Shown here one piece after another: positions 1-64,000 of a stretch of DNA of 64,000 nucleotides; the first letter of the stretch is position 1; each line of letters opens with the position of its first letter. The position numbers and the translations under genes are program-made. The stretch lies in assembly GCA_005502925.1 (NCBI GenBank), contig SCPD01000002.1:124001-188000 (forward strand), in the 5' to 3' direction. Below the pieces are notes generated by a model that made no database searches, was not told the DNA's origin, and saw nothing but the letters and a program-made list of their open reading frames with translations. The stretch comes from Rhizobiales bacterium Y(2018) (GTDB lineage Bacteria > Pseudomonadota > Alphaproteobacteria > Rhizobiales > Aestuariivirgaceae).

Positions 1-1038
1 CTGGTGGCGGGGTTTGTCGTGATGGACGCGGTTCTCGTGGCCTGCGTCCTCTACCGGGACCTTCTCGGCGCGCCCGTCACCGATGATCACAGCCTCACGA
101 CAGTCGGCCTCGTCGTGCCCTTCATTGTCCTGAGCCATGTGGCGATGAACCTCGACGGCCGCCTGGTCTTCGCCTTCGCGGTGACGGTGCTGGTGGCCTG
201 GCTGACCATGCTCGTTCTCGTGGCGCTGCGCCACGAGCTCAGTTTGAGGGCTTTCTTCAGTCTCGATCTGGGATTGGCGCTCGGTTTTGGCTTTGCCGCG
301 TTCTCGACCGGGCTTCTCGCCCTCGACCATAAGCGCGCGCGCCGGCAGGTGCAGAAGATCGATCGCTGGCGCAACAACCTAGCGCGGTTTTTCTCGCCGC
401 ATATGGTCGCCGACCTGCAGGAGGCGGGGCACGCGCTGAACCTGCGCCGGCGCTCGGCCGCCATCATGTTCGTCGACCTGCGGGATTTTACCGCTTATGC
501 CGAATCGGCGCCCGCGGCCGAGCTGGCCGGCGTCCTTGCCACCTACCGGCATCTCGTGGCCGGTACGGTGTTCGCTCATGGTGGAACCATCGACAAGTTT
601 ATCGGGGACGGCATCATGGCTGTCTTCGGGCATCCCGTGCCGGCGGCAGATGATGCACACCGGGCGCTTTCCTGCGCAATCTCCCTTACCGAGCAGCTGC
701 GCGCCTGGTCGCCGCCGCTCGGCGAGGGCGCTCCTGTTTTTGAAGCCGGGATCGGGTTGCACTATGGCACGGTCATCGGCGGGGTGCTGGAGAGCGGCTA
801 TCATGACGAGTTTACGGTCATTGGCGACGCCGTAAATGTGGCGCAGCGCCTCGAGGCCCTGACAAAGGAACGCGACGCGACACTCGTGGTCTCGTGGGAC
901 CTTCTCACCCAGACAGGAAATGCCGGTGGACAGGGTGGCTGGGTTACCGAGAGGGCGGTCGCCCTTTCCGGCCGCCGCCTTCCGGTCGACATTGCGTATC
1001 TGCCGCGTCCCGCGCCCCGAAGTCAGCGCCCGACGTAA
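1..1038 (+). CDS. Membrane-anchored class III adenylate/guanylate cyclase (5' end outside window)
   Basis: The reading frame is open from the first base, so the true start lies upstream. The visible N-terminal third is hydrophobic and looks like several membrane segments, followed by a basic helical linker and the class III cyclase catalytic domain. Both metal-binding aspartates are visible: FVDLRDF near 469-489 and DKFIGDGIMA near 592-621. The Asn/Arg transition-state pair lies in NVAQRLE near 835-855. The Lys in IDKFIGD and the Thr in FTVIGD fit ATP rather than GTP use by the general class III rule, so cAMP is the likely product. The 3' end overlaps the convergent crotonase gene by 16 bases. 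Family assignment is firm; the signal it senses is not visible. Confidence 0.9.
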   Translation: MVAGFVVMDAVLVACVLYRDLLGAPVTDDHSLTTVGLVVPFIVLSHVAMNLDGRLVFAFAVTVLVAWLTMLVLVALRHELSLRAFFSLDLGLALGFGFAAFSTGLLALDHKRARRQVQKIDRWRNNLARFFSPHMVADLQEAGHALNLRRRSAAIMFVDLRDFTAYAESAPAAELAGVLATYRHLVAGTVFAHGGTIDKFIGDGIMAVFGHPVPAADDAHRALSCAISLTEQLRAWSPPLGEGAPVFEAGIGLHYGTVIGGVLESGYHDEFTVIGDAVNVAQRLEALTKERDATLVVSWDLLTQTGNAGGQGGWVTERAVALSGRRLPVDIAYLPRPAPRSQRPT

Positions 1039-1814
1039 ATCGCCGGGCGGCTCGCCAGCCAGGCGTCGAGCGCCTCGCGCGTATCGTGGCTCGGCACCAT
1101 GCGGGCGAACTGCTCGCTTTCGATGGCCAGTCCTTCGGCGATGGAGACATCGAGGCCGCGCGTCACCGCGGTGATGATCCGTGCCGCCGCCAGCGGCGAA
1201 TGGCGTAGGATGCGCTGCGCGAGAGCGAAGGCCGCCGGCAGGAGCTCGTCATGCGGCACGACCTTGTTGACGAGGCCGATCTCATAGGCGCGCTCTGCCG
1301 AGAAGGGATCACCGGTCAGCAGAAGCTCCAAGCCGCGCTTGCGGCCGGCGAGCCGCGGCAGGCGCTGCGTCCCGCCGAAAGTCGGCGGGATGCCGATAGT
1401 GATCTCGGGCTTGGCGAAGACCGCCTTTTCACTCGCCACGGCGAGATGCACCGCCTCGGTGATTTCGCAGCCGCCGCCATAGGCGATGCCGTTGACCGCG
1501 GCGATCACCGGCTTGCGGAAGGCCTCGAGCCGCGCCGTCATCGCCTGGCCGCGGCGGACAAAGGCCTTCACCGCGGCTTGTGGCCCTTGTTTTATGCTCT
1601 CGGAGAATTCGGTGATGTCGGCGCCGGCCGAGAACGCGCGCGGACCAGCCCCCGTCAAGATGACCGCGCCGACGCTCTCGTCGTCTTCGATGCTGTCGAG
1701 ATGCGCCACCAGGCTGTCGATGAGGGCGTAGCTCAGCGCATTCAGCTTGTCGGGACGGTTGAGGGTCAACACCGCGACGGCGCCTTGGGTTTCCCGGAGG
1801 ACGAGTTCGGACAT
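1023..1814 (-). CDS. Enoyl-CoA hydratase/isomerase (crotonase) family protein
   Basis: This is a 263-aa crotonase-fold enzyme, expected to hydrate enoyl-CoA thioesters in beta-oxidation or a related acyl-CoA pathway. The oxyanion-hole segment AFSAGADI and the GGGCE motif are present, as is the second catalytic-type Glu in AKPEITIG, so both glutamates of classical hydratases are kept. The start is placed at the Met of MSELVLRET (1812-1814); an upstream extension of the frame would run through the operator and is not protein-like. The gene is divergent from a TetR regulator across a palindromic operator, suggesting substrate-responsive repression. The exact acyl-CoA substrate cannot be inferred. 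Confidence 0.9.
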   Translation of the reverse strand: MSELVLRETQGAVAVLTLNRPDKLNALSYALIDSLVAHLDSIEDDESVGAVILTGAGPRAFSAGADITEFSESIKQGPQAAVKAFVRRGQAMTARLEAFRKPVIAAVNGIAYGGGCEITEAVHLAVASEKAVFAKPEITIGIPPTFGGTQRLPRLAGRKRGLELLLTGDPFSAERAYEIGLVNKVVPHDELLPAAFALAQRILRHSPLAAARIITAVTRGLDVSIAEGLAIESEQFARMVPSHDTREALDAWLASRPAIYVGR

Positions 1815-1869
1815 CGGCTCACCTTGCCTGGTTTGTTTTAGCTGCCGGAAAGCTAGCGGCCGCCGATCC

Positions 1870-1898
1870 TTGTGTATACTCACTAGGCAGTATACAAA
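1870..1898. promoter_or_regulatory. Divergent promoter/operator between crotonase and tetR-type genes
   Basis: A perfect 8-bp inverted repeat, TGTATACT at 1873-1880 and AGTATACA at 1889-1896, is separated by 8 bases, which is typical TetR dimer spacing. It is embedded in a plausible sigma70 promoter for the tetR gene: TTGTGT at 1870-1875, a 17-base spacer, and TACAAA at 1893-1898. This geometry would put the transcript start almost at the ATG at 1904. Autoregulation and repression of the divergent crotonase gene are inferred. Confidence 0.75.
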
Positions 1899-1903
1899 GA
1901 GGC

Positions 1904-2470
1904 ATGCCGCCCAATGGAAGCGAGACACGTGACCGGATCGTCGCCGCGGCGGCCCGGCTGTTCTATGCCGAGGGCATCCGCGCGGTGAGCGTCGATGCCG
2001 TGGCCGAGAAGGCCGGCATCACCAAGAAGACGCTTTATTACCACTTCGCGAGCAAGGACGAATTGATCGCCGCCTATCTCGCGGCGCGCGATCAGCCGAC
2101 CTTGGATCTCTACCGGAGCTGGTTCGAGGGAACCGAAGGAACGGCGCGCGACAAGGTGCGGGGGCTGTTCACCCAGTTCGCGCGAGCCGTCGACACGCCG
2201 CGCTGGAAAGGCTGCGGCTTCCTGCGCACCACGGCCGAGCTCGCCAGCACGCCGGGTCACCCGGCGATCAAGGTCGGCGCCCTCCACAAGAAGCGCTTCG
2301 AATCCTGGCTCGCCGGCGCGCTCACGGGTGAGGGAGTGGGCGACGCTGAGCGCATTGCCCGCGCGATCATGATCCTGCTGGATGGTGCCGCGGCGGTTAT
2401 GCTCATCCACCGCGATCCGGCCTATGTGGAAGCGGCCGGTGAGGCTGCGGCGGGACTGGTCGCGGCTTAG
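1904..2470 (+). CDS. TetR/AcrR family transcriptional regulator
   Basis: This 188-aa protein has an N-terminal TetR helix-turn-helix at about residues 27-50 (VSVDAVAEKAGITKKTLYYHF) and an all-helical C-terminal ligand-binding half. It lies 90 bases from the divergent enoyl-CoA hydratase gene, with a perfect TetR-style palindrome between them, so it most likely represses both genes. By analogy with other TetR/crotonase pairs the ligand may be an acyl-CoA or a fatty/aromatic acid; nothing in the sequence fixes it. It ends 30 bases before the convergent GNAT toxin gene. Confidence 0.9.
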   Translation: MPPNGSETRDRIVAAAARLFYAEGIRAVSVDAVAEKAGITKKTLYYHFASKDELIAAYLAARDQPTLDLYRSWFEGTEGTARDKVRGLFTQFARAVDTPRWKGCGFLRTTAELASTPGHPAIKVGALHKKRFESWLAGALTGEGVGDAERIARAIMILLDGAAAVMLIHRDPAYVEAAGEAAAGLVAA

Positions 2471-2500
2471 AGCTTGATCATTTTAGGGTGGCCAAGGCCC

Positions 2501-3028
2501 TCAAAAATGCCCGTGTGCCTTCAATGCGGCCGCGAAGGTGGCGAGTGGCGCTACTAAAGTCAGCGGTCGGCCGGCAACCGGTTCGGCGCCAAAGCGCGCG
2601 TACCAAGCCGCCGCCCGCTCGCTCTTGGCGTCGATCAGCATCAACACACCGCCGCCTTCATTCGCCACGCGCAGGCAACGCCGCGCCGCCGCCAGCAGCA
2701 ATTGGCCACCCAATCCCTGTCCCGCGATCGACACATCGACGGCAAGCCGCGCCAGCTTGAAGGCCGGCACTTCGTGCCGCGCCAAACCCTTGGTCATCAC
2801 AGCCGGAACGACATCATGGGTAATCGCAGACGGCGCAATAGAATAGAAGCCGAGGATTCTTGTGCCATTGGCAACATCGACCGCGACAAAGGTCTTGGCG
2901 CTGCCCTGTTCGTGGCTTTGCCGCGCATAGCGGCTCAGGAAATCGTTAAGGGCGCTATCGCCACAGTCGAACCGCTTGCGATCGTGCTGCTTGGCGATCG
3001 GCTCCTCGCGCCAATCGGGAAGGCTCAT
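2501..3028 (-). CDS. tacT: GNAT-family acetyltransferase toxin (TacT type)
   Basis: This 175-aa single-domain GNAT protein has the family features of TacT-like toxins, which acetylate the amino group of charged aminoacyl-tRNAs and stop translation. Visible are the N-terminal FDCGDSALNDFL segment (about residues 20-31), the acetyl-CoA loop RLAVDVSIAGQGLGGQLL (about 94-111) and the C-terminal AAAWYARFG with the catalytic-type Tyr near residue 143. It overlaps the upstream DUF1778 antitoxin gene by 4 bases (ATGA), so the pair is translationally coupled with the antitoxin first. It is full length with intact motifs, so likely functional. The aminoacyl-tRNA target cannot be predicted. Confidence 0.88.
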   Translation of the reverse strand: MSLPDWREEPIAKQHDRKRFDCGDSALNDFLSRYARQSHEQGSAKTFVAVDVANGTRILGFYSIAPSAITHDVVPAVMTKGLARHEVPAFKLARLAVDVSIAGQGLGGQLLLAAARRCLRVANEGGGVLMLIDAKSERAAAWYARFGAEPVAGRPLTLVAPLATFAAALKAHGHF

Positions 3029-3300
3029 TCCGATTTAGGCAGCGCGGCGGCGGCGGCCAGCAGCTTGGCATTCGGCGATGGCGGATTGTCCAGAAGTTCC
3101 AGAATGCGGTGGAACTCACGCTCCGAAACGACCAGTTTTTCAGCGTCGGCAATCACTGCATCGGCCTCGCGCAAGGCCGACTGCATGACGAAGTTGGTCA
3201 GATCCATATGGCGCAACGCGGCCGCCCGCAGCAGCCGCGCTTTTGCGTCAGGGCGGACCCGCAAATTCATACGCTCATTGTCGATCACGGTTCGCGGCAT
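3025..3300 (-). CDS. tacA: DUF1778 ribbon-helix-helix antitoxin (TacA type)
   Basis: This 91-aa protein has an N-terminal ribbon-helix-helix DNA-binding segment (about residues 5-50, including RMNLRVRPDAKARL) and a C-terminal region (about 59-85, EREFHRILELLDNPP) of the type that wraps the GNAT toxin and blocks acetyl-CoA binding. It is the first gene of the toxin-antitoxin operon and overlaps the toxin start by 4 bases. RHH antitoxins usually repress their own promoter, and an inverted/direct repeat cluster sits just upstream at 3317-3340. The family call is firm. Confidence 0.9.
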   Translation of the reverse strand: MPRTVIDNERMNLRVRPDAKARLLRAAALRHMDLTNFVMQSALREADAVIADAEKLVVSEREFHRILELLDNPPSPNAKLLAAAAALPKSE

Positions 3301-3316
3301 CGGTTTTATCCTTGTC

Positions 3317-3340
3317 TGTACGTACGGAATATGTACGTGA
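3317..3340. promoter_or_regulatory. Probable antitoxin operator upstream of tacA/tacT
   Basis: TGTACGT occurs twice (3317-3323 and 3332-3338) with a 15-base period, and ACGTAC (3320-3325) pairs with GTACGT (3333-3338) as an inverted repeat with a 7-base spacer. It begins about 17 bases upstream of the antitoxin start. Ribbon-helix-helix dimers bind such short repeated half-sites cooperatively, so conditional autoregulation is likely. The bases upstream (3341-3490) are AT-rich compared with the rest of the window and contain no gene. Confidence 0.6.
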
Positions 3341-3490
3341 GCAGGATGAAAAGTTCAATGGGCTGTTCCGATCCGACGCGATCGGCCAGGCGTCGGCCAC
3401 ATGTGGCATTTTTCTAAGAGTTACTGAATATAATCAATGAATTAGAAAATAAGTAGATCGGCCAGACCGGCCTACCACAGCTGATGGGCA

Positions 3491-4831
3491 TCAGCGCCTT
3501 CCGGCGCCCGTCACTTGCGACATGGCCTCGCCGGAATGGGTGGCGAGCACGCGGCCGGCGAGATAGAGCGAACCGACGATCAGGATGCGCGGCGCCGGCG
3601 TGATCTGGGCCGCCTGCTGCAAGGCGTCCTCCAGATTGTCGGCGGTCTCGGCATTGAGGCCCTGGAGGCGCGCCGTCTCGGCGAGATCGCGCGCGGCAAT
3701 CGCATTCTCCTCATCCGGGATGGTGAGCGTCACGACGAGATGGGCGATGTCCGCGAAGGGTGTGATGAATTCATCGGCTGCTTTGGTGTTGAGCATGCCC
3801 CAGATGAGGACGAGCGGCCGTGACACACGCTCATTGAGCTCGCTGAAGGCGCGGGCAAGTGCGCGGCCGGCGGATGGATTATGCCCGCCATCGAGCCAGA
3901 GCTCCGCCTCCTTCGGGATGAAGGACCACAAAGCGCCGGGCCCGAGCCGCTGCATGCGCGCCGGCCAGGTGGCCGTCTTCAGGCCCTGCGCGATGTGGCT
4001 CTCGCCGACGCGCCTGTCATCGAGGCTGCGCAGCGCGGCGATGGCCGTGCCGGCATTGTCGATCTGATGGCGGCCCGGCAATTGCGGCAGAGGCAAATCG
4101 AGCAGCCCGCTTTCGTCCTGATAGACGAGTCTTCCATGCTGCTCGTAAGCCTGCCAGTCCTGATTGGCGATGAGGAGAGGGGCGCCCACGGCTTGCGCGC
4201 AGCGCTCGATCTCGGCGCGCGCCTCATCGGGCTGAGGGGCGATCACCGCCGCCACGTCGTGCTTCAAGATGCCGGCCTTCTCGCGCGCGATTTCGGTCAG
4301 TGTGGTGCCGAGATATTGCTGGTGATCGTAGTCGACCGGGGTGATGATGCTCAAAGCCGGCTTGGCGATCACATTGGTGGCGTCGAGCCGACCGCCCAGG
4401 CCCACTTCCAGCACGAGATAGTCGGCCGGATGACGCGTGAAGGCGAGGAACGCCGCCGCGGTGGTGATTTCGAAGAAGGTGATCGGCTCGCTGCCATTGA
4501 CCCGCTCACATTCCTCGAGCAGACGGTTGAGTTCCTCTTCGGTGATGAGGGCGCCGCCGCCCGGATGACCAAGCCTGATGCGCTCGTGGAATTTGACCAG
4601 ATGCGGCGAGGTATAGCAGTGGACGGCGAGCCCCGCCGCTTCCATCGCCCCGCGCAGATAGGTGACGGTCGAGCCTTTGCCATTGGTGCCGGCGACATGC
4701 AGCACCGGCGGCAGCTTCCGTTCCGGATTGCCGAGCCGCGCGAGGATCCGCCACATGCGCTCGAGGCTCAGATCGATGATCTTCGGATGCAGCGACAGAA
4801 GTCGCGTCAGGATGGCATCGCTGACGGCCAT
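3491..4831 (-). CDS. folC: Bifunctional folylpolyglutamate synthase/dihydrofolate synthase
   Basis: This 446-aa Mur-ligase-fold enzyme joins glutamate to dihydropteroate and elongates the folate polyglutamate tail in the cytoplasm. The ATP-binding loop GTNGKGST lies at about residues 48-55, followed by the YTSPHLVKFHERI segment and the GGLGGRLDATN-like region (LEVGLGGRLDATN). Its start is four bases downstream of the accD stop, so it is the last gene of the pyrF-trpFBA-accD-folC run. The trpFBA-accD-folC order is conserved in many alphaproteobacteria. Length is normal. Confidence 0.96.
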   Translation of the reverse strand: MAVSDAILTRLLSLHPKIIDLSLERMWRILARLGNPERKLPPVLHVAGTNGKGSTVTYLRGAMEAAGLAVHCYTSPHLVKFHERIRLGHPGGGALITEEELNRLLEECERVNGSEPITFFEITTAAAFLAFTRHPADYLVLEVGLGGRLDATNVIAKPALSIITPVDYDHQQYLGTTLTEIAREKAGILKHDVAAVIAPQPDEARAEIERCAQAVGAPLLIANQDWQAYEQHGRLVYQDESGLLDLPLPQLPGRHQIDNAGTAIAALRSLDDRRVGESHIAQGLKTATWPARMQRLGPGALWSFIPKEAELWLDGGHNPSAGRALARAFSELNERVSRPLVLIWGMLNTKAADEFITPFADIAHLVVTLTIPDEENAIAARDLAETARLQGLNAETADNLEDALQQAAQITPAPRILIVGSLYLAGRVLATHSGEAMSQVTGAGRR

Positions 4832-4835
4832 GGGA

Positions 4836-5741
4836 TCAATTTTCGGCTGGCACCAGCGCCGTTTCGCTGCTGCTGTTCCTGAGAATGGGCGGCGCCTTGG
4901 CGAGGAGGCGCACCACGCGGCTTACCGTCTCGCGCAACTGGTGGCGATGCACCACCATGTCCACCATGCCATGTTCCTGCAGATATTCGGCGCGCTGGAA
5001 GCCCTCGGGGAGCTTCTCACGGATCGTCTGCTCGATGACACGCGGACCGGCGAAGCCGATAAGCGCGCCGGGCTCGGCGATATGCACATCGCCCAGCATC
5101 GCATAGGAGGCGGTGACGCCGCCGGTGGTCGGATTGGTCAGCACCACAACATAGGGCAGCTTCGATTCGCGCAGCTCACGCACCGCGATCGTCGTGCGCG
5201 GCAATTGCATGAGCGAGAGGATGCCTTCCTGCATACGCGCACCGCCCGAGGAGGCGAACAGCACATAGGGCACCTTGCGGTCGACCGCGGCGCGCATCGA
5301 GGTGATGAGGCCTTCGCCGGCGGTCATGCCGAGCGAGCCGCCCATGAAGGAGAAGTCCTGTACGGTGATGACGAGGGAAAGCCCGTCCAGCGTGCCGACG
5401 CCGGCGAGGATCGCATCCTCGGCGCCAGTCTTCTGCTTGGCTTCCTTCAGGCGGTCGGTGTAACGCCGCTCGTCGCGGAATTTGAGGGGATCGACGGCCG
5501 CTTGCGGTAGCGCGATCGTCTCATAGGCGCCATCGTCGAACATCGCTTTCAGGCGCACATCGGGCGCCATGCGCATATGGTAGCCAGAGCTCGGAATGAC
5601 GAACTGGTTGTTCTCCAAGTCGCGGTAGAACACCATCTGCCCGGTCTCCGGGCATTTGACCCACATATTTTCCGGCGTCTCGCGCTTGGCGCCGAGAAGC
5701 CCTCGGATTTTCGGGCGGACGAAGTTCTTGATCCAGTTCAT
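4836..5741 (-). CDS. accD: Acetyl-CoA carboxylase carboxyltransferase subunit beta
   Basis: This 301-aa subunit, with AccA, transfers carboxybiotin CO2 to acetyl-CoA to give malonyl-CoA. The start is the Met of [10 protein letters not shown] at 5739-5741; the frame stays open upstream but there it is the shadow of trpA. The carboxyltransferase core ([38 protein letters not shown]) is intact. In E. coli the N-terminus carries four zinc-binding cysteines in two pairs. Here only one (Cys30, in KCPETG) remains; the other three positions are not cysteine, so the zinc finger is degenerate. The gene is five bases downstream of trpA. Confidence 0.96.
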
Positions 5742-5746
5742 GGGGG

Positions 5747-6558
5747 CTAGCTCCGCACGCCTTGGGCGATCTCGCTGACCAGCCGGTGCACGGCCTTGGC
5801 CGTTTCGGGGGTGGCCTTGCCGGCCTTGAGGCTGGTCTTGACGGCGTTGACGAGCGCCGAGCCCACCACCACGCCGTCGGCGCTTTTGGCGATGCTGCGT
5901 GCCTGCTCGGCCGTCTTGACGCCGAAGCCGACGGCGATCGGCAATTTGGTGTGGCCCTTGAGCCGGGTCACATTCTGCTCGACGCTCTTCAGATCGGGCG
6001 CCTTGGTGCCGGTGATGCCGAGCACCGAGACATAGTAGACGAAGCCCGAGGTGTTCCTGAGCACCGTCGGCGCCCGCTTGTCGTCGGTGGTGGGGGTGGC
6101 GAGGCGGATGAAATTGAGGCCGGCCTTGATCGCCGGCAGGCACAGTTCCTCGTCTTCCTCGGGCGGCAGATCGACGATGATGAGGCCGTCGACGCCCGCC
6201 GCTTTCGCGTCTTTCAGGAAGCGCTCGACGCCGTGGATATAGATCGGATTGTAATAGCCCATGAGCACGACCGGCGTCCGGTCATCGCTCTTGCGGAAGT
6301 CGCGCACCAGATCGAGCGTCTTGATCAATGTCTGGCCGGCATGGAGGGCGCGCAGGCCCGCCTCCTGGATGGCCGGCCCGTCGGCCATCGGATCGGTGAA
6401 GGGCATGCCGAATTCGATGATGTCGGCGCCGGCCATGGGCAGGCCTTTGATGATCTCGAGCGAAGTGGCGTAATCGGGATCGCCCGCCGTCACGAAAGTG
6501 ACAAGGGCGGCGCGGCCTTCCTTCTTGAGGTCGGCGAAACGTTGATCGATTCGTGTCG

Positions 6559-6562
<4 letters not shown>
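5747..6562 (-). CDS. trpA: Tryptophan synthase alpha subunit
   Basis: This 271-aa TIM-barrel subunit cleaves indole-3-glycerol phosphate and channels indole to TrpB. The catalytic acid pair is visible: Glu50 in [12 protein letters not shown] and Asp61 in MADGP, matching Glu49/Asp60 of the Salmonella enzyme. The phosphate loop GFGVKTAEQ and VVVGSALV near the end are present. The start codon overlaps the trpB stop by 4 bases, consistent with translational coupling and a 1:1 complex. Confidence 0.97.
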
Positions 6563-7776
<1,214 letters not shown>

Positions 7777-7785
7777 GGGTGTTTT

Positions 7786-8436
7786 CTAGCGAGCCCCCTT
7801 GGCCGCCGCAATGAATTCCCTGATCAAGGTTATGTCTTTGATTCCAGGGGATTTTTCAACGCCAGATGAGACGTCCACAACGGGCGCGCCGGTCAGCCTG
7901 ATCGCCTCGGCGACATTGCCGGGGTTGAGGCCGCCGGCCAGGAGGAAGCCCGGGGCGGCATTGCCCTGGGTCAGAAGGGTCCAGTCGAAGGCGACACCGT
8001 TGCCGCCGGGAAGCGCCCCTTTCAGCGTATCCGGCGCCTTGGCGTCATAGAGGATGCGGGCGGCAATCCCGTCATACGCGCGCGTCTGGGCCACATCATC
8101 CGCGGTCCTGACCTTGATCACCTTGATCACCGGCTTGCCGCTCCGCTTACCGATCTCGGCGACGCGTTCGGGCGTTTCGCTCCCTTGCACCTGGAAAAAA
8201 TCGGGATCGACCATGCGCGTGATTTCATCGATCAGGCTGTCCTCGCCATCGACGACGAGCGCCACGATGTAAGCGCGCCCGCGGGCGAGCCTGGCCAGCT
8301 CACCGGCCTTGGGCGGCGACAGGTAGCGCGGGCTCTTGGGATAGAAGTTGAATCCGATGAGGTCGGCGCCCGCATCGAGCGCCGCCGTCACGGTCTCTGG
8401 CGTTGAGAGGCCGCAGATCTTGACGTCAGTGGGCAT
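7786..8436 (-). CDS. trpF: Phosphoribosylanthranilate isomerase
   Basis: This 216-aa TIM barrel isomerises phosphoribosylanthranilate in tryptophan synthesis. The start is taken at MPTDVKICGL (8434-8436), which puts the catalytic Cys at residue 8 as in other TrpF proteins; a longer N-terminus is possible but not conserved-looking. The C-terminal VDVSSGVEKSPGIKD motif binds the substrate phosphate. The first codons overlap the end of pyrF by 11 bases, so translation is probably coupled. Confidence 0.95.
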   Translation of the reverse strand: MPTDVKICGLSTPETVTAALDAGADLIGFNFYPKSPRYLSPPKAGELARLARGRAYIVALVVDGEDSLIDEITRMVDPDFFQVQGSETPERVAEIGKRSGKPVIKVIKVRTADDVAQTRAYDGIAARILYDAKAPDTLKGALPGGNGVAFDWTLLTQGNAAPGFLLAGGLNPGNVAEAIRLTGAPVVDVSSGVEKSPGIKDITLIREFIAAAKGAR

Positions 8437-9136
8437 GGCTCGCTTCGATCGAGCGGGCGATGTCACGGGCCGCCGCAGCGGGATCAGCGGCGCCGGTGAT
8501 CGGGCGGCCGATTACCAATATGTCGGCGCCTTCATCGAGGGCCGAGCGCGGTGTGGCGATACGCTTCTGGTCCTGCACCGCGGCGTCCGCCGGGCGGATG
8601 CCCGGCACCACGGTGACGAAGTCGCGGGCCGTCGCCTGCTTGACGGCGCGCACATCGGGGGCCGAGCAGACGACACCGTCGAGGCCGCATTGGCGCGCGA
8701 GGCGCGCCAGCGCCGCGGCATGATCGCGCCCCGAGAGTTCCCTGGCGAAGCCTGCTTCATGGATATCGGCATCGGCGAGGCTGGTCAGGATGGTGACGCC
8801 GATCAGTATGGCGCGGCCATCGACCGCTTCGGCAGCGGCGCGCATCATGTCGGCGCCGCCCGTCGTATGGATATTGATGATCGAAGGCGCCGGATCGAGC
8901 CGCATCAGCGAGCGCAGGCCGAACGCGACCGTATTGGGAATGTCGTGCAGCTTGAGGTCGAGGAAGATCGGCAGGCCTTCCTTGGCGACCGTTTCATAGC
9001 CTCTTGGGCCCGCGGCATAGAAGAACTCCATGCCGAGCTTGGCATAGCCGGCATAAGGCTTGACGAGACGGGCGAGCTCCTGGGCGCGCGCCACATCCGG
9101 CGTGTCGAAGGCGACGCAAATGGGGTTCTTGATCAT
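8426..9136 (-). CDS. pyrF: Orotidine 5'-phosphate decarboxylase
   Basis: This 236-aa enzyme makes UMP from OMP. The signature FLDLKLHDIPNT (about residues 59-70) carries the catalytic Lys/Asp array, and the C-terminal GADILVIGRPI motif binds the phosphate. The start is the Met of MIKNPICVAFD (9134-9136); the open frame extends upstream through an intergenic repeat and is not likely coding. The gene heads the trpFBA-accD-folC run, linking pyrimidine, tryptophan, malonyl-CoA and folate synthesis in one probable transcript. Confidence 0.95.
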   Translation of the reverse strand: MIKNPICVAFDTPDVARAQELARLVKPYAGYAKLGMEFFYAAGPRGYETVAKEGLPIFLDLKLHDIPNTVAFGLRSLMRLDPAPSIINIHTTGGADMMRAAAEAVDGRAILIGVTILTSLADADIHEAGFARELSGRDHAAALARLARQCGLDGVVCSAPDVRAVKQATARDFVTVVPGIRPADAAVQDQKRIATPRSALDEGADILVIGRPITGAADPAAAARDIARSIEASHAH

Positions 9137-9180
9137 GGCGGAAGGCCCCTTACTCCGAAATGGCGAGGGGTGCAAACTTG

Positions 9181-9242
9181 CCCTCTCCTCGTTTCGCAGA
9201 CTATGTCCTCCTTCCCCGCGCAAGGCGCAGGGAAGGAGAGGG
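9181..9242. repeat. Nested inverted repeat (CCCTCTCC/GGAGAGGG family)
   Basis: The outer arms CCCTCTCC (9181-9188) and GGAGAGGG (9235-9242) are perfect complements. An inner 9-bp stem, CTCCTTCCC (9208-9216) with GGGAAGGAG (9230-9238), shares part of the same right arm, so the two pairings partly compete. It lies 10 bases after the stop codon of the cyclodeaminase-family gene on the minus strand, where it could act as a transcript-end hairpin; there is no T tract. Related sequence occurs at 17585-17636 and 55790-55818. Confidence 0.6.
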
Positions 9243-9252
9243 ATGTGTGAAC

Positions 9253-10173
9253 TCAGCTCCTCGAATAAATCAGCACCGCGGCGGCGAGATCTTCGAGCGC
9301 GGTGCCGCAGGATTTGAAGAGCGTGATCTCCTCGCGGTTGCGCCGGCCGGCGGTCTCACCCCGGCACAGGCCGAAGAGATCGCCCTGGACATTTTCCATC
9401 CGGAATTTGCCTTCGGCCTCGGCCTGCAGGAGGTCGCCGGCTTCGGTCTCGGCACCCTCGCGGGTGTCGACATAGACGCGGGCGCGGGCGACCGTCTCGC
9501 CATCCGTCTCGCGCATGGTCGGCTTGAAGGCGCCGGCGAGGTCGATATGGGTGCCGGGCTTGAGCCAGTGACCGCGCAGGATGGGCTGGGTCGATGTGGT
9601 GGCGCAGGAGATGATGTCGGCCTTGCCCATGGCTGATTCGAGGTCGGACGCGATCTCGATCTTGAAGCCATCGCCGGCGAGCTCGCGGGCGAGGGGCTCA
9701 GCCTTGGCGGGATTGCGGTTATAGAGCAGCACCGTCTTGATCGGGCGCACGGAAGCATGGGCGCGGATGAAATGCGGCGCCAGCGCCCCGGTGCCCACCA
9801 TCAGGAGCGTCTCCGCATCCTGGCGGGCGAGATAATCGGCGGCGAGTGCGCCTGCCGCTGCGGTGCGCCGCCGCGTCAGCTCGGTGCCGTCCATCATGGC
9901 GACGGGCGCGCCGGTGCGGTTGTCGATGAGCAGATAGCTGCCGATGACGGTGGGCAGCCCCAGAGACGGGTTGTCGGTCTTGATGACCACCGATTTGAGG
10001 CCGGTGAAGGCCTTCGACCAGGCCGGCATCAGAAGGAGCGTCGCCACCGGCGACGTATCGTGATGATGGCGGGGTGGGGTGGCGATGTCCTCGCGAAAAC
10101 CCTGGCGCAGGGCTTCGACGACGTCGCGATAGGGGGCGGCTTCGGCCAGCTGGTCGGCGGATATGATTTTCAT
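9253..10173 (-). CDS. Ornithine cyclodeaminase / mu-crystallin family NAD(P)-dependent protein
   Basis: This 306-aa protein of the OCD/mu-crystallin family includes ornithine cyclodeaminase, alanine dehydrogenase (archaeal type), ketimine reductases and lysine cyclodeaminase. The Rossmann glycine motif is GTGALAPHFIRAH (about residue 127), preceded by RTAAAGALAADYLAR, and the substrate-side GAFKPTMRE segment is present. Its start overlaps the LapA-like gene stop by 4 bases, so it belongs to the sppA-ihfB-lapA-like run. Which substrate it uses cannot be decided from motifs; a ketimine reductase or Delta1-pyrroline-2-carboxylate-type role is as likely as true cyclodeaminase. Confidence 0.88.
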   Translation of the reverse strand: MKIISADQLAEAAPYRDVVEALRQGFREDIATPPRHHHDTSPVATLLLMPAWSKAFTGLKSVVIKTDNPSLGLPTVIGSYLLIDNRTGAPVAMMDGTELTRRRTAAAGALAADYLARQDAETLLMVGTGALAPHFIRAHASVRPIKTVLLYNRNPAKAEPLARELAGDGFKIEIASDLESAMGKADIISCATTSTQPILRGHWLKPGTHIDLAGAFKPTMRETDGETVARARVYVDTREGAETEAGDLLQAEAEGKFRMENVQGDLFGLCRGETAGRRNREEITLFKSCGTALEDLAAAVLIYSRS

Positions 10174-10508
10174 GATGGGGGAGGCGGAGCGTTAAGCAGG
10201 TCCTGGTGTTCGCGTTTGAAGCGCTGGGCTTCGTCCTGGGCGCTTTGCAGGTCGGCGCGGGCCTGGCGGACGGCGCGCCGCCATTTGCCTTGCGCGAACC
10301 AGCAGGCGATCCAACCGGCGATGAGGCCGAAGAAGATGCCGGCGAAGAACAGCGCCCAGAGCGGGATGAACATGGTGGCGAAGGGCGCGGCCTTCGAGAA
10401 CGGATCGAAGGAGACCTCGATCCATTGCCGGTTGGCCACGCAGAAGGCGATGACGATCACGACGATCGGCAGGCCGATCGCCCAATTGATGATCCGGCGC
10501 GCGGTCAC
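10170..10508 (-). CDS. LapA/DUF1049-type small membrane protein
   Basis: This 112-aa protein has two transmembrane helices (about residues 8-28 and 46-70) separated by a short loop, and a C-terminal charged helix likely to form a coiled coil, ending in a proline tail. This is the layout of LapA (YciS)-domain proteins, which in E. coli act with LapB in regulating lipopolysaccharide synthesis. It is placed directly after ihfB with a 4-base overlap, a common position for this family in proteobacteria. Function in this organism is inferred from family and position only. Confidence 0.8.
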
Positions 10509-10792
10509 GTTTCGGTTCGGTTGAGCTGCTCGCGCAGTTCCTTGCCGGTCTTGAAGAAGGGCACGTGCTTGGGCTCGACCGTCACCGGGTCGCCGGTGCG
10601 CGGATTGCGGCCTTGCCGGCCTTGCCGCGATTTGACCGAAAAGGCGCCAAAACCGCGCAATTCGACGCGATCACCGCTTTTCATGGCGTTGATGATCTGG
10701 TCGAAAATCGTATTGATGATGCGTTCCACATCCCGGTGATAGAGATGTGGGTTCTTCTCAGCGATCTTCTGGATCAGTTCCGATTTGATCAT
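10505..10792 (-). CDS. ihfB: Integration host factor subunit beta
   Basis: This 95-aa histone-like DNA-bending protein of the HU/IHF fold has the beta-arm tip RNPRTGDP (about residues 62-69), which intercalates into the minor groove, and the N-terminal [16 protein letters not shown] typical of IHF-beta. It bends DNA at specific sites as a heterodimer with IHF-alpha, affecting replication, recombination and transcription. It is followed by the LapA-like gene with 4 bases of overlap and preceded by sppA 21 bases upstream. Confidence 0.95.
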
Positions 10793-10813
10793 TGTGGTCC
10801 CCGCTCCCTCTTA

Positions 10814-11764
10814 TTACTGGAACGAAGGGTGCCAAACGGAAACGAGACCGTCAAGTTTCTGTAATTGCGCCTGTTTCGCGAGGTCCGGCAGGCCCATCGC
10901 CTTGAGCGCCCCGGAGGTGATCCTGAGGCCCAGGCCGAACAGGCCCTTTTCTTCGGAAGGAAGGGCCCAATCCTTGACCTCGATGCCGTCGGAAAGCTTC
11001 TTTTCCTTCTTTATCCAGGCGACCGCCTTCTCCTCGCCGCCCAACTCGTCGATGAGTTTTTCGGCCACCGCCTGGCGCCCGGTATAGACGCGCCCGTCGG
11101 ACAGGATCTTGACCTTGTCGAGCGGCAGCTTGCGGCGCTCGGCGACGAGGCCGGTGAACCAGGCGAAGCTGTCCTGCACCATGAGGGTCGAGACCTCGCG
11201 GGCCTTTTCGGAGAGCGGCTTGAAGGGCGAGGGCTCGGCCTTGAGGTCGCCGGACTTGATTTCCTGCATCTGGACGCCGACCGTCTCGAGGAGCTTCGAG
11301 AACTCGGCCCATTGGAAGATCACGCCGATCGAGCCGGTGATGGTGTTGCCGCGGGCGACGATGTGGTCGGCGGCGATGGCGGTGATATAGCCGCCCGAGG
11401 CCGCGACCGTGTCCATGACGGCGGCGACCGGCTTGTCCTTGGCGATCTTGCGGATCGCCTCATAGATCGCTTCCGAGCCCGCCGTCGTGCCGCCGGGACT
11501 GTCGATGCGGATGATCAGCCCCTTCACATTGTCGGCTTTGGCGATGTCCTCGAGGAGATCGAGGGTCGGCTGGTCGCCGGTGATGAGGCCGGTGACCCAG
11601 ACGCGCGCAATATGATCGCTGCGCTTTTCGAGATTGAAGCCGCCCGAGGCGGCGGCGAGCGCCAGGACGGCGCCGATGAAGAGGAGGACGGACGCCACGC
11701 GCCAGAAGGTGAGACGGCGCTTCAACCGCCGCCGGTCGATGATGAGTTCAGCTTCGCTGGCCAT
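10814..11764 (-). CDS. sppA: Signal peptide peptidase SppA, short form
   Basis: This 316-aa membrane serine peptidase digests cleaved signal peptides at the inner membrane. An N-terminal anchor helix lies at about residues 22-42, followed by the S49 domain. The nucleophile is expected to be Ser123 in VAASGGYI and the general base Lys175 in SGDLK, matching the Ser/Lys dyad of the short Bacillus-type enzymes rather than the duplicated E. coli form. It stands 21 bases upstream of ihfB and is separated from rpsA by a strong terminator. Confidence 0.93.
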   Translation of the reverse strand: MASEAELIIDRRRLKRRLTFWRVASVLLFIGAVLALAAASGGFNLEKRSDHIARVWVTGLITGDQPTLDLLEDIAKADNVKGLIIRIDSPGGTTAGSEAIYEAIRKIAKDKPVAAVMDTVAASGGYITAIAADHIVARGNTITGSIGVIFQWAEFSKLLETVGVQMQEIKSGDLKAEPSPFKPLSEKAREVSTLMVQDSFAWFTGLVAERRKLPLDKVKILSDGRVYTGRQAVAEKLIDELGGEEKAVAWIKKEKKLSDGIEVKDWALPSEEKGLFGLGLRITSGALKAMGLPDLAKQAQLQKLDGLVSVWHPSFQ

Positions 11765-11867
11765 GAGGTGAAGTCCTTGTGAGCATCGGGATAATCCGAT
11801 TCTAGGACAGGCCCGATGAGAAAATTAAGGCATCGGTCCGTCGAATGGGAGGCCGATGCCGCAAACT

Positions 11868-11895
11868 AAAAAAGGCCGGGCGTTGCCGCCCGGCC
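11868..11895 (-). terminator. Rho-independent terminator of rpsA
   Basis: Read on the minus strand just after the rpsA stop, a 9-bp GC stem (GGCCGGGCG at 11874-11882 paired with 11887-11895) with a 4-base loop is followed by six T residues (11868-11873). This is a textbook intrinsic terminator and separates rpsA from sppA. Confidence 0.92.
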
Positions 11896-11904
11896 ATTAT
11901 ATCG

Positions 11905-13623
11905 TCAGTCCTTGGTCTCGGCGTCCTTCTTGGCCTTGTTGAGCGCGGCGCCGAGAATGTCGCCGAGCGAAGCGCCCGAGTCGGAGGAGCCATACTGCGC
12001 CACCGCCGCCTTCTCGTCGGCGATTTCAAGCGCCTTGATGGAGACGTTGATGCGGCGGTTCTTGGTGTCGATCAAGGTGACCTTGGCGTCGACCTTCTCG
12101 CCGACCGCGAAGCGCTCGGGGCGCTGCTCGGAACGGTCGCGGGCGAGATCGGCGCGCTTGATGTAGGCGGTCATCTCGGAGCCGGTGACCTTCACATGGA
12201 GGCCCATCTCCTCGACGGCGGTGACTTCACAGGTGACCGTGTCGCCCTTCTTGACGCCGCCCAGCGTTTCGAGCGGATCGCCCGAAACCTGCTTGATGCC
12301 GAGCGAGATGCGCTCCTTCTCGATGTCGACATCGAGAACCTGGGCACGCACGTGATCGCCCTTCTTGTAGTCCTTGATCGCCTCTTCGCCGGAACGCTTC
12401 CAGTCGAGGTCGGAGAGATGGACCATGCCGTCGACATCGCCGTCGAGACCGACGAAGAGGCCGAATTCGGTGATGTTCTTGATCTCGCCTTCGACGGTCG
12501 AGCCGGTCGGATGCTTCTCGGAGAAGCTGTCCCACGGATTCTGCTGGACCTGCTTGAGGCCGAGCGAAATACGCCGCTTGGCCGGATCGACTTCGAGCAC
12601 CTGCACCTGGATCTCTTCCGAGGTGGAGAGGATCTTGCCCGGATGCACGTTCTTCTTCGTCCAGCTCATCTCGGAGACATGGACGAGGCCTTCGATGCCG
12701 TCTTCCAGTTCAACGAACGCACCGTAATCGGTGATGTTGGTGACGCGGCCCTTGACCTTGGCGCCGATCGGGTACTTGGCGGCGACGCCATCCCACGGAT
12801 CCTTGTCGAGCTGCTTCATGCCGAGCGAGATGCGCTGCGTCTCGGGATTGATGCGGATGATCTGCACCTTGACCGTCTGGCCGACCGACAGCACGTCGGA
12901 CGGATGATTGACGCGCTTCCAGGCGATGTCGGTGACGTGGAGCAGGCCGTCGATGCCGCCCAGATCGACGAACGCGCCGTAATCGGTGATGTTCTTGACC
13001 ACGCCGTCGACCACCTGGCCTTCGGTGAGGTTCTGGACGAGCTCGGAGCGCTGCTCGGCGCGGGTCTCTTCCATGATGGCGCGGCGCGACACGACGATAT
13101 TGCCGCGGCGGCGGTCCATCTTGAGGATCTGGAAGGGCTGCGTGACATTCATCAGCGCGCCGACATCGCGGATCGGACGGATGTCGACCTGGCTGCCGGG
13201 CAGGAACGCCACGGCGCCGCCGAGATCGACGGTGAAGCCACCCTTGACGCGGCCGAAGATCACGCCATCGACGCGTTCATTGTTGGCGGAGGACTGCTCG
13301 AGGCGGGTCCAGGCTTCTTCGCGCCGCGCCTTGTCGCGCGACAGGACGGCTTCGCCCAGCGCGTTTTCGATGCGCTCGAGATAGACTTCCACTTCGTCGC
13401 CGACCTTGATGACGACGTCCTTGCCGGGCTGCGAGAATTCCTTGAGAGCGATGCGGCCTTCGGTCTTGAGACCCACATCGATGATCGCGAAGTCGTTTTC
13501 GACGGCGACGACGTGGCCCTTGACGACCGAGCCTTCGGCGGATGCGCCGGTGCCGAAGCTTTCGGCGAGCAGGGCTTCGAAGTCGTCACGGGTCGGATTG
13601 AGGCTTTCGGCAGATTTTGCCAT
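11905..13623 (-). CDS. rpsA: 30S ribosomal protein S1
   Basis: This 572-aa protein is made of six S1 OB-fold repeats, recognisable by recurring segments such as ITDYGAFVDLGG, ITDYGAFVELEDG and ITEFGLFVGLDG. It brings mRNA to the 30S subunit. The start is the Met of MAKSAESL (13621-13623); an in-frame Met 12 codons upstream is less likely. In many alphaproteobacteria cmk lies just upstream, but here the 378 bases up to gyrB hold no recognisable cmk. A strong terminator follows the gene. Confidence 0.97.
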   Translation of the reverse strand: MAKSAESLNPTRDDFEALLAESFGTGASAEGSVVKGHVVAVENDFAIIDVGLKTEGRIALKEFSQPGKDVVIKVGDEVEVYLERIENALGEAVLSRDKARREEAWTRLEQSSANNERVDGVIFGRVKGGFTVDLGGAVAFLPGSQVDIRPIRDVGALMNVTQPFQILKMDRRRGNIVVSRRAIMEETRAEQRSELVQNLTEGQVVDGVVKNITDYGAFVDLGGIDGLLHVTDIAWKRVNHPSDVLSVGQTVKVQIIRINPETQRISLGMKQLDKDPWDGVAAKYPIGAKVKGRVTNITDYGAFVELEDGIEGLVHVSEMSWTKKNVHPGKILSTSEEIQVQVLEVDPAKRRISLGLKQVQQNPWDSFSEKHPTGSTVEGEIKNITEFGLFVGLDGDVDGMVHLSDLDWKRSGEEAIKDYKKGDHVRAQVLDVDIEKERISLGIKQVSGDPLETLGGVKKGDTVTCEVTAVEEMGLHVKVTGSEMTAYIKRADLARDRSEQRPERFAVGEKVDAKVTLIDTKNRRINVSIKALEIADEKAAVAQYGSSDSGASLGDILGAALNKAKKDAETKD

Positions 13624-13682
13624 GTGTTTCGGTTTCCTGAGTAATCGAGGCTGGCCCACGGCTATATCCGCAGGACCTCCCG

Positions 13683-13805
13683 CTAGGCGCCGTCACCAAA
13701 ATAGGTGCCAGGCGGGCAAACCACGTCATTTCCGGCACACAGGGCCAACCAGGCTTTGGGCGCGAGTATGGTCCGGAAACAGTTGAGGGCGCTTGGCGTA
13801 ACCAT
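13683..13805 (-). CDS. Possible 40-aa small protein (uncertain)
   Basis: An ATG at 13803-13805 opens 40 codons ending with TAG. The predicted peptide begins MVTPSALNCF, contains three cysteines and ends GTYFGDGA. Third positions are only moderately GC-rich, below the neighbouring genes, and no good ribosome binding site precedes it. It could be a real small protein upstream of rpsA, a decayed gene end, or a chance frame in the rpsA leader. No family is recognised. Confidence 0.2.
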   Translation of the reverse strand: MVTPSALNCFRTILAPKAWLALCAGNDVVCPPGTYFGDGA

Positions 13806-13924
13806 AACGCCCCGTGAGCGCGCCCTGAAAAGGGCGGCCTGGAACGGGGGGTCATATAGCGAAAGCAGGGCCCCGGGGCAAGCTTTCTTGGGGCTTAAGT
13901 GGAACCCATCGGCCCTGATTTTAT

Positions 13925-13993
13925 CGTCATCCCGGCGCAAGCCGGGATCCCCTGGGTAGAATTTAGTGGGTCCCGGCCTTTGCCGGGATGACG
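13925..13993. repeat. Palindromic intergenic repeat, copy A
   Basis: This 69-bp element has perfect 12-bp terminal inverted repeats (CGTCATCCCGGC at 13925-13936 and its complement at 13982-13993) and an internal GCCGGG hairpin. It ends eight bases from the gyrB stop codon. The right half (AATTTAGTGGGTCCCGGC...) matches copy B at 33941-34028, which also sits just after the stop of a minus-strand gene (grpE). It may serve as a 3'-end mRNA hairpin. Confidence 0.8.
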
Positions 13994-14001
13994 TAAGGTT
14001 G

Positions 14002-17567
<3,566 letters not shown>

Positions 17568-17584
17568 TCACGCGGCCTGTTTTT

Positions 17585-17636
17585 CCCCCTCTCCCGCTGG
17601 CGGAAGAGGGTGGCCGAAGGCCGGGTGAGGGTGGGT
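17585..17636. repeat. Palindromic intergenic repeat (CCCTCTCCCGC...GAGGG type)
   Basis: CCCTCTCCCGC and GCGGAAGAGGG form an imperfect hairpin, followed by a GGCCGAAGGCC hairpin and GGGTGAGGGTGGG. It lies just upstream of the recF start in the dnaN-recF gap. This arrangement is a familiar dispersed intergenic repeat in GC-rich proteobacteria. The remaining bases of the gap (17637-17750) show no further feature. Confidence 0.65.
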
Positions 17637-17750
17637 CTTGAGCTTCAGAGCCTCTGTCATCGGAGGCCACAGCGAGCGATTCCTAGCATCCCTGCTTTAT
17701 GGCTCTGCCGGCCCTGTTTGAAAAGCCGCCATGTGTCAGCAATAGGGAGC

Positions 17751-18863
17751 TCACACCCGCATCGGCATCAGGACGTAGAGCGCCTGATCGTCGGAGGGAT
17801 CGAGCACGATGGTGGGCGAGCCCGCATCGGCCAGCTGGAACCTGGCGGTATCGCTCTTGATCTGCGAGGCGATGTCGAGGAGGTAGCGCGAATTGAAGCC
17901 GATATCGATGGGTTCCGCATCATAGGTCGCGGCTATCTCTTCTTCCGCCGAGCCTGAATCCGGATTGTTGACGGTGAGCACCACGCGGCCGTCGCCGACA
18001 TTGAGCTTCACCGCGCGGCCCTTCTCGAAGGAGATGGTCGAGACCCGGTCGACGGCGCTCGAGAACAGCTTGGTGTCGACATCGAGCGTCTTGTCGTTGT
18101 TGCGCGGGATCACCCGCTCGTAATCGGGGAAGGTGCCGTCGATGAGCTTCGAGGTCAGCGTCAGGCCGTTGCAGGAGAAGCGGATCTTGGAGGTGGAAAG
18201 CGCCACCTCGACTTCGCCGTCATCGCCTTCGATCAGCTTGACGAGCTCGAGCACCGTTTTCCTCGGCACGATGATGCCGGGCATGCCCTTGGCGCCGTCG
18301 GGCAGGGGCACCTGGGCCCGGGCGAGGCGGTGGCCGTCGGTGGCGACGGCGCGCAGCGTCTGGTTGGCCGCGACCTCGTGCAGATAGATGCCGTTCAGAT
18401 AATAGCGGGTCTCTTCGGTCGAGATGGCGAAGCGGGTCTTCTCGACGAGGCCTTTGAGCTCGGAAGCCTTCAGGGTGAAGCGGTTGGCGAGCTCACCCGC
18501 ATTGAGATCCGGGAAATCCTCGGGCGGCAGCGCCTGAAGGGCGAAGCGCGAGCGCCCCGCTTTGATGGCGACGCGGCCGGTATCGGGCCCCTGGTCGAGC
18601 TCGAGCTGGGCCCCGTCGGGGAGCTTGCGCACGATGTCGTAGAGCATATGGGCGGCGACCGTGACGGCGCCGTCCTGGGCGACTTCGGCCGCCACCGTCT
18701 CGATAATCTCGATATCGAGGTCGGTGGCGGTGAGCTTCACCGCCTCGCCCTTGGCCTGGACAAGCACATTGGACAGGATCGGTATGGTATTGCGCCGCTC
18801 CACCACACTCTGCACATGGTTGAGGGCCTTGAGAAAGGCCGATCTTTCGATAGTCACCCGCAT
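17751..18863 (-). CDS. dnaN: DNA polymerase III beta subunit (sliding clamp)
   Basis: This 370-aa ring-forming clamp tethers polymerase III to DNA. The start is the Met of MRVTIERSAFLKALNHVQ (18861-18863); a longer in-frame extension reads through non-coding sequence. The three clamp domains are recognisable through segments such as NTIPILSNVL, RFAISTEETRYYLNGIYL and the C-terminal LYVLMPMRV, which ends with the usual VLMPMR-type tail. It follows dnaA by 64 bases. Confidence 0.97.
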   Translation of the reverse strand: MRVTIERSAFLKALNHVQSVVERRNTIPILSNVLVQAKGEAVKLTATDLDIEIIETVAAEVAQDGAVTVAAHMLYDIVRKLPDGAQLELDQGPDTGRVAIKAGRSRFALQALPPEDFPDLNAGELANRFTLKASELKGLVEKTRFAISTEETRYYLNGIYLHEVAANQTLRAVATDGHRLARAQVPLPDGAKGMPGIIVPRKTVLELVKLIEGDDGEVEVALSTSKIRFSCNGLTLTSKLIDGTFPDYERVIPRNNDKTLDVDTKLFSSAVDRVSTISFEKGRAVKLNVGDGRVVLTVNNPDSGSAEEEIAATYDAEPIDIGFNSRYLLDIASQIKSDTARFQLADAGSPTIVLDPSDDQALYVLMPMRV

Positions 18864-18927
18864 AATGGTCTTGTCCTGTCTAGCTTGGGCCGAAGACATT
18901 AAGCCCGGCCGGCTTGACTTGTCTACG

Positions 18928-20370
18928 CTATTGCTGCTCGATGAGGCGGACGAGCAAAGCGACTTCGCGGGCGAGCCGGTCATCGCTCTTCATCAGCTCC
19001 TCGATCTTACGCACGGCGTGCAGGACTGTACTATGGTCCCTCCCCCCGAAGCGCCGGCCGATTTCGGGCAGCGAGCGCGGCGTGAGCTTCTTGGCCAGAT
19101 ACATGCCGATCTGGCGCGGCACCACCACGGAGCGGGCCCGGCGCGGCGACAGAAGGTCGGCACGCGCCACATTGTAATGGCGCCCGATCACTTTGAGGAT
19201 GTCGTCGATGCGCACCCGGCACTGGTCGGGATTGGCCGACATGTCGCGCAAGACCATGGCGGCGAGGTCGACCGAGAGCGGCGCATGCGAGAATTGCTGA
19301 TGCGCGATGACGCGGTTGAGCGCTCCTTCGAGCTCACGGCCGCCGCCCTGCACCTTGTTGGCGATGAATTCGACGACATCGGGATCGACCCGGATCTGCG
19401 GGTCGCGCTTCGCCACTTCGGCGAGGCGGCGCGCCAGGATCTCACGCCTGAGGTCGAGCTCGGGCAGCTCAATGTCGACGACGAGCCCGCCCATCAGGCG
19501 CGAGCGCATGCGCTGGTCGATGGCGTCGAGCTGGGCCGGCGGCGCGTCGGCGGCGATGACGATCTGGCGCTTGGCGTCCACCAGCGAATTGAAGGTGTGG
19601 TAGAATTCCTGCGTCATCGACTTGCCCTGCAGGAACTGGAAGTCGTCGATGAGCAAGACGTCGATCGACTGGAAGAAGTCCTTGAAGCCGATCGTGTCGC
19701 GCGACCTGAGCGCGCCGATGAAATGATACATGAAGCGTTCGGCGGTGATGAACAGCACCTTGCGCTCAGGATGCCGCTCGCGCACCCGCCAGGCGATCGC
19801 ATTGAGCAGATGTGTCTTGCCGAGCCCCGCCGCCGAATGGATGAACAGCGGATTGAAGCTGACCGGCAGGCCCGGTTGCGATTCCGAGATGCGTTGCGCC
19901 GCCGCATGGGCGAGCCGGTTGGAGCCGCCGGTGATGAAGCTGTGAAAGGTCTGATGGGGATCGAGCGGCGAGCCGCGCTCGCCCGTCGGCTGGTGCAGCA
20001 AGGCTTGCGCCGGTTGCTGCTGCGCCATGCGTGTTTGCGCCTCCGGCTGCATCTCATCGCGAATGATGCGCCTTTCGGCGACATCCTGCGGGCGCTGCGG
20101 CACGCCGCGCGTGCGCACTTTCACATGAACGTTATCGAGATGGCCGAGCTCGGCCTCGCTCGCTTTCAAAAGTTTCTGAGCGTAATGCGTCTCGATCCAG
20201 TTTCTGAGGAAACGGGTGGGGACTGAAACCGCAAGGCGCCCATCGACGCATTCCTCCGGCTCCATCCGCGCAAACCAGCTTGTGTAAAGATCGTCACCCA
20301 ATTCCGCCTTGAGTCTTTGGGCTATCCTGCCCCAGCTCTGCTTGAGTTCGATCACCGCCGCATCTGTCAT
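18928..20370 (-). CDS. dnaA: Chromosomal replication initiator protein DnaA
   Basis: This 480-aa AAA+ initiator binds DnaA boxes and opens the origin. The order is domain I (about residues 5-80), a glutamine-rich linker (about 105-130), an AAA+ core with Walker A AAGLGKTHLL (near 180-190) and Walker B VLLIDDFQFL, and a C-terminal HTH with the DnaA signature GGRDHSTVLHAVRKIEEL. The start is taken at ATG 20368-20370; a GTG immediately before it (20371-20373) is equally possible. Upstream is a long gene-free region with a hairpin and GANTC cluster that may control its transcription. Confidence 0.97.
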   Translation of the reverse strand: MTDAAVIELKQSWGRIAQRLKAELGDDLYTSWFARMEPEECVDGRLAVSVPTRFLRNWIETHYAQKLLKASEAELGHLDNVHVKVRTRGVPQRPQDVAERRIIRDEMQPEAQTRMAQQQPAQALLHQPTGERGSPLDPHQTFHSFITGGSNRLAHAAAQRISESQPGLPVSFNPLFIHSAAGLGKTHLLNAIAWRVRERHPERKVLFITAERFMYHFIGALRSRDTIGFKDFFQSIDVLLIDDFQFLQGKSMTQEFYHTFNSLVDAKRQIVIAADAPPAQLDAIDQRMRSRLMGGLVVDIELPELDLRREILARRLAEVAKRDPQIRVDPDVVEFIANKVQGGGRELEGALNRVIAHQQFSHAPLSVDLAAMVLRDMSANPDQCRVRIDDILKVIGRHYNVARADLLSPRRARSVVVPRQIGMYLAKKLTPRSLPEIGRRFGGRDHSTVLHAVRKIEELMKSDDRLAREVALLVRLIEQQ

Positions 20371-20436
20371 CACACCTAAACCCCTATTTTCTTGTACTCA
20401 CAGCGATTGGCCGCGCTTTCGGCACGCAACTACCCT

Positions 20437-20460
20437 CTTGCGGATCGACTGATCCGCAAG
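20437..20460 (-). promoter_or_regulatory. Perfect hairpin in the dnaA leader
   Basis: CTTGCGGATC (20437-20446) and GATCCGCAAG (20451-20460) are exact complements around a 4-base loop. It lies 66-90 bases upstream of the dnaA start. There is no T tract after it on the minus strand, so it is not a simple terminator. It could be an RNA structure in the dnaA 5' UTR or a protein-binding palindrome. Confidence 0.55.
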
Positions 20461-20714
20461 CCAAACTCCTTTCCGGTTCGATAAAGAACCTAAGGCGACC
20501 CTGATTTAGAAAACTTGGTCACTAAGTGCCCCTATGGTGACCTTCACTGACTTACCCATCACTTCGTGCCGCAACCCCTCAGGCAGCGCCCAATGACCAT
20601 ACTCACAAGCCCTCCGCCGTGACAACAGAACTTGGACGCTTCTCCGTGTACGGAATTTTCTTTGGACGGTGCCCGATCTGCCCTTCACGTCATGGGCCTG
20701 ATCGACAAGTCGTT

Positions 20715-20812
20715 GACTCGCATGCCTGAATCAATCGACCGCGCGGTACAGGTGCAGAAAAATCACTACCGCCACAAAAATTGGATTCCCATATTCGGCG
20801 GCCCATGGATTC
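20715..20812. promoter_or_regulatory. Cluster of four GANTC sites upstream of dnaA
   Basis: GACTC (20715-20719), GAATC (20728-20732), GATTC (20784-20788) and GATTC (20808-20812) fall within 98 bases. GANTC is the target of the cell-cycle methyltransferase CcrM in alphaproteobacteria, and dnaA transcription in Caulobacter depends on the methylation state of its promoter. The cluster lies about 345-440 bases upstream of the dnaA start. Confidence 0.5.
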
Positions 20813-20904
20813 ATCGGCCTTCGTCCAACTCTTTCGCTTCACTCTTCTAAGTAATTGAAAAGTAATGCCAATTTTTGCGCCAAACCGTCAGTAGCCTGAA
20901 CAAG

Positions 20905-20939
20905 AAAAACGGCGCGTCCGGGGTTTTCCGTCGCGCCGT
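20905..20939 (-). terminator. Rho-independent terminator of rpsT
   Basis: On the minus strand, 37 bases after the rpsT stop, ACGGCGCG (complement of 20932-20939) pairs with CGCGCCGT (complement of 20909-20916), followed by five T residues. The loop is 15 bases with a further short CGG/CCG pairing possible. It isolates rpsT from dnaA. Confidence 0.85.
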
Positions 20940-20976
20940 CTGTGGATGGCCGGAAAATCGGCCAAATATCAGTCTG

Positions 20977-21240
20977 TTACTTGATCGCCTTCACGCGCTT
21001 GGCGAGGCGGGACACCTTGCGGGACGCGGCGTTCTTATGCAGCACGCCCTTCTGGGCGCCGCGCATCAGTTCCGGCTCGGCCGCCTTGAGGGCGGCTTCC
21101 GCGACGGACTTGTTGCCGGACGCGATCGCCTCTTCGACTTTACGTACCGAGGTGCGCACGCGGCTGGTGCGGTTCTTGTTGATGACGGCACGGCGAGCCG
21201 AAACGCGTGTCGCCTTTTTCGCCGAACTTGTGTTCGCCAT
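20977..21240 (-). CDS. rpsT: 30S ribosomal protein S20
   Basis: This 87-aa, lysine- and arginine-rich helical protein binds 16S rRNA. The N-terminus [12 protein letters not shown] and the motif [20 protein letters not shown] are diagnostic. The start is the Met at 21238-21240; an open extension upstream has no support. It has its own strong promoter (21345-21373) and terminator, so it is probably monocistronic. rpsT next to dnaA is conserved in Hyphomicrobiales. Confidence 0.97.
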
Positions 21241-21344
21241 GAATTGACTTCCTGAAGTTGAAACCGGTCGATATCGGTTCAATGCAATAATGCCGCTGCG
21301 CCGGAAGCGCGCGCGGCTGCCTATCCCCTTATCGGATGGGGGGG

Positions 21345-21373
21345 CTTATAATCGCCCGGGGTCAGCCCGTCAA
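21345..21373 (-). promoter_or_regulatory. Sigma70-type promoter of rpsT
   Basis: Read on the minus strand: TTGACG (21368-21373), a 17-base spacer, TATAAG (21345-21350). Predicted initiation near 21338 gives a leader of roughly 100 bases. The -35 element overlaps the stop codon of the upstream hypothetical gene. The leader contains AACCG/CGGTT complementary arms just upstream of rpsT. Confidence 0.75.
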
Positions 21374-22053
21374 TTGCCGTGTCTTGCGGCTTTTAGGACC
21401 GCCGCCAGGGCGGAATGGAGGCCGGGATCGGCTTCCCGGGCCATCAGGCCCTCGAGACGGGCGATAAGGGCGTCCTGGTCCGGCTGCGCCAGCCTGGGCC
21501 GGATCACCGGATAGGAGACCGCCAGCGCCTGTGCCAGCATTATGAGCTTATCACTAGGGAAAGTATGGGCTTCGGCCAGCGTATCGAGCGTGCCGTGGAG
21601 GGTCGTGGCGATGGCGCTGCCGCAGCAGGCTTGCGCCTGGTCGATGAGCGCCAGCCGGTCGATCAAGGCAAGCCGGAAGATCTGGATGTCGACGAGCTCG
21701 TTCTGGACGTCGTCGCCGAGCGCCACCGCATAGCCATAGCGGCTGCGGAATTCACCGGTCGCCGACATGATCAGCAGAATCTGCTGGCGCTTCAGGGAGG
21801 CGCTTTCCGCTCCCGCCATCAGCTGGTCGATATTGCCGCGGTCGATGAGGCGGTCGAAGAAGGCTTCCGTCTTCGGATTGCCGCGCCGCGGCAAGGTGAT
21901 CCTGCCGTTCTGGACGGCGAAAATTGCCTCGACATAATCGCTCGGCGCCCATGGACCCTCGACGGGAAGCATTTGCGTATTGGCGACAGCGGGAGCGGCG
22001 AGGCCGGTGCAGGCCAGCATGGCGGCAACGCTCCAGGCGCGAAAGCGAAGCAT
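21370..22053 (-). CDS. Hypothetical exported protein
   Basis: This 227-aa protein starts with a clear Sec signal peptide (positive MLRFR, hydrophobic stretch, cleavage likely after AVA near residue 24). The mature part is largely alpha-helical with two adjacent cysteines (QACCGSA) in the middle. No family is recognised. It is the last gene of the minus-strand run before the direction switch at 22 kb, and its 3' end overlaps the -35 of the rpsT promoter. A periplasmic location is likely; function unknown. Confidence 0.75.
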   Translation of the reverse strand: MLRFRAWSVAAMLACTGLAAPAVANTQMLPVEGPWAPSDYVEAIFAVQNGRITLPRRGNPKTEAFFDRLIDRGNIDQLMAGAESASLKRQQILLIMSATGEFRSRYGYAVALGDDVQNELVDIQIFRLALIDRLALIDQAQACCGSAIATTLHGTLDTLAEAHTFPSDKLIMLAQALAVSYPVIRPRLAQPDQDALIARLEGLMAREADPGLHSALAAVLKAARHGN

Positions 22054-22168
22054 CTCTTAACCTCTGCTCCTGCGTAACTTAGCGCATTTTCGCCGCGCCT
22101 GCATCTAAAGCGTTGCACTCGCCGATTGTCATAGCTATGGAAGCCGCCCCCAATCTCCAGAGACATTC

Positions 22169-23482
22169 ATGACCAGCGCCCCCGACGACATATCGATCGG
22201 CATCGATTTCGGCACGACCAATACGGTAATCGCTCTTGCGGGACCCGAAGGTGCCGCCGAAGCCTTGCACTTCACCCAGAATGGCGTCGTCCATCGCACC
22301 TATAATTCGGCTTTGTGCTTCTGGGAGGACCATCAGGGCGCCGGCACGCAATTGCGCATGGAAGGCGGGCCCTGGGCGGTCGAGCAGTTCCTCGTCGGGT
22401 CGGCGGCGCATCGCTTCATCCAGTCCTTCAAGACCTTCGCGGCGAGCCCCTCTTTCGCGCAGACCCGCATCTTCCGGCAGAATTTCCGCTTCGAGGATCT
22501 GCTCAGTGCTTTTCTGCGCAGCCTCTTGCGCCATGCCGACCGTCCGCTGGCGCTCGATGCCGGCAAGATCGTCATCGGCCGGCCGGTGCGCTTCGCCGGC
22601 GCCAGCCCCGACGAGGCCCTGGCGATGAAGCGCTACCGCACCTCCTTCGGCCGGCTGGGTGTCGAGCACGGTCATTATGTCTATGAGCCGGTGGGGGCGG
22701 CCTTCTTCTATGCCCGCCAGATCAAGGAGGATGCGACCATCCTGGTCGCCGATTTCGGCGGCGGCACCAGCGACTTCTCGGTGATGCGCTTCGAGCGTCG
22801 TGATGGCCGCGTCCAGGCGACGCCGCTCGGCCATAGCGGCATCGGCATCGCTGGCGATGCTTTCGATTACCGCATCATCGATCGCGTCGTCTCGCCCCGC
22901 CTCGGCAAGGGCACGGACTATGTCTCTTTCGGCAAACGGCTCGCCATCCCCAATGGCTACTACGCCAATTTCGCCCGCTGGAACCAGCTGGCGATGATGA
23001 AGTCGAATGGCGATCTGAAGGAGCTCATCGAGCTCGAGCGCTCCGCCGTCGACCCGGCAGCGCTCCAGAAGCTCATCGACATCGTGGAGAACGATCTGGG
23101 CTTTGCGCTTTATCGTTCGGTCTCCGCCGCCAAGGTGGCGCTGTCATCGGCCGACCAGGCGGATTTTCGCTTCCGGCAGGATGGGATCGACATCGAAGAG
23201 ACGATCGCGCGGGCCGATTTCGAGGACTGGATCGCCGATGACGTCGCGCGCATCGCTGAGACGGTGGATGAGGCCTTGGCCAAGGCCGGGCTCGGCGCGC
23301 ATGAGATCGACAAGGTCTTCTTGACCGGCGGCTCGTCCTTCATTCCGGCGATCTGGAAGGTATTCGGTGAACGTTTCGGCGAAGACCGGCTGATGACCGG
23401 CGATCAATTCGAGTCTATTGCCTATGGCCTGGCGCTGATCGGGCGCGCCGAGCGGCCCGAGGATTGGGCGATGCGCAATTAG
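22169..23482 (+). CDS. Hsp70-family ATPase of YegD type
   Basis: This 437-aa protein has the actin/Hsp70 nucleotide-binding fold. The phosphate-1 motif GIDFGTTNTVIAL (about residues 10-22), the phosphate-2 motif VADFGGGTSDFSV (about 195) and a C-terminal GGSSFIPAI adenosine motif are present. It lacks a DnaK-like substrate-binding domain and is close in length to E. coli YegD, a DnaK relative of unclear role. It is the first plus-strand gene after the strand switch and is followed 15 bases later by the TauE-type permease. Chaperone activity is not established. Confidence 0.88.
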   Translation: MTSAPDDISIGIDFGTTNTVIALAGPEGAAEALHFTQNGVVHRTYNSALCFWEDHQGAGTQLRMEGGPWAVEQFLVGSAAHRFIQSFKTFAASPSFAQTRIFRQNFRFEDLLSAFLRSLLRHADRPLALDAGKIVIGRPVRFAGASPDEALAMKRYRTSFGRLGVEHGHYVYEPVGAAFFYARQIKEDATILVADFGGGTSDFSVMRFERRDGRVQATPLGHSGIGIAGDAFDYRIIDRVVSPRLGKGTDYVSFGKRLAIPNGYYANFARWNQLAMMKSNGDLKELIELERSAVDPAALQKLIDIVENDLGFALYRSVSAAKVALSSADQADFRFRQDGIDIEETIARADFEDWIADDVARIAETVDEALAKAGLGAHEIDKVFLTGGSSFIPAIWKVFGERFGEDRLMTGDQFESIAYGLALIGRAERPEDWAMRN

Positions 23483-23497
23483 TCTGGAAAGGGAGTT

Positions 23498-24250
23498 ATG
23501 CTCGACGGCGATGTGAGCCTGCTGCACTACGCCCTGGTGGCGCTGGCCGCTTTCATCGCCGCCATCATTGGCGGGGTGACGGGCTACGGCACCGGCTTGT
23601 TGCTGCCGCCAGTGCTGGTGCCGATCATCGGGCCGCAAGCGGTGGTGCCGGTGATCGCCGTCGCTGCCCTGATGACCAATTCGAGCCGGCTGCTCGCCTT
23701 CCGCACCTTTTTCGATGCGCCGCGGGCACTTCTCATCACGCTCTGCGCCGTACCCTTCTGCTTCATCGGCGCCTATCTCTATACGCTTCTGTCGGGTGGC
23801 CATGTCGCAATGCTGATCGGCATTGTGCTCATCCTTCTGGTGCCGGTGCGCCGCATCCTCACCCGCTTGCGCGGCCATCTGCCGAATAAGGGTGTCGCCG
23901 TGGCGGGAGCGGCCTATGGGCTCCTCGTCGGCGGCACCACCGGCTCGGGCGTCGTGCTGCTGTCGATCCTGCTGGCGGCGGGCCTCCAGGGCCCGGCGGT
24001 GATCGCCACCGATGCCGGCATCTCGATCGTCATCGGCGCCGTCAAGACACTGGTCTTCCAGTCGACCGGCATGCTGCCGCTGTCCTCCTGGATCATGGCC
24101 GCGGTGATTGGCGTTGCAGCGCTGCCCGGCGCCTTCATCGCCAAACGCCTGGCGCATCGGCTATCGCTCAAGGCGCATACCGCGATCCTCGACGCCGTGG
24201 TGATTATCGGCGGCGCTATTCTGATCGTGCAGGGCTTTAGCGGTTCTTGA
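23498..24250 (+). CDS. TauE/SafE family sulfite exporter-like membrane protein
   Basis: This 250-aa polytopic membrane protein has about eight hydrophobic segments and two related halves, each starting with a glycine-rich [10 protein letters not shown] / [11 protein letters not shown] stretch typical of the TauE/SafE (DUF81) family. Members export sulfite, sulfoacetate or other organic anions, or take up small acids; the substrate here is unknown. The 3' end overlaps the convergent crotonase gene by 14 bases. Confidence 0.9.
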
Positions 24251-25010
24251 AGGCCGGCTTGCGCTTCTCGACGAAGGCGGTCATGCCTTCCTTCTGATCC
24301 TCGCTGGCGAACATCGCGTGGAACAGGCGGCGTTCGAAGCGGATGCCCTCGGCGAGCGTGGTCTCGAAAGCGCGGTTGACCGATTCCTTGGCCATCATGG
24401 CGATGGGTTGCGAGAAGGAGGCGATCTTCATCGCCGCGGCGAGGGCTTCCTCGACCAGTCTGTCGGCCGGCACCACGCGCGAGACGAGGCCGCACCGTTC
24501 CGCTTCCGCGGCGTCCATCATGCGCGCGGTCAGCACCATGTCCATCGCCTTCGACTTGCCGATATAGCGGGTGAGGCGCTGGGTGCCGCCGGCGCCCGGC
24601 ATGACGCCCAGCTGGATTTCCGGCTGGCCGAATTTCGCCGTGTCGGCGGCGATGATGAAGTCGCACATCAAAGCGAGTTCGCAACCGCCGCCGAGCGCGA
24701 AGCCCGCCACCGCGGCGATCACCGGCTTGCGCTGGTCCGCCACTTTGTCCCAGGCGGAGAGGAAGTCACCCAGATAGGCTTCCATATAGGATTTGGACGC
24801 CATCTCCTTGATGTCGGCGCCGGCGGCGAAGGCCTTCTCGCTGCCGGTGATGACGATGGCGCCGATCTTCTCATCCCTGTCGAATTGCGCGAGCGCCTGA
24901 CCGAGTTCGGCGACGAGCGTCGCATTCAGCGCGTTGAGCGCCTGCGGCCGGTTGAGCCGGATGAGGCCTACGGCGTCATGGGTTTCGACAAGGATGGTTT
25001 CATAGGTCAT
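24237..25010 (-). CDS. Enoyl-CoA hydratase
   Basis: This 257-aa crotonase is close to the classical short-chain enoyl-CoA hydratase: [15 protein letters not shown] forms the oxyanion hole, and both catalytic glutamates are kept ([11 protein letters not shown] and FGQPEIQLG). The start is the Met of [10 protein letters not shown] (25008-25010). It probably hydrates crotonyl-CoA-type substrates in fatty-acid oxidation or polyhydroxybutyrate turnover. An enoyl-CoA hydratase gene next to mutM is a conserved rhizobial neighbourhood. This is the second crotonase in the window and it resembles the textbook enzyme more than the first. Confidence 0.93.
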
Positions 25011-25056
25011 GGCAGCTCTCTCGCAACGGGATCGGAATTCGGTGGGGAGAGATAGG

Positions 25057-25950
25057 CTATTTCTGGCACTTGGGACAATAGAAGGTGGAACGGCCCGATT
25101 GTACGATCCGTTTGACGGTGCCGCCGCAGCCGCGTTTGCGGCATTTCTCGCCTTCACGGTCATAGACGGCGAAGACCTGCTGGAACGAGCCCTTGTCGCC
25201 TTGCGGATGGACGAAATCGCGCAAGGTGGAGCCGCCGGCGGCGATCGCCTCGGTCAGCACGGCGCGGATATGGCGCGCGAGTTCCTCGAGGCGGGGATCA
25301 TGACCACTCTTCTTGACCAGGCTTCCGGCCTTGCGCTTGGGTGACAGGCCGGCGCGGTGCAGCGCCTCGCAGACATAGATATTGCCGAGGCCGGCGATGA
25401 GCGTCTGATCGAGCAGCGCCGCCTTGAGCGGCGCTTTCTTGCCGCGGAATCCTTCCGCCAGAGTAGCGGCGCCGAATTCATTGCCGAGCGGCTCGATGCC
25501 GATCTGGGCGAGCAGCTTATGGGTGCCGAGACCTTCCTCGGCGACGAGATCCATGAGGCCGAAACGACGCGGATCGGTATAGACGATGCGCAGGCCGTCG
25601 GCGCGGGTGAAGACGACATGATCATGCGGACCCTTGCCGCTGTCGGGCGTCGCCGCCTCGTCATAGAACTCGCCGAGCCCCGTCATGCGGCCGCGGACGT
25701 CGATGATGGTGAAGCGGCCCGACATGCCGAGATGCAGGATCAGCACGTCGCCGCCGTCGAGAAAAGCGAGGATGTATTTCGCCCGCCGCTGCAGGCGCAG
25801 CACCAGCCGCCCCTCGATGCGTTTGGCGAAACCGGGCGGGAAGGGGAAACGCAGATTGCTGCGGGCGAGCGTCACCTGTGTGATGCGCTGCCCGGTCAGC
25901 ACCGTTTCGAGGCCGCGCATCACGGTTTCGACTTCTGGAAGTTCCGGCAT
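25057..25950 (-). CDS. mutM: Formamidopyrimidine-DNA glycosylase (Fpg)
   Basis: This 297-aa bifunctional glycosylase/AP lyase removes 8-oxoguanine and formamidopyrimidines. The N-terminal MPELPEVET supplies the catalytic Pro and Glu after Met removal. The H2TH region [14 protein letters not shown] and the C-terminal zinc finger (four cysteines, CRKRGCGG ... FYCPKCQK) are complete. It is slightly longer than E. coli Fpg. It is transcribed toward the crotonase gene, 46 bases apart. Confidence 0.96.
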
Positions 25951-26025
25951 GGCGGGGTCAGATCCGTTCGAACGAAAACGATCCTTTCCTAATAGCCGCT
26001 CGTGACGGTGAGTGTCAGTAGGGGA

Positions 26026-27207
26026 TCAGGTCAGGGCCGTCAGGATCCGATGCGCAGCTTCGACGCGCACGGGATTGGGATAGCCCCGGTTTGCCAGCAT
26101 TACGAGGCCTGTGGCTTTGGCGGGAATGAAGACGGCATAGGCGCCGAAACCATTGGTCGAGCCTGTCTTGTTGAAGAGCCGGTCGGAGGCAGGCGCCAAA
26201 GGCGGGTCGAGCTTTTCCGCCGGATTGGCCTTGAAGGCCATGTCGGGGGAATTGCCGTCGACGAGACGCGCGCGGCTGATCGGCCAGGGATAGCTTTCCC
26301 AGCCCAAGCCCTGCGTCATCGGGCCGACCTGGTAGTAGCCCTTATGTGTCGCGGCGACGGCGCGCCGGAAGGTTTCATCGAGCCCGGCACTGTCGATATT
26401 GGCTTCGAGAAAGGCGAGCATGTCGGTGGCTGTCGTCTTGACGCCATAGGCCTCAGAATCGAAGACGCCCGGCGTCACCCTGACCGGCTTGCCGCTTTTC
26501 GAAGTGCCATAGGCGTAACGGCCCATCTGATCTTTGGGTACGCGAATATAGCTGCGCTTCAGGCCGAGCGTCGGAAAGATCTTGCCTTCCATCACCTGAT
26601 CGAAGGGCTCATTCAGGCTCCGGGCGGCGAGATAGCCGAAGAGACCGATGCTCGGATTGGAGTAACGCCGATAGGCGCCGGCGGGAAAAGCCGGCTGCCA
26701 GTTCTTGAAATAGGCGATCATTTTGTCCTGATCGGTGACCTCGGCGGGAAACTGCAAAGGCAGGCCGCCCGCCGTGTAGGTGCCGAGATCGAGTACGCGG
26801 ATGCGCTCGAAGCTCGAGCCGGAAAGGGCTGGGAAATATTTGCTCGCGGGGTCCGTGAGCGCGAAGGTGCCCTTGGCGAGCGCGTAACCGCCAAGTGTTG
26901 CGGTGAAGGTCTTGCTGATCGAGCCGATCTCGAAGAGCGTGTCCTCGGAGACTTTCGCACCGCTCTCTTTCGAGGCGATGCCGAAATTGAAGAAGTGACG
27001 CGCGCCCTTGAGCGTGAGTCCCACCGCCATACCCGGCACATCGTATTTCTTCATGACCGGCCGGATCGCCTGGGCGACGATGCGCTCGAGATCGCCGCTC
27101 CTTTGGACGGCATGGCCTGGCCGCGCAAAGGCGGCAAGAGTCGGGATGGCAAGCAATCCGGCAAGCGCCTGCCGGCGTGACAAATACATCGTCATTCTGT
27201 CTTCCAT
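26026..27207 (-). CDS. ampC: Class C beta-lactamase family serine hydrolase (AmpC type)
   Basis: This 393-aa exported protein starts with a twin-arginine-like leader (SRRQALAGLLA). All three class C active-site motifs are present: the nucleophile Ser96 in GSISKTF, the Tyr182-Ser-Asn triad and Lys347-Thr-Gly in FNKTGSTNGFGAY, which matches the AmpC pattern closely. It should hydrolyse cephalosporins in the periplasm, although an esterase or peptidase role cannot be excluded by motifs. It is divergent from a LysR regulator of AmpR type, the classic inducible ampR-ampC arrangement linked to cell-wall recycling. Alternative starts lie 4 and 6 codons downstream. Confidence 0.88.
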   Translation of the reverse strand: MEDRMTMYLSRRQALAGLLAIPTLAAFARPGHAVQRSGDLERIVAQAIRPVMKKYDVPGMAVGLTLKGARHFFNFGIASKESGAKVSEDTLFEIGSISKTFTATLGGYALAKGTFALTDPASKYFPALSGSSFERIRVLDLGTYTAGGLPLQFPAEVTDQDKMIAYFKNWQPAFPAGAYRRYSNPSIGLFGYLAARSLNEPFDQVMEGKIFPTLGLKRSYIRVPKDQMGRYAYGTSKSGKPVRVTPGVFDSEAYGVKTTATDMLAFLEANIDSAGLDETFRRAVAATHKGYYQVGPMTQGLGWESYPWPISRARLVDGNSPDMAFKANPAEKLDPPLAPASDRLFNKTGSTNGFGAYAVFIPAKATGLVMLANRGYPNPVRVEAAHRILTALT

Positions 27208-27282
27208 GTCGGTTGAGGCTTAAGGGAAGCGCCGCCTGCCGCCGCAGGATCATGCGGGCTTCGGGCGGGACTATGACGAGGC

Positions 27283-27301
27283 CATTTGCCCTAGACAAAT
27301 G
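27283..27301. promoter_or_regulatory. Likely AmpR-type LysR operator in the ampC/ampR gap
   Basis: CATTTG (27283-27288) and CAAATG (27296-27301) form a perfect 6-bp inverted repeat with a 7-base spacer; the inner TTTG-N7-CAAA contains the T-N11-A pattern bound by LysR-family regulators. It lies between the divergent starts at 27207 and 27349, closer to the regulator, as expected for an autoregulated LysR gene. Confidence 0.6.
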
Positions 27302-27348
27302 ATCAATTCTGGGCTCAGACATGAGAAAAATATGGGCTCAAAAACAAC

Positions 27349-28239
27349 ATGGATATCTCGCAACTGCCGCTCAATGCGCTGCGCGCCTTCGAGGCCTCGG
27401 CGCGCCATACGAGCTTCACCCGCGCCGGCCTCGAGCTGCGCGTCACCCAGACGGCGATCAGCCATCAGGTCAAGGCGCTGGAGGATGTCCTTAACGTAAC
27501 TCTGTTCAAGCGCCTGCCGCGCGGGCTGACCCTCACCGATGAGGGCCATGCGCTGCTGCCGGTTCTGACCGACGCCTTCCAGCGCATGAGCGCCACGCTG
27601 AGCCAGTTCGAGGAGGGCAATTTCCATGAAATCCTCACCGTCGGCATGGTCGGCACTTTCGCCATCGGCTGGCTCCTGCCGCGCCTCGCCTCGTTCAAGG
27701 ACGCGCATCCCCATGTCGATCTGCGCCTCAAGACCAACAACAACCGCTCCGACATCCTCATCGACGGTCTCGATTATTTCATCCGTTTCGGCGACGGCGC
27801 CTGGCACGGGACGGAGGCCATCCATCTGATGGACGCGCCCTTGTCGCCGGTCTGCGCTCCGGAGCTGCGGGAAAGGCTGCGCCGGCCAGCGGATCTGGCC
27901 GGGGTCGAGCTGCTGCGCTCCTATCGCATCGATGAATGGCCGATGTGGTTCAAGGCGGCGGGTGTCACCGCTCCCAATCTGCGTGGCTGGATGTTCGATT
28001 CGTCCCTGACCCTGGTCGAGGCGGCGGCGCGCGGTGTGGGCGTGGCGCTGGTGCCCGTCGTCATGTTCGGCCAGGAGATCGAAGCGGGGCGGATCGTCCA
28101 GCCTTTCCCGATCACGATCGCGACGGGCGGCTACTGGCTGACCAGGCTCAAGACCAGGGCCGAAACGGCCGCCATGTCGGCCTTCCGCCACTGGCTTCTG
28201 GCCGAAATCGAAAGCCCGGCTCAAGCCATGGCGCGGTAA
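27349..28239 (+). CDS. LysR-family transcriptional regulator (AmpR/GcvA type)
   Basis: This 296-aa regulator has an N-terminal winged helix (MDISQLPLNALRAFEASARH, then LRVTQTAISHQVKALED) and a periplasmic-binding-like effector domain. The PLNALRAFEA opening is typical of the AmpR/GcvA group. Divergence from the class C beta-lactamase gene suggests it induces that gene in response to muropeptides, as AmpR does. No other target is evident nearby. Confidence 0.88.
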   Translation: MDISQLPLNALRAFEASARHTSFTRAGLELRVTQTAISHQVKALEDVLNVTLFKRLPRGLTLTDEGHALLPVLTDAFQRMSATLSQFEEGNFHEILTVGMVGTFAIGWLLPRLASFKDAHPHVDLRLKTNNNRSDILIDGLDYFIRFGDGAWHGTEAIHLMDAPLSPVCAPELRERLRRPADLAGVELLRSYRIDEWPMWFKAAGVTAPNLRGWMFDSSLTLVEAAARGVGVALVPVVMFGQEIEAGRIVQPFPITIATGGYWLTRLKTRAETAAMSAFRHWLLAEIESPAQAMAR

Positions 28240-28295
28240 GCGAAATTGTCGCCCGCCATGGCATTTGAGGCCGGCCTGTTCTATGGTCCGCCGCC

Positions 28296-29060
28296 ATGAC
28301 AGAGCCCCAGAAAGAAACCGCTCCTTTCGGCTTTCGCGAGGTCGCGGAAGGCGAAAAACAGGGCCTCGTGAACGAGGTCTTCTCGAAGGTCGCCTTCCGT
28401 TACGACCAGATGAACGACCTGATGTCGGCGGGCTTCCATCGCCTGTGGAAGGACGATTTCGTGACGCTGCTGTCGCCGCCCAGAAGCGGCCAGAGCTTCG
28501 AGGTGATCGATGTGGCGGGCGGCACCGGCGACATCGCCTTCCGGATCGCCCGCGCCGGCGGCGCCGGCACGCGCATCACCATCGCCGACATCTCCCCCGA
28601 AATGGTGGCGGAAGGGGCGAAACGCGCCGAGGCGGAAGGGCTCCAGGGCCAGTGCCGCTTCAGCGTCGGCAATGCCGAGGCGCTGGCCTTTCCCGACAAG
28701 AGCTTCGATGCCTATACGATCGCTTTCGGCATCCGCAATGTCACCCATATCGACCGCGCGCTGAAGGAGGCCTATCGGGTGCTGAAGCCCGGCGGCAAGT
28801 TCCAGTGCCTGGAATTCTCGCATGTCGACGTGCCGGGGCTCGCTTCGGTCTATGACGCCTATTCCTTCACCGCCATTCCGGCCATCGGCAAGGTGGTGAC
28901 GGGTGACGGCCAGCCCTATCGGTATCTCGTCGAAAGCATCCGCACCTTCCCCGACCAGGAGAAATTCGAGACGATGATCCGCGAGGCCGGTTTCAGCCGC
29001 GCCGGCCATCGCTCGCTGTCGGGCGGCATCGTCGCCATCCACTGGGGTTGGCGCATCTGA
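28296..29060 (+). CDS. ubiE: Ubiquinone/menaquinone biosynthesis C-methyltransferase
   Basis: This 254-aa class I SAM-dependent methyltransferase carries out the C-methylation step of ubiquinone synthesis. The family signatures [17 protein letters not shown] (N-terminal) and [24 protein letters not shown] are present, with the SAM loop [13 protein letters not shown]. The stop overlaps the start of ubiB by one base (TGATG), so ubiE-ubiB are coupled. Confidence 0.97.
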
Positions 29061-30622
29061 TGGCATTTTTCGGCCACGTCTTCCGTCTCGCCCGCGCCGG
29101 CTGGGTGCTTGCCCGCCATGACGCGTTTCCACCGCCCGAGGATGCGGCGGCACTGCCATTGCCGGCGCGTATCGGCTTGCGCCTCGCCAAGCTCGTTGCG
29201 GTCAAATCGCATGGCAATGGCAAATTGAGCGCGGCGCTTGCCGAATTGGGACCGAGCTATGTGAAGCTCGGCCAGTTCCTGGCGACGCGGCCCGATATGG
29301 TGGGACCGGCGCGCGCCGCCGAGTTGCGCAGCTTGCAGGATCGCCTGCCGCCCTTCGATATGGCGACGGCACGTCAGGTGATCAAAACCAATCTCGGCCG
29401 TGATACCGACGAACTCTTCGCTGAATTCGGCCCGGCCGTTGCCGCCGCCTCGATCGCGCAGGTGCATCGCGCCAGAACGCGCGAAGGCCGCGACGTGGCG
29501 GTGAAGATTTTGAGGCCTGGCATCGAGCAGCGTTTCGCCCGCGATCTCTCCGACTTCTTCTTCGCCGCGCGGATGATCGAGCGGATGAGCGCCGTGGCGC
29601 GCCGCCTGCGCCCGGTCGATGCGACGGAGACGCTGGCGCAATCGGTCAAGCTCGAAATGGATCTGCGCATGGAAGCCGCGGCCATGAAGGAAATGGCCGG
29701 CAATGTCGCCGATGATCCGGGCTTCCGCGTGCCGCAGGTCGAATGGGCCTTCACCGCCAGGCAGGTGCTGACCACCGACTGGATCGACGGCACGCCGCTG
29801 TCGGATCTCGCGGCGCTGAAAGCCACGGGCCTCGATCTCGACCGCCTCGCCGACACGGTGATCCAGAGTTTTCTCCGCCATGCCATTCGTGACGGCTTTT
29901 TCCATGCCGACATGCATCAGGGCAATCTCTTCACCGATCCAAGCGGCAATCTGATCGCCGTCGATTTCGGCATCATGGGCAGACTCACGCCGAAGGAACG
30001 CTTGTTCCTCGCCGAGATTCTCTATGGCTTCATCCGCCGCGATTATGCGCGCGTGGCGCAAGTGCATTTCGATGCGGGTTATGTGCCGCCGCATCAGGAC
30101 CCGGCGGTCTTCGCGCAGGCCTTGCGCGCCATCGGCGAGCCGATCATGGACCGCCCGGCGCATGAGATCTCGATGGCGCGGTTGCTGACCCAGCTCTTCG
30201 AGGTGACCGGCCAGTTCGACATGGCGACGCAGCCTCAATTGCTGCTGCTGCAGAAAACCATGGTTGTGGTCGAGGGCGTTGCGCGTATGCTCAACCCCCA
30301 TTTCAACATGTGGGTCGCGGCGGAACCGGTGGTGCGCGAATGGATCGAGAAGAAGCTCGGACCCTTGGGCCAGATCGAAGGGGCGGCGGAAGGTGCCGCC
30401 TCGCTCGGGCGCCTCTTCACCACCTTGCCCGAAATGCTGGGCCAGGCCCAGGCCGCCACCACGATGCTGGCCGACATGGCGAATGCCGGCGGCATCAAAC
30501 TCGACAAGGCGACGACCGAGGCACTCGCCGCCGCCCAGGCCCGTCATTCGCGCGCGGGCCGCTATGCGCTCGTCGCAGGGGCGGCAGCCTTGATCGCCAT
30601 CGCTTTGAACCTGATCTTTTGA
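29060..30622 (+). CDS. ubiB: Ubiquinone biosynthesis protein kinase-like UbiB
   Basis: This 520-aa atypical kinase/ATPase of the UbiB/ADCK family is required for coenzyme Q synthesis, probably by helping move lipid intermediates. The KxGQ motif is in YVKLGQFLATRPD, the alanine-rich nucleotide loop in AAASIAQVH, and the catalytic/metal residues in HADMHQGNLF and AVDFGIMG. A C-terminal hydrophobic helix (last 20 residues) anchors it in the membrane. The start at ATG 29060 overlaps the ubiE stop; an in-frame Met four codons upstream lies inside ubiE. Confidence 0.95.
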   Translation: MAFFGHVFRLARAGWVLARHDAFPPPEDAAALPLPARIGLRLAKLVAVKSHGNGKLSAALAELGPSYVKLGQFLATRPDMVGPARAAELRSLQDRLPPFDMATARQVIKTNLGRDTDELFAEFGPAVAAASIAQVHRARTREGRDVAVKILRPGIEQRFARDLSDFFFAARMIERMSAVARRLRPVDATETLAQSVKLEMDLRMEAAAMKEMAGNVADDPGFRVPQVEWAFTARQVLTTDWIDGTPLSDLAALKATGLDLDRLADTVIQSFLRHAIRDGFFHADMHQGNLFTDPSGNLIAVDFGIMGRLTPKERLFLAEILYGFIRRDYARVAQVHFDAGYVPPHQDPAVFAQALRAIGEPIMDRPAHEISMARLLTQLFEVTGQFDMATQPQLLLLQKTMVVVEGVARMLNPHFNMWVAAEPVVREWIEKKLGPLGQIEGAAEGAASLGRLFTTLPEMLGQAQAATTMLADMANAGGIKLDKATTEALAAAQARHSRAGRYALVAGAAALIAIALNLIF

Positions 30623-30659
30623 ACTGCACCTCCGGCCTCTTAGATAATGGCATGATCAC

Positions 30660-31904
30660 ATGATGACCAATCTCTCCGGCAGAAGCGTTCTCCTCATCAT
30701 CGGCGGTGGCATCGCCGCCTATAAGAGCCTCGAGCTCATCAGGCTCCTGAAGCAGCGCCAGGCCAAGGTCACGGCGATCATGACCAAGGCGGCGGAGCAG
30801 TTCGTCACCCAGCTTTCGGTGGCGAGCCTCACCGGCGAAAAAGTCTATACCGATCTCTTCAGCCTCACCGATGAGGTCGAGATGGGGCATATCGAATTGT
30901 CGCGCTCGGCCGATCTTCTGGTGGTGGCGCCGGCGAGCGCCGATCTCATGGCCAAGATGGCGCAAGGCCTCGCCAATGATCTCGCCTCGACGACGCTGCT
31001 CGCCACCGACAAGAAGATCCTCATCGCGCCGGCGATGAATGTGCGCATGTGGCAGCATCCGGCGACGGCGCGCAATCTGGCCACGTTGAAGGCCGATGAC
31101 GTGCGCGTCGTCGGTCCCAATGACGGCGAGATGGCCTGCGGCGAATATGGGCCTGGCCGCATGGCAGAGCCGGTCGAGATTCTGGCCGCCATCCAGGGGC
31201 ATTTCGCCGGCGGCGTGCTGCCGCTGGCGAGCGGCGCCTCGAACCGCCCTTTGACGGGCCGCAAGGTGCTGATCACCGCCGGCCCCACCCATGAGCCGAT
31301 CGATCCGGTGCGCTATATCGCCAACCGTTCTTCCGGCAAGCAGGGCTATGCGCTGGCGCAAGCCGCTGTGGCGCTCGGCGCCGAGACGATCCTCGTTTCC
31401 GGCCCGGTGAATCTGCCCATCCCCCCCGGCGCCCAGATGATGCCGATCGAGACGGCGGCCGAGATGCTCAAACTCGTCGAGGCGGAACTGCCCGTCGATA
31501 TCGCGATCTTCGCCGCCGCCGTCGCCGACTGGCGCGTCGCCACGGCGGCCGATCAGAAGATCAAGAAGGGTGCCACCGGCCTGCCCGAGCTCAAGCTCGC
31601 GGAAAATCCCGATATCCTGAAAACGGTGGCGACCGCCAGATCGAAGCGGCCGAAGCTGGTGGTTGGCTTCGCCGCCGAGACGCAGAATGTCATCGAGAAT
31701 GCCAAGGCCAAGCTCGCCAAGAAGGGCTGCGATCTGATCGTCGCCAATGATGTGAGCGCCGACAGCGGCGTCATGGGCGGCAACCGCAACAGGGTGCATC
31801 TCGTCTCGGCCGCTGGCGTCGAAAGCTGGCCCGAGCTCGACAAGAGCGAGGTGGCCCGCCGCCTGATGGAAGATTTCGCCCGCCGTATCGGAGCTTTGAC
31901 ATGA
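30660..31904 (+). CDS. coaBC: Bifunctional phosphopantothenoylcysteine decarboxylase/synthetase
   Basis: This 414-aa protein performs two consecutive steps of coenzyme A synthesis. The CoaC half holds the FMN site, the active His in [12 protein letters not shown], the PAMN motif and the catalytic Cys in [10 protein letters not shown]. The CoaB half begins near residue 195 with [22 protein letters not shown]. It follows ubiB by 37 bases and overlaps dut by 4 bases. The CoaBC-dut pair is widely conserved. Confidence 0.97.
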
Positions 31905-32341
31905 CCGACGTGAAAATCCTGAGACTCCCGAATGGCGAAGGCCTGCCCTTGCCCGCTTATGAGAGCGAGCATGCCGCCGGCATGGACCTGCGCGCCGCCG
32001 AGGATGCGATTCTGCCGCCGGCCGGGCGCGCTTTGGTGGCGACCGGATTCGCCATCGCGTTGCCGCATGGGTTCGAGGCGCAAGTCCGGCCACGTTCGGG
32101 CCTCGCCGCCAAACATGGCGTCACCGTGCTCAATACACCGGGCACCATCGATGCCGATTATCGGGGCGAAGTGAAAGTCATCCTGATCAATCATGGCGCC
32201 GACGCCTTCGCCATCAAACGCGGTGACCGCATCGCCCAGATGATCGTGGCGCCGGTCACCCGGGTGACGCTCGCCGAGGCGGCGAGCCTTTCGGACACGG
32301 CGCGTGGCGCCGGTGGTTTTGGGTCGACGGGACGCGGCTGA
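31901..32341 (+). CDS. dut: Deoxyuridine 5'-triphosphate nucleotidohydrolase
   Basis: This 146-aa trimeric dUTPase hydrolyses dUTP to dUMP, keeping uracil out of DNA and feeding dTMP synthesis. Its motifs are visible in order: [44 protein letters not shown] and the glycine-rich C-terminal arm [11 protein letters not shown]. It overlaps coaBC by 4 bases and the following ThiF-like gene by one base. Confidence 0.97.
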
Positions 32342-33144
32342 TGAAGCTCTCGGTTGAGGAGCTCGAACGTTATGCCCGGCACATCGTGCTGCAGGAAGTG
32401 GGCGGACCTGGCCAGGCAAAACTGAAAAGCGCCAAGGTGCTTGTCGTCGGCGCGGGTGGCCTTGGTGCCCCGGTGCTGCTGTATCTCGCCGCCGCCGGCA
32501 TCGGCACGCTAGGTGTCGTCGATGACGATGACGTGTCGCTCTCCAATCTGCAGCGCCAGATCATCCATGCGTCGTCGCGCATCGGAAGACCCAAGACCGA
32601 CAGCGCCGCGCAGACGCTCAATGATCTCAATCCGCATGTGAATGTGATCGGCCACAAGACCCGTCTTAACGCCGCCAACGCGCTCGACATCATCGGGCGA
32701 TATGACATCGTCGCCGACGGGTCCGACAATTTCCCGACCCGTTTCCTGGTGAGCGATGCCTGTTATCTGGCGAAGAAAACGCTGGTCGCCGCCGCGGTCG
32801 GCCAGTTCGATGGCCAGCTCTCGACCTTCAAGCCGCATCTGAACGACGCCCAGGGCGTGCCCTATCCGACCTATCGCTGCCTGCATCCGGAAGCGCCGCC
32901 GCCGGGCCTGGTGCCCGCTTGTGAGGAGGCCGGCATTGTCGGCGCGCTCACCGGCATCATCGGCTCGATCCAGGCGATGGAAGTGATGAAGGAGATTGTT
33001 GGGATGGGCGAAAGCCTGGCGGGCCGGCTCTTCATGTATGACGCTTTGTCGGTGCGCGCTTATGTGACGACGCTGCCTTGGAATCCCGACAATCCTCTCA
33101 ATGGGCGAAATGCGACGATCAGGGATCTGTCGTCGCACGCCTGA
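32341..33144 (+). CDS. HesA/MoeB/ThiF family adenylyltransferase
   Basis: This 267-aa E1-like enzyme is expected to adenylate the C-terminus of a ubiquitin-like sulfur carrier (MoaD or ThiS). The nucleotide motif GAGGLGAPVLLYLAAAG and the arginine-containing SNLQRQIIH are present. The paired CxxC zinc cysteines of E. coli MoeB are not obvious, and there is no rhodanese domain. It overlaps dut by one base. It might serve molybdopterin, thiamine or thiocarboxylate sulfur transfer; the sequence does not decide. Confidence 0.85.
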   Translation: MKLSVEELERYARHIVLQEVGGPGQAKLKSAKVLVVGAGGLGAPVLLYLAAAGIGTLGVVDDDDVSLSNLQRQIIHASSRIGRPKTDSAAQTLNDLNPHVNVIGHKTRLNAANALDIIGRYDIVADGSDNFPTRFLVSDACYLAKKTLVAAAVGQFDGQLSTFKPHLNDAQGVPYPTYRCLHPEAPPPGLVPACEEAGIVGALTGIIGSIQAMEVMKEIVGMGESLAGRLFMYDALSVRAYVTTLPWNPDNPLNGRNATIRDLSSHA

Positions 33145-33185
33145 CCGTCATCACGTCCGGTCGAGAGCCGAGCCCCTGACGCGTT

Positions 33186-33259
33186 TTCAAATTTGAACGT
33201 AACCGAAATCAGTGTTACAATCACTACAAATGCGATCCGAGAGCATTCAATGAATGCTC
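33186..33259 (+). promoter_or_regulatory. Strong promoter with two palindromes before the orphan gene
   Basis: TTGAAC (33193-33198), a 17-base spacer and TACAAT (33216-33221) form a near-consensus sigma70 promoter. The -35 overlaps a perfect 12-bp palindrome TTCAAATTTGAA (33186-33197). A second perfect inverted repeat, GAGCATTCA and TGAATGCTC with one base between (33241-33259), overlaps the start codon at 33250. Both sites are well placed for a repressor, or the second for an RNA structure that hides the start. Confidence 0.7.
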
Positions 33260-33975
33260 CCGCCGTGTTGGCATCCTGGAGCGATCCCGATGAGGATGGC
33301 GTAAGCTTCCCCAAGCCGCATAAGAGATGGAAGAAGAAGGAGCCAGTGAAGAAAATCGATCTCATCAGTCTGCTAAAACAAGTAGAGCCTCATAGAAATG
33401 AGGTGGTGGAGATCGATGGCGTAGCTATGCCGAAGAGCGCCGCCATGCTGATGTCCGTTCTCGCAACTCAGACCGATTCTTTTGCGCGCGCTGAACTCTA
33501 TATGTGCGCTATCTCTGAATGCGGATTGGCCAACAAGACAGCAGCTGCCGTCAAGTTGGCCCGGGCGCAGCATGAGGAATTCCCCGATGACACATCGTTG
33601 ATGATCTTATCCAGAGCGTTGGTTGAGAACAATGAACTGGAGGCGGGAATTCTACGCGCCAAGGAAGCCCTCGAATTGGCGGTGCAGATTCGAGAGGGGG
33701 TGAATAACGCGGCGGGAAACCTGGTTCGGCTGTCCGTTAAGACAGGTTCAGTCGAGACGGTGAATGAGGCCATGAAGGCGCTCATCGACTCCACGCAAGT
33801 GCCGCGCACGGGAGACTGCGTGTTGGATGCCGACTGGTGTGATGACGCGGAAGCGCTCGGCGCCGATAAGAATTCGATATCTTGGATTAGGTCGGTTGCC
33901 GCGACGCAACGATCACGGATCCGTCGTCGTACGGCTGACACGTCACCGCGGCGAAAGCCGGGGCCTATTCAGTAA
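33250..33975 (+). CDS. Orphan helical-repeat protein of unknown function
   Basis: This 241-aa protein is of no recognised family. The N-terminus is proline/lysine rich (HKRWKKKEPVKK). Residues about 75-185 read as repeated helix pairs resembling TPR units (SFARAELYMCAISECG, ARAQHEEFPDDTSLMILSRAL, RAKEALELA). Codon use is AT-richer than the neighbours, suggesting horizontal acquisition. The last dozen codons (TSPRRKPGPIQ) are encoded by palindromic repeat copy B, so the C-terminus was created or changed by that element. A near-consensus promoter and a palindrome over the start codon imply regulated expression. Confidence 0.65.
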   Translation: MNAPAVLASWSDPDEDGVSFPKPHKRWKKKEPVKKIDLISLLKQVEPHRNEVVEIDGVAMPKSAAMLMSVLATQTDSFARAELYMCAISECGLANKTAAAVKLARAQHEEFPDDTSLMILSRALVENNELEAGILRAKEALELAVQIREGVNNAAGNLVRLSVKTGSVETVNEAMKALIDSTQVPRTGDCVLDADWCDDAEALGADKNSISWIRSVAATQRSRIRRRTADTSPRRKPGPIQ

Positions 33976-34028
33976 GCGCTGACCGCGTGGAAAGAATCTA
34001 GTGGGTCCCGGCTTTCGCCGGGATGACG
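33941..34028. repeat. Palindromic intergenic repeat, copy B
   Basis: This 88-bp element has 18-bp terminal inverted repeats with two mismatches (left CGTCACCGCGGCGAAAGC at 33941-33958, right arm 34011-34028). The right half, AATCTAGTGGGTCCCGGC followed by TTTCGCCGGGATGACG, matches copy A at 13925-13993. It lies 11 bases after the grpE stop (minus strand) and supplies the 3' end of the convergent orphan gene. Confidence 0.8.
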
Positions 34029-34039
34029 ACTGGGGTAGG

Positions 34040-34615
34040 TTACGCCGCTCTGGCGACGCCGACCATCGCGGGGCGCAGCACGCGGTCGCCGATCTTGAAG
34101 CCCGCTTGCATCACTTGCACGACGGTGCCGGGGGCGGCGTCATTGGTCGGCACTTCGAACACCGCCTGGTGATAATGCGGATCGAATTTCTCGCCCATCG
34201 GAAAGACGCGGGTGATGCCGTGGCGCTCGAACACCTTGAGCAGCTCGCGATTGGTCATCTCGACACCGGCGACGAGATTCTTGACCGGCTCGGTCGCCTC
34301 CTTCAGATGATCGGCTTCGGCGGTGGCGAGTGCCCGGTCCATATTGTCGCTGACGCTCAAAATGTCGCGGGCGAAATTGCTGGCCGCATAAAGCGTGGCT
34401 TCCGCCTTTTCGCGCTCCATGCGTTTGCGCAGATTGTCCATCTCGGCGAAGGTGCGCAGCAGCTGGTCCTTGAGCTTGCCGGCTTCTTCCTTGAGGCCGG
34501 TGATTTCGGCCTCGCGCGGATCGGCCTCCATATCGAGGGTCACGGGCTCGGCTTCCGGAATGTCGGTTGCCGGGATCTCTTCAGCCATGGTGTCTTTGCT
34601 CGTTTTAGCAGTCAT
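34040..34615 (-). CDS. grpE: Nucleotide exchange factor GrpE
   Basis: This 191-aa DnaK co-chaperone accelerates ADP release. An acidic N-terminus and a long coiled-coil helix (LKEEAGKLKDQLLRTFAEMDNLRKRMEREK) precede the beta-domain with GVEMTNRELLKVFERHGI, FDPHYHQAVFEV and VLRPAMVGVA. The start is uncertain between 34615 and the Met at 34588 (MAEEIPATD). A heat-shock-like promoter lies upstream, and hrcA, the usual neighbour, is 1.2 kb away beyond the GST and GFA genes. Confidence 0.96.
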   Translation of the reverse strand: MTAKTSKDTMAEEIPATDIPEAEPVTLDMEADPREAEITGLKEEAGKLKDQLLRTFAEMDNLRKRMEREKAEATLYAASNFARDILSVSDNMDRALATAEADHLKEATEPVKNLVAGVEMTNRELLKVFERHGITRVFPMGEKFDPHYHQAVFEVPTNDAAPGTVVQVMQAGFKIGDRVLRPAMVGVARAA

Positions 34616-34659
34616 AACGATCCTGGATTATCGATCGATGGATTGGGTTTCGGGCTCGG

Positions 34660-34688
34660 ATATCAGGGTTCGGGCCGGAAAAATCAAG
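34660..34688 (-). promoter_or_regulatory. Candidate RpoH (heat-shock) promoter of grpE
   Basis: On the minus strand CTTGAT (34683-34688) is followed after 16 bases by CTGATAT (34660-34666). This resembles the alphaproteobacterial RpoH pattern of CTTG then about 18 bases then CYTAT. Initiation near 34653 would give a leader of about 40-65 bases before grpE. Confidence 0.45.
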
Positions 34689-34764
34689 TCTTTCGGGTCA
34701 ACTGACACAAGCCGACCTTAAGCCGCTCTATGGTGGGGCAAATGTCCAGTTTGGGGAAATACCT

Positions 34765-35442
34765 ATGTCAGAGCCTATCCGCCTCTATTCCGGCCCTTTG
34801 AGCATGTTCGGCGCCAAGACAGAGATCGCCGCCTTGGAGAAGGGCCTCGCCGTCGATCTGGTGATGGTGCCTTTCGACATGGCGAAGCTCTATGAGCCGA
34901 AACATCCCGAGGTTCTCCGCATCAATCCCAAGGCCCAGGTTCCGGTGCTCATCCAGGGTGACGTGGAAATCTTCGATTCGACCCAGATTTTTGAGTATTT
35001 CGAGGATCTGAAGCCGGAGCCCGCTTTGTGGCCAAAAGCGCCCGGTTCCCGCGCGAAAGCCCGGCTGCTCGAGCTCAGATCGGACGAAGTCTTCTTTCCG
35101 CCGATCGTCCGGCTGATGGGGCTGCAGGACCGGCTGGATGATCCGGCGGCGGTGGCGGCGCAAGGAGCATCGGCGCGGTATTATAAGGAGATGGAACGGC
35201 AATTGGGCGAAAGCGAGTTCCTGGCCGGGGCCTTTTCCTATGCCGATATCGCCTTCTATATGGCGCAGCTTTTCGCCGCCCGGATGAGCGCGCCGATGAC
35301 GGAGGCGACGCCGAAGCTCATCGCCTGGCGTGCGCGCATGTCGCGGCGCCCGGCGATACGCCAGGTCGCCGGCGCCATGGCGAGGTTCCTTTTGAGCCAG
35401 GGCCGGCCGCTGCCGGACTTCATGAAAGAACTGGTGGCCTAA
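34765..35442 (+). CDS. Glutathione S-transferase family protein
   Basis: This 225-aa protein has an N-terminal thioredoxin-like domain (IRLYSGPLSMFGAKTEIAALEKG) with the glutathione-gamma-glutamyl motif VPVLIQGDVEIFDSTQIFEYFED, and an all-helical C-terminal domain containing FLAGAFSYADIAFYMAQLF, the conserved N-capping box region. It probably conjugates or reduces small electrophiles with glutathione; substrate unknown. Its last four bases overlap the convergent GFA gene, and gshB for glutathione synthesis is in the same window. Confidence 0.9.
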   Translation: MSEPIRLYSGPLSMFGAKTEIAALEKGLAVDLVMVPFDMAKLYEPKHPEVLRINPKAQVPVLIQGDVEIFDSTQIFEYFEDLKPEPALWPKAPGSRAKARLLELRSDEVFFPPIVRLMGLQDRLDDPAAVAAQGASARYYKEMERQLGESEFLAGAFSYADIAFYMAQLFAARMSAPMTEATPKLIAWRARMSRRPAIRQVAGAMARFLLSQGRPLPDFMKELVA

Positions 35443-35846
35443 CCCAGGCGCTCGATATCGGGGAGGCCTGTGAGATCGACCCAGTCATGCCGGCGGGACT
35501 CGTAGACCGAGACACGCGGCGCCGGGAAGCTGGGATCGGCGAAGGCGCCGACCGCGACCGCATAGGCCTCCGGCACACCGCTCAATTCCCAATAGACGGT
35601 CGAGCCGCAATGCGGACAGAAATGGAAACTCACCGTGCCGTCGCTGTCGCCCTTGCGGGTGAAACGCGTGCTGTCGCCGGCGATGTGCCGCACATTTCCT
35701 TTCAGAAAACGTGCCTGCATGCCGAAGACGCTGCCGGTGCGCTTCTGGCACGCGAGGCAATGGCAGATCGAGATGCGGATGGGCTCGCCGCGGCAGGCGA
35801 TGCGCAACTTCCCGCAGGCGCAGGAGGCCTCGCGCTCCATCGTCAC
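35439..35846 (-). CDS. GFA-family (glutathione-dependent formaldehyde-activating-like) zinc protein
   Basis: This 135-aa protein has the GFA zinc-binding cysteines: Cys9/Cys11 (CACG), Cys28/Cys30/Cys33 (CHCLACQ) and Cys77/Cys80 (CPHCGS). Members bind zinc with a CENP-V-like fold; the name comes from Gfa, which was reported to join formaldehyde and glutathione, but most members have no proven reaction. The start overlaps the hrcA stop by 4 bases, so it is likely co-transcribed with hrcA. Confidence 0.9.
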
Positions 35847-36934
35847 GTGATCAGGCGCCCGATGATACGCGCGGTGTAATCGACCATCGGGATGATGCGG
35901 GCATAGTTCATCCGCGTTGGGCCGATGATGCCGAGCGCACCGACGATCTTCTCCTCGCTATTGCGATAGGGCGCGACGATGAGGGAGGAGCCCGACATGG
36001 AGAAGAGCTTGTTCTCGGCGCCGATGAAGATGCGCACCCCTTCGCCGATCTCGGCCGAGCCCAGAAGCTGGATCAGTCCCTTCTTGTTCTCGAGATCGTC
36101 GAACAGGCGGCGGATGCGCTCGAGATCGTCGAAGGCCGTGAGATTCTCGATGAGATTTCCCTGGCCTTTGACGATCAGCGTGCGGTCGTCTTCCTCGGCA
36201 TTGCCCGACCAGGTGGCGACGCCGTCGGCGACGACCTTCGCGGTGAGCTCATCGAGCTCGGTCTTGAGCGTCGCGATCTCGTCATGCATGTGGCGCTGCA
36301 ATTCGCCGATCGTCTTGCCCTGCATGCGCGCCGAGAGATAATTCGACGCCTTGATGAGCGAGGAGGGCGGCAGGCCGGGCGGCAGGTCGATGGCGCGGTT
36401 CTCCACCGTACCGTCCTCGGCGACCAGGATCACGAGGCCGCGGCCGGGCGACAGGCTGACGAATTCGATATGCTTGAGCCGGGCATTGAGCTTCGGCGCC
36501 ATCACCAGGCCGGCGCAATGCGACAGGCCGGAGAGGAGCGTCGTCGCCTCGCCCAGCACTTCCTCGATGCGGCGCGAGCGGTTGGCGCCGGTCATCTGCG
36601 CGTCGATGCGGGCGCGCTCCTCGGGCGAGATCGAGCCCACTTCGAGCAGCGCATCGACGAAGAAGCGCAGGCCCGCATTGGTCGGCATGCGCCCGGCGCT
36701 GGTATGGGGCGAATATATGAGGCCGGTCTCCTCGAGATCCATCATCACATTGCGCACCGATGCCGGCGACAGGCTCGACGGCAGGATGCGTGAGATGGTG
36801 CGCGAGCCGACGGGCTCCCCGGTGTCGAGATAGGTCTCGACCAGGCGCCGGAAAATGTCGCGCGAGCGCTGGTCGAGCTGGGCCAGGCCCTGCAGGCGTT
36901 CATCGACCAGAGGTTTCTGCGGATGGATGCTCAT
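35843..36934 (-). CDS. hrcA: Heat-inducible transcription repressor HrcA
   Basis: This 363-aa repressor of chaperone operons (usually groESL through CIRCE elements) has an N-terminal winged helix ([34 protein letters not shown]) and the following [17 protein letters not shown] typical of the family. A GAF-like and dimerisation part follows. A sigma70 promoter at 36941-36969 would start the transcript at about the ATG, implying a leaderless mRNA. No CIRCE copy was seen before hrcA or grpE, so its targets are elsewhere. Confidence 0.96.
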
Positions 36935-36940
36935 GGGACG

Positions 36941-36969
36941 AATGTAAAAACGAGACCCCCCTGGGTCAA
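36941..36969 (-). promoter_or_regulatory. Sigma70-type promoter of hrcA
   Basis: On the minus strand: TTGACC (36964-36969), 17 bases, TACATT (36941-36946). The distance from the -10 to the hrcA ATG (36932-36934) is six bases, so initiation should fall on or next to the first codon. It lies back to back with the palindromic operator of the zinc operon. Confidence 0.65.
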
Positions 36970-36983
36970 TGAAAGCAAAGGGC

Positions 36984-37038
36984 TTGCGCCCTCATTTCAA
37001 TATTGTTATGTTATAACATAACAATATTGAAATGAGGG
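36984..37038 (+). promoter_or_regulatory. 50-bp perfect palindrome with embedded promoter: probable Zur operator
   Basis: Bases 36989-37038 form an uninterrupted 25+25 bp perfect palindrome centred on TTATAA; its core is TGTTATGTTATAACATAACA. The core, with overlapping GTTAT and ATAAC half-sites, resembles the AT-rich palindromes bound by the zinc repressor Zur (Fur family). A promoter can be drawn as TTGCGC (36984-36989), 17 bases, TATGTT (37007-37012), so a bound repressor would cover the -10. The genes downstream are of zinc-starvation type. A transcript through the palindrome would also form a long hairpin ending just before the ribosome binding site. Confidence 0.75.
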
Positions 37039-37046
37039 GAATGAAC

Positions 37047-38243
37047 ATGAAATCCTTGCGTCTCTTGCTGTTGGCCGGTGCCGGCCTTGCTATCTTCGCC
37101 GCCGGGCTCGCTTCGGCGGCCGAACAGGAGCATTGGCGGGTTTTCGTCGCCGATCACAGCGCCCCGACGCTGCATGCCGTTGACGTCAAGAGCGGGGCAG
37201 TGCTGGCGACCATTGGCGTCCAGGCGCCGGCCGCCCTTGAGGCGAGCAAAAGCGGCCGCATTGTCTTCGCCGTGCAGTCCGATGCCGACCGCGTCTCGGC
37301 GATCGCCAGCGGCGTGGCGCTCGACGATCATGGCGATCACGGTGATCTCAAGCTGACGACACCTTATCTGCTCAATGCCGTGTCGAAGGGCGCCAAGCCG
37401 GTCCATCTCGTCGAGCATGACGGCAAGATCGCGATCTTCCATGACGGTGATGGCAGCGTCGCCATCCTCGCCGAAGCGCAATTCGCCAAGGGCAAGCTCG
37501 CGCCGCAACGGCTGGAGACGGCGGCGCCGCATCACGGTGTGGCGGTGCCGCTTGGCGACAAGGCGCTTGTCTCCATCCCCAATCCCAAGGACGCGGACGA
37601 ATTGCCCATCGGCATGCGGCTCATCGATGAGCAAGGCAAGGCGGTCGCCGATTATGCCTGCCCCGATCTACATGGCGAGGCGTCCTCAGGGCCGCTGCTG
37701 GCGATCGCCTGCGCCACCGGCCTGCTTGTCGTCGATTCGCAGAAGGCGGAGCCGCGCATCACTTTCCTTCCCTATTCGTCGTCACTTCCCGAGGGCAAAG
37801 CGACGACGTTGAGAGGCGCCAAGTCGCTGCGCTATTTCATCGGCAATTACGGGCCGGAGGCGATTGTGCTTGTCGACCTCTCGGCGCAAGAGCCGTTCCG
37901 GCTGGTGAAGTTGCCGGCGCGCCGCGTCGACTTCACCATCGATCCCGAACATTCCGACCGCATCTATATCTTCACCGAAGACGGCTCTTTGCATCGCATC
38001 GACGCGATCAAAGGCGAGATCGTCAAAAGCGCCAGGCTCACGCAAGCCTACAGCATGGATGGCCATTGGCGCGATCCGCGTCCGCGCCTCGCGGTGGCGG
38101 GCGAAGAGATCGTGGTGAGCGATCCCTTGGCCGGTATTCTGCGCGTCGTGAATTCCGAAACCCTGGCCGAGAGCCGCAGCATCGATATCGACGGCATGCC
38201 CTATGGGCTGGTGGCGCTCGGCGGTTCGGGCGAGATCCATTGA
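37047..38243 (+). CDS. aztD: AztD-like periplasmic zinc metallochaperone
   Basis: This 398-aa exported beta-propeller-like protein has a signal peptide ending near ASA (residue 24). After it comes [11 protein letters not shown], and near residue 95 the histidine/aspartate-rich zinc loop DDHGDHGD typical of AztD, which hands zinc to the AztC solute-binding protein in Paracoccus. The start at 37047 is chosen because GAGGGGA lies six bases before it; two earlier in-frame ATGs (37032, 37041) have no such site. No aztABC transporter is present nearby. Repression by Zur through the upstream palindrome is inferred. Confidence 0.82.
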
Positions 38244-38251
38244 GGCGCGGC

Positions 38252-39463
38252 ATGCAGGACAATCGTATTCCAGTCACCGTTCTGTCGGGCTTTTTGGGTG
38301 CCGGCAAGACGACATTGCTCAATCACATTCTCAACAACCGCCAGGGCCTCAAAGTGGCGGTGATCGTGAACGATATGAGCGAAGTGAATATCGACGCCGA
38401 GCTGGTGCGCGCCGGCAACAGCCTGGCGCGCACCGAGGAAACATTGGTCGAGATGACCAATGGCTGCATCTGCTGCACCTTGCGTGACGATCTTCTGAAG
38501 GAAGTGCGCCGTCTCGCCGCGCATGGGCAGTTCGATTACCTGCTGATCGAAGGCACCGGCATCGCCGAGCCGCTGCCGGTCGCCACCACGTTCGCCTTCC
38601 GCGACGAGAATGGCATTTCGCTGTCGGATGTCGCGCGCCTCGACACGATGGTGACCGTCGTCGATGCGGTGAACTTGCTCAGCGACTATGGCAGTCCCGA
38701 TCGGCTCGCGGCGCGCGGCGAAACGGCGGGCGAAGGCGACGGGCGCCTGCTGGTCGATCTCATCGTCGACCAGATCGAATTCGCCGATGTCGTGGTGATC
38801 AACAAGATTGCCGATGTCTCGCCCGAAGACCGCGAACGCGTGCGCAAGATCGTGCGTGCGCTCAATGGCGATGCGAGCGTGATCGAGACCAGCCATGGAC
38901 GCGTCGCGCCGGCCGAAATTCTCGCCACCGGACGTTTCGATCATGCCAAGGCCGAGGAGCATCCTTTATGGTTCAAGGAGCTGAATGGCTTCGCGAGCCA
39001 CAAGCCCGAGACCGAGGAATACGGGATCTCGAGCTTCGTTTATCGGGCAAGACGGCCCTTTCATCCGGGGCATTTCAATGCGTTTCTCGAACGGACATGG
39101 CAGGGGCTGATCCGCGCCAAGGGTTTCTTCTGGCTGGCGACACGGCCCGATTGGGTCGGCGATATGAGCCTTGCCGGCGCGATCTGCCGCACCGAAGGCT
39201 TGGGCCTTTGGTGGGCGGCTGTGCCGGCGGAGCGCTGGCCCGATCACCCCGGCTGGCAACGTGAATTGGGTGCGAAATGGGTGGCGGGCTGGGGCGATCG
39301 CCGCCAGGAGCTGGTCTTCATCGGCGCCGGTCTCGACGAAAAGGCGATGCGGGAGGCGCTCGATGACTGCCTGGTCGGACCCGAGCAGCCCTCGCTTTTC
39401 GAAGCTGACGATTACCGCAAGCTTGCTGATCCCTTCCCGGAATGGCGCCGCGAAATGGCCTGA
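38252..39463 (+). CDS. zigA: COG0523 (CobW/ZigA-type) GTPase, probable zinc chaperone
   Basis: This 403-aa G3E GTPase has Walker [10 protein letters not shown] (residues 13-21), the metal-binding CxCC (Cys72-Ile-Cys-Cys75 in TNGCICCTL), the NKxD-like INKIAD and a C-terminal CobW domain. Zur-regulated COG0523 members (ZigA, YciC, ZagA) deliver zinc to client enzymes under zinc limitation. It starts nine bases after aztD, so both form one operon. The operon context favours zinc over cobalt or nickel. Confidence 0.85.
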
Positions 39464-39528
39464 ATCCATCTCTGTTCATCGGGCAGCGGAGCCGCTAGAT
39501 ACCCCCCATTCAATCGAGTGAGGTTTCT

Positions 39529-40242
39529 ATGCGGCCGTCCGGGCGAAAGCCCCATGAATTGCGCAAGGTGAGTTTCGAGCGTGGCTTTTCCAAACATGCG
39601 GAAGGCTCCTGCCTCGTCCGCTTCGGCGACACCCATGTGATGTGCCTCGCCACCGTCGAGGAAAAAGTTCCGCCATGGCTGAAAGGCGCCGGCAAAGGCT
39701 GGGTTACGGCCGAGTATGGCATGCTGCCGCGTGCCACTGGCGATCGCATGCGGCGCGAGGCGGCGCAGGGCAAGCAGTCGGGCCGCACCCAGGAGATCCA
39801 GCGCCTGATCGGGCGCTCGCTCCGGGCCGTGGTCGATCTCGTGGGCCTCGGCGAAAAGCAGATCACGCTCGATTGCGATGTCATCCAGGCCGATGGCGGC
39901 ACCCGCACCGCCGCCATCACCGGCAGCTGGATCGCGCTCCATGATGCGCTCAAATGGATGGAAGCCCGTGAGATGTTCGCCAGGAATCCCTTGCGCGATC
40001 ATGTCGCCGCCATTTCCTGTGGCATCCACAATGGCGAGGTCGTGGCCGATCTCGATTACGACGAGGATTCGAGCGCCGAGACGGATGCGAATTTCGTCAT
40101 GACCGGCAAAGGCGGCATCGTCGAGATCCAGGGCACGGCGGAAGGTGAGCCCTTCTCGCAGGAGCGTTTCCTCGAATTGCTGAGCCTCGCGCAAAAAAGC
40201 ATCGGCGAATTGGTGGAGCTGCAGAAGAAGGCCATCGCATGA
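39529..40242 (+). CDS. rph: Ribonuclease PH
   Basis: This 237-aa phosphorolytic 3'-5' exoribonuclease trims tRNA 3' ends. It opens with [19 protein letters not shown] and includes [16 protein letters not shown] and the phosphate-site RxxR region [16 protein letters not shown], all characteristic. It overlaps the next gene (VOC-RdgB fusion) by 4 bases. rph-rdgB-hemW is a conserved alphaproteobacterial order. Confidence 0.97.
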
Positions 40243-41249
40243 GAGCCAAGGCGATCCTCGAGACCATTCTTTATGGCGAGGACATCGCCGCGATGCGCCG
40301 CTTCTATGAAGATGTGATCGGGCTCGGGGTGCGCCGTGAGCTCGGGGACCAGTTCGTCTTCTTCCACTGCGGCGAAAGCATGCTGCTGATCTTCAATCCG
40401 GTGACGTCGGCGGTGAAGCCCAAATCCTTCACCTCCGCACCGCCGCATGGCGCCACGGGCGCAGGCCATGTCTGCTTCTCCGCCACGGCGGAAGAGCTCG
40501 ACGGCTGGCGCAGGCATCTGAGCAAACATGGCGTCGCGCTCGAAGCCGATTTCGAATGGCCGGGCGGCGGCCATTCGATCTATTGCCGTGATCCCGCCGG
40601 CAATTCAGTCGAATTCGCCGAGCCGCGTATCTGGGGCCTGCCGAGACGATCGCTGCGCAATCAGAAGCTCGTCGTCGCCTCGCATAATCCGGGCAAGATC
40701 AAGGAGATCAATGAGCTTCTCGGGCCCTATGGCGTCGAGGCGATCTCCGCCGGTAGCTTAGGGCTGCCCGAACCGGAGGAGACGGGCACGACCTTCGAAG
40801 CGAATGCACTGCTCAAATCGGAAGCCGCCGCGCAAGGGGCGGCGCTGATCGCGCTCGCCGATGATTCGGGCCTTTGTGTCGAGGCGCTCGACGGCGATCC
40901 CGGCATCTATTCGGCGCGCTGGGCCGGTCCTTCCAAAGACTTTGCGCTTGCCATGCGTAATGTCGAAGAGAAATTGCAGGCGCTCGGCGCCACCACGCCC
41001 GAAATGCGGCGCGCTTATTTCGTGAGTGTGCTGTCGGTCGCCTGGCCCGACGGCCATGTCGAGAATTTCGAGGGCCGTGTCCATGGCACGCTGGTCTGGC
41101 CGCCGCGCGGCAAACGCGGTTTCGGTTATGACCCGATGTTCCTGCCCGATGGCCGCAGCGAAACCTTTGGTGAAATGGATCCCGACGCCAAGCACGAGAT
41201 CTCGCATCGCGCCGTGGCTTTCCGGAAGTTGGTCGATGCGCTCTTCTGA
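40239..41249 (+). CDS. rdgB: Fusion protein: VOC/glyoxalase domain + RdgB (non-canonical purine NTP pyrophosphatase)
   Basis: One 336-aa frame encodes two domains. Residues 1-130 are a vicinal-oxygen-chelate (glyoxalase/bleomycin-resistance) domain ([17 protein letters not shown] ... [19 protein letters not shown]). After a short linker, residues 141-336 are a complete RdgB/HAM1 enzyme with [14 protein letters not shown], the catalytic [13 protein letters not shown] and the C-terminal EISHRAVAF, which hydrolyses ITP, XTP and their deoxy forms. No start codon with a ribosome site lies between them. RdgB is normally separate in this rph-rdgB-hemW cluster; the fusion suggests an added small-molecule or metal-binding function. 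Confidence 0.88.
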
Positions 41250-42381
41250 ACCAGGCTTCGGCATTTACGTGCATTGGCCCTTCTGCAAGGCCAAATGCCC
41301 TTATTGCGATTTCAATTCGCATGTGCGCCATGAGCCGGTCGACACGCTCTCTTTCGCCGACGCTCTGGCGCGCGAGCTTGCCTGGTTCGCCGCCCGCACG
41401 GGACGACGCGAAGTCGAAAGCATCTTCTTCGGCGGCGGCACGCCGTCGCTGATGCCGCCTCAGGCCGTGGGCCATGTGCTCGATGCGATCGCCCGTCTGT
41501 GGCCGGTTTCATCCGACGCCGAGATCACGCTCGAAGCCAATCCGACCAGCGTGGAGGCGGAGAATTTCGTCGGCTATCGCGCCGCGGGCGTCAATCGCGT
41601 CTCGGTCGGCGTGCAGGCGCTCGATGAGACGCATCTCAAAGCCTTGGGCCGCCAGCATTCGGTGGAGGAGGCGCTTGCCGCCTTCCGCCTCGCCGCGAAG
41701 GTTTTTCCGCGCGTTTCCTTCGATCTCATTTATGCCAGGCCGGGCCAGACGCTTGCCGCCTGGCGCGACGAGCTCACCCGCGCGCTTTCCGAGCAGCAGG
41801 GCCATATGTCGCTCTATCAGCTCACCATCGAGGAAGGCACGCGTTATGCCGATCTCCATCGGGCCGGCAAATTGATCGTGCCGGATGAGGATCTCGCCGC
41901 CGATCTCTATGATCTGACGCAGGAGCTTACCGCCAAAGCCGGCCTCAACGCCTATGAGGTCTCGAACCATGCGCGGCCCGGGCATGAATCACGGCACAAC
42001 CTCATCTACTGGCGTTATGGCGATTATGCCGGCGCGGGGCCGGGCGCTCATAGCCGCATCACCGAAGCGGGCAAACGCCTGGCGCTGGCGACCGAGCGTC
42101 ATCCCGAGACCTGGCGTGGCCTCGTCCAGGCGAAGGAAAATGGCGTGATCGAGGAGACGGTGGTCGCGACACCTGATCAGGCGGCCGAGTATCTCTTGAT
42201 GGGCCTGCGTATCGCCGACGGTATCGACATTGCCCGCTACCGCGCCTTGAGCGGGCGCGAGCCGTCACATGTGCCGGAGCTTGCCGAAATGGGCTTGGTC
42301 AGCCGCCATGGCGACCGCCTCGTCGCGACCCAGGCCGGCCGCCGCGTGCTCAATGCGGTGATCTCGCAGCTGGCGGTCTAA
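41236..42381 (+). CDS. hemW: Radical SAM heme chaperone HemW
   Basis: This 381-aa radical-SAM protein binds heme and passes it to respiratory proteins; it is often misannotated as coproporphyrinogen oxidase. The iron-sulfur motif is Cys17-x3-Cys21-x2-Cys24 ([11 protein letters not shown]), with [10 protein letters not shown] and [10 protein letters not shown] following. The extra CxxC-like fourth cysteine of HemN is absent, as in HemW. The start at 41236 lies 14 bases inside the preceding rdgB frame, which is common for this gene pair. Confidence 0.94.
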
Positions 42382-42384
42382 GCC

Positions 42385-42427
42385 GCATCGGCCCGAAAAG
42401 TTGCAGACTTTTCGGAAAAGCCGATGC
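42385..42427. repeat. Nested-hairpin intergenic repeat
   Basis: Outer arms GCATCGGC (42385-42392) and GCCGATGC (42420-42427) and inner arms CCGAAAAGT (42393-42401) and ACTTTTCGG (42407-42415) are each perfect complements around a 5-base loop. It lies between the convergent hemW and lipoprotein genes, 4 and 9 bases from their stops, and could end both transcripts. It looks like a rhizobial dispersed palindrome. Confidence 0.75.
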
Positions 42428-42435
42428 GCATCTAA

Positions 42436-43626
42436 CTAGAATCCCGCACCGAAGCGGCTCGGCGCCTGCGCCACCACTTGCGGGCCGGACGGCGTCATTT
42501 CGAGGATCGACAGGCCGCGTTCGATGAGGCCGTTGGAGCGGAAGCGGAACAGGCCGTTCTGGCCCTGATAGCCGCCCGCATCGGTGATGGCGCCTGAGGA
42601 GAAGTCGCCCTTGCGGGCAAGCCCCGCGGCGAGGCTCACCGCGTCATAAGCGAGGCTCGCGATGCGCGGCGGGTTTCCGCCATAGACGCTCGAATATTTG
42701 CTGTCGAAACGCTGCACCATGTCGGGCGACACGCCGGCATACCAGCCGCCTTGCGCGATCGGCGTCGAGCGCGTGACCGTGTCGTCCCACAGGCCGGTGC
42801 CGAGGATCTTCACTTTTTCCGGCGTGATGCCGTTCTGCTCGAGGGCGGCGCTCAGGGAGCGCAGCGCCTCGCCGCCTTCCGGAATGAGGATCGAATCGAT
42901 GCCGCGGCTCGGATCATTGAGGTCCTGGGCAATGCGCTGCGCCGCCGCCGCGCTCGACTGGCCGCGCGCGAAGGGCTGCGACGCGGCGATCTTGACGCCG
43001 CTCGGTCCCGCCGACCGGTTGAGGGCGGCCTGGACGTTGCTGCCATATTGGGTCTGCGGATAAAGCAGCGCCAGATTGCGTTTGCCCTGGGACGCCGCGT
43101 AGCGCACCACATTCGCCACTTCCTCCTCGGGGAGGAAGCTCATGAGATAGGTGCCTTGGCCGGCGACGTTGCTTTGCGAGGAGAAGGCGATGACATTGGC
43201 GCGGCCTTGCGCGACGGTCTTCACCGCCTGCACTTCGGGCGCGAGAAGGGGCCCCAGAATGAGCTCGGCGCCTTCATTGAGGGCAGCCTGGGCGGCGGCC
43301 TTGGCCGTGCCGGCATTGCCGCCCGAATCCTTGGTGATGAGGGTGATGCCCGAGCCGCCGGTATCGGTCAAAGCGAGCTCGGCCGCCTGCTTCATGGCCT
43401 GGGCGATGCGTTTGGTCTCGCCGGGGCCCGACAGCGGCAGAAGCAGCGCCACTTTGCGCCCACTGGCGGCCTGTTTGGTCAGCTGCTGGCCTTTGACGCC
43501 CGCGTCACTGAACATATCGCCCATTTTAGAGGAGGTGCAGGCGGAGAGGACCAGGGCAACGAGGCCAATAAGAAAAATGCGCCACTGCCAAAGAGTTGCG
43601 CGAGGCGCTATTGTCGCTGCCACCAT
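42436..43626 (-). CDS. Penicillin-binding protein activator-like lipoprotein (LpoA/type 1 periplasmic binding fold)
   Basis: This 396-aa lipoprotein has an N-terminal signal with lipobox LSAC, lipidated Cys30. The rest is a type 1 periplasmic-binding fold: RKVALLLPLSGPGETKRIAQAMKQAAELAL, LGPLLAPEVQAV, RNLALLYPQTQYG. This combination is annotated as penicillin-binding protein activator in alphaproteobacteria, by analogy with the C-domain of LpoA, and less likely as a branched-chain amino-acid binding protein. The start is the Met at 43624-43626, 20 bases from the divergent rsmI start, the usual arrangement. Confidence 0.85.
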   Translation of the reverse strand: MVAATIAPRATLWQWRIFLIGLVALVLSACTSSKMGDMFSDAGVKGQQLTKQAASGRKVALLLPLSGPGETKRIAQAMKQAAELALTDTGGSGITLITKDSGGNAGTAKAAAQAALNEGAELILGPLLAPEVQAVKTVAQGRANVIAFSSQSNVAGQGTYLMSFLPEEEVANVVRYAASQGKRNLALLYPQTQYGSNVQAALNRSAGPSGVKIAASQPFARGQSSAAAAQRIAQDLNDPSRGIDSILIPEGGEALRSLSAALEQNGITPEKVKILGTGLWDDTVTRSTPIAQGGWYAGVSPDMVQRFDSKYSSVYGGNPPRIASLAYDAVSLAAGLARKGDFSSGAITDAGGYQGQNGLFRFRSNGLIERGLSILEMTPSGPQVVAQAPSRFGAGF

Positions 43627-43646
43627 AGATCCACTCAGTCCGTTCA

Positions 43647-44570
43647 ATGTCCCCAACTCCACCTGTTCCCACGAAATCCCCGTCCGGCCGTCGCTATACC
43701 ATAAAGGGGGTCGTTTTCGAGGCGGAAAGCCTGGCGCCCGGCCTTTACGTCACCGCCACGCCGATAGGTCATCTTGCCGATATATCGTTAAGGGCGGTTA
43801 ACGCCCTGGCGGCGGCCGACGAGATTCTATGCGAGGACACGCGGGTCACCGGAAAGTTGCTCCATCGCTACGGTATTAATGCCAAGCTGCTTCCCTATCA
43901 TGATCACAATGCGGCGAAACTGCGGCCCCGCATTCTAAGCGATCTGCAGGCGGGGAAAAGCCTGGTTCTGGTGAGCGATGCGGGGACCCCCCTGGTGTCG
44001 GATCCGGGCTACAAGCTCGGCCGCGCGGTCATCGAGGCGGGGCTGCCGCTGCATGTCATTCCGGGGGCTTCGGCGCCTCTGGCGGCCCTCACTCTGTCGG
44101 GACTCCCGTCCGACCGCTTCATGTTCTGCGGTTTCCTCCCCGAGAAGCAGGGCGAGCGCCGGCGTGTGCTGGACAGCCTCAAGAAAGTGCCGGCCACCCT
44201 CATCTTCTTCGAAAGCGCGCGCCGCATCACCGCTTCTCTGGCCGATATCGCCGAGGTCCTGGGCCCGCGTGACGTGGCGGTGACCCGCGAGCTCACCAAG
44301 CTTTTCGAGGAAGCGATCCGGGGCGACGCCGCGGTGGTCCAGGCCGAGCTTGCCGGGCGGGAGACGATCAAGGGCGAGATCACGCTCGTGGTGTCGCCGC
44401 CGGGCGACGAGGCGCCGCCGGCGCAGGACGAGATCGATGAGGCCTTGCGCGAGGCCACCCGCTCGATGCCCGCCAGCAAGGCCGCTGCCGAGGTCGCGCA
44501 TCGTTTCGGCCTGCCCAAGAAGGAGCTCTATGCCCGCCTCCTCGCCCTCAAAGACCCGACGGCGCAATGA
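43647..44570 (+). CDS. rsmI: 16S rRNA (cytidine-2'-O-)-methyltransferase
   Basis: This 307-aa tetrapyrrole-methylase-fold enzyme methylates C1402 of 16S rRNA using SAM. Signature segments: GLYVTATPIGHLADIS, EDTRVTGKLLHRYG, VSDAGTPLVSDPG and the C-terminal [12 protein letters not shown]. It is divergent from the PBP-activator lipoprotein and overlaps yraN by 41 bases, a conserved rsmI-yraN-gshB order. Confidence 0.96.
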   Translation: MSPTPPVPTKSPSGRRYTIKGVVFEAESLAPGLYVTATPIGHLADISLRAVNALAAADEILCEDTRVTGKLLHRYGINAKLLPYHDHNAAKLRPRILSDLQAGKSLVLVSDAGTPLVSDPGYKLGRAVIEAGLPLHVIPGASAPLAALTLSGLPSDRFMFCGFLPEKQGERRRVLDSLKKVPATLIFFESARRITASLADIAEVLGPRDVAVTRELTKLFEEAIRGDAAVVQAELAGRETIKGEITLVVSPPGDEAPPAQDEIDEALREATRSMPASKAAAEVAHRFGLPKKELYARLLALKDPTAQ

Positions 44571-44910
44571 GCGCCGCGGCCGCTGGGCCGAGGCGGTCGC
44601 CGAAGCGAGCCTGCGTCTCAAGGGCTATCGGCTCCTGGCGCGCCGTTTCAAGGCGGGACCGGGCGAGGTCGATCTCATCATGCGCAAAGGCGAGGTGACC
44701 GCCTTCATCGAGGTGAAGATCAGGGCCGATGCCGACCGCGCCGTCGAGGCGGTGACCAATTATCAATCGCGCCGTATCGCCGCCGCTTCGCGCATCTGGA
44801 TGGCGCGTGACCCCAAGGCGGCGCTTGGAATCTGCCGCTTTGACATCGTCGCGGTCTCCCCCTACCAGTGGCCGCGACACATCCCCAATGCGTTCATCGT
44901 GGAAGACTGA
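44530..44910 (+). CDS. yraN: YraN/UPF0102 family nuclease-like protein
   Basis: This 126-aa protein of the UPF0102 family has a restriction-endonuclease-like core: [18 protein letters not shown] and AFIEVKIR carry the acidic and lysine residues of a PD-(D/E)xK site. No firm function is known; it is often next to rsmI. The start is the Met at 44530, inside the end of rsmI; a further upstream start would extend into sequence with no similarity. gshB starts two bases after its stop. Confidence 0.88.
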
Positions 44911-44911
44911 A

Positions 44912-45856
44912 ATGAAGCTTCGTGTTGCCGTGCAGATGGATCCGATCGAGAGCATCAACATAACGGGCGACTCGACCTTCGCCATCATGCTCGAGGCGCA
45001 ATCACGCGGCCACGATCTTTTCTATTACCAACCCAAGGGCCTGGCGCTGAAGGGCAACACGCTCTTCGCCACCGCCCATCCGGTCACGGTGCGCGACGAG
45101 AAGGGCAATCATTTCACGCTGGGCAAGGAGGAGCGCGTCGATCTGGGCCGCTTCGACGTGGTGCATATGCGCCAGGATCCGCCCTTCGACATGAACTACA
45201 TCACCATCACCCATATGCTGGAGCAGATCCATCCCAGGACCCTGGTGGTGAACGACCCACGCGAAGTGCGTAACGCGCCGGAGAAGCTTTATGTGATGCA
45301 GTATGGCGACCTGATGCCGCCGACCCTCATCACCCGCGATCCGAAGGAGCTGCAGGCCTTCCGCGTCGAGCATGGCGAGATCATCCTGAAGCCGCTCTAC
45401 GGCAATGGCGGCGCCGGCATTTTCCGCCTCGGCGGCGAGGATCAGAATTTCGGCGCGCTGGTCGAGCTCTTCACCCAGAGCTTCCGCGAGCCCTTCATCG
45501 CCCAGCGTTATCTGCCCGAGGTGCGCAAAGGCGACAAGCGCATCATCCTCGTCGACGGCGAATTCGCCGGCGCCATCAACCGCGTGCCGGCGGCGAACGA
45601 AAACCGCTCCAACATGCATGTGGGTGGGCGCCCCGAGCCGACCGAGCTGACCAGGCGCGAGCGCGAGATCTGCGAAAGGCTGGGACCGGATCTGAAGGCC
45701 AAGGGCCTCATCTTCGTCGGCATCGACGTGATCGGCGACTGGCTGACCGAGATCAACGTCACCTCGCCGACCGGCATCCGCGAAGTGAAGCGTTTCGGCG
45801 GCGCCGATATCGCCGCGCTGATCTGGGATGCGATCGAGCGCAAGCGGAAGCCCTGA
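44912..45856 (+). CDS. gshB: Glutathione synthetase
   Basis: This 314-aa ATP-grasp enzyme joins gamma-glutamylcysteine and glycine. It starts [17 protein letters not shown], with [15 protein letters not shown], the ATP-grasp segment [16 protein letters not shown] and the C-terminal [13 protein letters not shown]. It follows yraN almost directly. Glutathione made here would serve the GST and GFA-type proteins found about 10 kb away. Confidence 0.97.
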
Positions 45857-45870
45857 ACCCGATCGGGACA

Positions 45871-46359
45871 ATGATCGTCATCTGCCTCAATGGCCCGATC
45901 AATGCGGGCAAGAGCACGATCGGCCGCGTTCTGGCCGGCATGCTGCCCGATGCCGAATTCATCGAAGGCGACGATCACGGCATTCCGGAGGGCGTGCCCT
46001 TCCAAGAGATGATTGAGCGGGCGACGGCGTGGCTGGCCGGGCGCATCGGCGAGACGCAGCGCTCCTTCCTCGTCATCGCTTATCCGCTGCGGCCCGAGGA
46101 TTTCATCCTCCTGCGGGAGGCATGCGCGAAACGCGGCGCCCGGCTTATCGTCGTGACGCTGGCGCCGCCGATGGAGCTGGTTCTCAAGGATCGCGGCACC
46201 CGCAAGCTGGACGACGAGGAGCGCTCCCGCATCCGCGAGATGTATGAGGAAGGTTATGCCGGCCGCGACTTCAGCGACCTGGTTATCACGGATATCGACA
46301 GCCCGGACGTCATGGCGCGGCGGATCAGAATGAAAGTCATGCCTCCAGACGCTGCATGA
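45871..46359 (+). CDS. Small P-loop kinase-like protein
   Basis: This 162-aa protein has Walker A GPINAGKST (about residues 8-16) at the start of a nucleoside-kinase-like fold, a DD pair after the second strand (IEGDDHG) and a lid-like arginine region (KDRGTRKLDDEERSRIREMYEEGY). It resembles small-molecule kinases such as shikimate, gluconate or chloramphenicol phosphotransferases, but the substrate is unknown. It is 14 bases after gshB and overlaps the convergent hydrolase gene by 23 bases. Confidence 0.75.
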   Translation: MIVICLNGPINAGKSTIGRVLAGMLPDAEFIEGDDHGIPEGVPFQEMIERATAWLAGRIGETQRSFLVIAYPLRPEDFILLREACAKRGARLIVVTLAPPMELVLKDRGTRKLDDEERSRIREMYEEGYAGRDFSDLVITDIDSPDVMARRIRMKVMPPDAA

Positions 46360-47092
46360 AGGCGTCGAGATGCTTGCGCCACAGGAGTGGCTTGAAGAGA
46401 AGGCCGTGACCCATCGGCGCCGCGATGAAGGTGCCGCTTCCACCCGCCGCCATATAGCCATCGAAATTCCGGCGGCAGTGGGCGATGCGGTAATACTGAT
46501 CGTAGCTGCCATGCAGCCAGAGTGTCGGCGCTTTGGTGGCGGCGCCTCGTTTGAAGAGCAGCGGATTGACGGTCTCATGCGAGGGGCAGGCTTTTCCGAG
46601 CCAACCGCCATTGAAATTGACGGCGCCGGTAAAACTTCCCGGGCGCATGCCCGCATAGGCGATCGACAAGATGCCGCCGCGCGAAGCGCCGCCGATGGCG
46701 ATGCGCCGTAAATCGACATCGTTGCGGGTCTTGAGATGGGCCATGACGGCATCGATGTCGGCGACGGCTCTCTCGAAGCCCGCGATCGTGATGTCGGGCT
46801 GGCAGGAATAGCCGCTGCCATCGGCGGCGAGGCCTTCGCCATAGGTGCCCTCTGACCCGCCGCGGCCGCGACGCTGCGGAAAAATGACCATCCAGCCGCG
46901 CTGTGTGAAATAATCCTGCATGTGTGGCGGGCACCATCGCCGCGAATACACGGCCTTGTTGATTCCGCGTCCGGTCGAGCCGTGATTGAAGATGATGGTG
47001 GGGACGGGATCATTGGTTGGCGGGCGCGCCACCATGAGTTTCAGTCTTACGTTCGGTTCGGGCGAGGGGATGAAGATGTGCGATGCGGGCAT
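46337..47092 (-). CDS. Alpha/beta hydrolase (dienelactone hydrolase / prolyl oligopeptidase-like)
   Basis: This 251-aa alpha/beta hydrolase has a predicted catalytic triad of Ser137 in GGASRGG, Asp198 in HGSYDQYY and His229 in PMGHGLL. The FNHGSTGRG loop after strand 3 forms the oxyanion hole. No signal peptide is evident, so it is probably cytoplasmic. It could be an esterase, dienelactone hydrolase or peptidase; the natural substrate is not inferable. Confidence 0.82.
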   Translation of the reverse strand: MPASHIFIPSPEPNVRLKLMVARPPTNDPVPTIIFNHGSTGRGINKAVYSRRWCPPHMQDYFTQRGWMVIFPQRRGRGGSEGTYGEGLAADGSGYSCQPDITIAGFERAVADIDAVMAHLKTRNDVDLRRIAIGGASRGGILSIAYAGMRPGSFTGAVNFNGGWLGKACPSHETVNPLLFKRGAATKAPTLWLHGSYDQYYRIAHCRRNFDGYMAAGGSGTFIAAPMGHGLLFKPLLWRKHLDAFMQRLEA

Positions 47093-47139
47093 GCGCGCAC
47101 TATAGACATCTCATTTCCAAATATAAGCAGGGGATGACA

Positions 47140-47430
47140 CTAAGCCAACTTCACCGACAGACTTTTCCCGACCGCTGTCGCGGCCTTGACCAGAGTGTCC
47201 AACTGCACGCGGTCATTGTCGGGATCGAGCAGCCTCCCAAGCTGAGTGGCGCTCGTTTTCATGCGCCGCGCCATTTCGGATTTGGATATCTTCTGCACGG
47301 TCATTTCATGAGCGATCTGGAGCGCAATGGTCCGTTTGATGGCGGTCGCGGTGACCTCTTCGTAGATGCCTTCATCCTGCAGAAAACTCTCGAAGCTTTC
47401 GCCGATATGCGGGTTCCTAGTCTTTTTCAT
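47140..47430 (-). CDS. XRE-family antitoxin (HigA-like)
   Basis: This 96-aa protein has a C-terminal helix-turn-helix of the XRE type (KISKSEMARRMKTSATQLGRLLD, about residues 47-69) and an N-terminal acidic arm (GESFESFLQDEGIYEEV) likely to contact the toxin. It is second in the operon, overlapping the toxin gene by 14 bases, the toxin-first order typical of higBA. Neutralisation and autoregulation are inferred from the family. Confidence 0.85.
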   Translation of the reverse strand: MKKTRNPHIGESFESFLQDEGIYEEVTATAIKRTIALQIAHEMTVQKISKSEMARRMKTSATQLGRLLDPDNDRVQLDTLVKAATAVGKSLSVKLA

Positions 47431-47785
47431 AGCGCTGCACCTCCTTCAGGCGAGCCGATGCCAGTTTGAGTTCTTTGTCCGGCATCTTCTGTGTCTTCTT
47501 CACGAAGCCATGCAGAAGCACCATTTGATTGTCGGCCAAGACGAAGAATATGCGGGCGATCCGTCCTGACGAGATGCTGGATCGAATTTCATAGAGACCT
47601 TTCACATTCTTTATCGGGGAGCATTTGGGCATCCCGACCGGCCAACAAAACTCCAGCGTCGCTATGTCCTCACCAATGCTCTTCCGGTCCTCGGGCGCCA
47701 GCTCCATGAGCCATTCGCGCACCGGCCGCTTTCCGGTGCTTGAAGCATAAAAGGCCGCCTGCAGAATCTTCGTGGGCCGGCTCAT
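47417..47785 (-). CDS. RelE/HigB-superfamily toxin (phage Gp49-like)
   Basis: This 122-aa protein is of the Gp49-like/DUF891 branch of RelE-type mRNA interferases: VREWLMELAPEDRKSIGEDIATLEF, GLYEIRSSISSGRIARIFFVL and LLHGFVKKTQKMPDKELKLA match the family pattern, including the basic residues needed for ribosome-dependent mRNA cleavage. It is first in the operon, behind a repeated operator at 47794-47817. The gene is intact. Confidence 0.88.
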   Translation of the reverse strand: MSRPTKILQAAFYASSTGKRPVREWLMELAPEDRKSIGEDIATLEFCWPVGMPKCSPIKNVKGLYEIRSSISSGRIARIFFVLADNQMVLLHGFVKKTQKMPDKELKLASARLKEVQRYEKD

Positions 47786-47793
47786 CTTTAGTA

Positions 47794-47817
47794 CCTTTTA
47801 CGGTATACCTTATACGG
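47794..47817. promoter_or_regulatory. Operator of the higBA-type operon
   Basis: Two near-identical 10-mers, CCTTTTACGG (47794-47803) and CCTTATACGG (47808-47817), are repeated with a 14-base period, and the 8-bp palindrome GGTATACC (47802-47809) joins them. The site is 9-32 bases upstream of the toxin start, where the XRE antitoxin would be expected to bind. Confidence 0.6.
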
Positions 47818-47865
47818 AAAGAATGCAAATCCATTCGAGGCCATAGGTACGTTCTCTTAATGTTC

Positions 47866-47894
47866 TTGAACTTTGTAGCAGGCCGGTTTACGTT
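47866..47894 (+). promoter_or_regulatory. Sigma70-type promoter of comM
   Basis: TTGAAC (47866-47871), a 17-base spacer and TACGTT (47889-47894), with initiation expected about 20 bases before the comM ATG at 47920. It is divergent from the toxin-antitoxin promoter. Confidence 0.55.
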
Positions 47895-47919
47895 GTGAAA
47901 GTGCAATAGAGGGGCCTTC

Positions 47920-49452
47920 ATGACGGCGCATGCAACAACGGTCGCCTTTCAGGGCATCGAGGCGGTGCCGGTCGATGTCCAGGCCCAATTTCTGTCGGGT
48001 CAGGTGCAGTTCAACATTGTGGGCCTGGCTGACAAGGCGGTGGTGGAGAGCCGTGAAAGGGTGCGGGCGGCACTGTTCGCTGTCGGCCTGGCGTTGCCGG
48101 GCAAGCGACTGGCGGTCAATCTCTCGCCCGCCGATCTCCCCAAGGAGGGCAGCCACTATGACCTGCCCATCGCTTTGGCGGTGCTCTCCGCTTTGGGTGT
48201 GCTGCCGCAGGATTTCCTCAACCGCTATGTGGTGATCGGCGAGATGGGCCTAGACGGGGCCTTGGGCGCCGTCACCGGTGCGCTACCCGCCGCGATCGCC
48301 GCCAATGCCCGGGGCCTCGGCCTCATCTGCCCGAGAGCCTGCGGACCGGAAGCCGCCTGGGCCGGCGATGAGGTCGATATCATCAGTCCACAGACGATCA
48401 TCCAGATCCTCAATCATGTGAAGGGCACGCAGGTTCTCTCCAGGCCCACCCCCGGTATCGCCGAGGATCATGGCCGCTTGCCCGATCTCAAAGACATCAA
48501 GGGTCAGGAGGCCGGCAAACGCGCGCTTGAAGTGGCGGCGGCTGGATCCCACCATTTGCTGATGGTCGGGCCGCCGGGCGCCGGCAAATCCATGCTAGCG
48601 CAGCGCCTGCCCTCCATCCTGCCGCCGATGGATGCGCGCGAGATGCTGGAAGCGAGCATGATCGCTTCCCTCGCCGGTGAATTGGCGGAGGGCAAGGTGA
48701 CGCGCAAGCGGCCCTTCCGGTCGCCGCATCATTCGGCCAGCATGCCGGCGCTGGTCGGCGGTGGCATGCGCGCCAAGCCGGGCGAGATTTCCTTGAGCCA
48801 TCACGGCGTGCTGTTCCTCGACGAATTGCCGGAATTCCAGCCGCGTGTGCTCGAAGCCCTGCGCCAGCCGCTGGAGACGGGCGAAACGCAAGTGGCGCGG
48901 GCGAATTATCATGTCACCTATCCGGCGCGTTTCCAGCTCGTCGCCGCGATGAATCCGTGCAAATGCGGCATGGCGGGTGAGCCCGGCCATGTCTGCGCCA
49001 AGGGCCAGCGCTGTGCTGGCGACTATCAGGCCCGCCTGTCGGGCCCGCTGATCGACCGCCTCGATATCCAGATCGAGCTGGGCGCGGTGCGCGCCGCCGA
49101 TCTGGCGCGGCCCTCGCCCGCGGAAGGCAGCGCCGAGGTGGCGGCGCGGGTGGCGCAAGCGCGCGACCGTCAGCGTGCCCGCTTCGCGCGGCTGGGCCTA
49201 CGCCATCTGACGACCAATGCCCAGGCGGACGGCCAGGTTCTCGATGCGATCGCCACGCCGGACGATCCGGGCCTGCGCATCCTGCAGGAGGCTTCCGACC
49301 AGATGATGCTGTCGGCGCGCGGTTATCACCGCGTGCTGCGTGTCGCCCGTACGCTCGCCGATCTCGACGGCCAGGACCGCGTCGGCCGCATCCACATCGT
49401 CGAGGCCCTGAGCTACCGCCAGAAGCTCGCCGCTTTCCGCCAGGCGGCGTGA
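47920..49452 (+). CDS. comM: ComM/YifB family Mg-chelatase-like AAA+ ATPase
   Basis: This 510-aa protein has an N-terminal Lon-like domain (VDVQAQFLSGQVQFNIVGL), the AAA+ core with Walker A VGPPGAGKSMLAQRLPS (about residue 210) and Walker B VLFLDELPEF, and the C-terminal Mg-chelatase region ending SYRQKLAAFRQ. ComM is a hexameric helicase that promotes branch migration during natural transformation. In rhizobia it commonly lies near gshB, as here. A toxin-antitoxin pair, the hydrolase and the P-loop kinase now separate them. Confidence 0.94.
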   Translation: MTAHATTVAFQGIEAVPVDVQAQFLSGQVQFNIVGLADKAVVESRERVRAALFAVGLALPGKRLAVNLSPADLPKEGSHYDLPIALAVLSALGVLPQDFLNRYVVIGEMGLDGALGAVTGALPAAIAANARGLGLICPRACGPEAAWAGDEVDIISPQTIIQILNHVKGTQVLSRPTPGIAEDHGRLPDLKDIKGQEAGKRALEVAAAGSHHLLMVGPPGAGKSMLAQRLPSILPPMDAREMLEASMIASLAGELAEGKVTRKRPFRSPHHSASMPALVGGGMRAKPGEISLSHHGVLFLDELPEFQPRVLEALRQPLETGETQVARANYHVTYPARFQLVAAMNPCKCGMAGEPGHVCAKGQRCAGDYQARLSGPLIDRLDIQIELGAVRAADLARPSPAEGSAEVAARVAQARDRQRARFARLGLRHLTTNAQADGQVLDAIATPDDPGLRILQEASDQMMLSARGYHRVLRVARTLADLDGQDRVGRIHIVEALSYRQKLAAFRQAA

Positions 49453-49474
49453 TTCGCTAGAACAGGTGTGCATC

Positions 49475-50017
49475 ATGATCCCCGCCGGCTATATGGCAAA
49501 GTTCGTGGCCGATCGCCCCGATTGGCTTGGCGCTGTTGGCGTGAAAGACATCTATTCCGTCAGCGCCTGCGTATCGAGCTACTTTGCCGACGACTGTCAC
49601 ACCGAGTGGAGACACAACGGGTTCTGGTTCTTCGATTCCATCGACCTCATTCGGGAGATTGCGTCAAAGAGATCGGTCGACCTCGAGGATGCACACTTCT
49701 TCTATTTCGAGATCTATGAGCGGCAATTCGATGATGAAGGCCGTGAAGGGGCGTTGCAGGCGCCTGATCACGCCTTCGCGACCAATGTCGCGATTCCGAA
49801 AATGAAGACACTCCGGGGATTTGACGTCGTCACCTTCTATGCCGGCGCGGGGCCGGAATGCTCTCCCCTTTCGTGCAACAGCCTGGCCCTGGAGCTTGGC
49901 GTCAATCAACATTGCCTCCTCCCATCGCTGGATGAGGCGATTGCTCATCTGAAAAAGGGAGCCTTCAAGAACTGCGAACCAGGCCCTTACCGAATATTCT
50001 CTGTCTTCTCCGTGTAG
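49475..50017 (+). CDS. Hypothetical protein, unknown family
   Basis: This is a 180-aa soluble protein from the Met of MIPAGYMAKFVADRPDWL (49475); a Met three codons earlier is also possible. It is rich in aromatic and acidic residues (FWFFDSIDLI, DAHFFYFEIYE) and has a C-terminal cysteine-containing segment ECSPLSCNSL and CEPGPYRIF. No signal peptide or membrane segment. I recognise no domain. It lies directly after comM in a small block of accessory genes. Confidence 0.65.
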   Translation: MIPAGYMAKFVADRPDWLGAVGVKDIYSVSACVSSYFADDCHTEWRHNGFWFFDSIDLIREIASKRSVDLEDAHFFYFEIYERQFDDEGREGALQAPDHAFATNVAIPKMKTLRGFDVVTFYAGAGPECSPLSCNSLALELGVNQHCLLPSLDEAIAHLKKGAFKNCEPGPYRIFSVFSV

Positions 50018-50245
50018 GTGGAGCTTCCCGCCTGTCACGCGGCGTGAATTGCTCGCCGGGCGTCGGGAACAGGGCAATTCTCTAGCGACGGAAAACCCGC
50101 TATCATCCAATTCTGGCACGGCCCATGCCTCCCCCCTCCAACGGGAAAGCACATTTCATGCGGGGCTATTTTGTTTTCGGACCGACTGTTCGGGCACCCA
50201 GCATGCGGAGGGATTGCGATCGAGGCTCGCACCAGGAGGTTTGAG

Positions 50246-50959
50246 ATGAAACTGTCCGCTCCCGTCTATCATTTGAAACGCAGCGCCAAGCGTCTGTCGC
50301 GCGAGAAGGGCATTCCCCTTCACGATGCGCTCGACCACATCGCCGCCGGCGAAGGCTTCGCCCGCTGGAGCCTGCTCGCCGCGAAAAGCACCGCGACCCT
50401 GTCGCCGCGCGATCTCTTCGCCCGGCTGAAGCCCGGCGATCTGGTGCTGATCGGCGCGCGTCCAGGTCACGGCAAGACCTTGCTCTCTCTCGAGCTGACC
50501 GCCGAAGCCATGAAAGCCGGTGGGCGGGGCGTCTTCTTCAGCCTGGAAGCCACGCAAGGGGATATCGAGAAGAGCTTCCGGGCCATCGGGGTCGACTGGG
50601 CGGATTTCCATCCGCTCTTCGATTTCGACAGTTCCGATGCCATCAGCGCCGACCACATCCTGTCGAAACTGGCATCGGCGCAACGCGGCACCTTCGTCGT
50701 CGTGGATTATCTCCAGCTTCTCGACCAGCAGCGTGAGAAGCCGGCGCTGATGGTCCAGGTCCAGGCGCTCAGGTCCTTCGCGCAAGCGCGCGGTCTGATC
50801 ATCGCCTTCCTCTCGCAGATCGATCGCTCGTTTGATCCCGCGAAGAAGCCGCTTCCCGATCTCGACGATGTGCGATTGCCCAATCCGTTGGATCTGAAGC
50901 TCTTCGACAAGACCTGCTTCCTGCATGATGGCGAGATCCGGCTGCGCGAAGCGAGTTAG
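50246..50959 (+). CDS. Minimal DnaB-like RecA-fold ATPase
   Basis: This is a 237-aa protein with the RecA core of replicative DnaB helicases but without DnaB's N-terminal primase-binding domain. Walker A is GARPGHGKT, the FSLEATQ segment follows, Walker B is VVVDYLQLLD and the sensor-like motif is AFLSQIDRS. The first 45 residues form a basic helical module (HLKRSAKRLSREKG ... GFARWSLLAA) also seen before unrelated domains. The start at 50246 has an AGGAGG site seven bases upstream. A role in DNA handling, regulation or mobile-element biology is possible; helicase activity is not shown. Confidence 0.8.
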   Translation: MKLSAPVYHLKRSAKRLSREKGIPLHDALDHIAAGEGFARWSLLAAKSTATLSPRDLFARLKPGDLVLIGARPGHGKTLLSLELTAEAMKAGGRGVFFSLEATQGDIEKSFRAIGVDWADFHPLFDFDSSDAISADHILSKLASAQRGTFVVVDYLQLLDQQREKPALMVQVQALRSFAQARGLIIAFLSQIDRSFDPAKKPLPDLDDVRLPNPLDLKLFDKTCFLHDGEIRLREAS

Positions 50960-51010
50960 CGATCCGAGCGGGCGCATGCAAGTCTCGTCCGGCAATGCTA
51001 ATCTCGCCCC

Positions 51011-51418
51011 ATGAGCAGGATGCGCGACAGCCACGATTCATTCGACGAGCTTCCCGGCACGCCAATCAACGATGTCGTGGCGGTGAAGGTTTTGCTGATC
51101 AAGGCGGCGCGGGAGCGGCGCGACGTGAGCTATGCGGAATTGCTGATGGAGCTCGGTCATCGCTTCACGCGGCCCAAGATGCGCGCGTTGTGCCGAACGC
51201 TCACCGCGATCGACGAGGCGGGCCACACCGCCCGCGAACCGGAGCTCGCGGCCCTGGTGGTGCGCGAGTCGGATCGGCTGCCCGGCCAGGGCTGGTGGGT
51301 CGATAAGCTCCATCGCCTGGGATACGAAGGGCCCTGGACCGGCAAGGAGGCGCAGACTTTCGTGCGGCGCCGACAGAAGCTCGCTTTCGACTATTGGGGC
51401 AAGCGTTCAGCCGGCTGA
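51011..51418 (+). CDS. Hypothetical protein
   Basis: This is a 135-aa basic protein without signal peptide or membrane segments. Its middle reads as a small winged-helix-like or alkyltransferase-like fold: VSYAELLMELGHRF, CRTLTAIDEAG and then EPELAALVVRESDRLPGQGWW. The pattern of a proline-containing LVV segment followed by LPGQG recurs in uncharacterised bacterial proteins, but I cannot name the family. It follows the DnaB-like gene by 51 bases and overlaps the convergent EamA gene by 28 bases. Confidence 0.65.
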   Translation: MSRMRDSHDSFDELPGTPINDVVAVKVLLIKAARERRDVSYAELLMELGHRFTRPKMRALCRTLTAIDEAGHTAREPELAALVVRESDRLPGQGWWVDKLHRLGYEGPWTGKEAQTFVRRRQKLAFDYWGKRSAG

Positions 51419-52251
51419 TGCAGGCCGACCCCCACGACCACCAGGAAAATGCCCAGGAGATCGGCTGGTCCGGGGATCTGTCTGAGCACAACTGCGCCGG
51501 TCACCGCGGCGATGGCGGGGAGCAGGCTCAGAATGAGCGCGAAGCTCGCCCGCGGCAGCCGCGCCATCGCCAGCTGGTCGCAGATATAGGGAATGACGGA
51601 GGAAGAGAGGCCGACGCCGATGCCGGCCAGGATCAGAAGCGGATGCGCCAGCACGGTGGCGACATCGCCGATGCCGAAGGGTGACGCCAGGATGAAAGCG
51701 ACCGTCATGGCGGCGGCGAGCCGCATCACGCCGGAGGCGCCGCCTTCCTCGGCGAGCGCATGGCCGACAATGATGTAGAGGGCGAAGAGAATCGCATTGG
51801 CGAAGGCGAAGACGAGGCCCAGGGGATCGCCCGCGGCGGTGAAACCGATGAGCAGGAAGACACCGGCGACCGCCAAAGCAAGGGCGGTCAGGTTGCGCAA
51901 GCTGCGCAGCCCGAAAAGCGCCACCGCGATGGTGGCGGCGAATTCGATCCCGGCGACCGTGGCGAGCGGCAAACGGGCGATCGCCAGATAGAAGCAGATA
52001 TTCATGGCGGCCAGAATGAGGCCGAGCAGCAGGATGAGGCGGCGGGATCGGGGCGTCGCTTCGCCGAGTGTCCGCAGCGGGCTGCGCCAGAGGGCGAACA
52101 AGGCGGCGGCGGAGGCGATGCGGAGCCAGGCGACGCCCTGAGGCGACAGCTGGGCGAACAGCAGCACGGCGAAGGACGGCCCCAGATAATGGAAGACCGC
52201 GCTGATCAGGAAATAGACATGTGGCGGCAACCGCTCTGCTAACCCATTCAT
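51391..52251 (-). CDS. EamA/DMT-family transporter (RhtA-like exporter)
   Basis: This 286-aa membrane protein has about ten hydrophobic helices in two EamA repeats; AIARLPLATVAGIEFAATI in the first and LAMARLPRASFALILSLLP in the second are the repeated signature. RhtA-type members export threonine, homoserine or other amino acids. The start is the Met at 52249-52251. It is divergent from an Lrp/AsnC regulator, supporting amino-acid efflux under control of an amino-acid-sensing regulator. Confidence 0.88.
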   Translation of the reverse strand: MNGLAERLPPHVYFLISAVFHYLGPSFAVLLFAQLSPQGVAWLRIASAAALFALWRSPLRTLGEATPRSRRLILLLGLILAAMNICFYLAIARLPLATVAGIEFAATIAVALFGLRSLRNLTALALAVAGVFLLIGFTAAGDPLGLVFAFANAILFALYIIVGHALAEEGGASGVMRLAAAMTVAFILASPFGIGDVATVLAHPLLILAGIGVGLSSSVIPYICDQLAMARLPRASFALILSLLPAIAAVTGAVVLRQIPGPADLLGIFLVVVGVGLHQPAERLPQ

Positions 52252-52286
52252 GCCTTCAGAATGAAGGATATTTCGCTCAAAGCGAC

Positions 52287-52330
52287 TTGTAGATGGTAGT
52301 ATCAATGCCGAATATCCGGATATTCGGAGG
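52287..52330. promoter_or_regulatory. Promoter and 20-bp palindromic operator between EamA and Lrp genes
   Basis: A perfect 20-bp palindrome, CCGAATATCCGGATATTCGG, occupies 52308-52327. A promoter for the regulator gene can be drawn as TTGTAG (52287-52292), 17 bases, GAATAT (52310-52315), placing the -10 inside the palindrome. A GGAGG ribosome site (52326-52330) follows, five bases from the GTG start at 52336. Autoregulation plus control of the exporter is the simplest reading. Confidence 0.7.
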
Positions 52331-52335
52331 TTAAA

Positions 52336-52803
52336 GTGAAGAATAATCGTAGAATCTCAGGTGTCGCCCTCGATGTCGCCGACCATCAGATTTTGACCGC
52401 CCTGAGCGGCAATGCCCGCATCTCCATGGCCGATCTCGGCCGCCTCATCGGCATGTCGGCGCAAAGTGCGGCCGACCGGGCCCGTCGCCTCGAGGATCTG
52501 GGCGTCATTTCGGGCTACACGGTGAAGCTCGATCATGTGGCGCTGGGCCTCTCCCTCGGCGCCTATATAAGGGTGCGCCCGGCGATGGGGGAATTGCCGC
52601 GGGTCGCGGCCCTTCTCGCCGACATTCCCGAAATCGTCGAATGCGACCGCGTCACCGGGGATGATTGTTTCATCGCCAAGGTCTTTGTCGCCCGCATCGA
52701 GGATCTCGAGCGTGTCATCGACCGGCTGCTGCCCTATGCGCAGACCAACACCTCGATCATCCAGTCCTCGCCGGTGCGGCGACGGACGCCGAGACTGGGC
52801 TGA
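52336..52803 (+). CDS. Lrp/AsnC family transcriptional regulator
   Basis: This 155-aa protein has an N-terminal AsnC-type helix-turn-helix (ILTALSGNARISMADLGRLIGMSAQSAADRARRLEDLGVI) and a C-terminal RAM ligand-binding domain (EIVECDRVTGDDCFIAKVFV). It uses a GTG start with a good GGAGG site. It should sense an amino acid and control the divergent EamA exporter through the 20-bp palindrome. Confidence 0.92.
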   Translation: MKNNRRISGVALDVADHQILTALSGNARISMADLGRLIGMSAQSAADRARRLEDLGVISGYTVKLDHVALGLSLGAYIRVRPAMGELPRVAALLADIPEIVECDRVTGDDCFIAKVFVARIEDLERVIDRLLPYAQTNTSIIQSSPVRRRTPRLG

Positions 52804-52906
52804 GTTTACTCTTTATTGACGCTCATCTTACGCGGTAGGCTTTTGCTAATCCGGCTGTGCGAGTTTGCCGGACAACAGGCGTCAAAAAAAGAAGTGGCAG
52901 GCCCTT

Positions 52907-54769
52907 ATGGAGTCTTCCCGCAAACAGGATGGTCTGGCCGACCGCACCGCAGCGCTCACCCAAGCGCTCGGTGTGTTGGCCAGACCCGGTATTCGCTTCA
53001 GCCCGCTGCAATTCGCGGGCGGCACGCTGCTGCTCGCGGCGGGCCTTGCTCTGTGCGTGCATTTCATCTTCGGCGGCGACGGTCTGAACCGGGCCTGGGC
53101 GCCGATCGGCGTCTTCCTCACCTGCGTGGTGGCGCTCGCCGTCTATTTCGGCCGGCGCGCTTCCGACATGCGCCGCGAAAGCATCGAGACGGTGCTCACC
53201 ACCTTGCAGCAGGCGCGCGAGGAGGCCGAGGCCGCGAGCCAGGCCAAGAGCCGGTTCCTCGCCGCGACCAGCCATGAGATCCGCACCCCGATGAACGGCA
53301 TCATCGGCATGAACGGACTGCTGCTCGACACCGAACTCAATCTTGAGCAGCGCAATTATGCCGGCGCGGTCGATGCCTCGGCGCGCTCGCTGCTCTCGAT
53401 CATCGACGAGATCCTCGACATCTCGAAGATCGAATCGGGCCGCGTCGCACTCGCCCCCGATTGGATCGATCCGTTGATCCTGGCCGAAAGCGTCACCGAA
53501 CTTCTGGCGCCCCGCGCACATGCCAAGGGCATCGAGATCACCTGCTCAGGCGCCGTGTCACTGCCGCCGCGCATTCTCGTCGACGAATTGCGCCTGCGCC
53601 AGATTTTCCTCAATCTCGCCGGCAATGCGATCAAATTCACCGATCATGGCGGCGTGGCGATCACGCTCTCATCGACGTCCTGTGACAGCGATCCCGAGAA
53701 GATCACCTTCATCGCCGAGATCGCCGATACCGGCATTGGCATGACGGCCGAGGAGCAGGCGCGCATCTTCGAGGAGTTCGCGCAAGCGGGCGAGGATACG
53801 CAGCGCCGTTATGGCGGCACCGGCCTCGGTCTTTCGATCTCGCGCAATCTCGCCCAGAGCATGGGCGGCGGCGTCACGGTGGAAAGCGAGCGCGGCAAGG
53901 GATCGCGCTTCCGCGTCAGCCTGCCTTGCGTCAGCGTGCGCAACGAGAAGCCCAACGAGCCTTTGAAGGGCCGTATCTATGAGCTCGCCGTGCCGGCGGG
54001 ACCGACCTTGGCAAGCCTCGAGGCGACGCTCAAAGGGCTCGGCGCCGAGACGCGCGCCGTTGCCGGCGATGCGGCGTTGCGCCAAGCCTTGCGTAATCCA
54101 CATTCCGCCAATGGCCTCATTTGCGATTCGAGTTTCGCCGCCACGCTCGCGGTCTGGCGCGCCGCACATGACGGCAAGCGCCCGCCCGGCAAGCCCATCT
54201 TCACGCTGCTCCAGGCCGAGGAGCGCCGGGCGCTGCGCGATTTTCTCGGCAGTCCCTTCGCCGGCTATCTGCTGAAGCCCTTGCGGCGCACCACCTTGCT
54301 GCGTCAGCTGTTGCAGAGCGACGATCACACCATCGCCAGCGCGGTCAGCGATCTGCGCCGCGTGGCGTCGGTCAAGAAGAAGGTGGCGCATCTCAATGTG
54401 CTGCTCGCCGAGGACAATCCGGTCAATGCGCTCCTGACCCGCACCTTGCTGGAGAAATCCGATCACGCCGTCCATCACGTGACCAACGGCAAGGCGGTGC
54501 TCGATTATATGGAGAAGGGCGGCCGCCCCGATCTCATCATCATGGATGTTCAGATGCCGGAGCTCGACGGTCTCGAAACCGCGCGCCGGCTGAGGGCCGG
54601 CCAGTTCATGCCGGATGTTCCCATTCTCGCTTTGACCGCCAATGCCAGCTCCGCCGATCAGGCGGCCTGCCTGGCGGCCGGCATGAACGGTCATATGGCG
54701 AAGCCCTTCGATCGCCAGGATCTCGACGAGGCGATCACCGCGCTGACCGCCCGGCGTCCCGCCGCTTGA
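52907..54769 (+). CDS. Hybrid sensor histidine kinase with receiver domain
   Basis: This 620-aa membrane kinase has two transmembrane helices (about residues 35-55 and 65-82) with almost no periplasmic loop, a short coiled coil, HisKA with phosphoaccepting His123 in [10 protein letters not shown], and an HATPase domain ([21 protein letters not shown]). A degenerate receiver-like segment with LLKPLRR but no acidic pair at its start follows, then a canonical receiver with phospho-Asp547 in [11 protein letters not shown]. No periplasmic sensor domain is present. The start is the ATG at 52907; a TTG 14 codons earlier is the alternative. No partner regulator is adjacent. Confidence 0.9.
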
Positions 54770-54877
54770 CGAATGGGAAGGTAGAGCGCCGTCACCGGTC
54801 TGTGAACTTTCCTTGTTCTTCGGTCTGTGGCACTGTGCGGCGGCCGGCAGCAGGCCGGTTTGCGGAGGCAGGGCTTG

Positions 54878-55768
54878 ATGGCCGTACATTCTCTAGCACC
54901 ACGCCCCCGCGGCGGGGCGCCCGGGCGCGATGGGATTGATCCGGGCTTCGTGCTCGGCACCAAGGCTGACCTCACCGTCAGGCTGGCCGACGGCGCGGCC
55001 GACATCGATGCCGCTCAGCATCTGCGCTACCGCGTTTTCTACGAAGAGCTCGATGCCAAGCCGGACGAGATGGCTAAAGCGACACGCCGCGACGCCGATC
55101 GTTACGATGCGATCTGCGATCATCTGCTCGTCGTGCGCAAGGGCGCGGCGGTGGGACCCGATGAGATCAGGGTCGAGGATGGCGAGCTCGTCGGCACGTA
55201 CCGGCTCCTGCGCCAGTCGGTCGCCGAGCATTCGGGCGGCTTCTATACCCAGGACGAATTCGATATCGCGCCGCTGATCAAGCGCCATAGCGGACTCAAA
55301 TTCCTCGAGCTCGGCCGGTCCTGCGTGCTGAAGCCCTATCGCACCAAGCCGGTGGTCGAGCTGCTCTGGCAAGGCATCTGGAATTATGTCCGCCTCTACG
55401 ATCTCGACGTGATGCTGGGCTGCGCCAGCCTCGAAGGCACCGATCCCGCTCATCACGCGATGGCGCTGAGCTTCATGGCGCAGAACAGCGCAGCCCCGCC
55501 CGAATGGCAAGTGAGCGCGCTGCCCGCGCGCAAGGTGGAGATGAATGTCCTGCCGCCCGCCAAGGTCGACGCCAAGCGCGCCTTGCGCATATTGCCGCCG
55601 CTCATCAAGGGCTATCTGCGGCTCGGCTGCTATATCGGCGACGGCGCGGTGGTCGATCACCAGTTCAATACGATCGACGTGCTGATCATCCTGCCGATCT
55701 CGGCGATCAATCCGCGCTACTTCTCCTATTTCGGACAACCCGGCGAGAATCCCCTCACGCAATCGTGA
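54878..55768 (+). CDS. olsB: L-ornithine N-alpha-acyltransferase (ornithine lipid synthesis)
   Basis: This 296-aa GNAT-fold acyltransferase of the OlsB family transfers a 3-hydroxyacyl chain from ACP to ornithine, the first step of phosphorus-free ornithine lipids. Family segments: QHLRYRVFYEELDAKPDEM, LVGTYRLLRQSVAE, FLELGRSCVLKPYRTKPVVELLW (split here: ELGRSCVLKPYR then VVELLW). The start is the ATG at 54878 with GGAGG nearby upstream. olsA is not in the window. Rhizobial olsB is often phosphate-regulated, but I saw no clear Pho box. Confidence 0.9.
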   Translation: MAVHSLAPRPRGGAPGRDGIDPGFVLGTKADLTVRLADGAADIDAAQHLRYRVFYEELDAKPDEMAKATRRDADRYDAICDHLLVVRKGAAVGPDEIRVEDGELVGTYRLLRQSVAEHSGGFYTQDEFDIAPLIKRHSGLKFLELGRSCVLKPYRTKPVVELLWQGIWNYVRLYDLDVMLGCASLEGTDPAHHAMALSFMAQNSAAPPEWQVSALPARKVEMNVLPPAKVDAKRALRILPPLIKGYLRLGCYIGDGAVVDHQFNTIDVLIILPISAINPRYFSYFGQPGENPLTQS

Positions 55769-55789
55769 AAGTCTGTGACCTGTCAGGCA

Positions 55790-55818
55790 CCTTCTCCCGC
55801 GCTGTACACGGGAGAAGG
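55790..55818. terminator. Bidirectional hairpin between olsB and maeB
   Basis: CCTTCTCCCG (55790-55799) and CGGGAGAAGG (55809-55818) form a perfect 10-bp stem with a 9-base loop between two convergent genes. There is only a short A run on one side and no long T tract, so it may stabilise or end both transcripts. It belongs to the same loose family as the CCCTCTCC repeats at 9181 and 17585. Confidence 0.6.
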
Positions 55819-55834
55819 AAAACTGATGGAAGGC

Positions 55835-58111
55835 TCAACGATTGATGTCGTAAGCCGCGATCGCCGCCAGATTGACGATTTCGGTCGCCGTCGCCGACAT
55901 GGACGCAATCTGCACCGGCTTGTCGAGACCGGTGAGAAGCGGTCCCACCACCGTGACGCCGCCCAGCTGTTGCAGCATCTTGGTCGAGATCGAGGCCGAA
56001 TGCGCCGCCGGCATGACGAGCACATTGGCGGGTCCGGTGAGGCGGCAGAACGGATAGAGCGCCATCGCCTCGCGTGACAGCGCGACATCGGCGCCCATCT
56101 CGCCGTCATATTCGAAATCGACATTGCGCTTGTCGAGGATGGTCACCGCCTTGCGCACATATTCGGAGCGTTCGCCCTTCGGATAGCCGAAGGTCGAATA
56201 GGACAGGAACGCCACCTTGGGCTCGTAGCCGAAGCGGCGCGCCACGCCCGCCGCCTCCTGCGCGATATCGGCGAGCTCTTCGGCCGACGGCAGCTCGTGG
56301 ATCGAGGTGTCGGCGATGAACACGGTGCGCCCGCGCACCAGCGCCATGGAGACGCCGATCGGCTGATGGCCCGGCCGGTTGTCGATGGCACGCCTCACAT
56401 TGTCGAGGGCGACCGAGAAGTTGCGCGTGAGGCCGGTCACCACCGCGTCGGCGTCGTTGAGCGCCAGCATGCAGGCGGCGAAGACATTGCGGTCGTTGTT
56501 GACGAGGCGCTGGCAGTCGCGGAACAGGAAGCCGTTGCGCTGCAGCCTTTCATAGAGGTAGTTGGCATAATCGACATTGCGCGCCGAGAGCTTGGCATTG
56601 GTGATCTCGACATTGTCGGCCAGCTCGACGGCGCTGATCTTCAACGCCTCCTCGATCTGCGCCTCGCGTCCGACCAGGATCGCCTTGCCGAGGCCGTTAT
56701 TGGCGAAGCTGTTGGCGGCGCGGATCATCCGGTCTTCCTCGCCTTCGGCGAAGACGACGCGCTTCGGGTTGGAGCGCACGCTTTCGAAGATGTTCTGCAG
56801 CGTGCCGGCGATCGGGTTGAGGCGGGCGGAGAGCTCACCCGCATAGGCATCGAGATCGGCGATGGCTTTGCGGGCCACGCCGGATTCCATCGCGGCGCGG
56901 GCAACGGCCACCGGAATGCGCGAGATGAGACGCGGATCGAAAGGCACCGGGATGAGATAGCCGGGGCCGAACTGCATCCGCGACCCGTGATAGGCGGCGG
57001 CGACTTCGTCCGGCACTTCTTCACGCGCCAGGGCCGCCAGCGCCTCGGCGGCGGCGATCTTCATCTGATCGTTGATGGTGCGGGCGCGCACATCGAGGGC
57101 GCCGCGGAAGATATAGGGGAATCCTAAGACATTGTTGACCTGGTTGGGATAATCGGAACGCCCCGTCGCCATGATGGCGTCATCCCTCACCTTGGAAACT
57201 TCTTCCGGGGTGATTTCGGGATCGGGATTGGCCATGGCGAAGATGATCGGGTTCTTCGCCATGCTCTTGACCATGGCGGGCGTCAGCGCGCCGGCGGCGG
57301 AGAGGCCGAAGAACACATCGGCTCCTTCCATCGCCTCGGCGAGCGTGCGCGCCTTGGTCTCGATCGCATGCGCCGATTTCCACTGGTTCATACCTTCGGT
57401 GCGGCCCTTGTAGACCACGCCCTTGGAGTCCGCGAGAATGACATTCTGCGGCGGCACGCCCATGGATTTGATGAGCTCGATGCAGGCGATGGCGGCGGCG
57501 CCGGCGCCATTGCAGACGAGCTTGAATTTCTTGATGTCGCGCTTGGTGATGGCGAGCGCATTGATGAGGGCCGCGGCCGAGATGATGGCCGTGCCATGCT
57601 GGTCGTCATGGAATACCGGGATGTCCATGAGTTCGCGCAGCCGCTGCTCGATGATGAAGCACTCGGGCGCCTTGATGTCCTCGAGATTGATGCCGCCGAA
57701 GGTGGGGCCGAGATAACGCACCGCGCCGATGAATTCATCGACATCCTTGGTGTCGACCTCGAGATCGATCGAATCGACGTCGGCGAAGCGCTTGAACAGC
57801 ACCGCCTTGCCTTCCATGACCGGCTTCGCGGCCAAGGCGCCCAGGTCACCCAGGCCCAGAATAGCGGTGCCGTTGGTGATGACGGCGACGAAATTGCCTT
57901 TCGCCGTATAGTCATAGGCGGTGTCGGGGTCTTCGGCGATCTTACGGACGGGTACGGCGACGCCGGGGCTGTAGGCCAGCGACAGATCACGCTGCGTCGC
58001 CATCGGCTTGGTCGGATTGATTTCCAGTTTTCCCGGTTTGCCGCGCTGGTGGAAGAGCAGCGCCTCCTGTTCGGTAAAGCTCGGCCGGGCCGCCCGTTTA
58101 TCAGTACTCAT
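55835..58111 (-). CDS. maeB: NADP-dependent malic enzyme with C-terminal phosphotransacetylase-like domain
   Basis: This 758-aa chimeric enzyme decarboxylates malate to pyruvate with NADP. The malic enzyme part (about residues 1-430) includes [34 protein letters not shown] and [15 protein letters not shown]. The remaining 320 residues are phosphotransacetylase-like ([25 protein letters not shown]) and in other MaeB proteins act as an allosteric domain for acetyl-CoA. Length is normal for rhizobial MaeB/Tme. It is divergent from mutS. Confidence 0.95.
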
Positions 58112-58194
58112 AATTTCCCCATGGAGCCCTACCCATAGCGGTCGGAATAACCCCGGGGATCAAAGGCTCAGCTAGACTGTTCTTAATCTTCAGC

Positions 58195-58238
58195 GCGTGA
58201 TCGGACGGAAAACCGGTATCCACTTTTCCTGATCACGC
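58195..58238. repeat. 44-bp palindromic repeat, copy 1 (upstream of mutS)
   Basis: Terminal 8-bp inverted repeats GCGTGATC (58195-58202) and GATCACGC (58231-58238) flank GGACGGAAAACCGG and TATCCACTTTTCCT. The same element lies in inverted orientation at 63786-63833, after glnD. It resembles a common rhizobial intergenic repeat. The rest of the maeB-mutS gap (58112-58343) shows only a short CGGGCA/TGCCCG hairpin. Confidence 0.8.
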
Positions 58239-58343
58239 ACCGGTGCCGGAAAGCGTCTCCCCAGCATCCGGGCAGACAGTAAAGGCAGCTTTGCCCGATC
58301 TCAAGGTCATTGATTCCGCCGCGATCTGTCGTATCAAGGCGCG

Positions 58344-61046
58344 ATGAACGACATGAACGCGCCCAGGGATGCTGTCGCCGCCACCCCGATGATGGCCCAG
58401 TATCTCGAGATCAAGGCCGCCAATCCCGGCAGCCTGCTCTTTTATCGCATGGGTGATTTCTATGAATTGTTCTTTACCGACGCGGAAGCCGCTTCGCAGA
58501 CCTTAGGCATTGCGCTGACCAAGCGCGGCCGCCATCAGGGCGAGGAAATCCCGATGTGCGGCGTGCCGGTGCATTCGGCCGACCAGTATCTGGAGCGCCT
58601 GATCCGCGCCGGCCACCGCGTTGCCATCTGCGAACAGATGGAAGATCCGGCCGAGGCCAAGAAGCGCGGTTCGAAATCGGTCGTCCGCCGCGACGTCATC
58701 CGTCTGATCACCCCTGGCACCTTGACCGAGGATTCGCTCCTCAAAAGCGCCAAGAACAACTTCATCGCCGCGCTTTCCCGCATCAAGGCCGATGAGAGCC
58801 TGGCGCTCGCTTATGCCGATATTTCATCGGGCGAATTCGTCGTTTTGCCGGTCTCGGCCGACCGCCTCGCCGCCGATCTCGCCGGTCTCGAGCCGGGCGA
58901 GATCATTCACCCCGATACCATGGGCGAAGCCGGGCTCGACGCCCAGCTCGAGGCGACGGGCTCAGCCCTCACCCCGCTGCCGGCCAGCCGTTTCGACAGC
59001 ACCGAAGCCGAGCGGCGCCTCAAGACGCATTTCGGCGTTTCGGCCTTGGACGGCTTCGGCGCCTTTACGCGCGCGGAAGTCTCGGCCCTCGGCACGCTTC
59101 TCGATTATGTGCTCCTCACCCAGGTCGGCCGCGCGCCGGCTCTGCGTCCGCCCCGGCGCGAGGAGCCCGCGGGCCAGATGATCATTGATCAAGCCACCCG
59201 CAGCAATCTGGAGCTGACGAAGAGCCAGAGCGGCGAGACGGGCACGAGCCTGCTGGCGATATTGGACCGCACCGTCACCGCGGCGGGGGCGCGGCTTCTG
59301 GCGCGCCGGCTGGCATCGCCTTTGACCGATCCCGACGTGATCGCGCGGCGGCTCGATTCGGTCGGTTATTTCGTCGAGGCGCGCGACCTGCGCGAGCAAT
59401 TGCGCAAGAGCTTGCGCCAGTTTCCCGATATCGAACGCTCCTTGTCGCGTCTCTTCCTCGGCCGCGGCGGGCCGCGCGATCTGGCGGCGATCCGCGACGG
59501 GCTCCAGGCTGGCACGGAACTGAACGAGGGATTGGGCCGCCCGCAGGGATTCGCCTCGCTCGCGGCCGAGCTCGCCCAGGCGCAAGCCGTCCTCGCCGAT
59601 CCGCCGGCGTCACTCCTTGCCGATCTCGCCGCCGTGCTGGGCGATGAGCTGCCGCTTTATGCGCGTGACGGCGGCTTCGTGCGCCAGGGCTTCTCCAAGG
59701 AGCTCGACGATCACCGCCAGCTGCGCGACGACACCAAGAAGGTCATCGCGCAATTGCAGGCTGACTATGCCGCGGAGACTGGCGTCAAGTCGCTGAAGAT
59801 CCGCCATAACAATGTGCTGGGTTATTTCATCGAGGTCACCGCGCAGAATGCGCCGCAGCTGCAGGCCGCACCTCACAACGCAAAGTTCTTCCACCGCCAG
59901 ACGATCGCCAGCGCCGTACGCTTCGTCACCCAGGAATTGTCCTCGCTCGAGGAGCGGATCGCGTCTGCCGCCAATCGCGCGCTGGCGCTGGAGCTCGAGA
60001 TCTTCGAGCGGCTCAACGAGGCGACCAAGGATGAGGCGCGCCGGCTTGCCGCCATTGCCGAGGCCGTAGCGCTCGTTGATGTAGCGGCGGGTCTCGCCGA
60101 ATTGAGCGCCAGGCGAAATTATGTGCGCCCTGTCGTCGACCGTTCCTTGCGCGTCGAGATCGAGCAGGGCCGTCATCCGGTGGTCGAGGCGATGCTGGCC
60201 CAGAAGGACGCCGCAGCATTTGTCGCCAATGATTGCCGCCTCGCCGGCGATGACAAGCGCATCTGGCTGCTCACCGGTCCGAACATGGCCGGTAAATCGA
60301 CCTTCCTGCGCCAGAATGCGCTGATCGTGATCATGGCGCAGATGGGCTCCTTCGTGCCCGCCAAGGCGGCGCATCTCGGCATCGTCGACCGTCTGTTCAG
60401 CCGTGTTGGCGCGGCGGACGATCTGGCGCGCGGGCGTTCGACCTTCATGGTCGAGATGGTCGAAACGGCGGCGATCCTCAACCAGGCGACCGAACGCTCC
60501 TTCGTCATCCTGGACGAGATCGGGCGCGGCACCGCGACCTTCGACGGCCTCTCCATCGCCTGGGCAGCTGTCGAGCATCTGCATGAGATCAACCGGGCGC
60601 GCGCTTTGTTCGCGACACATTATCACGAGCTGACAGCATTGGCGGGCCGGCTCGGCGGTGTCGCCAATGCCACCGTCAAGGTGCGCGAATGGCAGGGCGA
60701 TGTCGTCTTCCTGCATGAGGTGACGCCCGGCGTCGCCGACCGTTCCTATGGCATTCAGGTGGCGAAGCTCGCCGGGCTTCCGCCGGCGGTCATCGCGCGC
60801 GCGTCGGAAGTGCTCACCCTTCTCGAGAAGAAGGACGAGCCCGGCGCCCATGCCGACTCGCTCTTCGCCGACCTGCCGCTCTTTTCCGCCGCGCGCCCTA
60901 AGGGAACGGCGGCGGCGCCCGCCGGGCCGAGCGATGTCGAGAAGCGGCTTGCCGACATCTCGCCCGACGAGCTGGCGCCGCGCCAGGCGCTCGATCTGCT
61001 TTATGAGCTGCGCGCTCTGCTCGCGGCCAAACGGCCGGGGCCATGA
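58344..61046 (+). CDS. mutS: DNA mismatch repair protein MutS
   Basis: This 900-aa mismatch-recognition ATPase has the mismatch-wedge motif Phe39-Tyr-Glu41 ([10 protein letters not shown]) at the N-terminus, then connector, lever and clamp domains, Walker [12 protein letters not shown] and Walker B/signature [18 protein letters not shown]. The start at 58344 has a second Met three codons later as an alternative. It overlaps glnD by 4 bases, the conserved alphaproteobacterial mutS-glnD pairing. Confidence 0.97.
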
Positions 61047-63793
61047 CCTCAATCAAAAAGTCAGTCCCTCTCATCGATGGCACGGTTTTGCGGGCCCGGC
61101 TCGCGGAGCTTCAGCCCGGCAAGGATCTCAGGCCGCGTATCGTCGCCATCCTGAAGGAGACATTGGCCGCAGCGCGCGCCGAGGCCGAGCACCAGCTGAT
61201 GGAAGACGGCCGCGGAACGCGCTGCGCCATGCATCTCGCCCAAGCGCAGGACGAGATCATCCACGCGCTTCATGATTTTGCGGTGCGCAAGCTCTATCGT
61301 GCTTCGACTCCGTCGGGGGCGGAGAAGCTCGCTATCGTCGCGGTCGGCGGTTATGGCCGCGGCACGCTGGCGCCCGGCTCCGACATCGATCTGCTCTTTC
61401 TGCTTCCCTACAAGCAGACCGGCTGGAGCGAGAGCGTCATCGAATTCATTCTTTATGCGTTGTGGGATACACGCCTCAAGGTCGGCCACGCCACCCGCAG
61501 CGTCGATGATTGCATCAGGCTGGCGCAATCGGATTCGACCATCCTCACCTCCATTCTCGAGGCACGCTACATTTGTGGCGAGGAGTCGCTGTTCGACACG
61601 CTGAACCAGCGCTTCCGCAAGGAGATCGCCGCCAAAGGCGCCAAGGCCTTCGTCGCCAGCAAGCTCACCGAGCGCGACGAGCGTCATTTCAAGGCGGGCG
61701 AGAGCCGCTATCTTGTCGAGCCCGATGTGAAGAACGGCAAAGGCGGCCTGCGCGATCTCCATACTCTGTTCTGGATCGCCAAATTCCTGTCGGGTGCCAA
61801 TTCGACCAAGGAGCTCGCCGAGAAGGGTGTCTTCACCCGCGAGGAGCTGGCGCTGTTCGAGAAGAGCGAGGACTTTCTCTGGGCGGTGCGCTGTCACCTG
61901 CATTTCGTGGCCAAGCGCGCCGAGGACCGTCTGAGCTTCGACCGCCAGCCCGATCTCGCCGAGCGGCTGGGCTACAAGGCGCATGGCGGGCTGAAGCATG
62001 TCGAACGCTTCATGAAGCACTATTTTCTCGTCGCCAAGGATGTCGGTGACCTGACCCGCATCTTCTCGGCCTCGCTCGAGGCGCGCCAGATGAAGGCGAC
62101 ACCGGTCTTCGGCCGCGTGCTTGGCCGCTTCAGCGCCAGGCGCTCGGGCGCCATTGCCGGGGCGCCTGATTTCCGCATCGAGGCCAACCGCCTGACCGTC
62201 GTCGACGAAGAGGTGTTGATCTCGGCACCGGTCAATATGATCCGGCTCTTCGCGCTCGCCGCCGAGAAGGATCTCGAGATTCATCCCGACGCCTTGAAGG
62301 CGGTCAGGCGCAATCTGGCGCGCATCAACAAGGAGGTCTGCGCCGACGCGGAAGCCAATGCGCTGTTTCTCAAGCTCCTGACCGAATCGCGCGATCCCGA
62401 GACGGCATTGCGGCGCATGAACGAGGCGGGCGTGCTCGGCCGCTTCATCCCGGAATTCGGCAAAATCGTCGCGATGATGCAGTTCAACATGTATCATCAC
62501 TATACGGTCGACGAGCATCTGATCCGCTCGGTCGGCATCCTGGCGGCGATCGAGCGCGGCCGCTTCTCCAACGATCATCCGCTGTCGACCGAGATATTCC
62601 CCACCGTGTCGAGTAGGCGGGTGCTTTATGTCGCGGTGTTCCTGCATGACATCGCCAAGGGCCGTAAGGAAAGCCATTCGATCGCCGGCGAACGCGTGGC
62701 CAAGACCTTATGCCCGCGCCTGGGTCTGACGGCGCCCGAGACCGAGACTGTCGCCTGGCTCATCCGCTATCACCTGCTGATGAGCGAGACGGCGCAGATG
62801 CGCGATCTCAACGACTTCAAGACCATCCTCGATTTCGCCAATGTGGTGCAGTCGCCGGAGCGCCTGAAGCTCCTGCTCATCCTCACCGTCGCCGATATCC
62901 GCGCCGTCGGGCCTTCGGCCTGGAACGGCTGGAAAGGCCAGCTTCTGCGCACGCTTTATTTCGAGACCGAGCCGGTCCTGTCCGGCGGCCATACCAGCAT
63001 CTCGCGGAAAGAGCGCGTTGCCGAGGCGCAGGCGAAGTTCTTCGCCCACTATCCGGACTGGACCCCTGAGCAGAAGGCGGCCTATGCGGCGCGCCACTAC
63101 GACAATTACTGGCTCAATGTCGACACCGACAAGCAGGTGGCGCATGAGCGACTGATGGCGCGCGCCAAGATCGAGGGCGAGCCGGTCGCGACCGAGGTGA
63201 GGACCGATGAATTCACCGCCATCACCGAGCTCACCATCCATGCGCCCGATCATCCGCGTTTCCTGGCGCTGATCACCGGCGCCTGCGCCGCCGCCAATGC
63301 CAATATCGCCGGCGCCCAGATCTTCACCACCGCCGACAGCCTGGCGCTCGACACGATCCTGATCCAGCGGCAATTCGCCAATAGCGAGGATGAGGGACGG
63401 CGCGCCGAGCGCGTCGCCACTCTGGTGCGGCAGGTCCTGAAAGGCGAGGTCCGGATCAAGGACCTCATCGCCAAGGTCCAGCATCCGGAAACGCGTCTAC
63501 AGGCCTTCAAGGTGGCGCCCAGAGTCATCATCGACAACGACTCGTCGAACCGCTTCACCGTCATCGAGGTCAACGGCCTCGACCGCGTCGGTTTCCTCTA
63601 CGACCTGACGGAAGCGCTCTACCGCCTCAATCTCAATATCGGCTCGGCCCATATCACCACCTATGGCGAGCGCGTCATCGACGTCTTCTATGTGACCGAT
63701 CTCACCGGCGCCAAGATCGTGAGCGCCACCCGCCATGCCCAGATCGAACGCCAGCTTTTGGCCGTACTTGCCGACCAGAAGGTCAGCGCATGA
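61043..63793 (+). CDS. glnD: PII uridylyltransferase / uridylyl-removing enzyme
   Basis: This 916-aa nitrogen-status sensor uridylylates or deuridylylates PII proteins according to glutamine. Domains in order: nucleotidyltransferase with [17 protein letters not shown] (about residues 102-118), an HD hydrolase domain ([17 protein letters not shown]) and two C-terminal ACT domains ([18 protein letters not shown] and [20 protein letters not shown]). The stop codon lies inside a palindromic repeat (63786-63833). Length is normal. Confidence 0.97.
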
Positions 63794-63833
63794 TCAGGAA
63801 AAGTGGATGCCGGTTTTCCGTCCGATCATGCGC
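63786..63833. repeat. 48-bp palindromic repeat, copy 2 (overlapping the glnD stop)
   Basis: Terminal 10-bp inverted repeats GCGCATGATC (63786-63795) and GATCATGCGC (63824-63833) enclose AGGAAAAGTGGATGCC and GGTTTTCCGTCC. It is the inverted counterpart of copy 1 at 58195-58238. The first eight bases encode the last two codons and stop of glnD, so the element sits exactly at the gene end. The remaining gap to murJ holds no gene. Confidence 0.8.
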
Positions 63834-63880
63834 TAGCTAAGTGTCTTGTGGGAATCCCTGTAGGCAAATAGAACCTCTCT

Positions 63881-64000
63881 ATGTCCCTCTTCAAATCGGC
63901 AGCGACCGTAGGCGGGCTCACTCTGGTGAGTCGCGCGGCGGGCTTCATCCGCGACATGCTGACCGCCTCGGTGCTCGGCACCGGGCCAGTGGCGCAGGCT
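63881..64000 (+). CDS. murJ: Lipid II flippase MurJ (3' end outside window)
   Basis: Only the first 40 codons are visible. They read MSLFKSAATVGGLTLVSRAAGF followed by IRDMLTASVLGTGPVAQA, the conserved N-terminus of MurJ/MviN, the membrane protein that flips peptidoglycan precursor lipid II. glnD-murJ adjacency is usual in Hyphomicrobiales. The gene runs past the end of the window. Confidence 0.93.
   Translation, partial: MSLFKSAATVGGLTLVSRAAGFIRDMLTASVLGTGPVAQA

Follow-up and report, generated by a model that had tools for sequence, protein, structure and literature searches.

The aztD-zigA operon of Rhizobiales bacterium Y(2018) has a canonical two-dimer Zur box at the centre of a 50-bp perfect palindrome, and Zur very probably represses the operon through this box. 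On balance, the sequences favour a reading in which Zur would repress the operon from this 20-bp core, and the symmetry outside it would be a lineage-specific product of template switching and not part of the operator. The comparison relied on the sister species, Aestuariivirga sp. YIM B02566 (G054), whose AztD is 95% identical, and on Taklimakanibacter lacteus (75%). Coordinates refer to the window, the whole 64,000-nucleotide stretch of DNA that was analysed.

35843 to 36934, minus strand: hrcA, the divergent neighbour (TIGR00331, 320.6 bits, cut-off 197.2)
36941 to 36969, minus strand: predicted hrcA promoter TTGACC-17-TACATT, a consensus match only, outside the palindrome
36967 to 36954, minus strand: predicted terminator-like site
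36993 to 36978, minus strand: predicted terminator-like site, reaching five bases into the palindrome
36984 to 36989, plus strand: putative -35-like TTGCGC, with 3 of 6 consensus bases, 17 nt before TATGTT in the core
36989 to 37038, no strand: 50-bp perfect palindrome (25+25, no loop), by direct arm comparison
36989 to 37003, no strand: left outer arm; apart from its first base it falls within the spacer from the -35-like TTGCGC to the core; seven alignment columns differ from the sister
37004 to 37023, no strand: core operator TGTTATGTTATAACATAACA, with two overlapping predicted Zur dimer sites; core identical in the sister
37024 to 37038, no strand: right outer arm, the leader into the Shine-Dalgarno; 1 of 15 positions substituted in the sister, and a 1-nt indel where arm and core meet
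37047 to 38243, plus strand: aztD-like gene (NF038015, 370.4 bits, cut-off 400, E = 7e-111)
38252 to 39463, plus strand: zigA-like COG0523/CobW GTPase gene (NF038288, 592.3 bits, cut-off 600, E = 3.9e-178)

The palindrome is real and is an outlier in this genome. As the earlier note had claimed, it is uninterrupted: its two 25-nt arms (36989-37013 and 37014-37038) are 100% complementary, with no spacer. In 400 kb of the genome it was the longest loop-free palindrome, and the runner-up had 22 bp. The other perfect loop-free palindromes with arms of at least 9 in these 400 kb comprised four with arms of 9, four with arms of 10 and one with arms of 11. Arms of at least 25 are expected 3e-8 times per 7.1 Mb (genome pair probability 0.267), and this expectation together with the 400-kb survey ruled out a chance origin. 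The sequence on either side aligns collinearly with the sister genome, and this speaks against an artefact of assembly. The palindrome was also considered as a terminator; neither of the two predicted minus-strand terminator-like sites is the palindrome.

The palindrome sits between the start of hrcA (36934, minus strand) and the aztD-zigA operon. Both genes of the operon were as the earlier note described them; their NCBIfam scores fell slightly below the cut-offs. They are separated by 8 nt. The zigA-like product matched Pfam cobW and CobW_C. The aztD-like product had no Pfam family match and, by eye, a signal-like N terminus; it is predicted to be periplasmic zinc metallochaperone-like.

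Zur control of this operon, which the earlier note had proposed, is well supported by the distribution of the predicted binding sites. In the whole 7.1-Mb genome, GTTATNNNATAAC was found at three loci with 0 matches in the backward control: the aztD-zigA operon, znuA (upstream of the gene, L002/L015) and zur-znuC (directly before the Fur-family gene, which is followed by znuC; L004/L012). The core of the palindrome contains two copies, at 37005-37017 and 37010-37022, offset by 5. Pattern comparison showed that the 20 bp fit both RNNNYRNNRYNNYRNNNY and TGWNAYRWTATAWYRTNWCA exactly; the latter pattern occurred in this genome at the palindrome and znuA only (control 0). In E. coli, as described in the consulted part of PMC4219657, one Zur dimer recognizes RNNNYxxxRNNNY and two overlapping dimers recognize RNNNYRNNRYNNYRNNNY, with TGWNAYRWTATAWYRTNWCA as the 20-bp form. 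The core here fits this arrangement, in which two 13-bp dimer sites are shifted by 5 against each other, and its overlapping half-sites thus correspond to a known Zur-box architecture. Unlike the E. coli box, the symmetry here extends 15 bp further on each side. Two or more dimers side by side had been suggested for the palindrome. The two overlapping predicted sites in the core agree with this, but further dimers on the outer arms do not hold, as GTTAT/ATAAC half-sites start only at 37005, 37010, 37013 and 37018, all within the core; a third or fourth dimer was ruled out by the absence of GTTAT half-sites from the arms. When zinc is sufficient, zinc-loaded Zur would bind the core, which overlaps the likely -10, and shut off the operon; loss of zinc would release it. 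A looser genome scan (TGTTATNNNATAACA, at most two mismatches) gave 34 forward matches against 28 in the backward control, so sites were called only at the three exact loci. One of the looser matches was a one-mismatch site at C16:46056.

A similar set of targets is described for Paracoccus denitrificans in the accessible part of PMC5387054, with Zur motifs at aztA (the first gene of aztABCD), znuA, zur and a COG0523 gene, and aztD as the most induced gene under zinc depletion. The sites found here, at the aztD/COG0523 operon, znuA and zur, resemble that regulon. However, the P. denitrificans motif given there is a 15-bp GTAATGTAATAACAT-type sequence unlike the core here, and its aztD belongs to aztABCD, whereas here aztD is paired with zigA. 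No AztC above the family cut-off was found in this genome; the sole match was ZnuA, at 179.2 of 350 bits (G000:C32:263776), and the aztD-like gene at 37047-38243 is thus apparently an orphan. P. denitrificans AztD is reported, in the portion of PMC6689063 available to us, not to pass zinc to ZnuA. The aztD-zigA operon joins a compact predicted Zur regulon of this alphaproteobacterial genus (Aestuariivirga/Taklimakanibacter).

The exact 18-bp core was present in 28 of the 397 genomes of the order, this genome included. Besides the present site there were 31 sites in 27 genomes, of which 27 were read, one per genome, with AztD, ZigA, Zur, ZnuA and ZnuC of this genome as query proteins. At 10 of the 27 loci there was a ZigA homologue with 60% identity or more; the others had a ZnuA-like protein (about 25-29%) at six, a Zur-like protein with COG0523-type matches at one and a ZnuC-like protein at one; nine had none of these. 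When the neighbours at ten same-core loci were scanned with Pfam, SBP_bac_5 was found at three, Peripla_BP_2 at two, ZnuA, ZinT, ABC_tran and DUF4198 at one each, and no family at one, i.e. ZnuA, ZinT, Peripla_BP_2 or SBP_bac_5 proteins at seven of the ten. Five genomes of the genus were searched for GTTATNNNATAAC, with 4, 4, 3, 1 and 2 forward matches and 0, 2, 1, 4 and 3 in the backward control, so the raw counts alone are not above chance everywhere. By sequence recognition, the genus sites that were read preceded homologues of znuA, zur and aztD. The exception was a T. lacteus site (L059, G055:C1:466752, minus strand), where an exact Zur-type site precedes what reads as a gene for a Fur-family-like regulator. 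Of 39 aztD relatives in named genomes, four (L019, L020, L024 and L030) carried an exact GTTATNNNATAAC around the start of the AztD match, in a zone reaching up to 300 bp upstream and 75 bp downstream of it.

The candidate regulator is the Fur-family protein encoded behind the zur-znuC site. It matched E. coli Zur (PDB 4mtd, E = 2.1e-26) and also the Fur-family structure 7dh7 (E = 1.8e-29); its best NCBIfam family was Zur, with 117.9 bits, below the cut-off of 167. Apart from it, the Fur-family member found in this genome was Irr. By hand count on the 4mtd alignment, Glu57 and Ala60 of the Zur-like protein align with Asp49 and Arg52 of E. coli Zur; unlike the E. coli protein, it thus carries Glu and Ala at the places of the inter-dimer salt bridge of the (Zur2)2 complex, and this Asp49-Arg52 bridge is absent from the aligned protein. 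With Ala in place of the Arg, two dimers need not bind cooperatively. As read from the alignment, this lowers the claim of cooperativity and not that of a Zur box. Asp49 and Arg52 are highly conserved in Gram-negative Zurs according to PMC4219657; the consulted part of a review (PMC6103462) describes the salt-bridge residues as conserved only in enterobacterial and actinobacterial Zurs.

The outer arms seemed to be occupied by ordinary promoter and leader sequence. TTGCG is common to this species, the sister and T. lacteus, and its distance to TATGTT is 17 nt here, 16 in the sister and 22 in T. lacteus, which has TATTGT at the core edge, 16 nt from TTGCG. At the znuA promoter, a perfect TTGACA lies 17 nt before TGTTAT within the znuA core. 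The left outer arm is therefore probably the promoter spacer. The palindrome ends, as had been claimed, at a ribosome binding site: position 37038 falls inside GAGGGG (37034-37039), the likely Shine-Dalgarno, 8 nt from the ATG at 37047. Further in-frame ATGs are present at 37032 and 37041. The right outer arm is likely the leader reaching this Shine-Dalgarno.

AztD of this type was found in three of the 69 genomes of the family, so just two relatives are informative on the outer arms. In the sister the perfect palindrome is the 20-bp core, and 6 of the 15 outer pairs are symmetric (ungapped); T. lacteus has 3 of 15 (ungapped). The earlier note attached importance to the length beyond the core and named freely varying outer arms in close relatives as evidence against it. 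When the arms were compared, the core was kept in the sister and the right arm nearly so, while the left outer arm varied; with T. lacteus and the chance-level symmetry at same-core sites elsewhere (see below), the importance of the extra length was not borne out. As far as the aligned sequences go, these relatives do not share the outer symmetry, and the extra 15 bp on each side are most likely without function and not part of the operator.

The long symmetry is most likely the scar of a template switch at a quasipalindrome, but as to the direction of the change the outgroup leans the other way (see below). All seven left-arm differences lie within a 15-bp stretch whose sequence exactly reverse-complements the adjacent arm. 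A nascent strand may have folded on the already palindromic core and been extended with one arm as template, so that the second arm became its reverse complement. The left arm, as sequence-tolerant spacer, would more plausibly be the copied one; the right arm, constrained as leader with the ribosome binding site, would more plausibly have served as the template. In the consulted parts of two reports, template switching perfects quasipalindromes in E. coli (PMC7202029) and is put forward as a source of hairpins during evolution (PMC8794818). As in the E. coli case, one arm here is the reverse complement of its neighbour around a palindromic core; unlike that case, the event here is deduced from three genomes, and at a repressor operator. 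The titles and opening parts of abstracts retrieved by literature searches contained no recognizable report of a Zur box with long symmetric arms, or of template switching at a bacterial operator.

We surveyed mutation clusters (at least four differences) in a 366-kb alignment with the sister, defining a template as a reverse complement, 10 bases or longer, that lies no more than 80 bp away. Among the 902 clusters, four had a template, two on our side and two on the sister side. The palindrome cluster had the most differences (7), and its template of 15 was tied for the longest with one sister-side cluster. Templated clusters as a class showed no clear enrichment (2/902 on our side versus 28/18,040 in the random control). 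Dense clusters were also not rare, with at least seven differences in 1.0% of 16-column windows compared with the sister. At one mutation cluster (own position 122113) the sister carries a perfect 20+4+20 hairpin (joined-stretch 123291-123334), possibly the result of a second template-switch event.

A variant that does not exclude this reading places the palindrome already in the common ancestor, with the sister having lost it in the promoter spacer; we hold it as a tentative possibility, less probable than a recent origin but with a real share. Of the seven left-arm columns that differ, T. lacteus matches this genome at five and the sister at one, which suggests that the sister may be the changed one and that the long palindrome may predate the split. 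However, T. lacteus has symmetry at just 3 of the 15 outer pairs, it agrees with the sister at the single right-arm difference, and its arm alignment is weak, being no better than chance (shuffle p 0.13 for this genome's arm and 0.43 for the sister arm). The sister would also need seven changes in one arm against one in the other.

The palindrome might instead be an extended operator over its whole 50 bp, in which the outer arms tighten Zur binding through contacts or DNA shape and the symmetry is selected. We regard this as unlikely. The perfect symmetry across 15 outer pairs would fit it, as would the zur operators of this genome, the sister and G057, which are symmetric to 21 bp. Against it stand the lack of GTTAT half-sites in the outer arms and the end of the symmetry at the core in the sister. 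At the 27 same-core sites, the mean was 4.52 of 15 outer pairs compared with 4.46 with shuffled partners, and 893 of 2000 shuffles reached the observed mean. None of the 11 other Zur-type site rows read within the genus had perfect arms longer than 10. The exception among the 27 sites, also in favour of an extended operator, was L130, with 12 of 15 outer pairs in a genome of another family; at least 12 of 15 pairs occur in 1.7% of shuffled pairings. Here (L130:1491-1528, genome G280) the perfect palindrome around the same core spans 38 bp, and a Peripla_BP_2 gene lies nearby.

An idea of about the same low standing, if anything slightly less probable, is that operators seed palindrome growth: a symmetric core, perhaps with replication forks stalled at tightly bound Zur, would drive template switching that makes the flanks perfect, working outwards. 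If so, the length of operators in genomes would partly be a record of mutation and not of selection.

Control by an RNA hairpin had been suggested earlier as a possible second layer. A 23-bp stem in the transcript that would hide the ribosome binding site appears very improbable as a control: the palindrome folds well as RNA (-33.8 kcal/mol, z = -8.2) and the stem contains the GAGGG of the Shine-Dalgarno, but transcription would have to start upstream of 36989, whereas the -35-like TTGCGC and a -10 inside the core would place the start inside or after the core, leaving the left arm untranscribed and the 23-pair hairpin impossible. The sister fold is weaker (-15.9 kcal/mol, z = -2.3, equalled or bettered by 5 of 200 shuffles), and the conserved pairing expected of a structured RNA leader was not kept in the ungapped outer pairs of the two relatives. 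By eye, the sister left arm keeps CCTC opposite GAGG; together with its above-shuffle fold, this implied that part of the pairing is common to both species. A known RNA family was rejected, as the Rfam search gave only sub-gathering matches, the best being a plant-type microRNA model at 26.1 bits against 117.

If template switching did produce the outer arms, mutation can write operator symmetry that motif finders take as function. A spectacular palindrome in a promoter need not mean a bigger operator or an RNA switch.

Four short-loop inverted repeats with arms of 16-20 were found in the same 400 kb, apart from the 50-bp palindrome. Two of these were 20+3+20 copies of a dispersed repeat with the hairpin TTTGATCGAATCGNNNCGATTCGATCAAA (copies at, e.g., G000:C22:123076 and 307381). 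Allowing at most three mismatches, TTTGATCGAATCGNNNCGATTCGATCAAA was found at 24 places in this genome, 22 in the sister, six in G057, one in T. lacteus (with three mismatches) and none in G056, with 0 in the backward control. The comparison at our own copy at C22:123076 was not clean. One sister copy forms an insertion of about 130 bp, for which the empty site lies here at window position ~42430, and the repeat resembles a small mobile element of the MITE or REP type.
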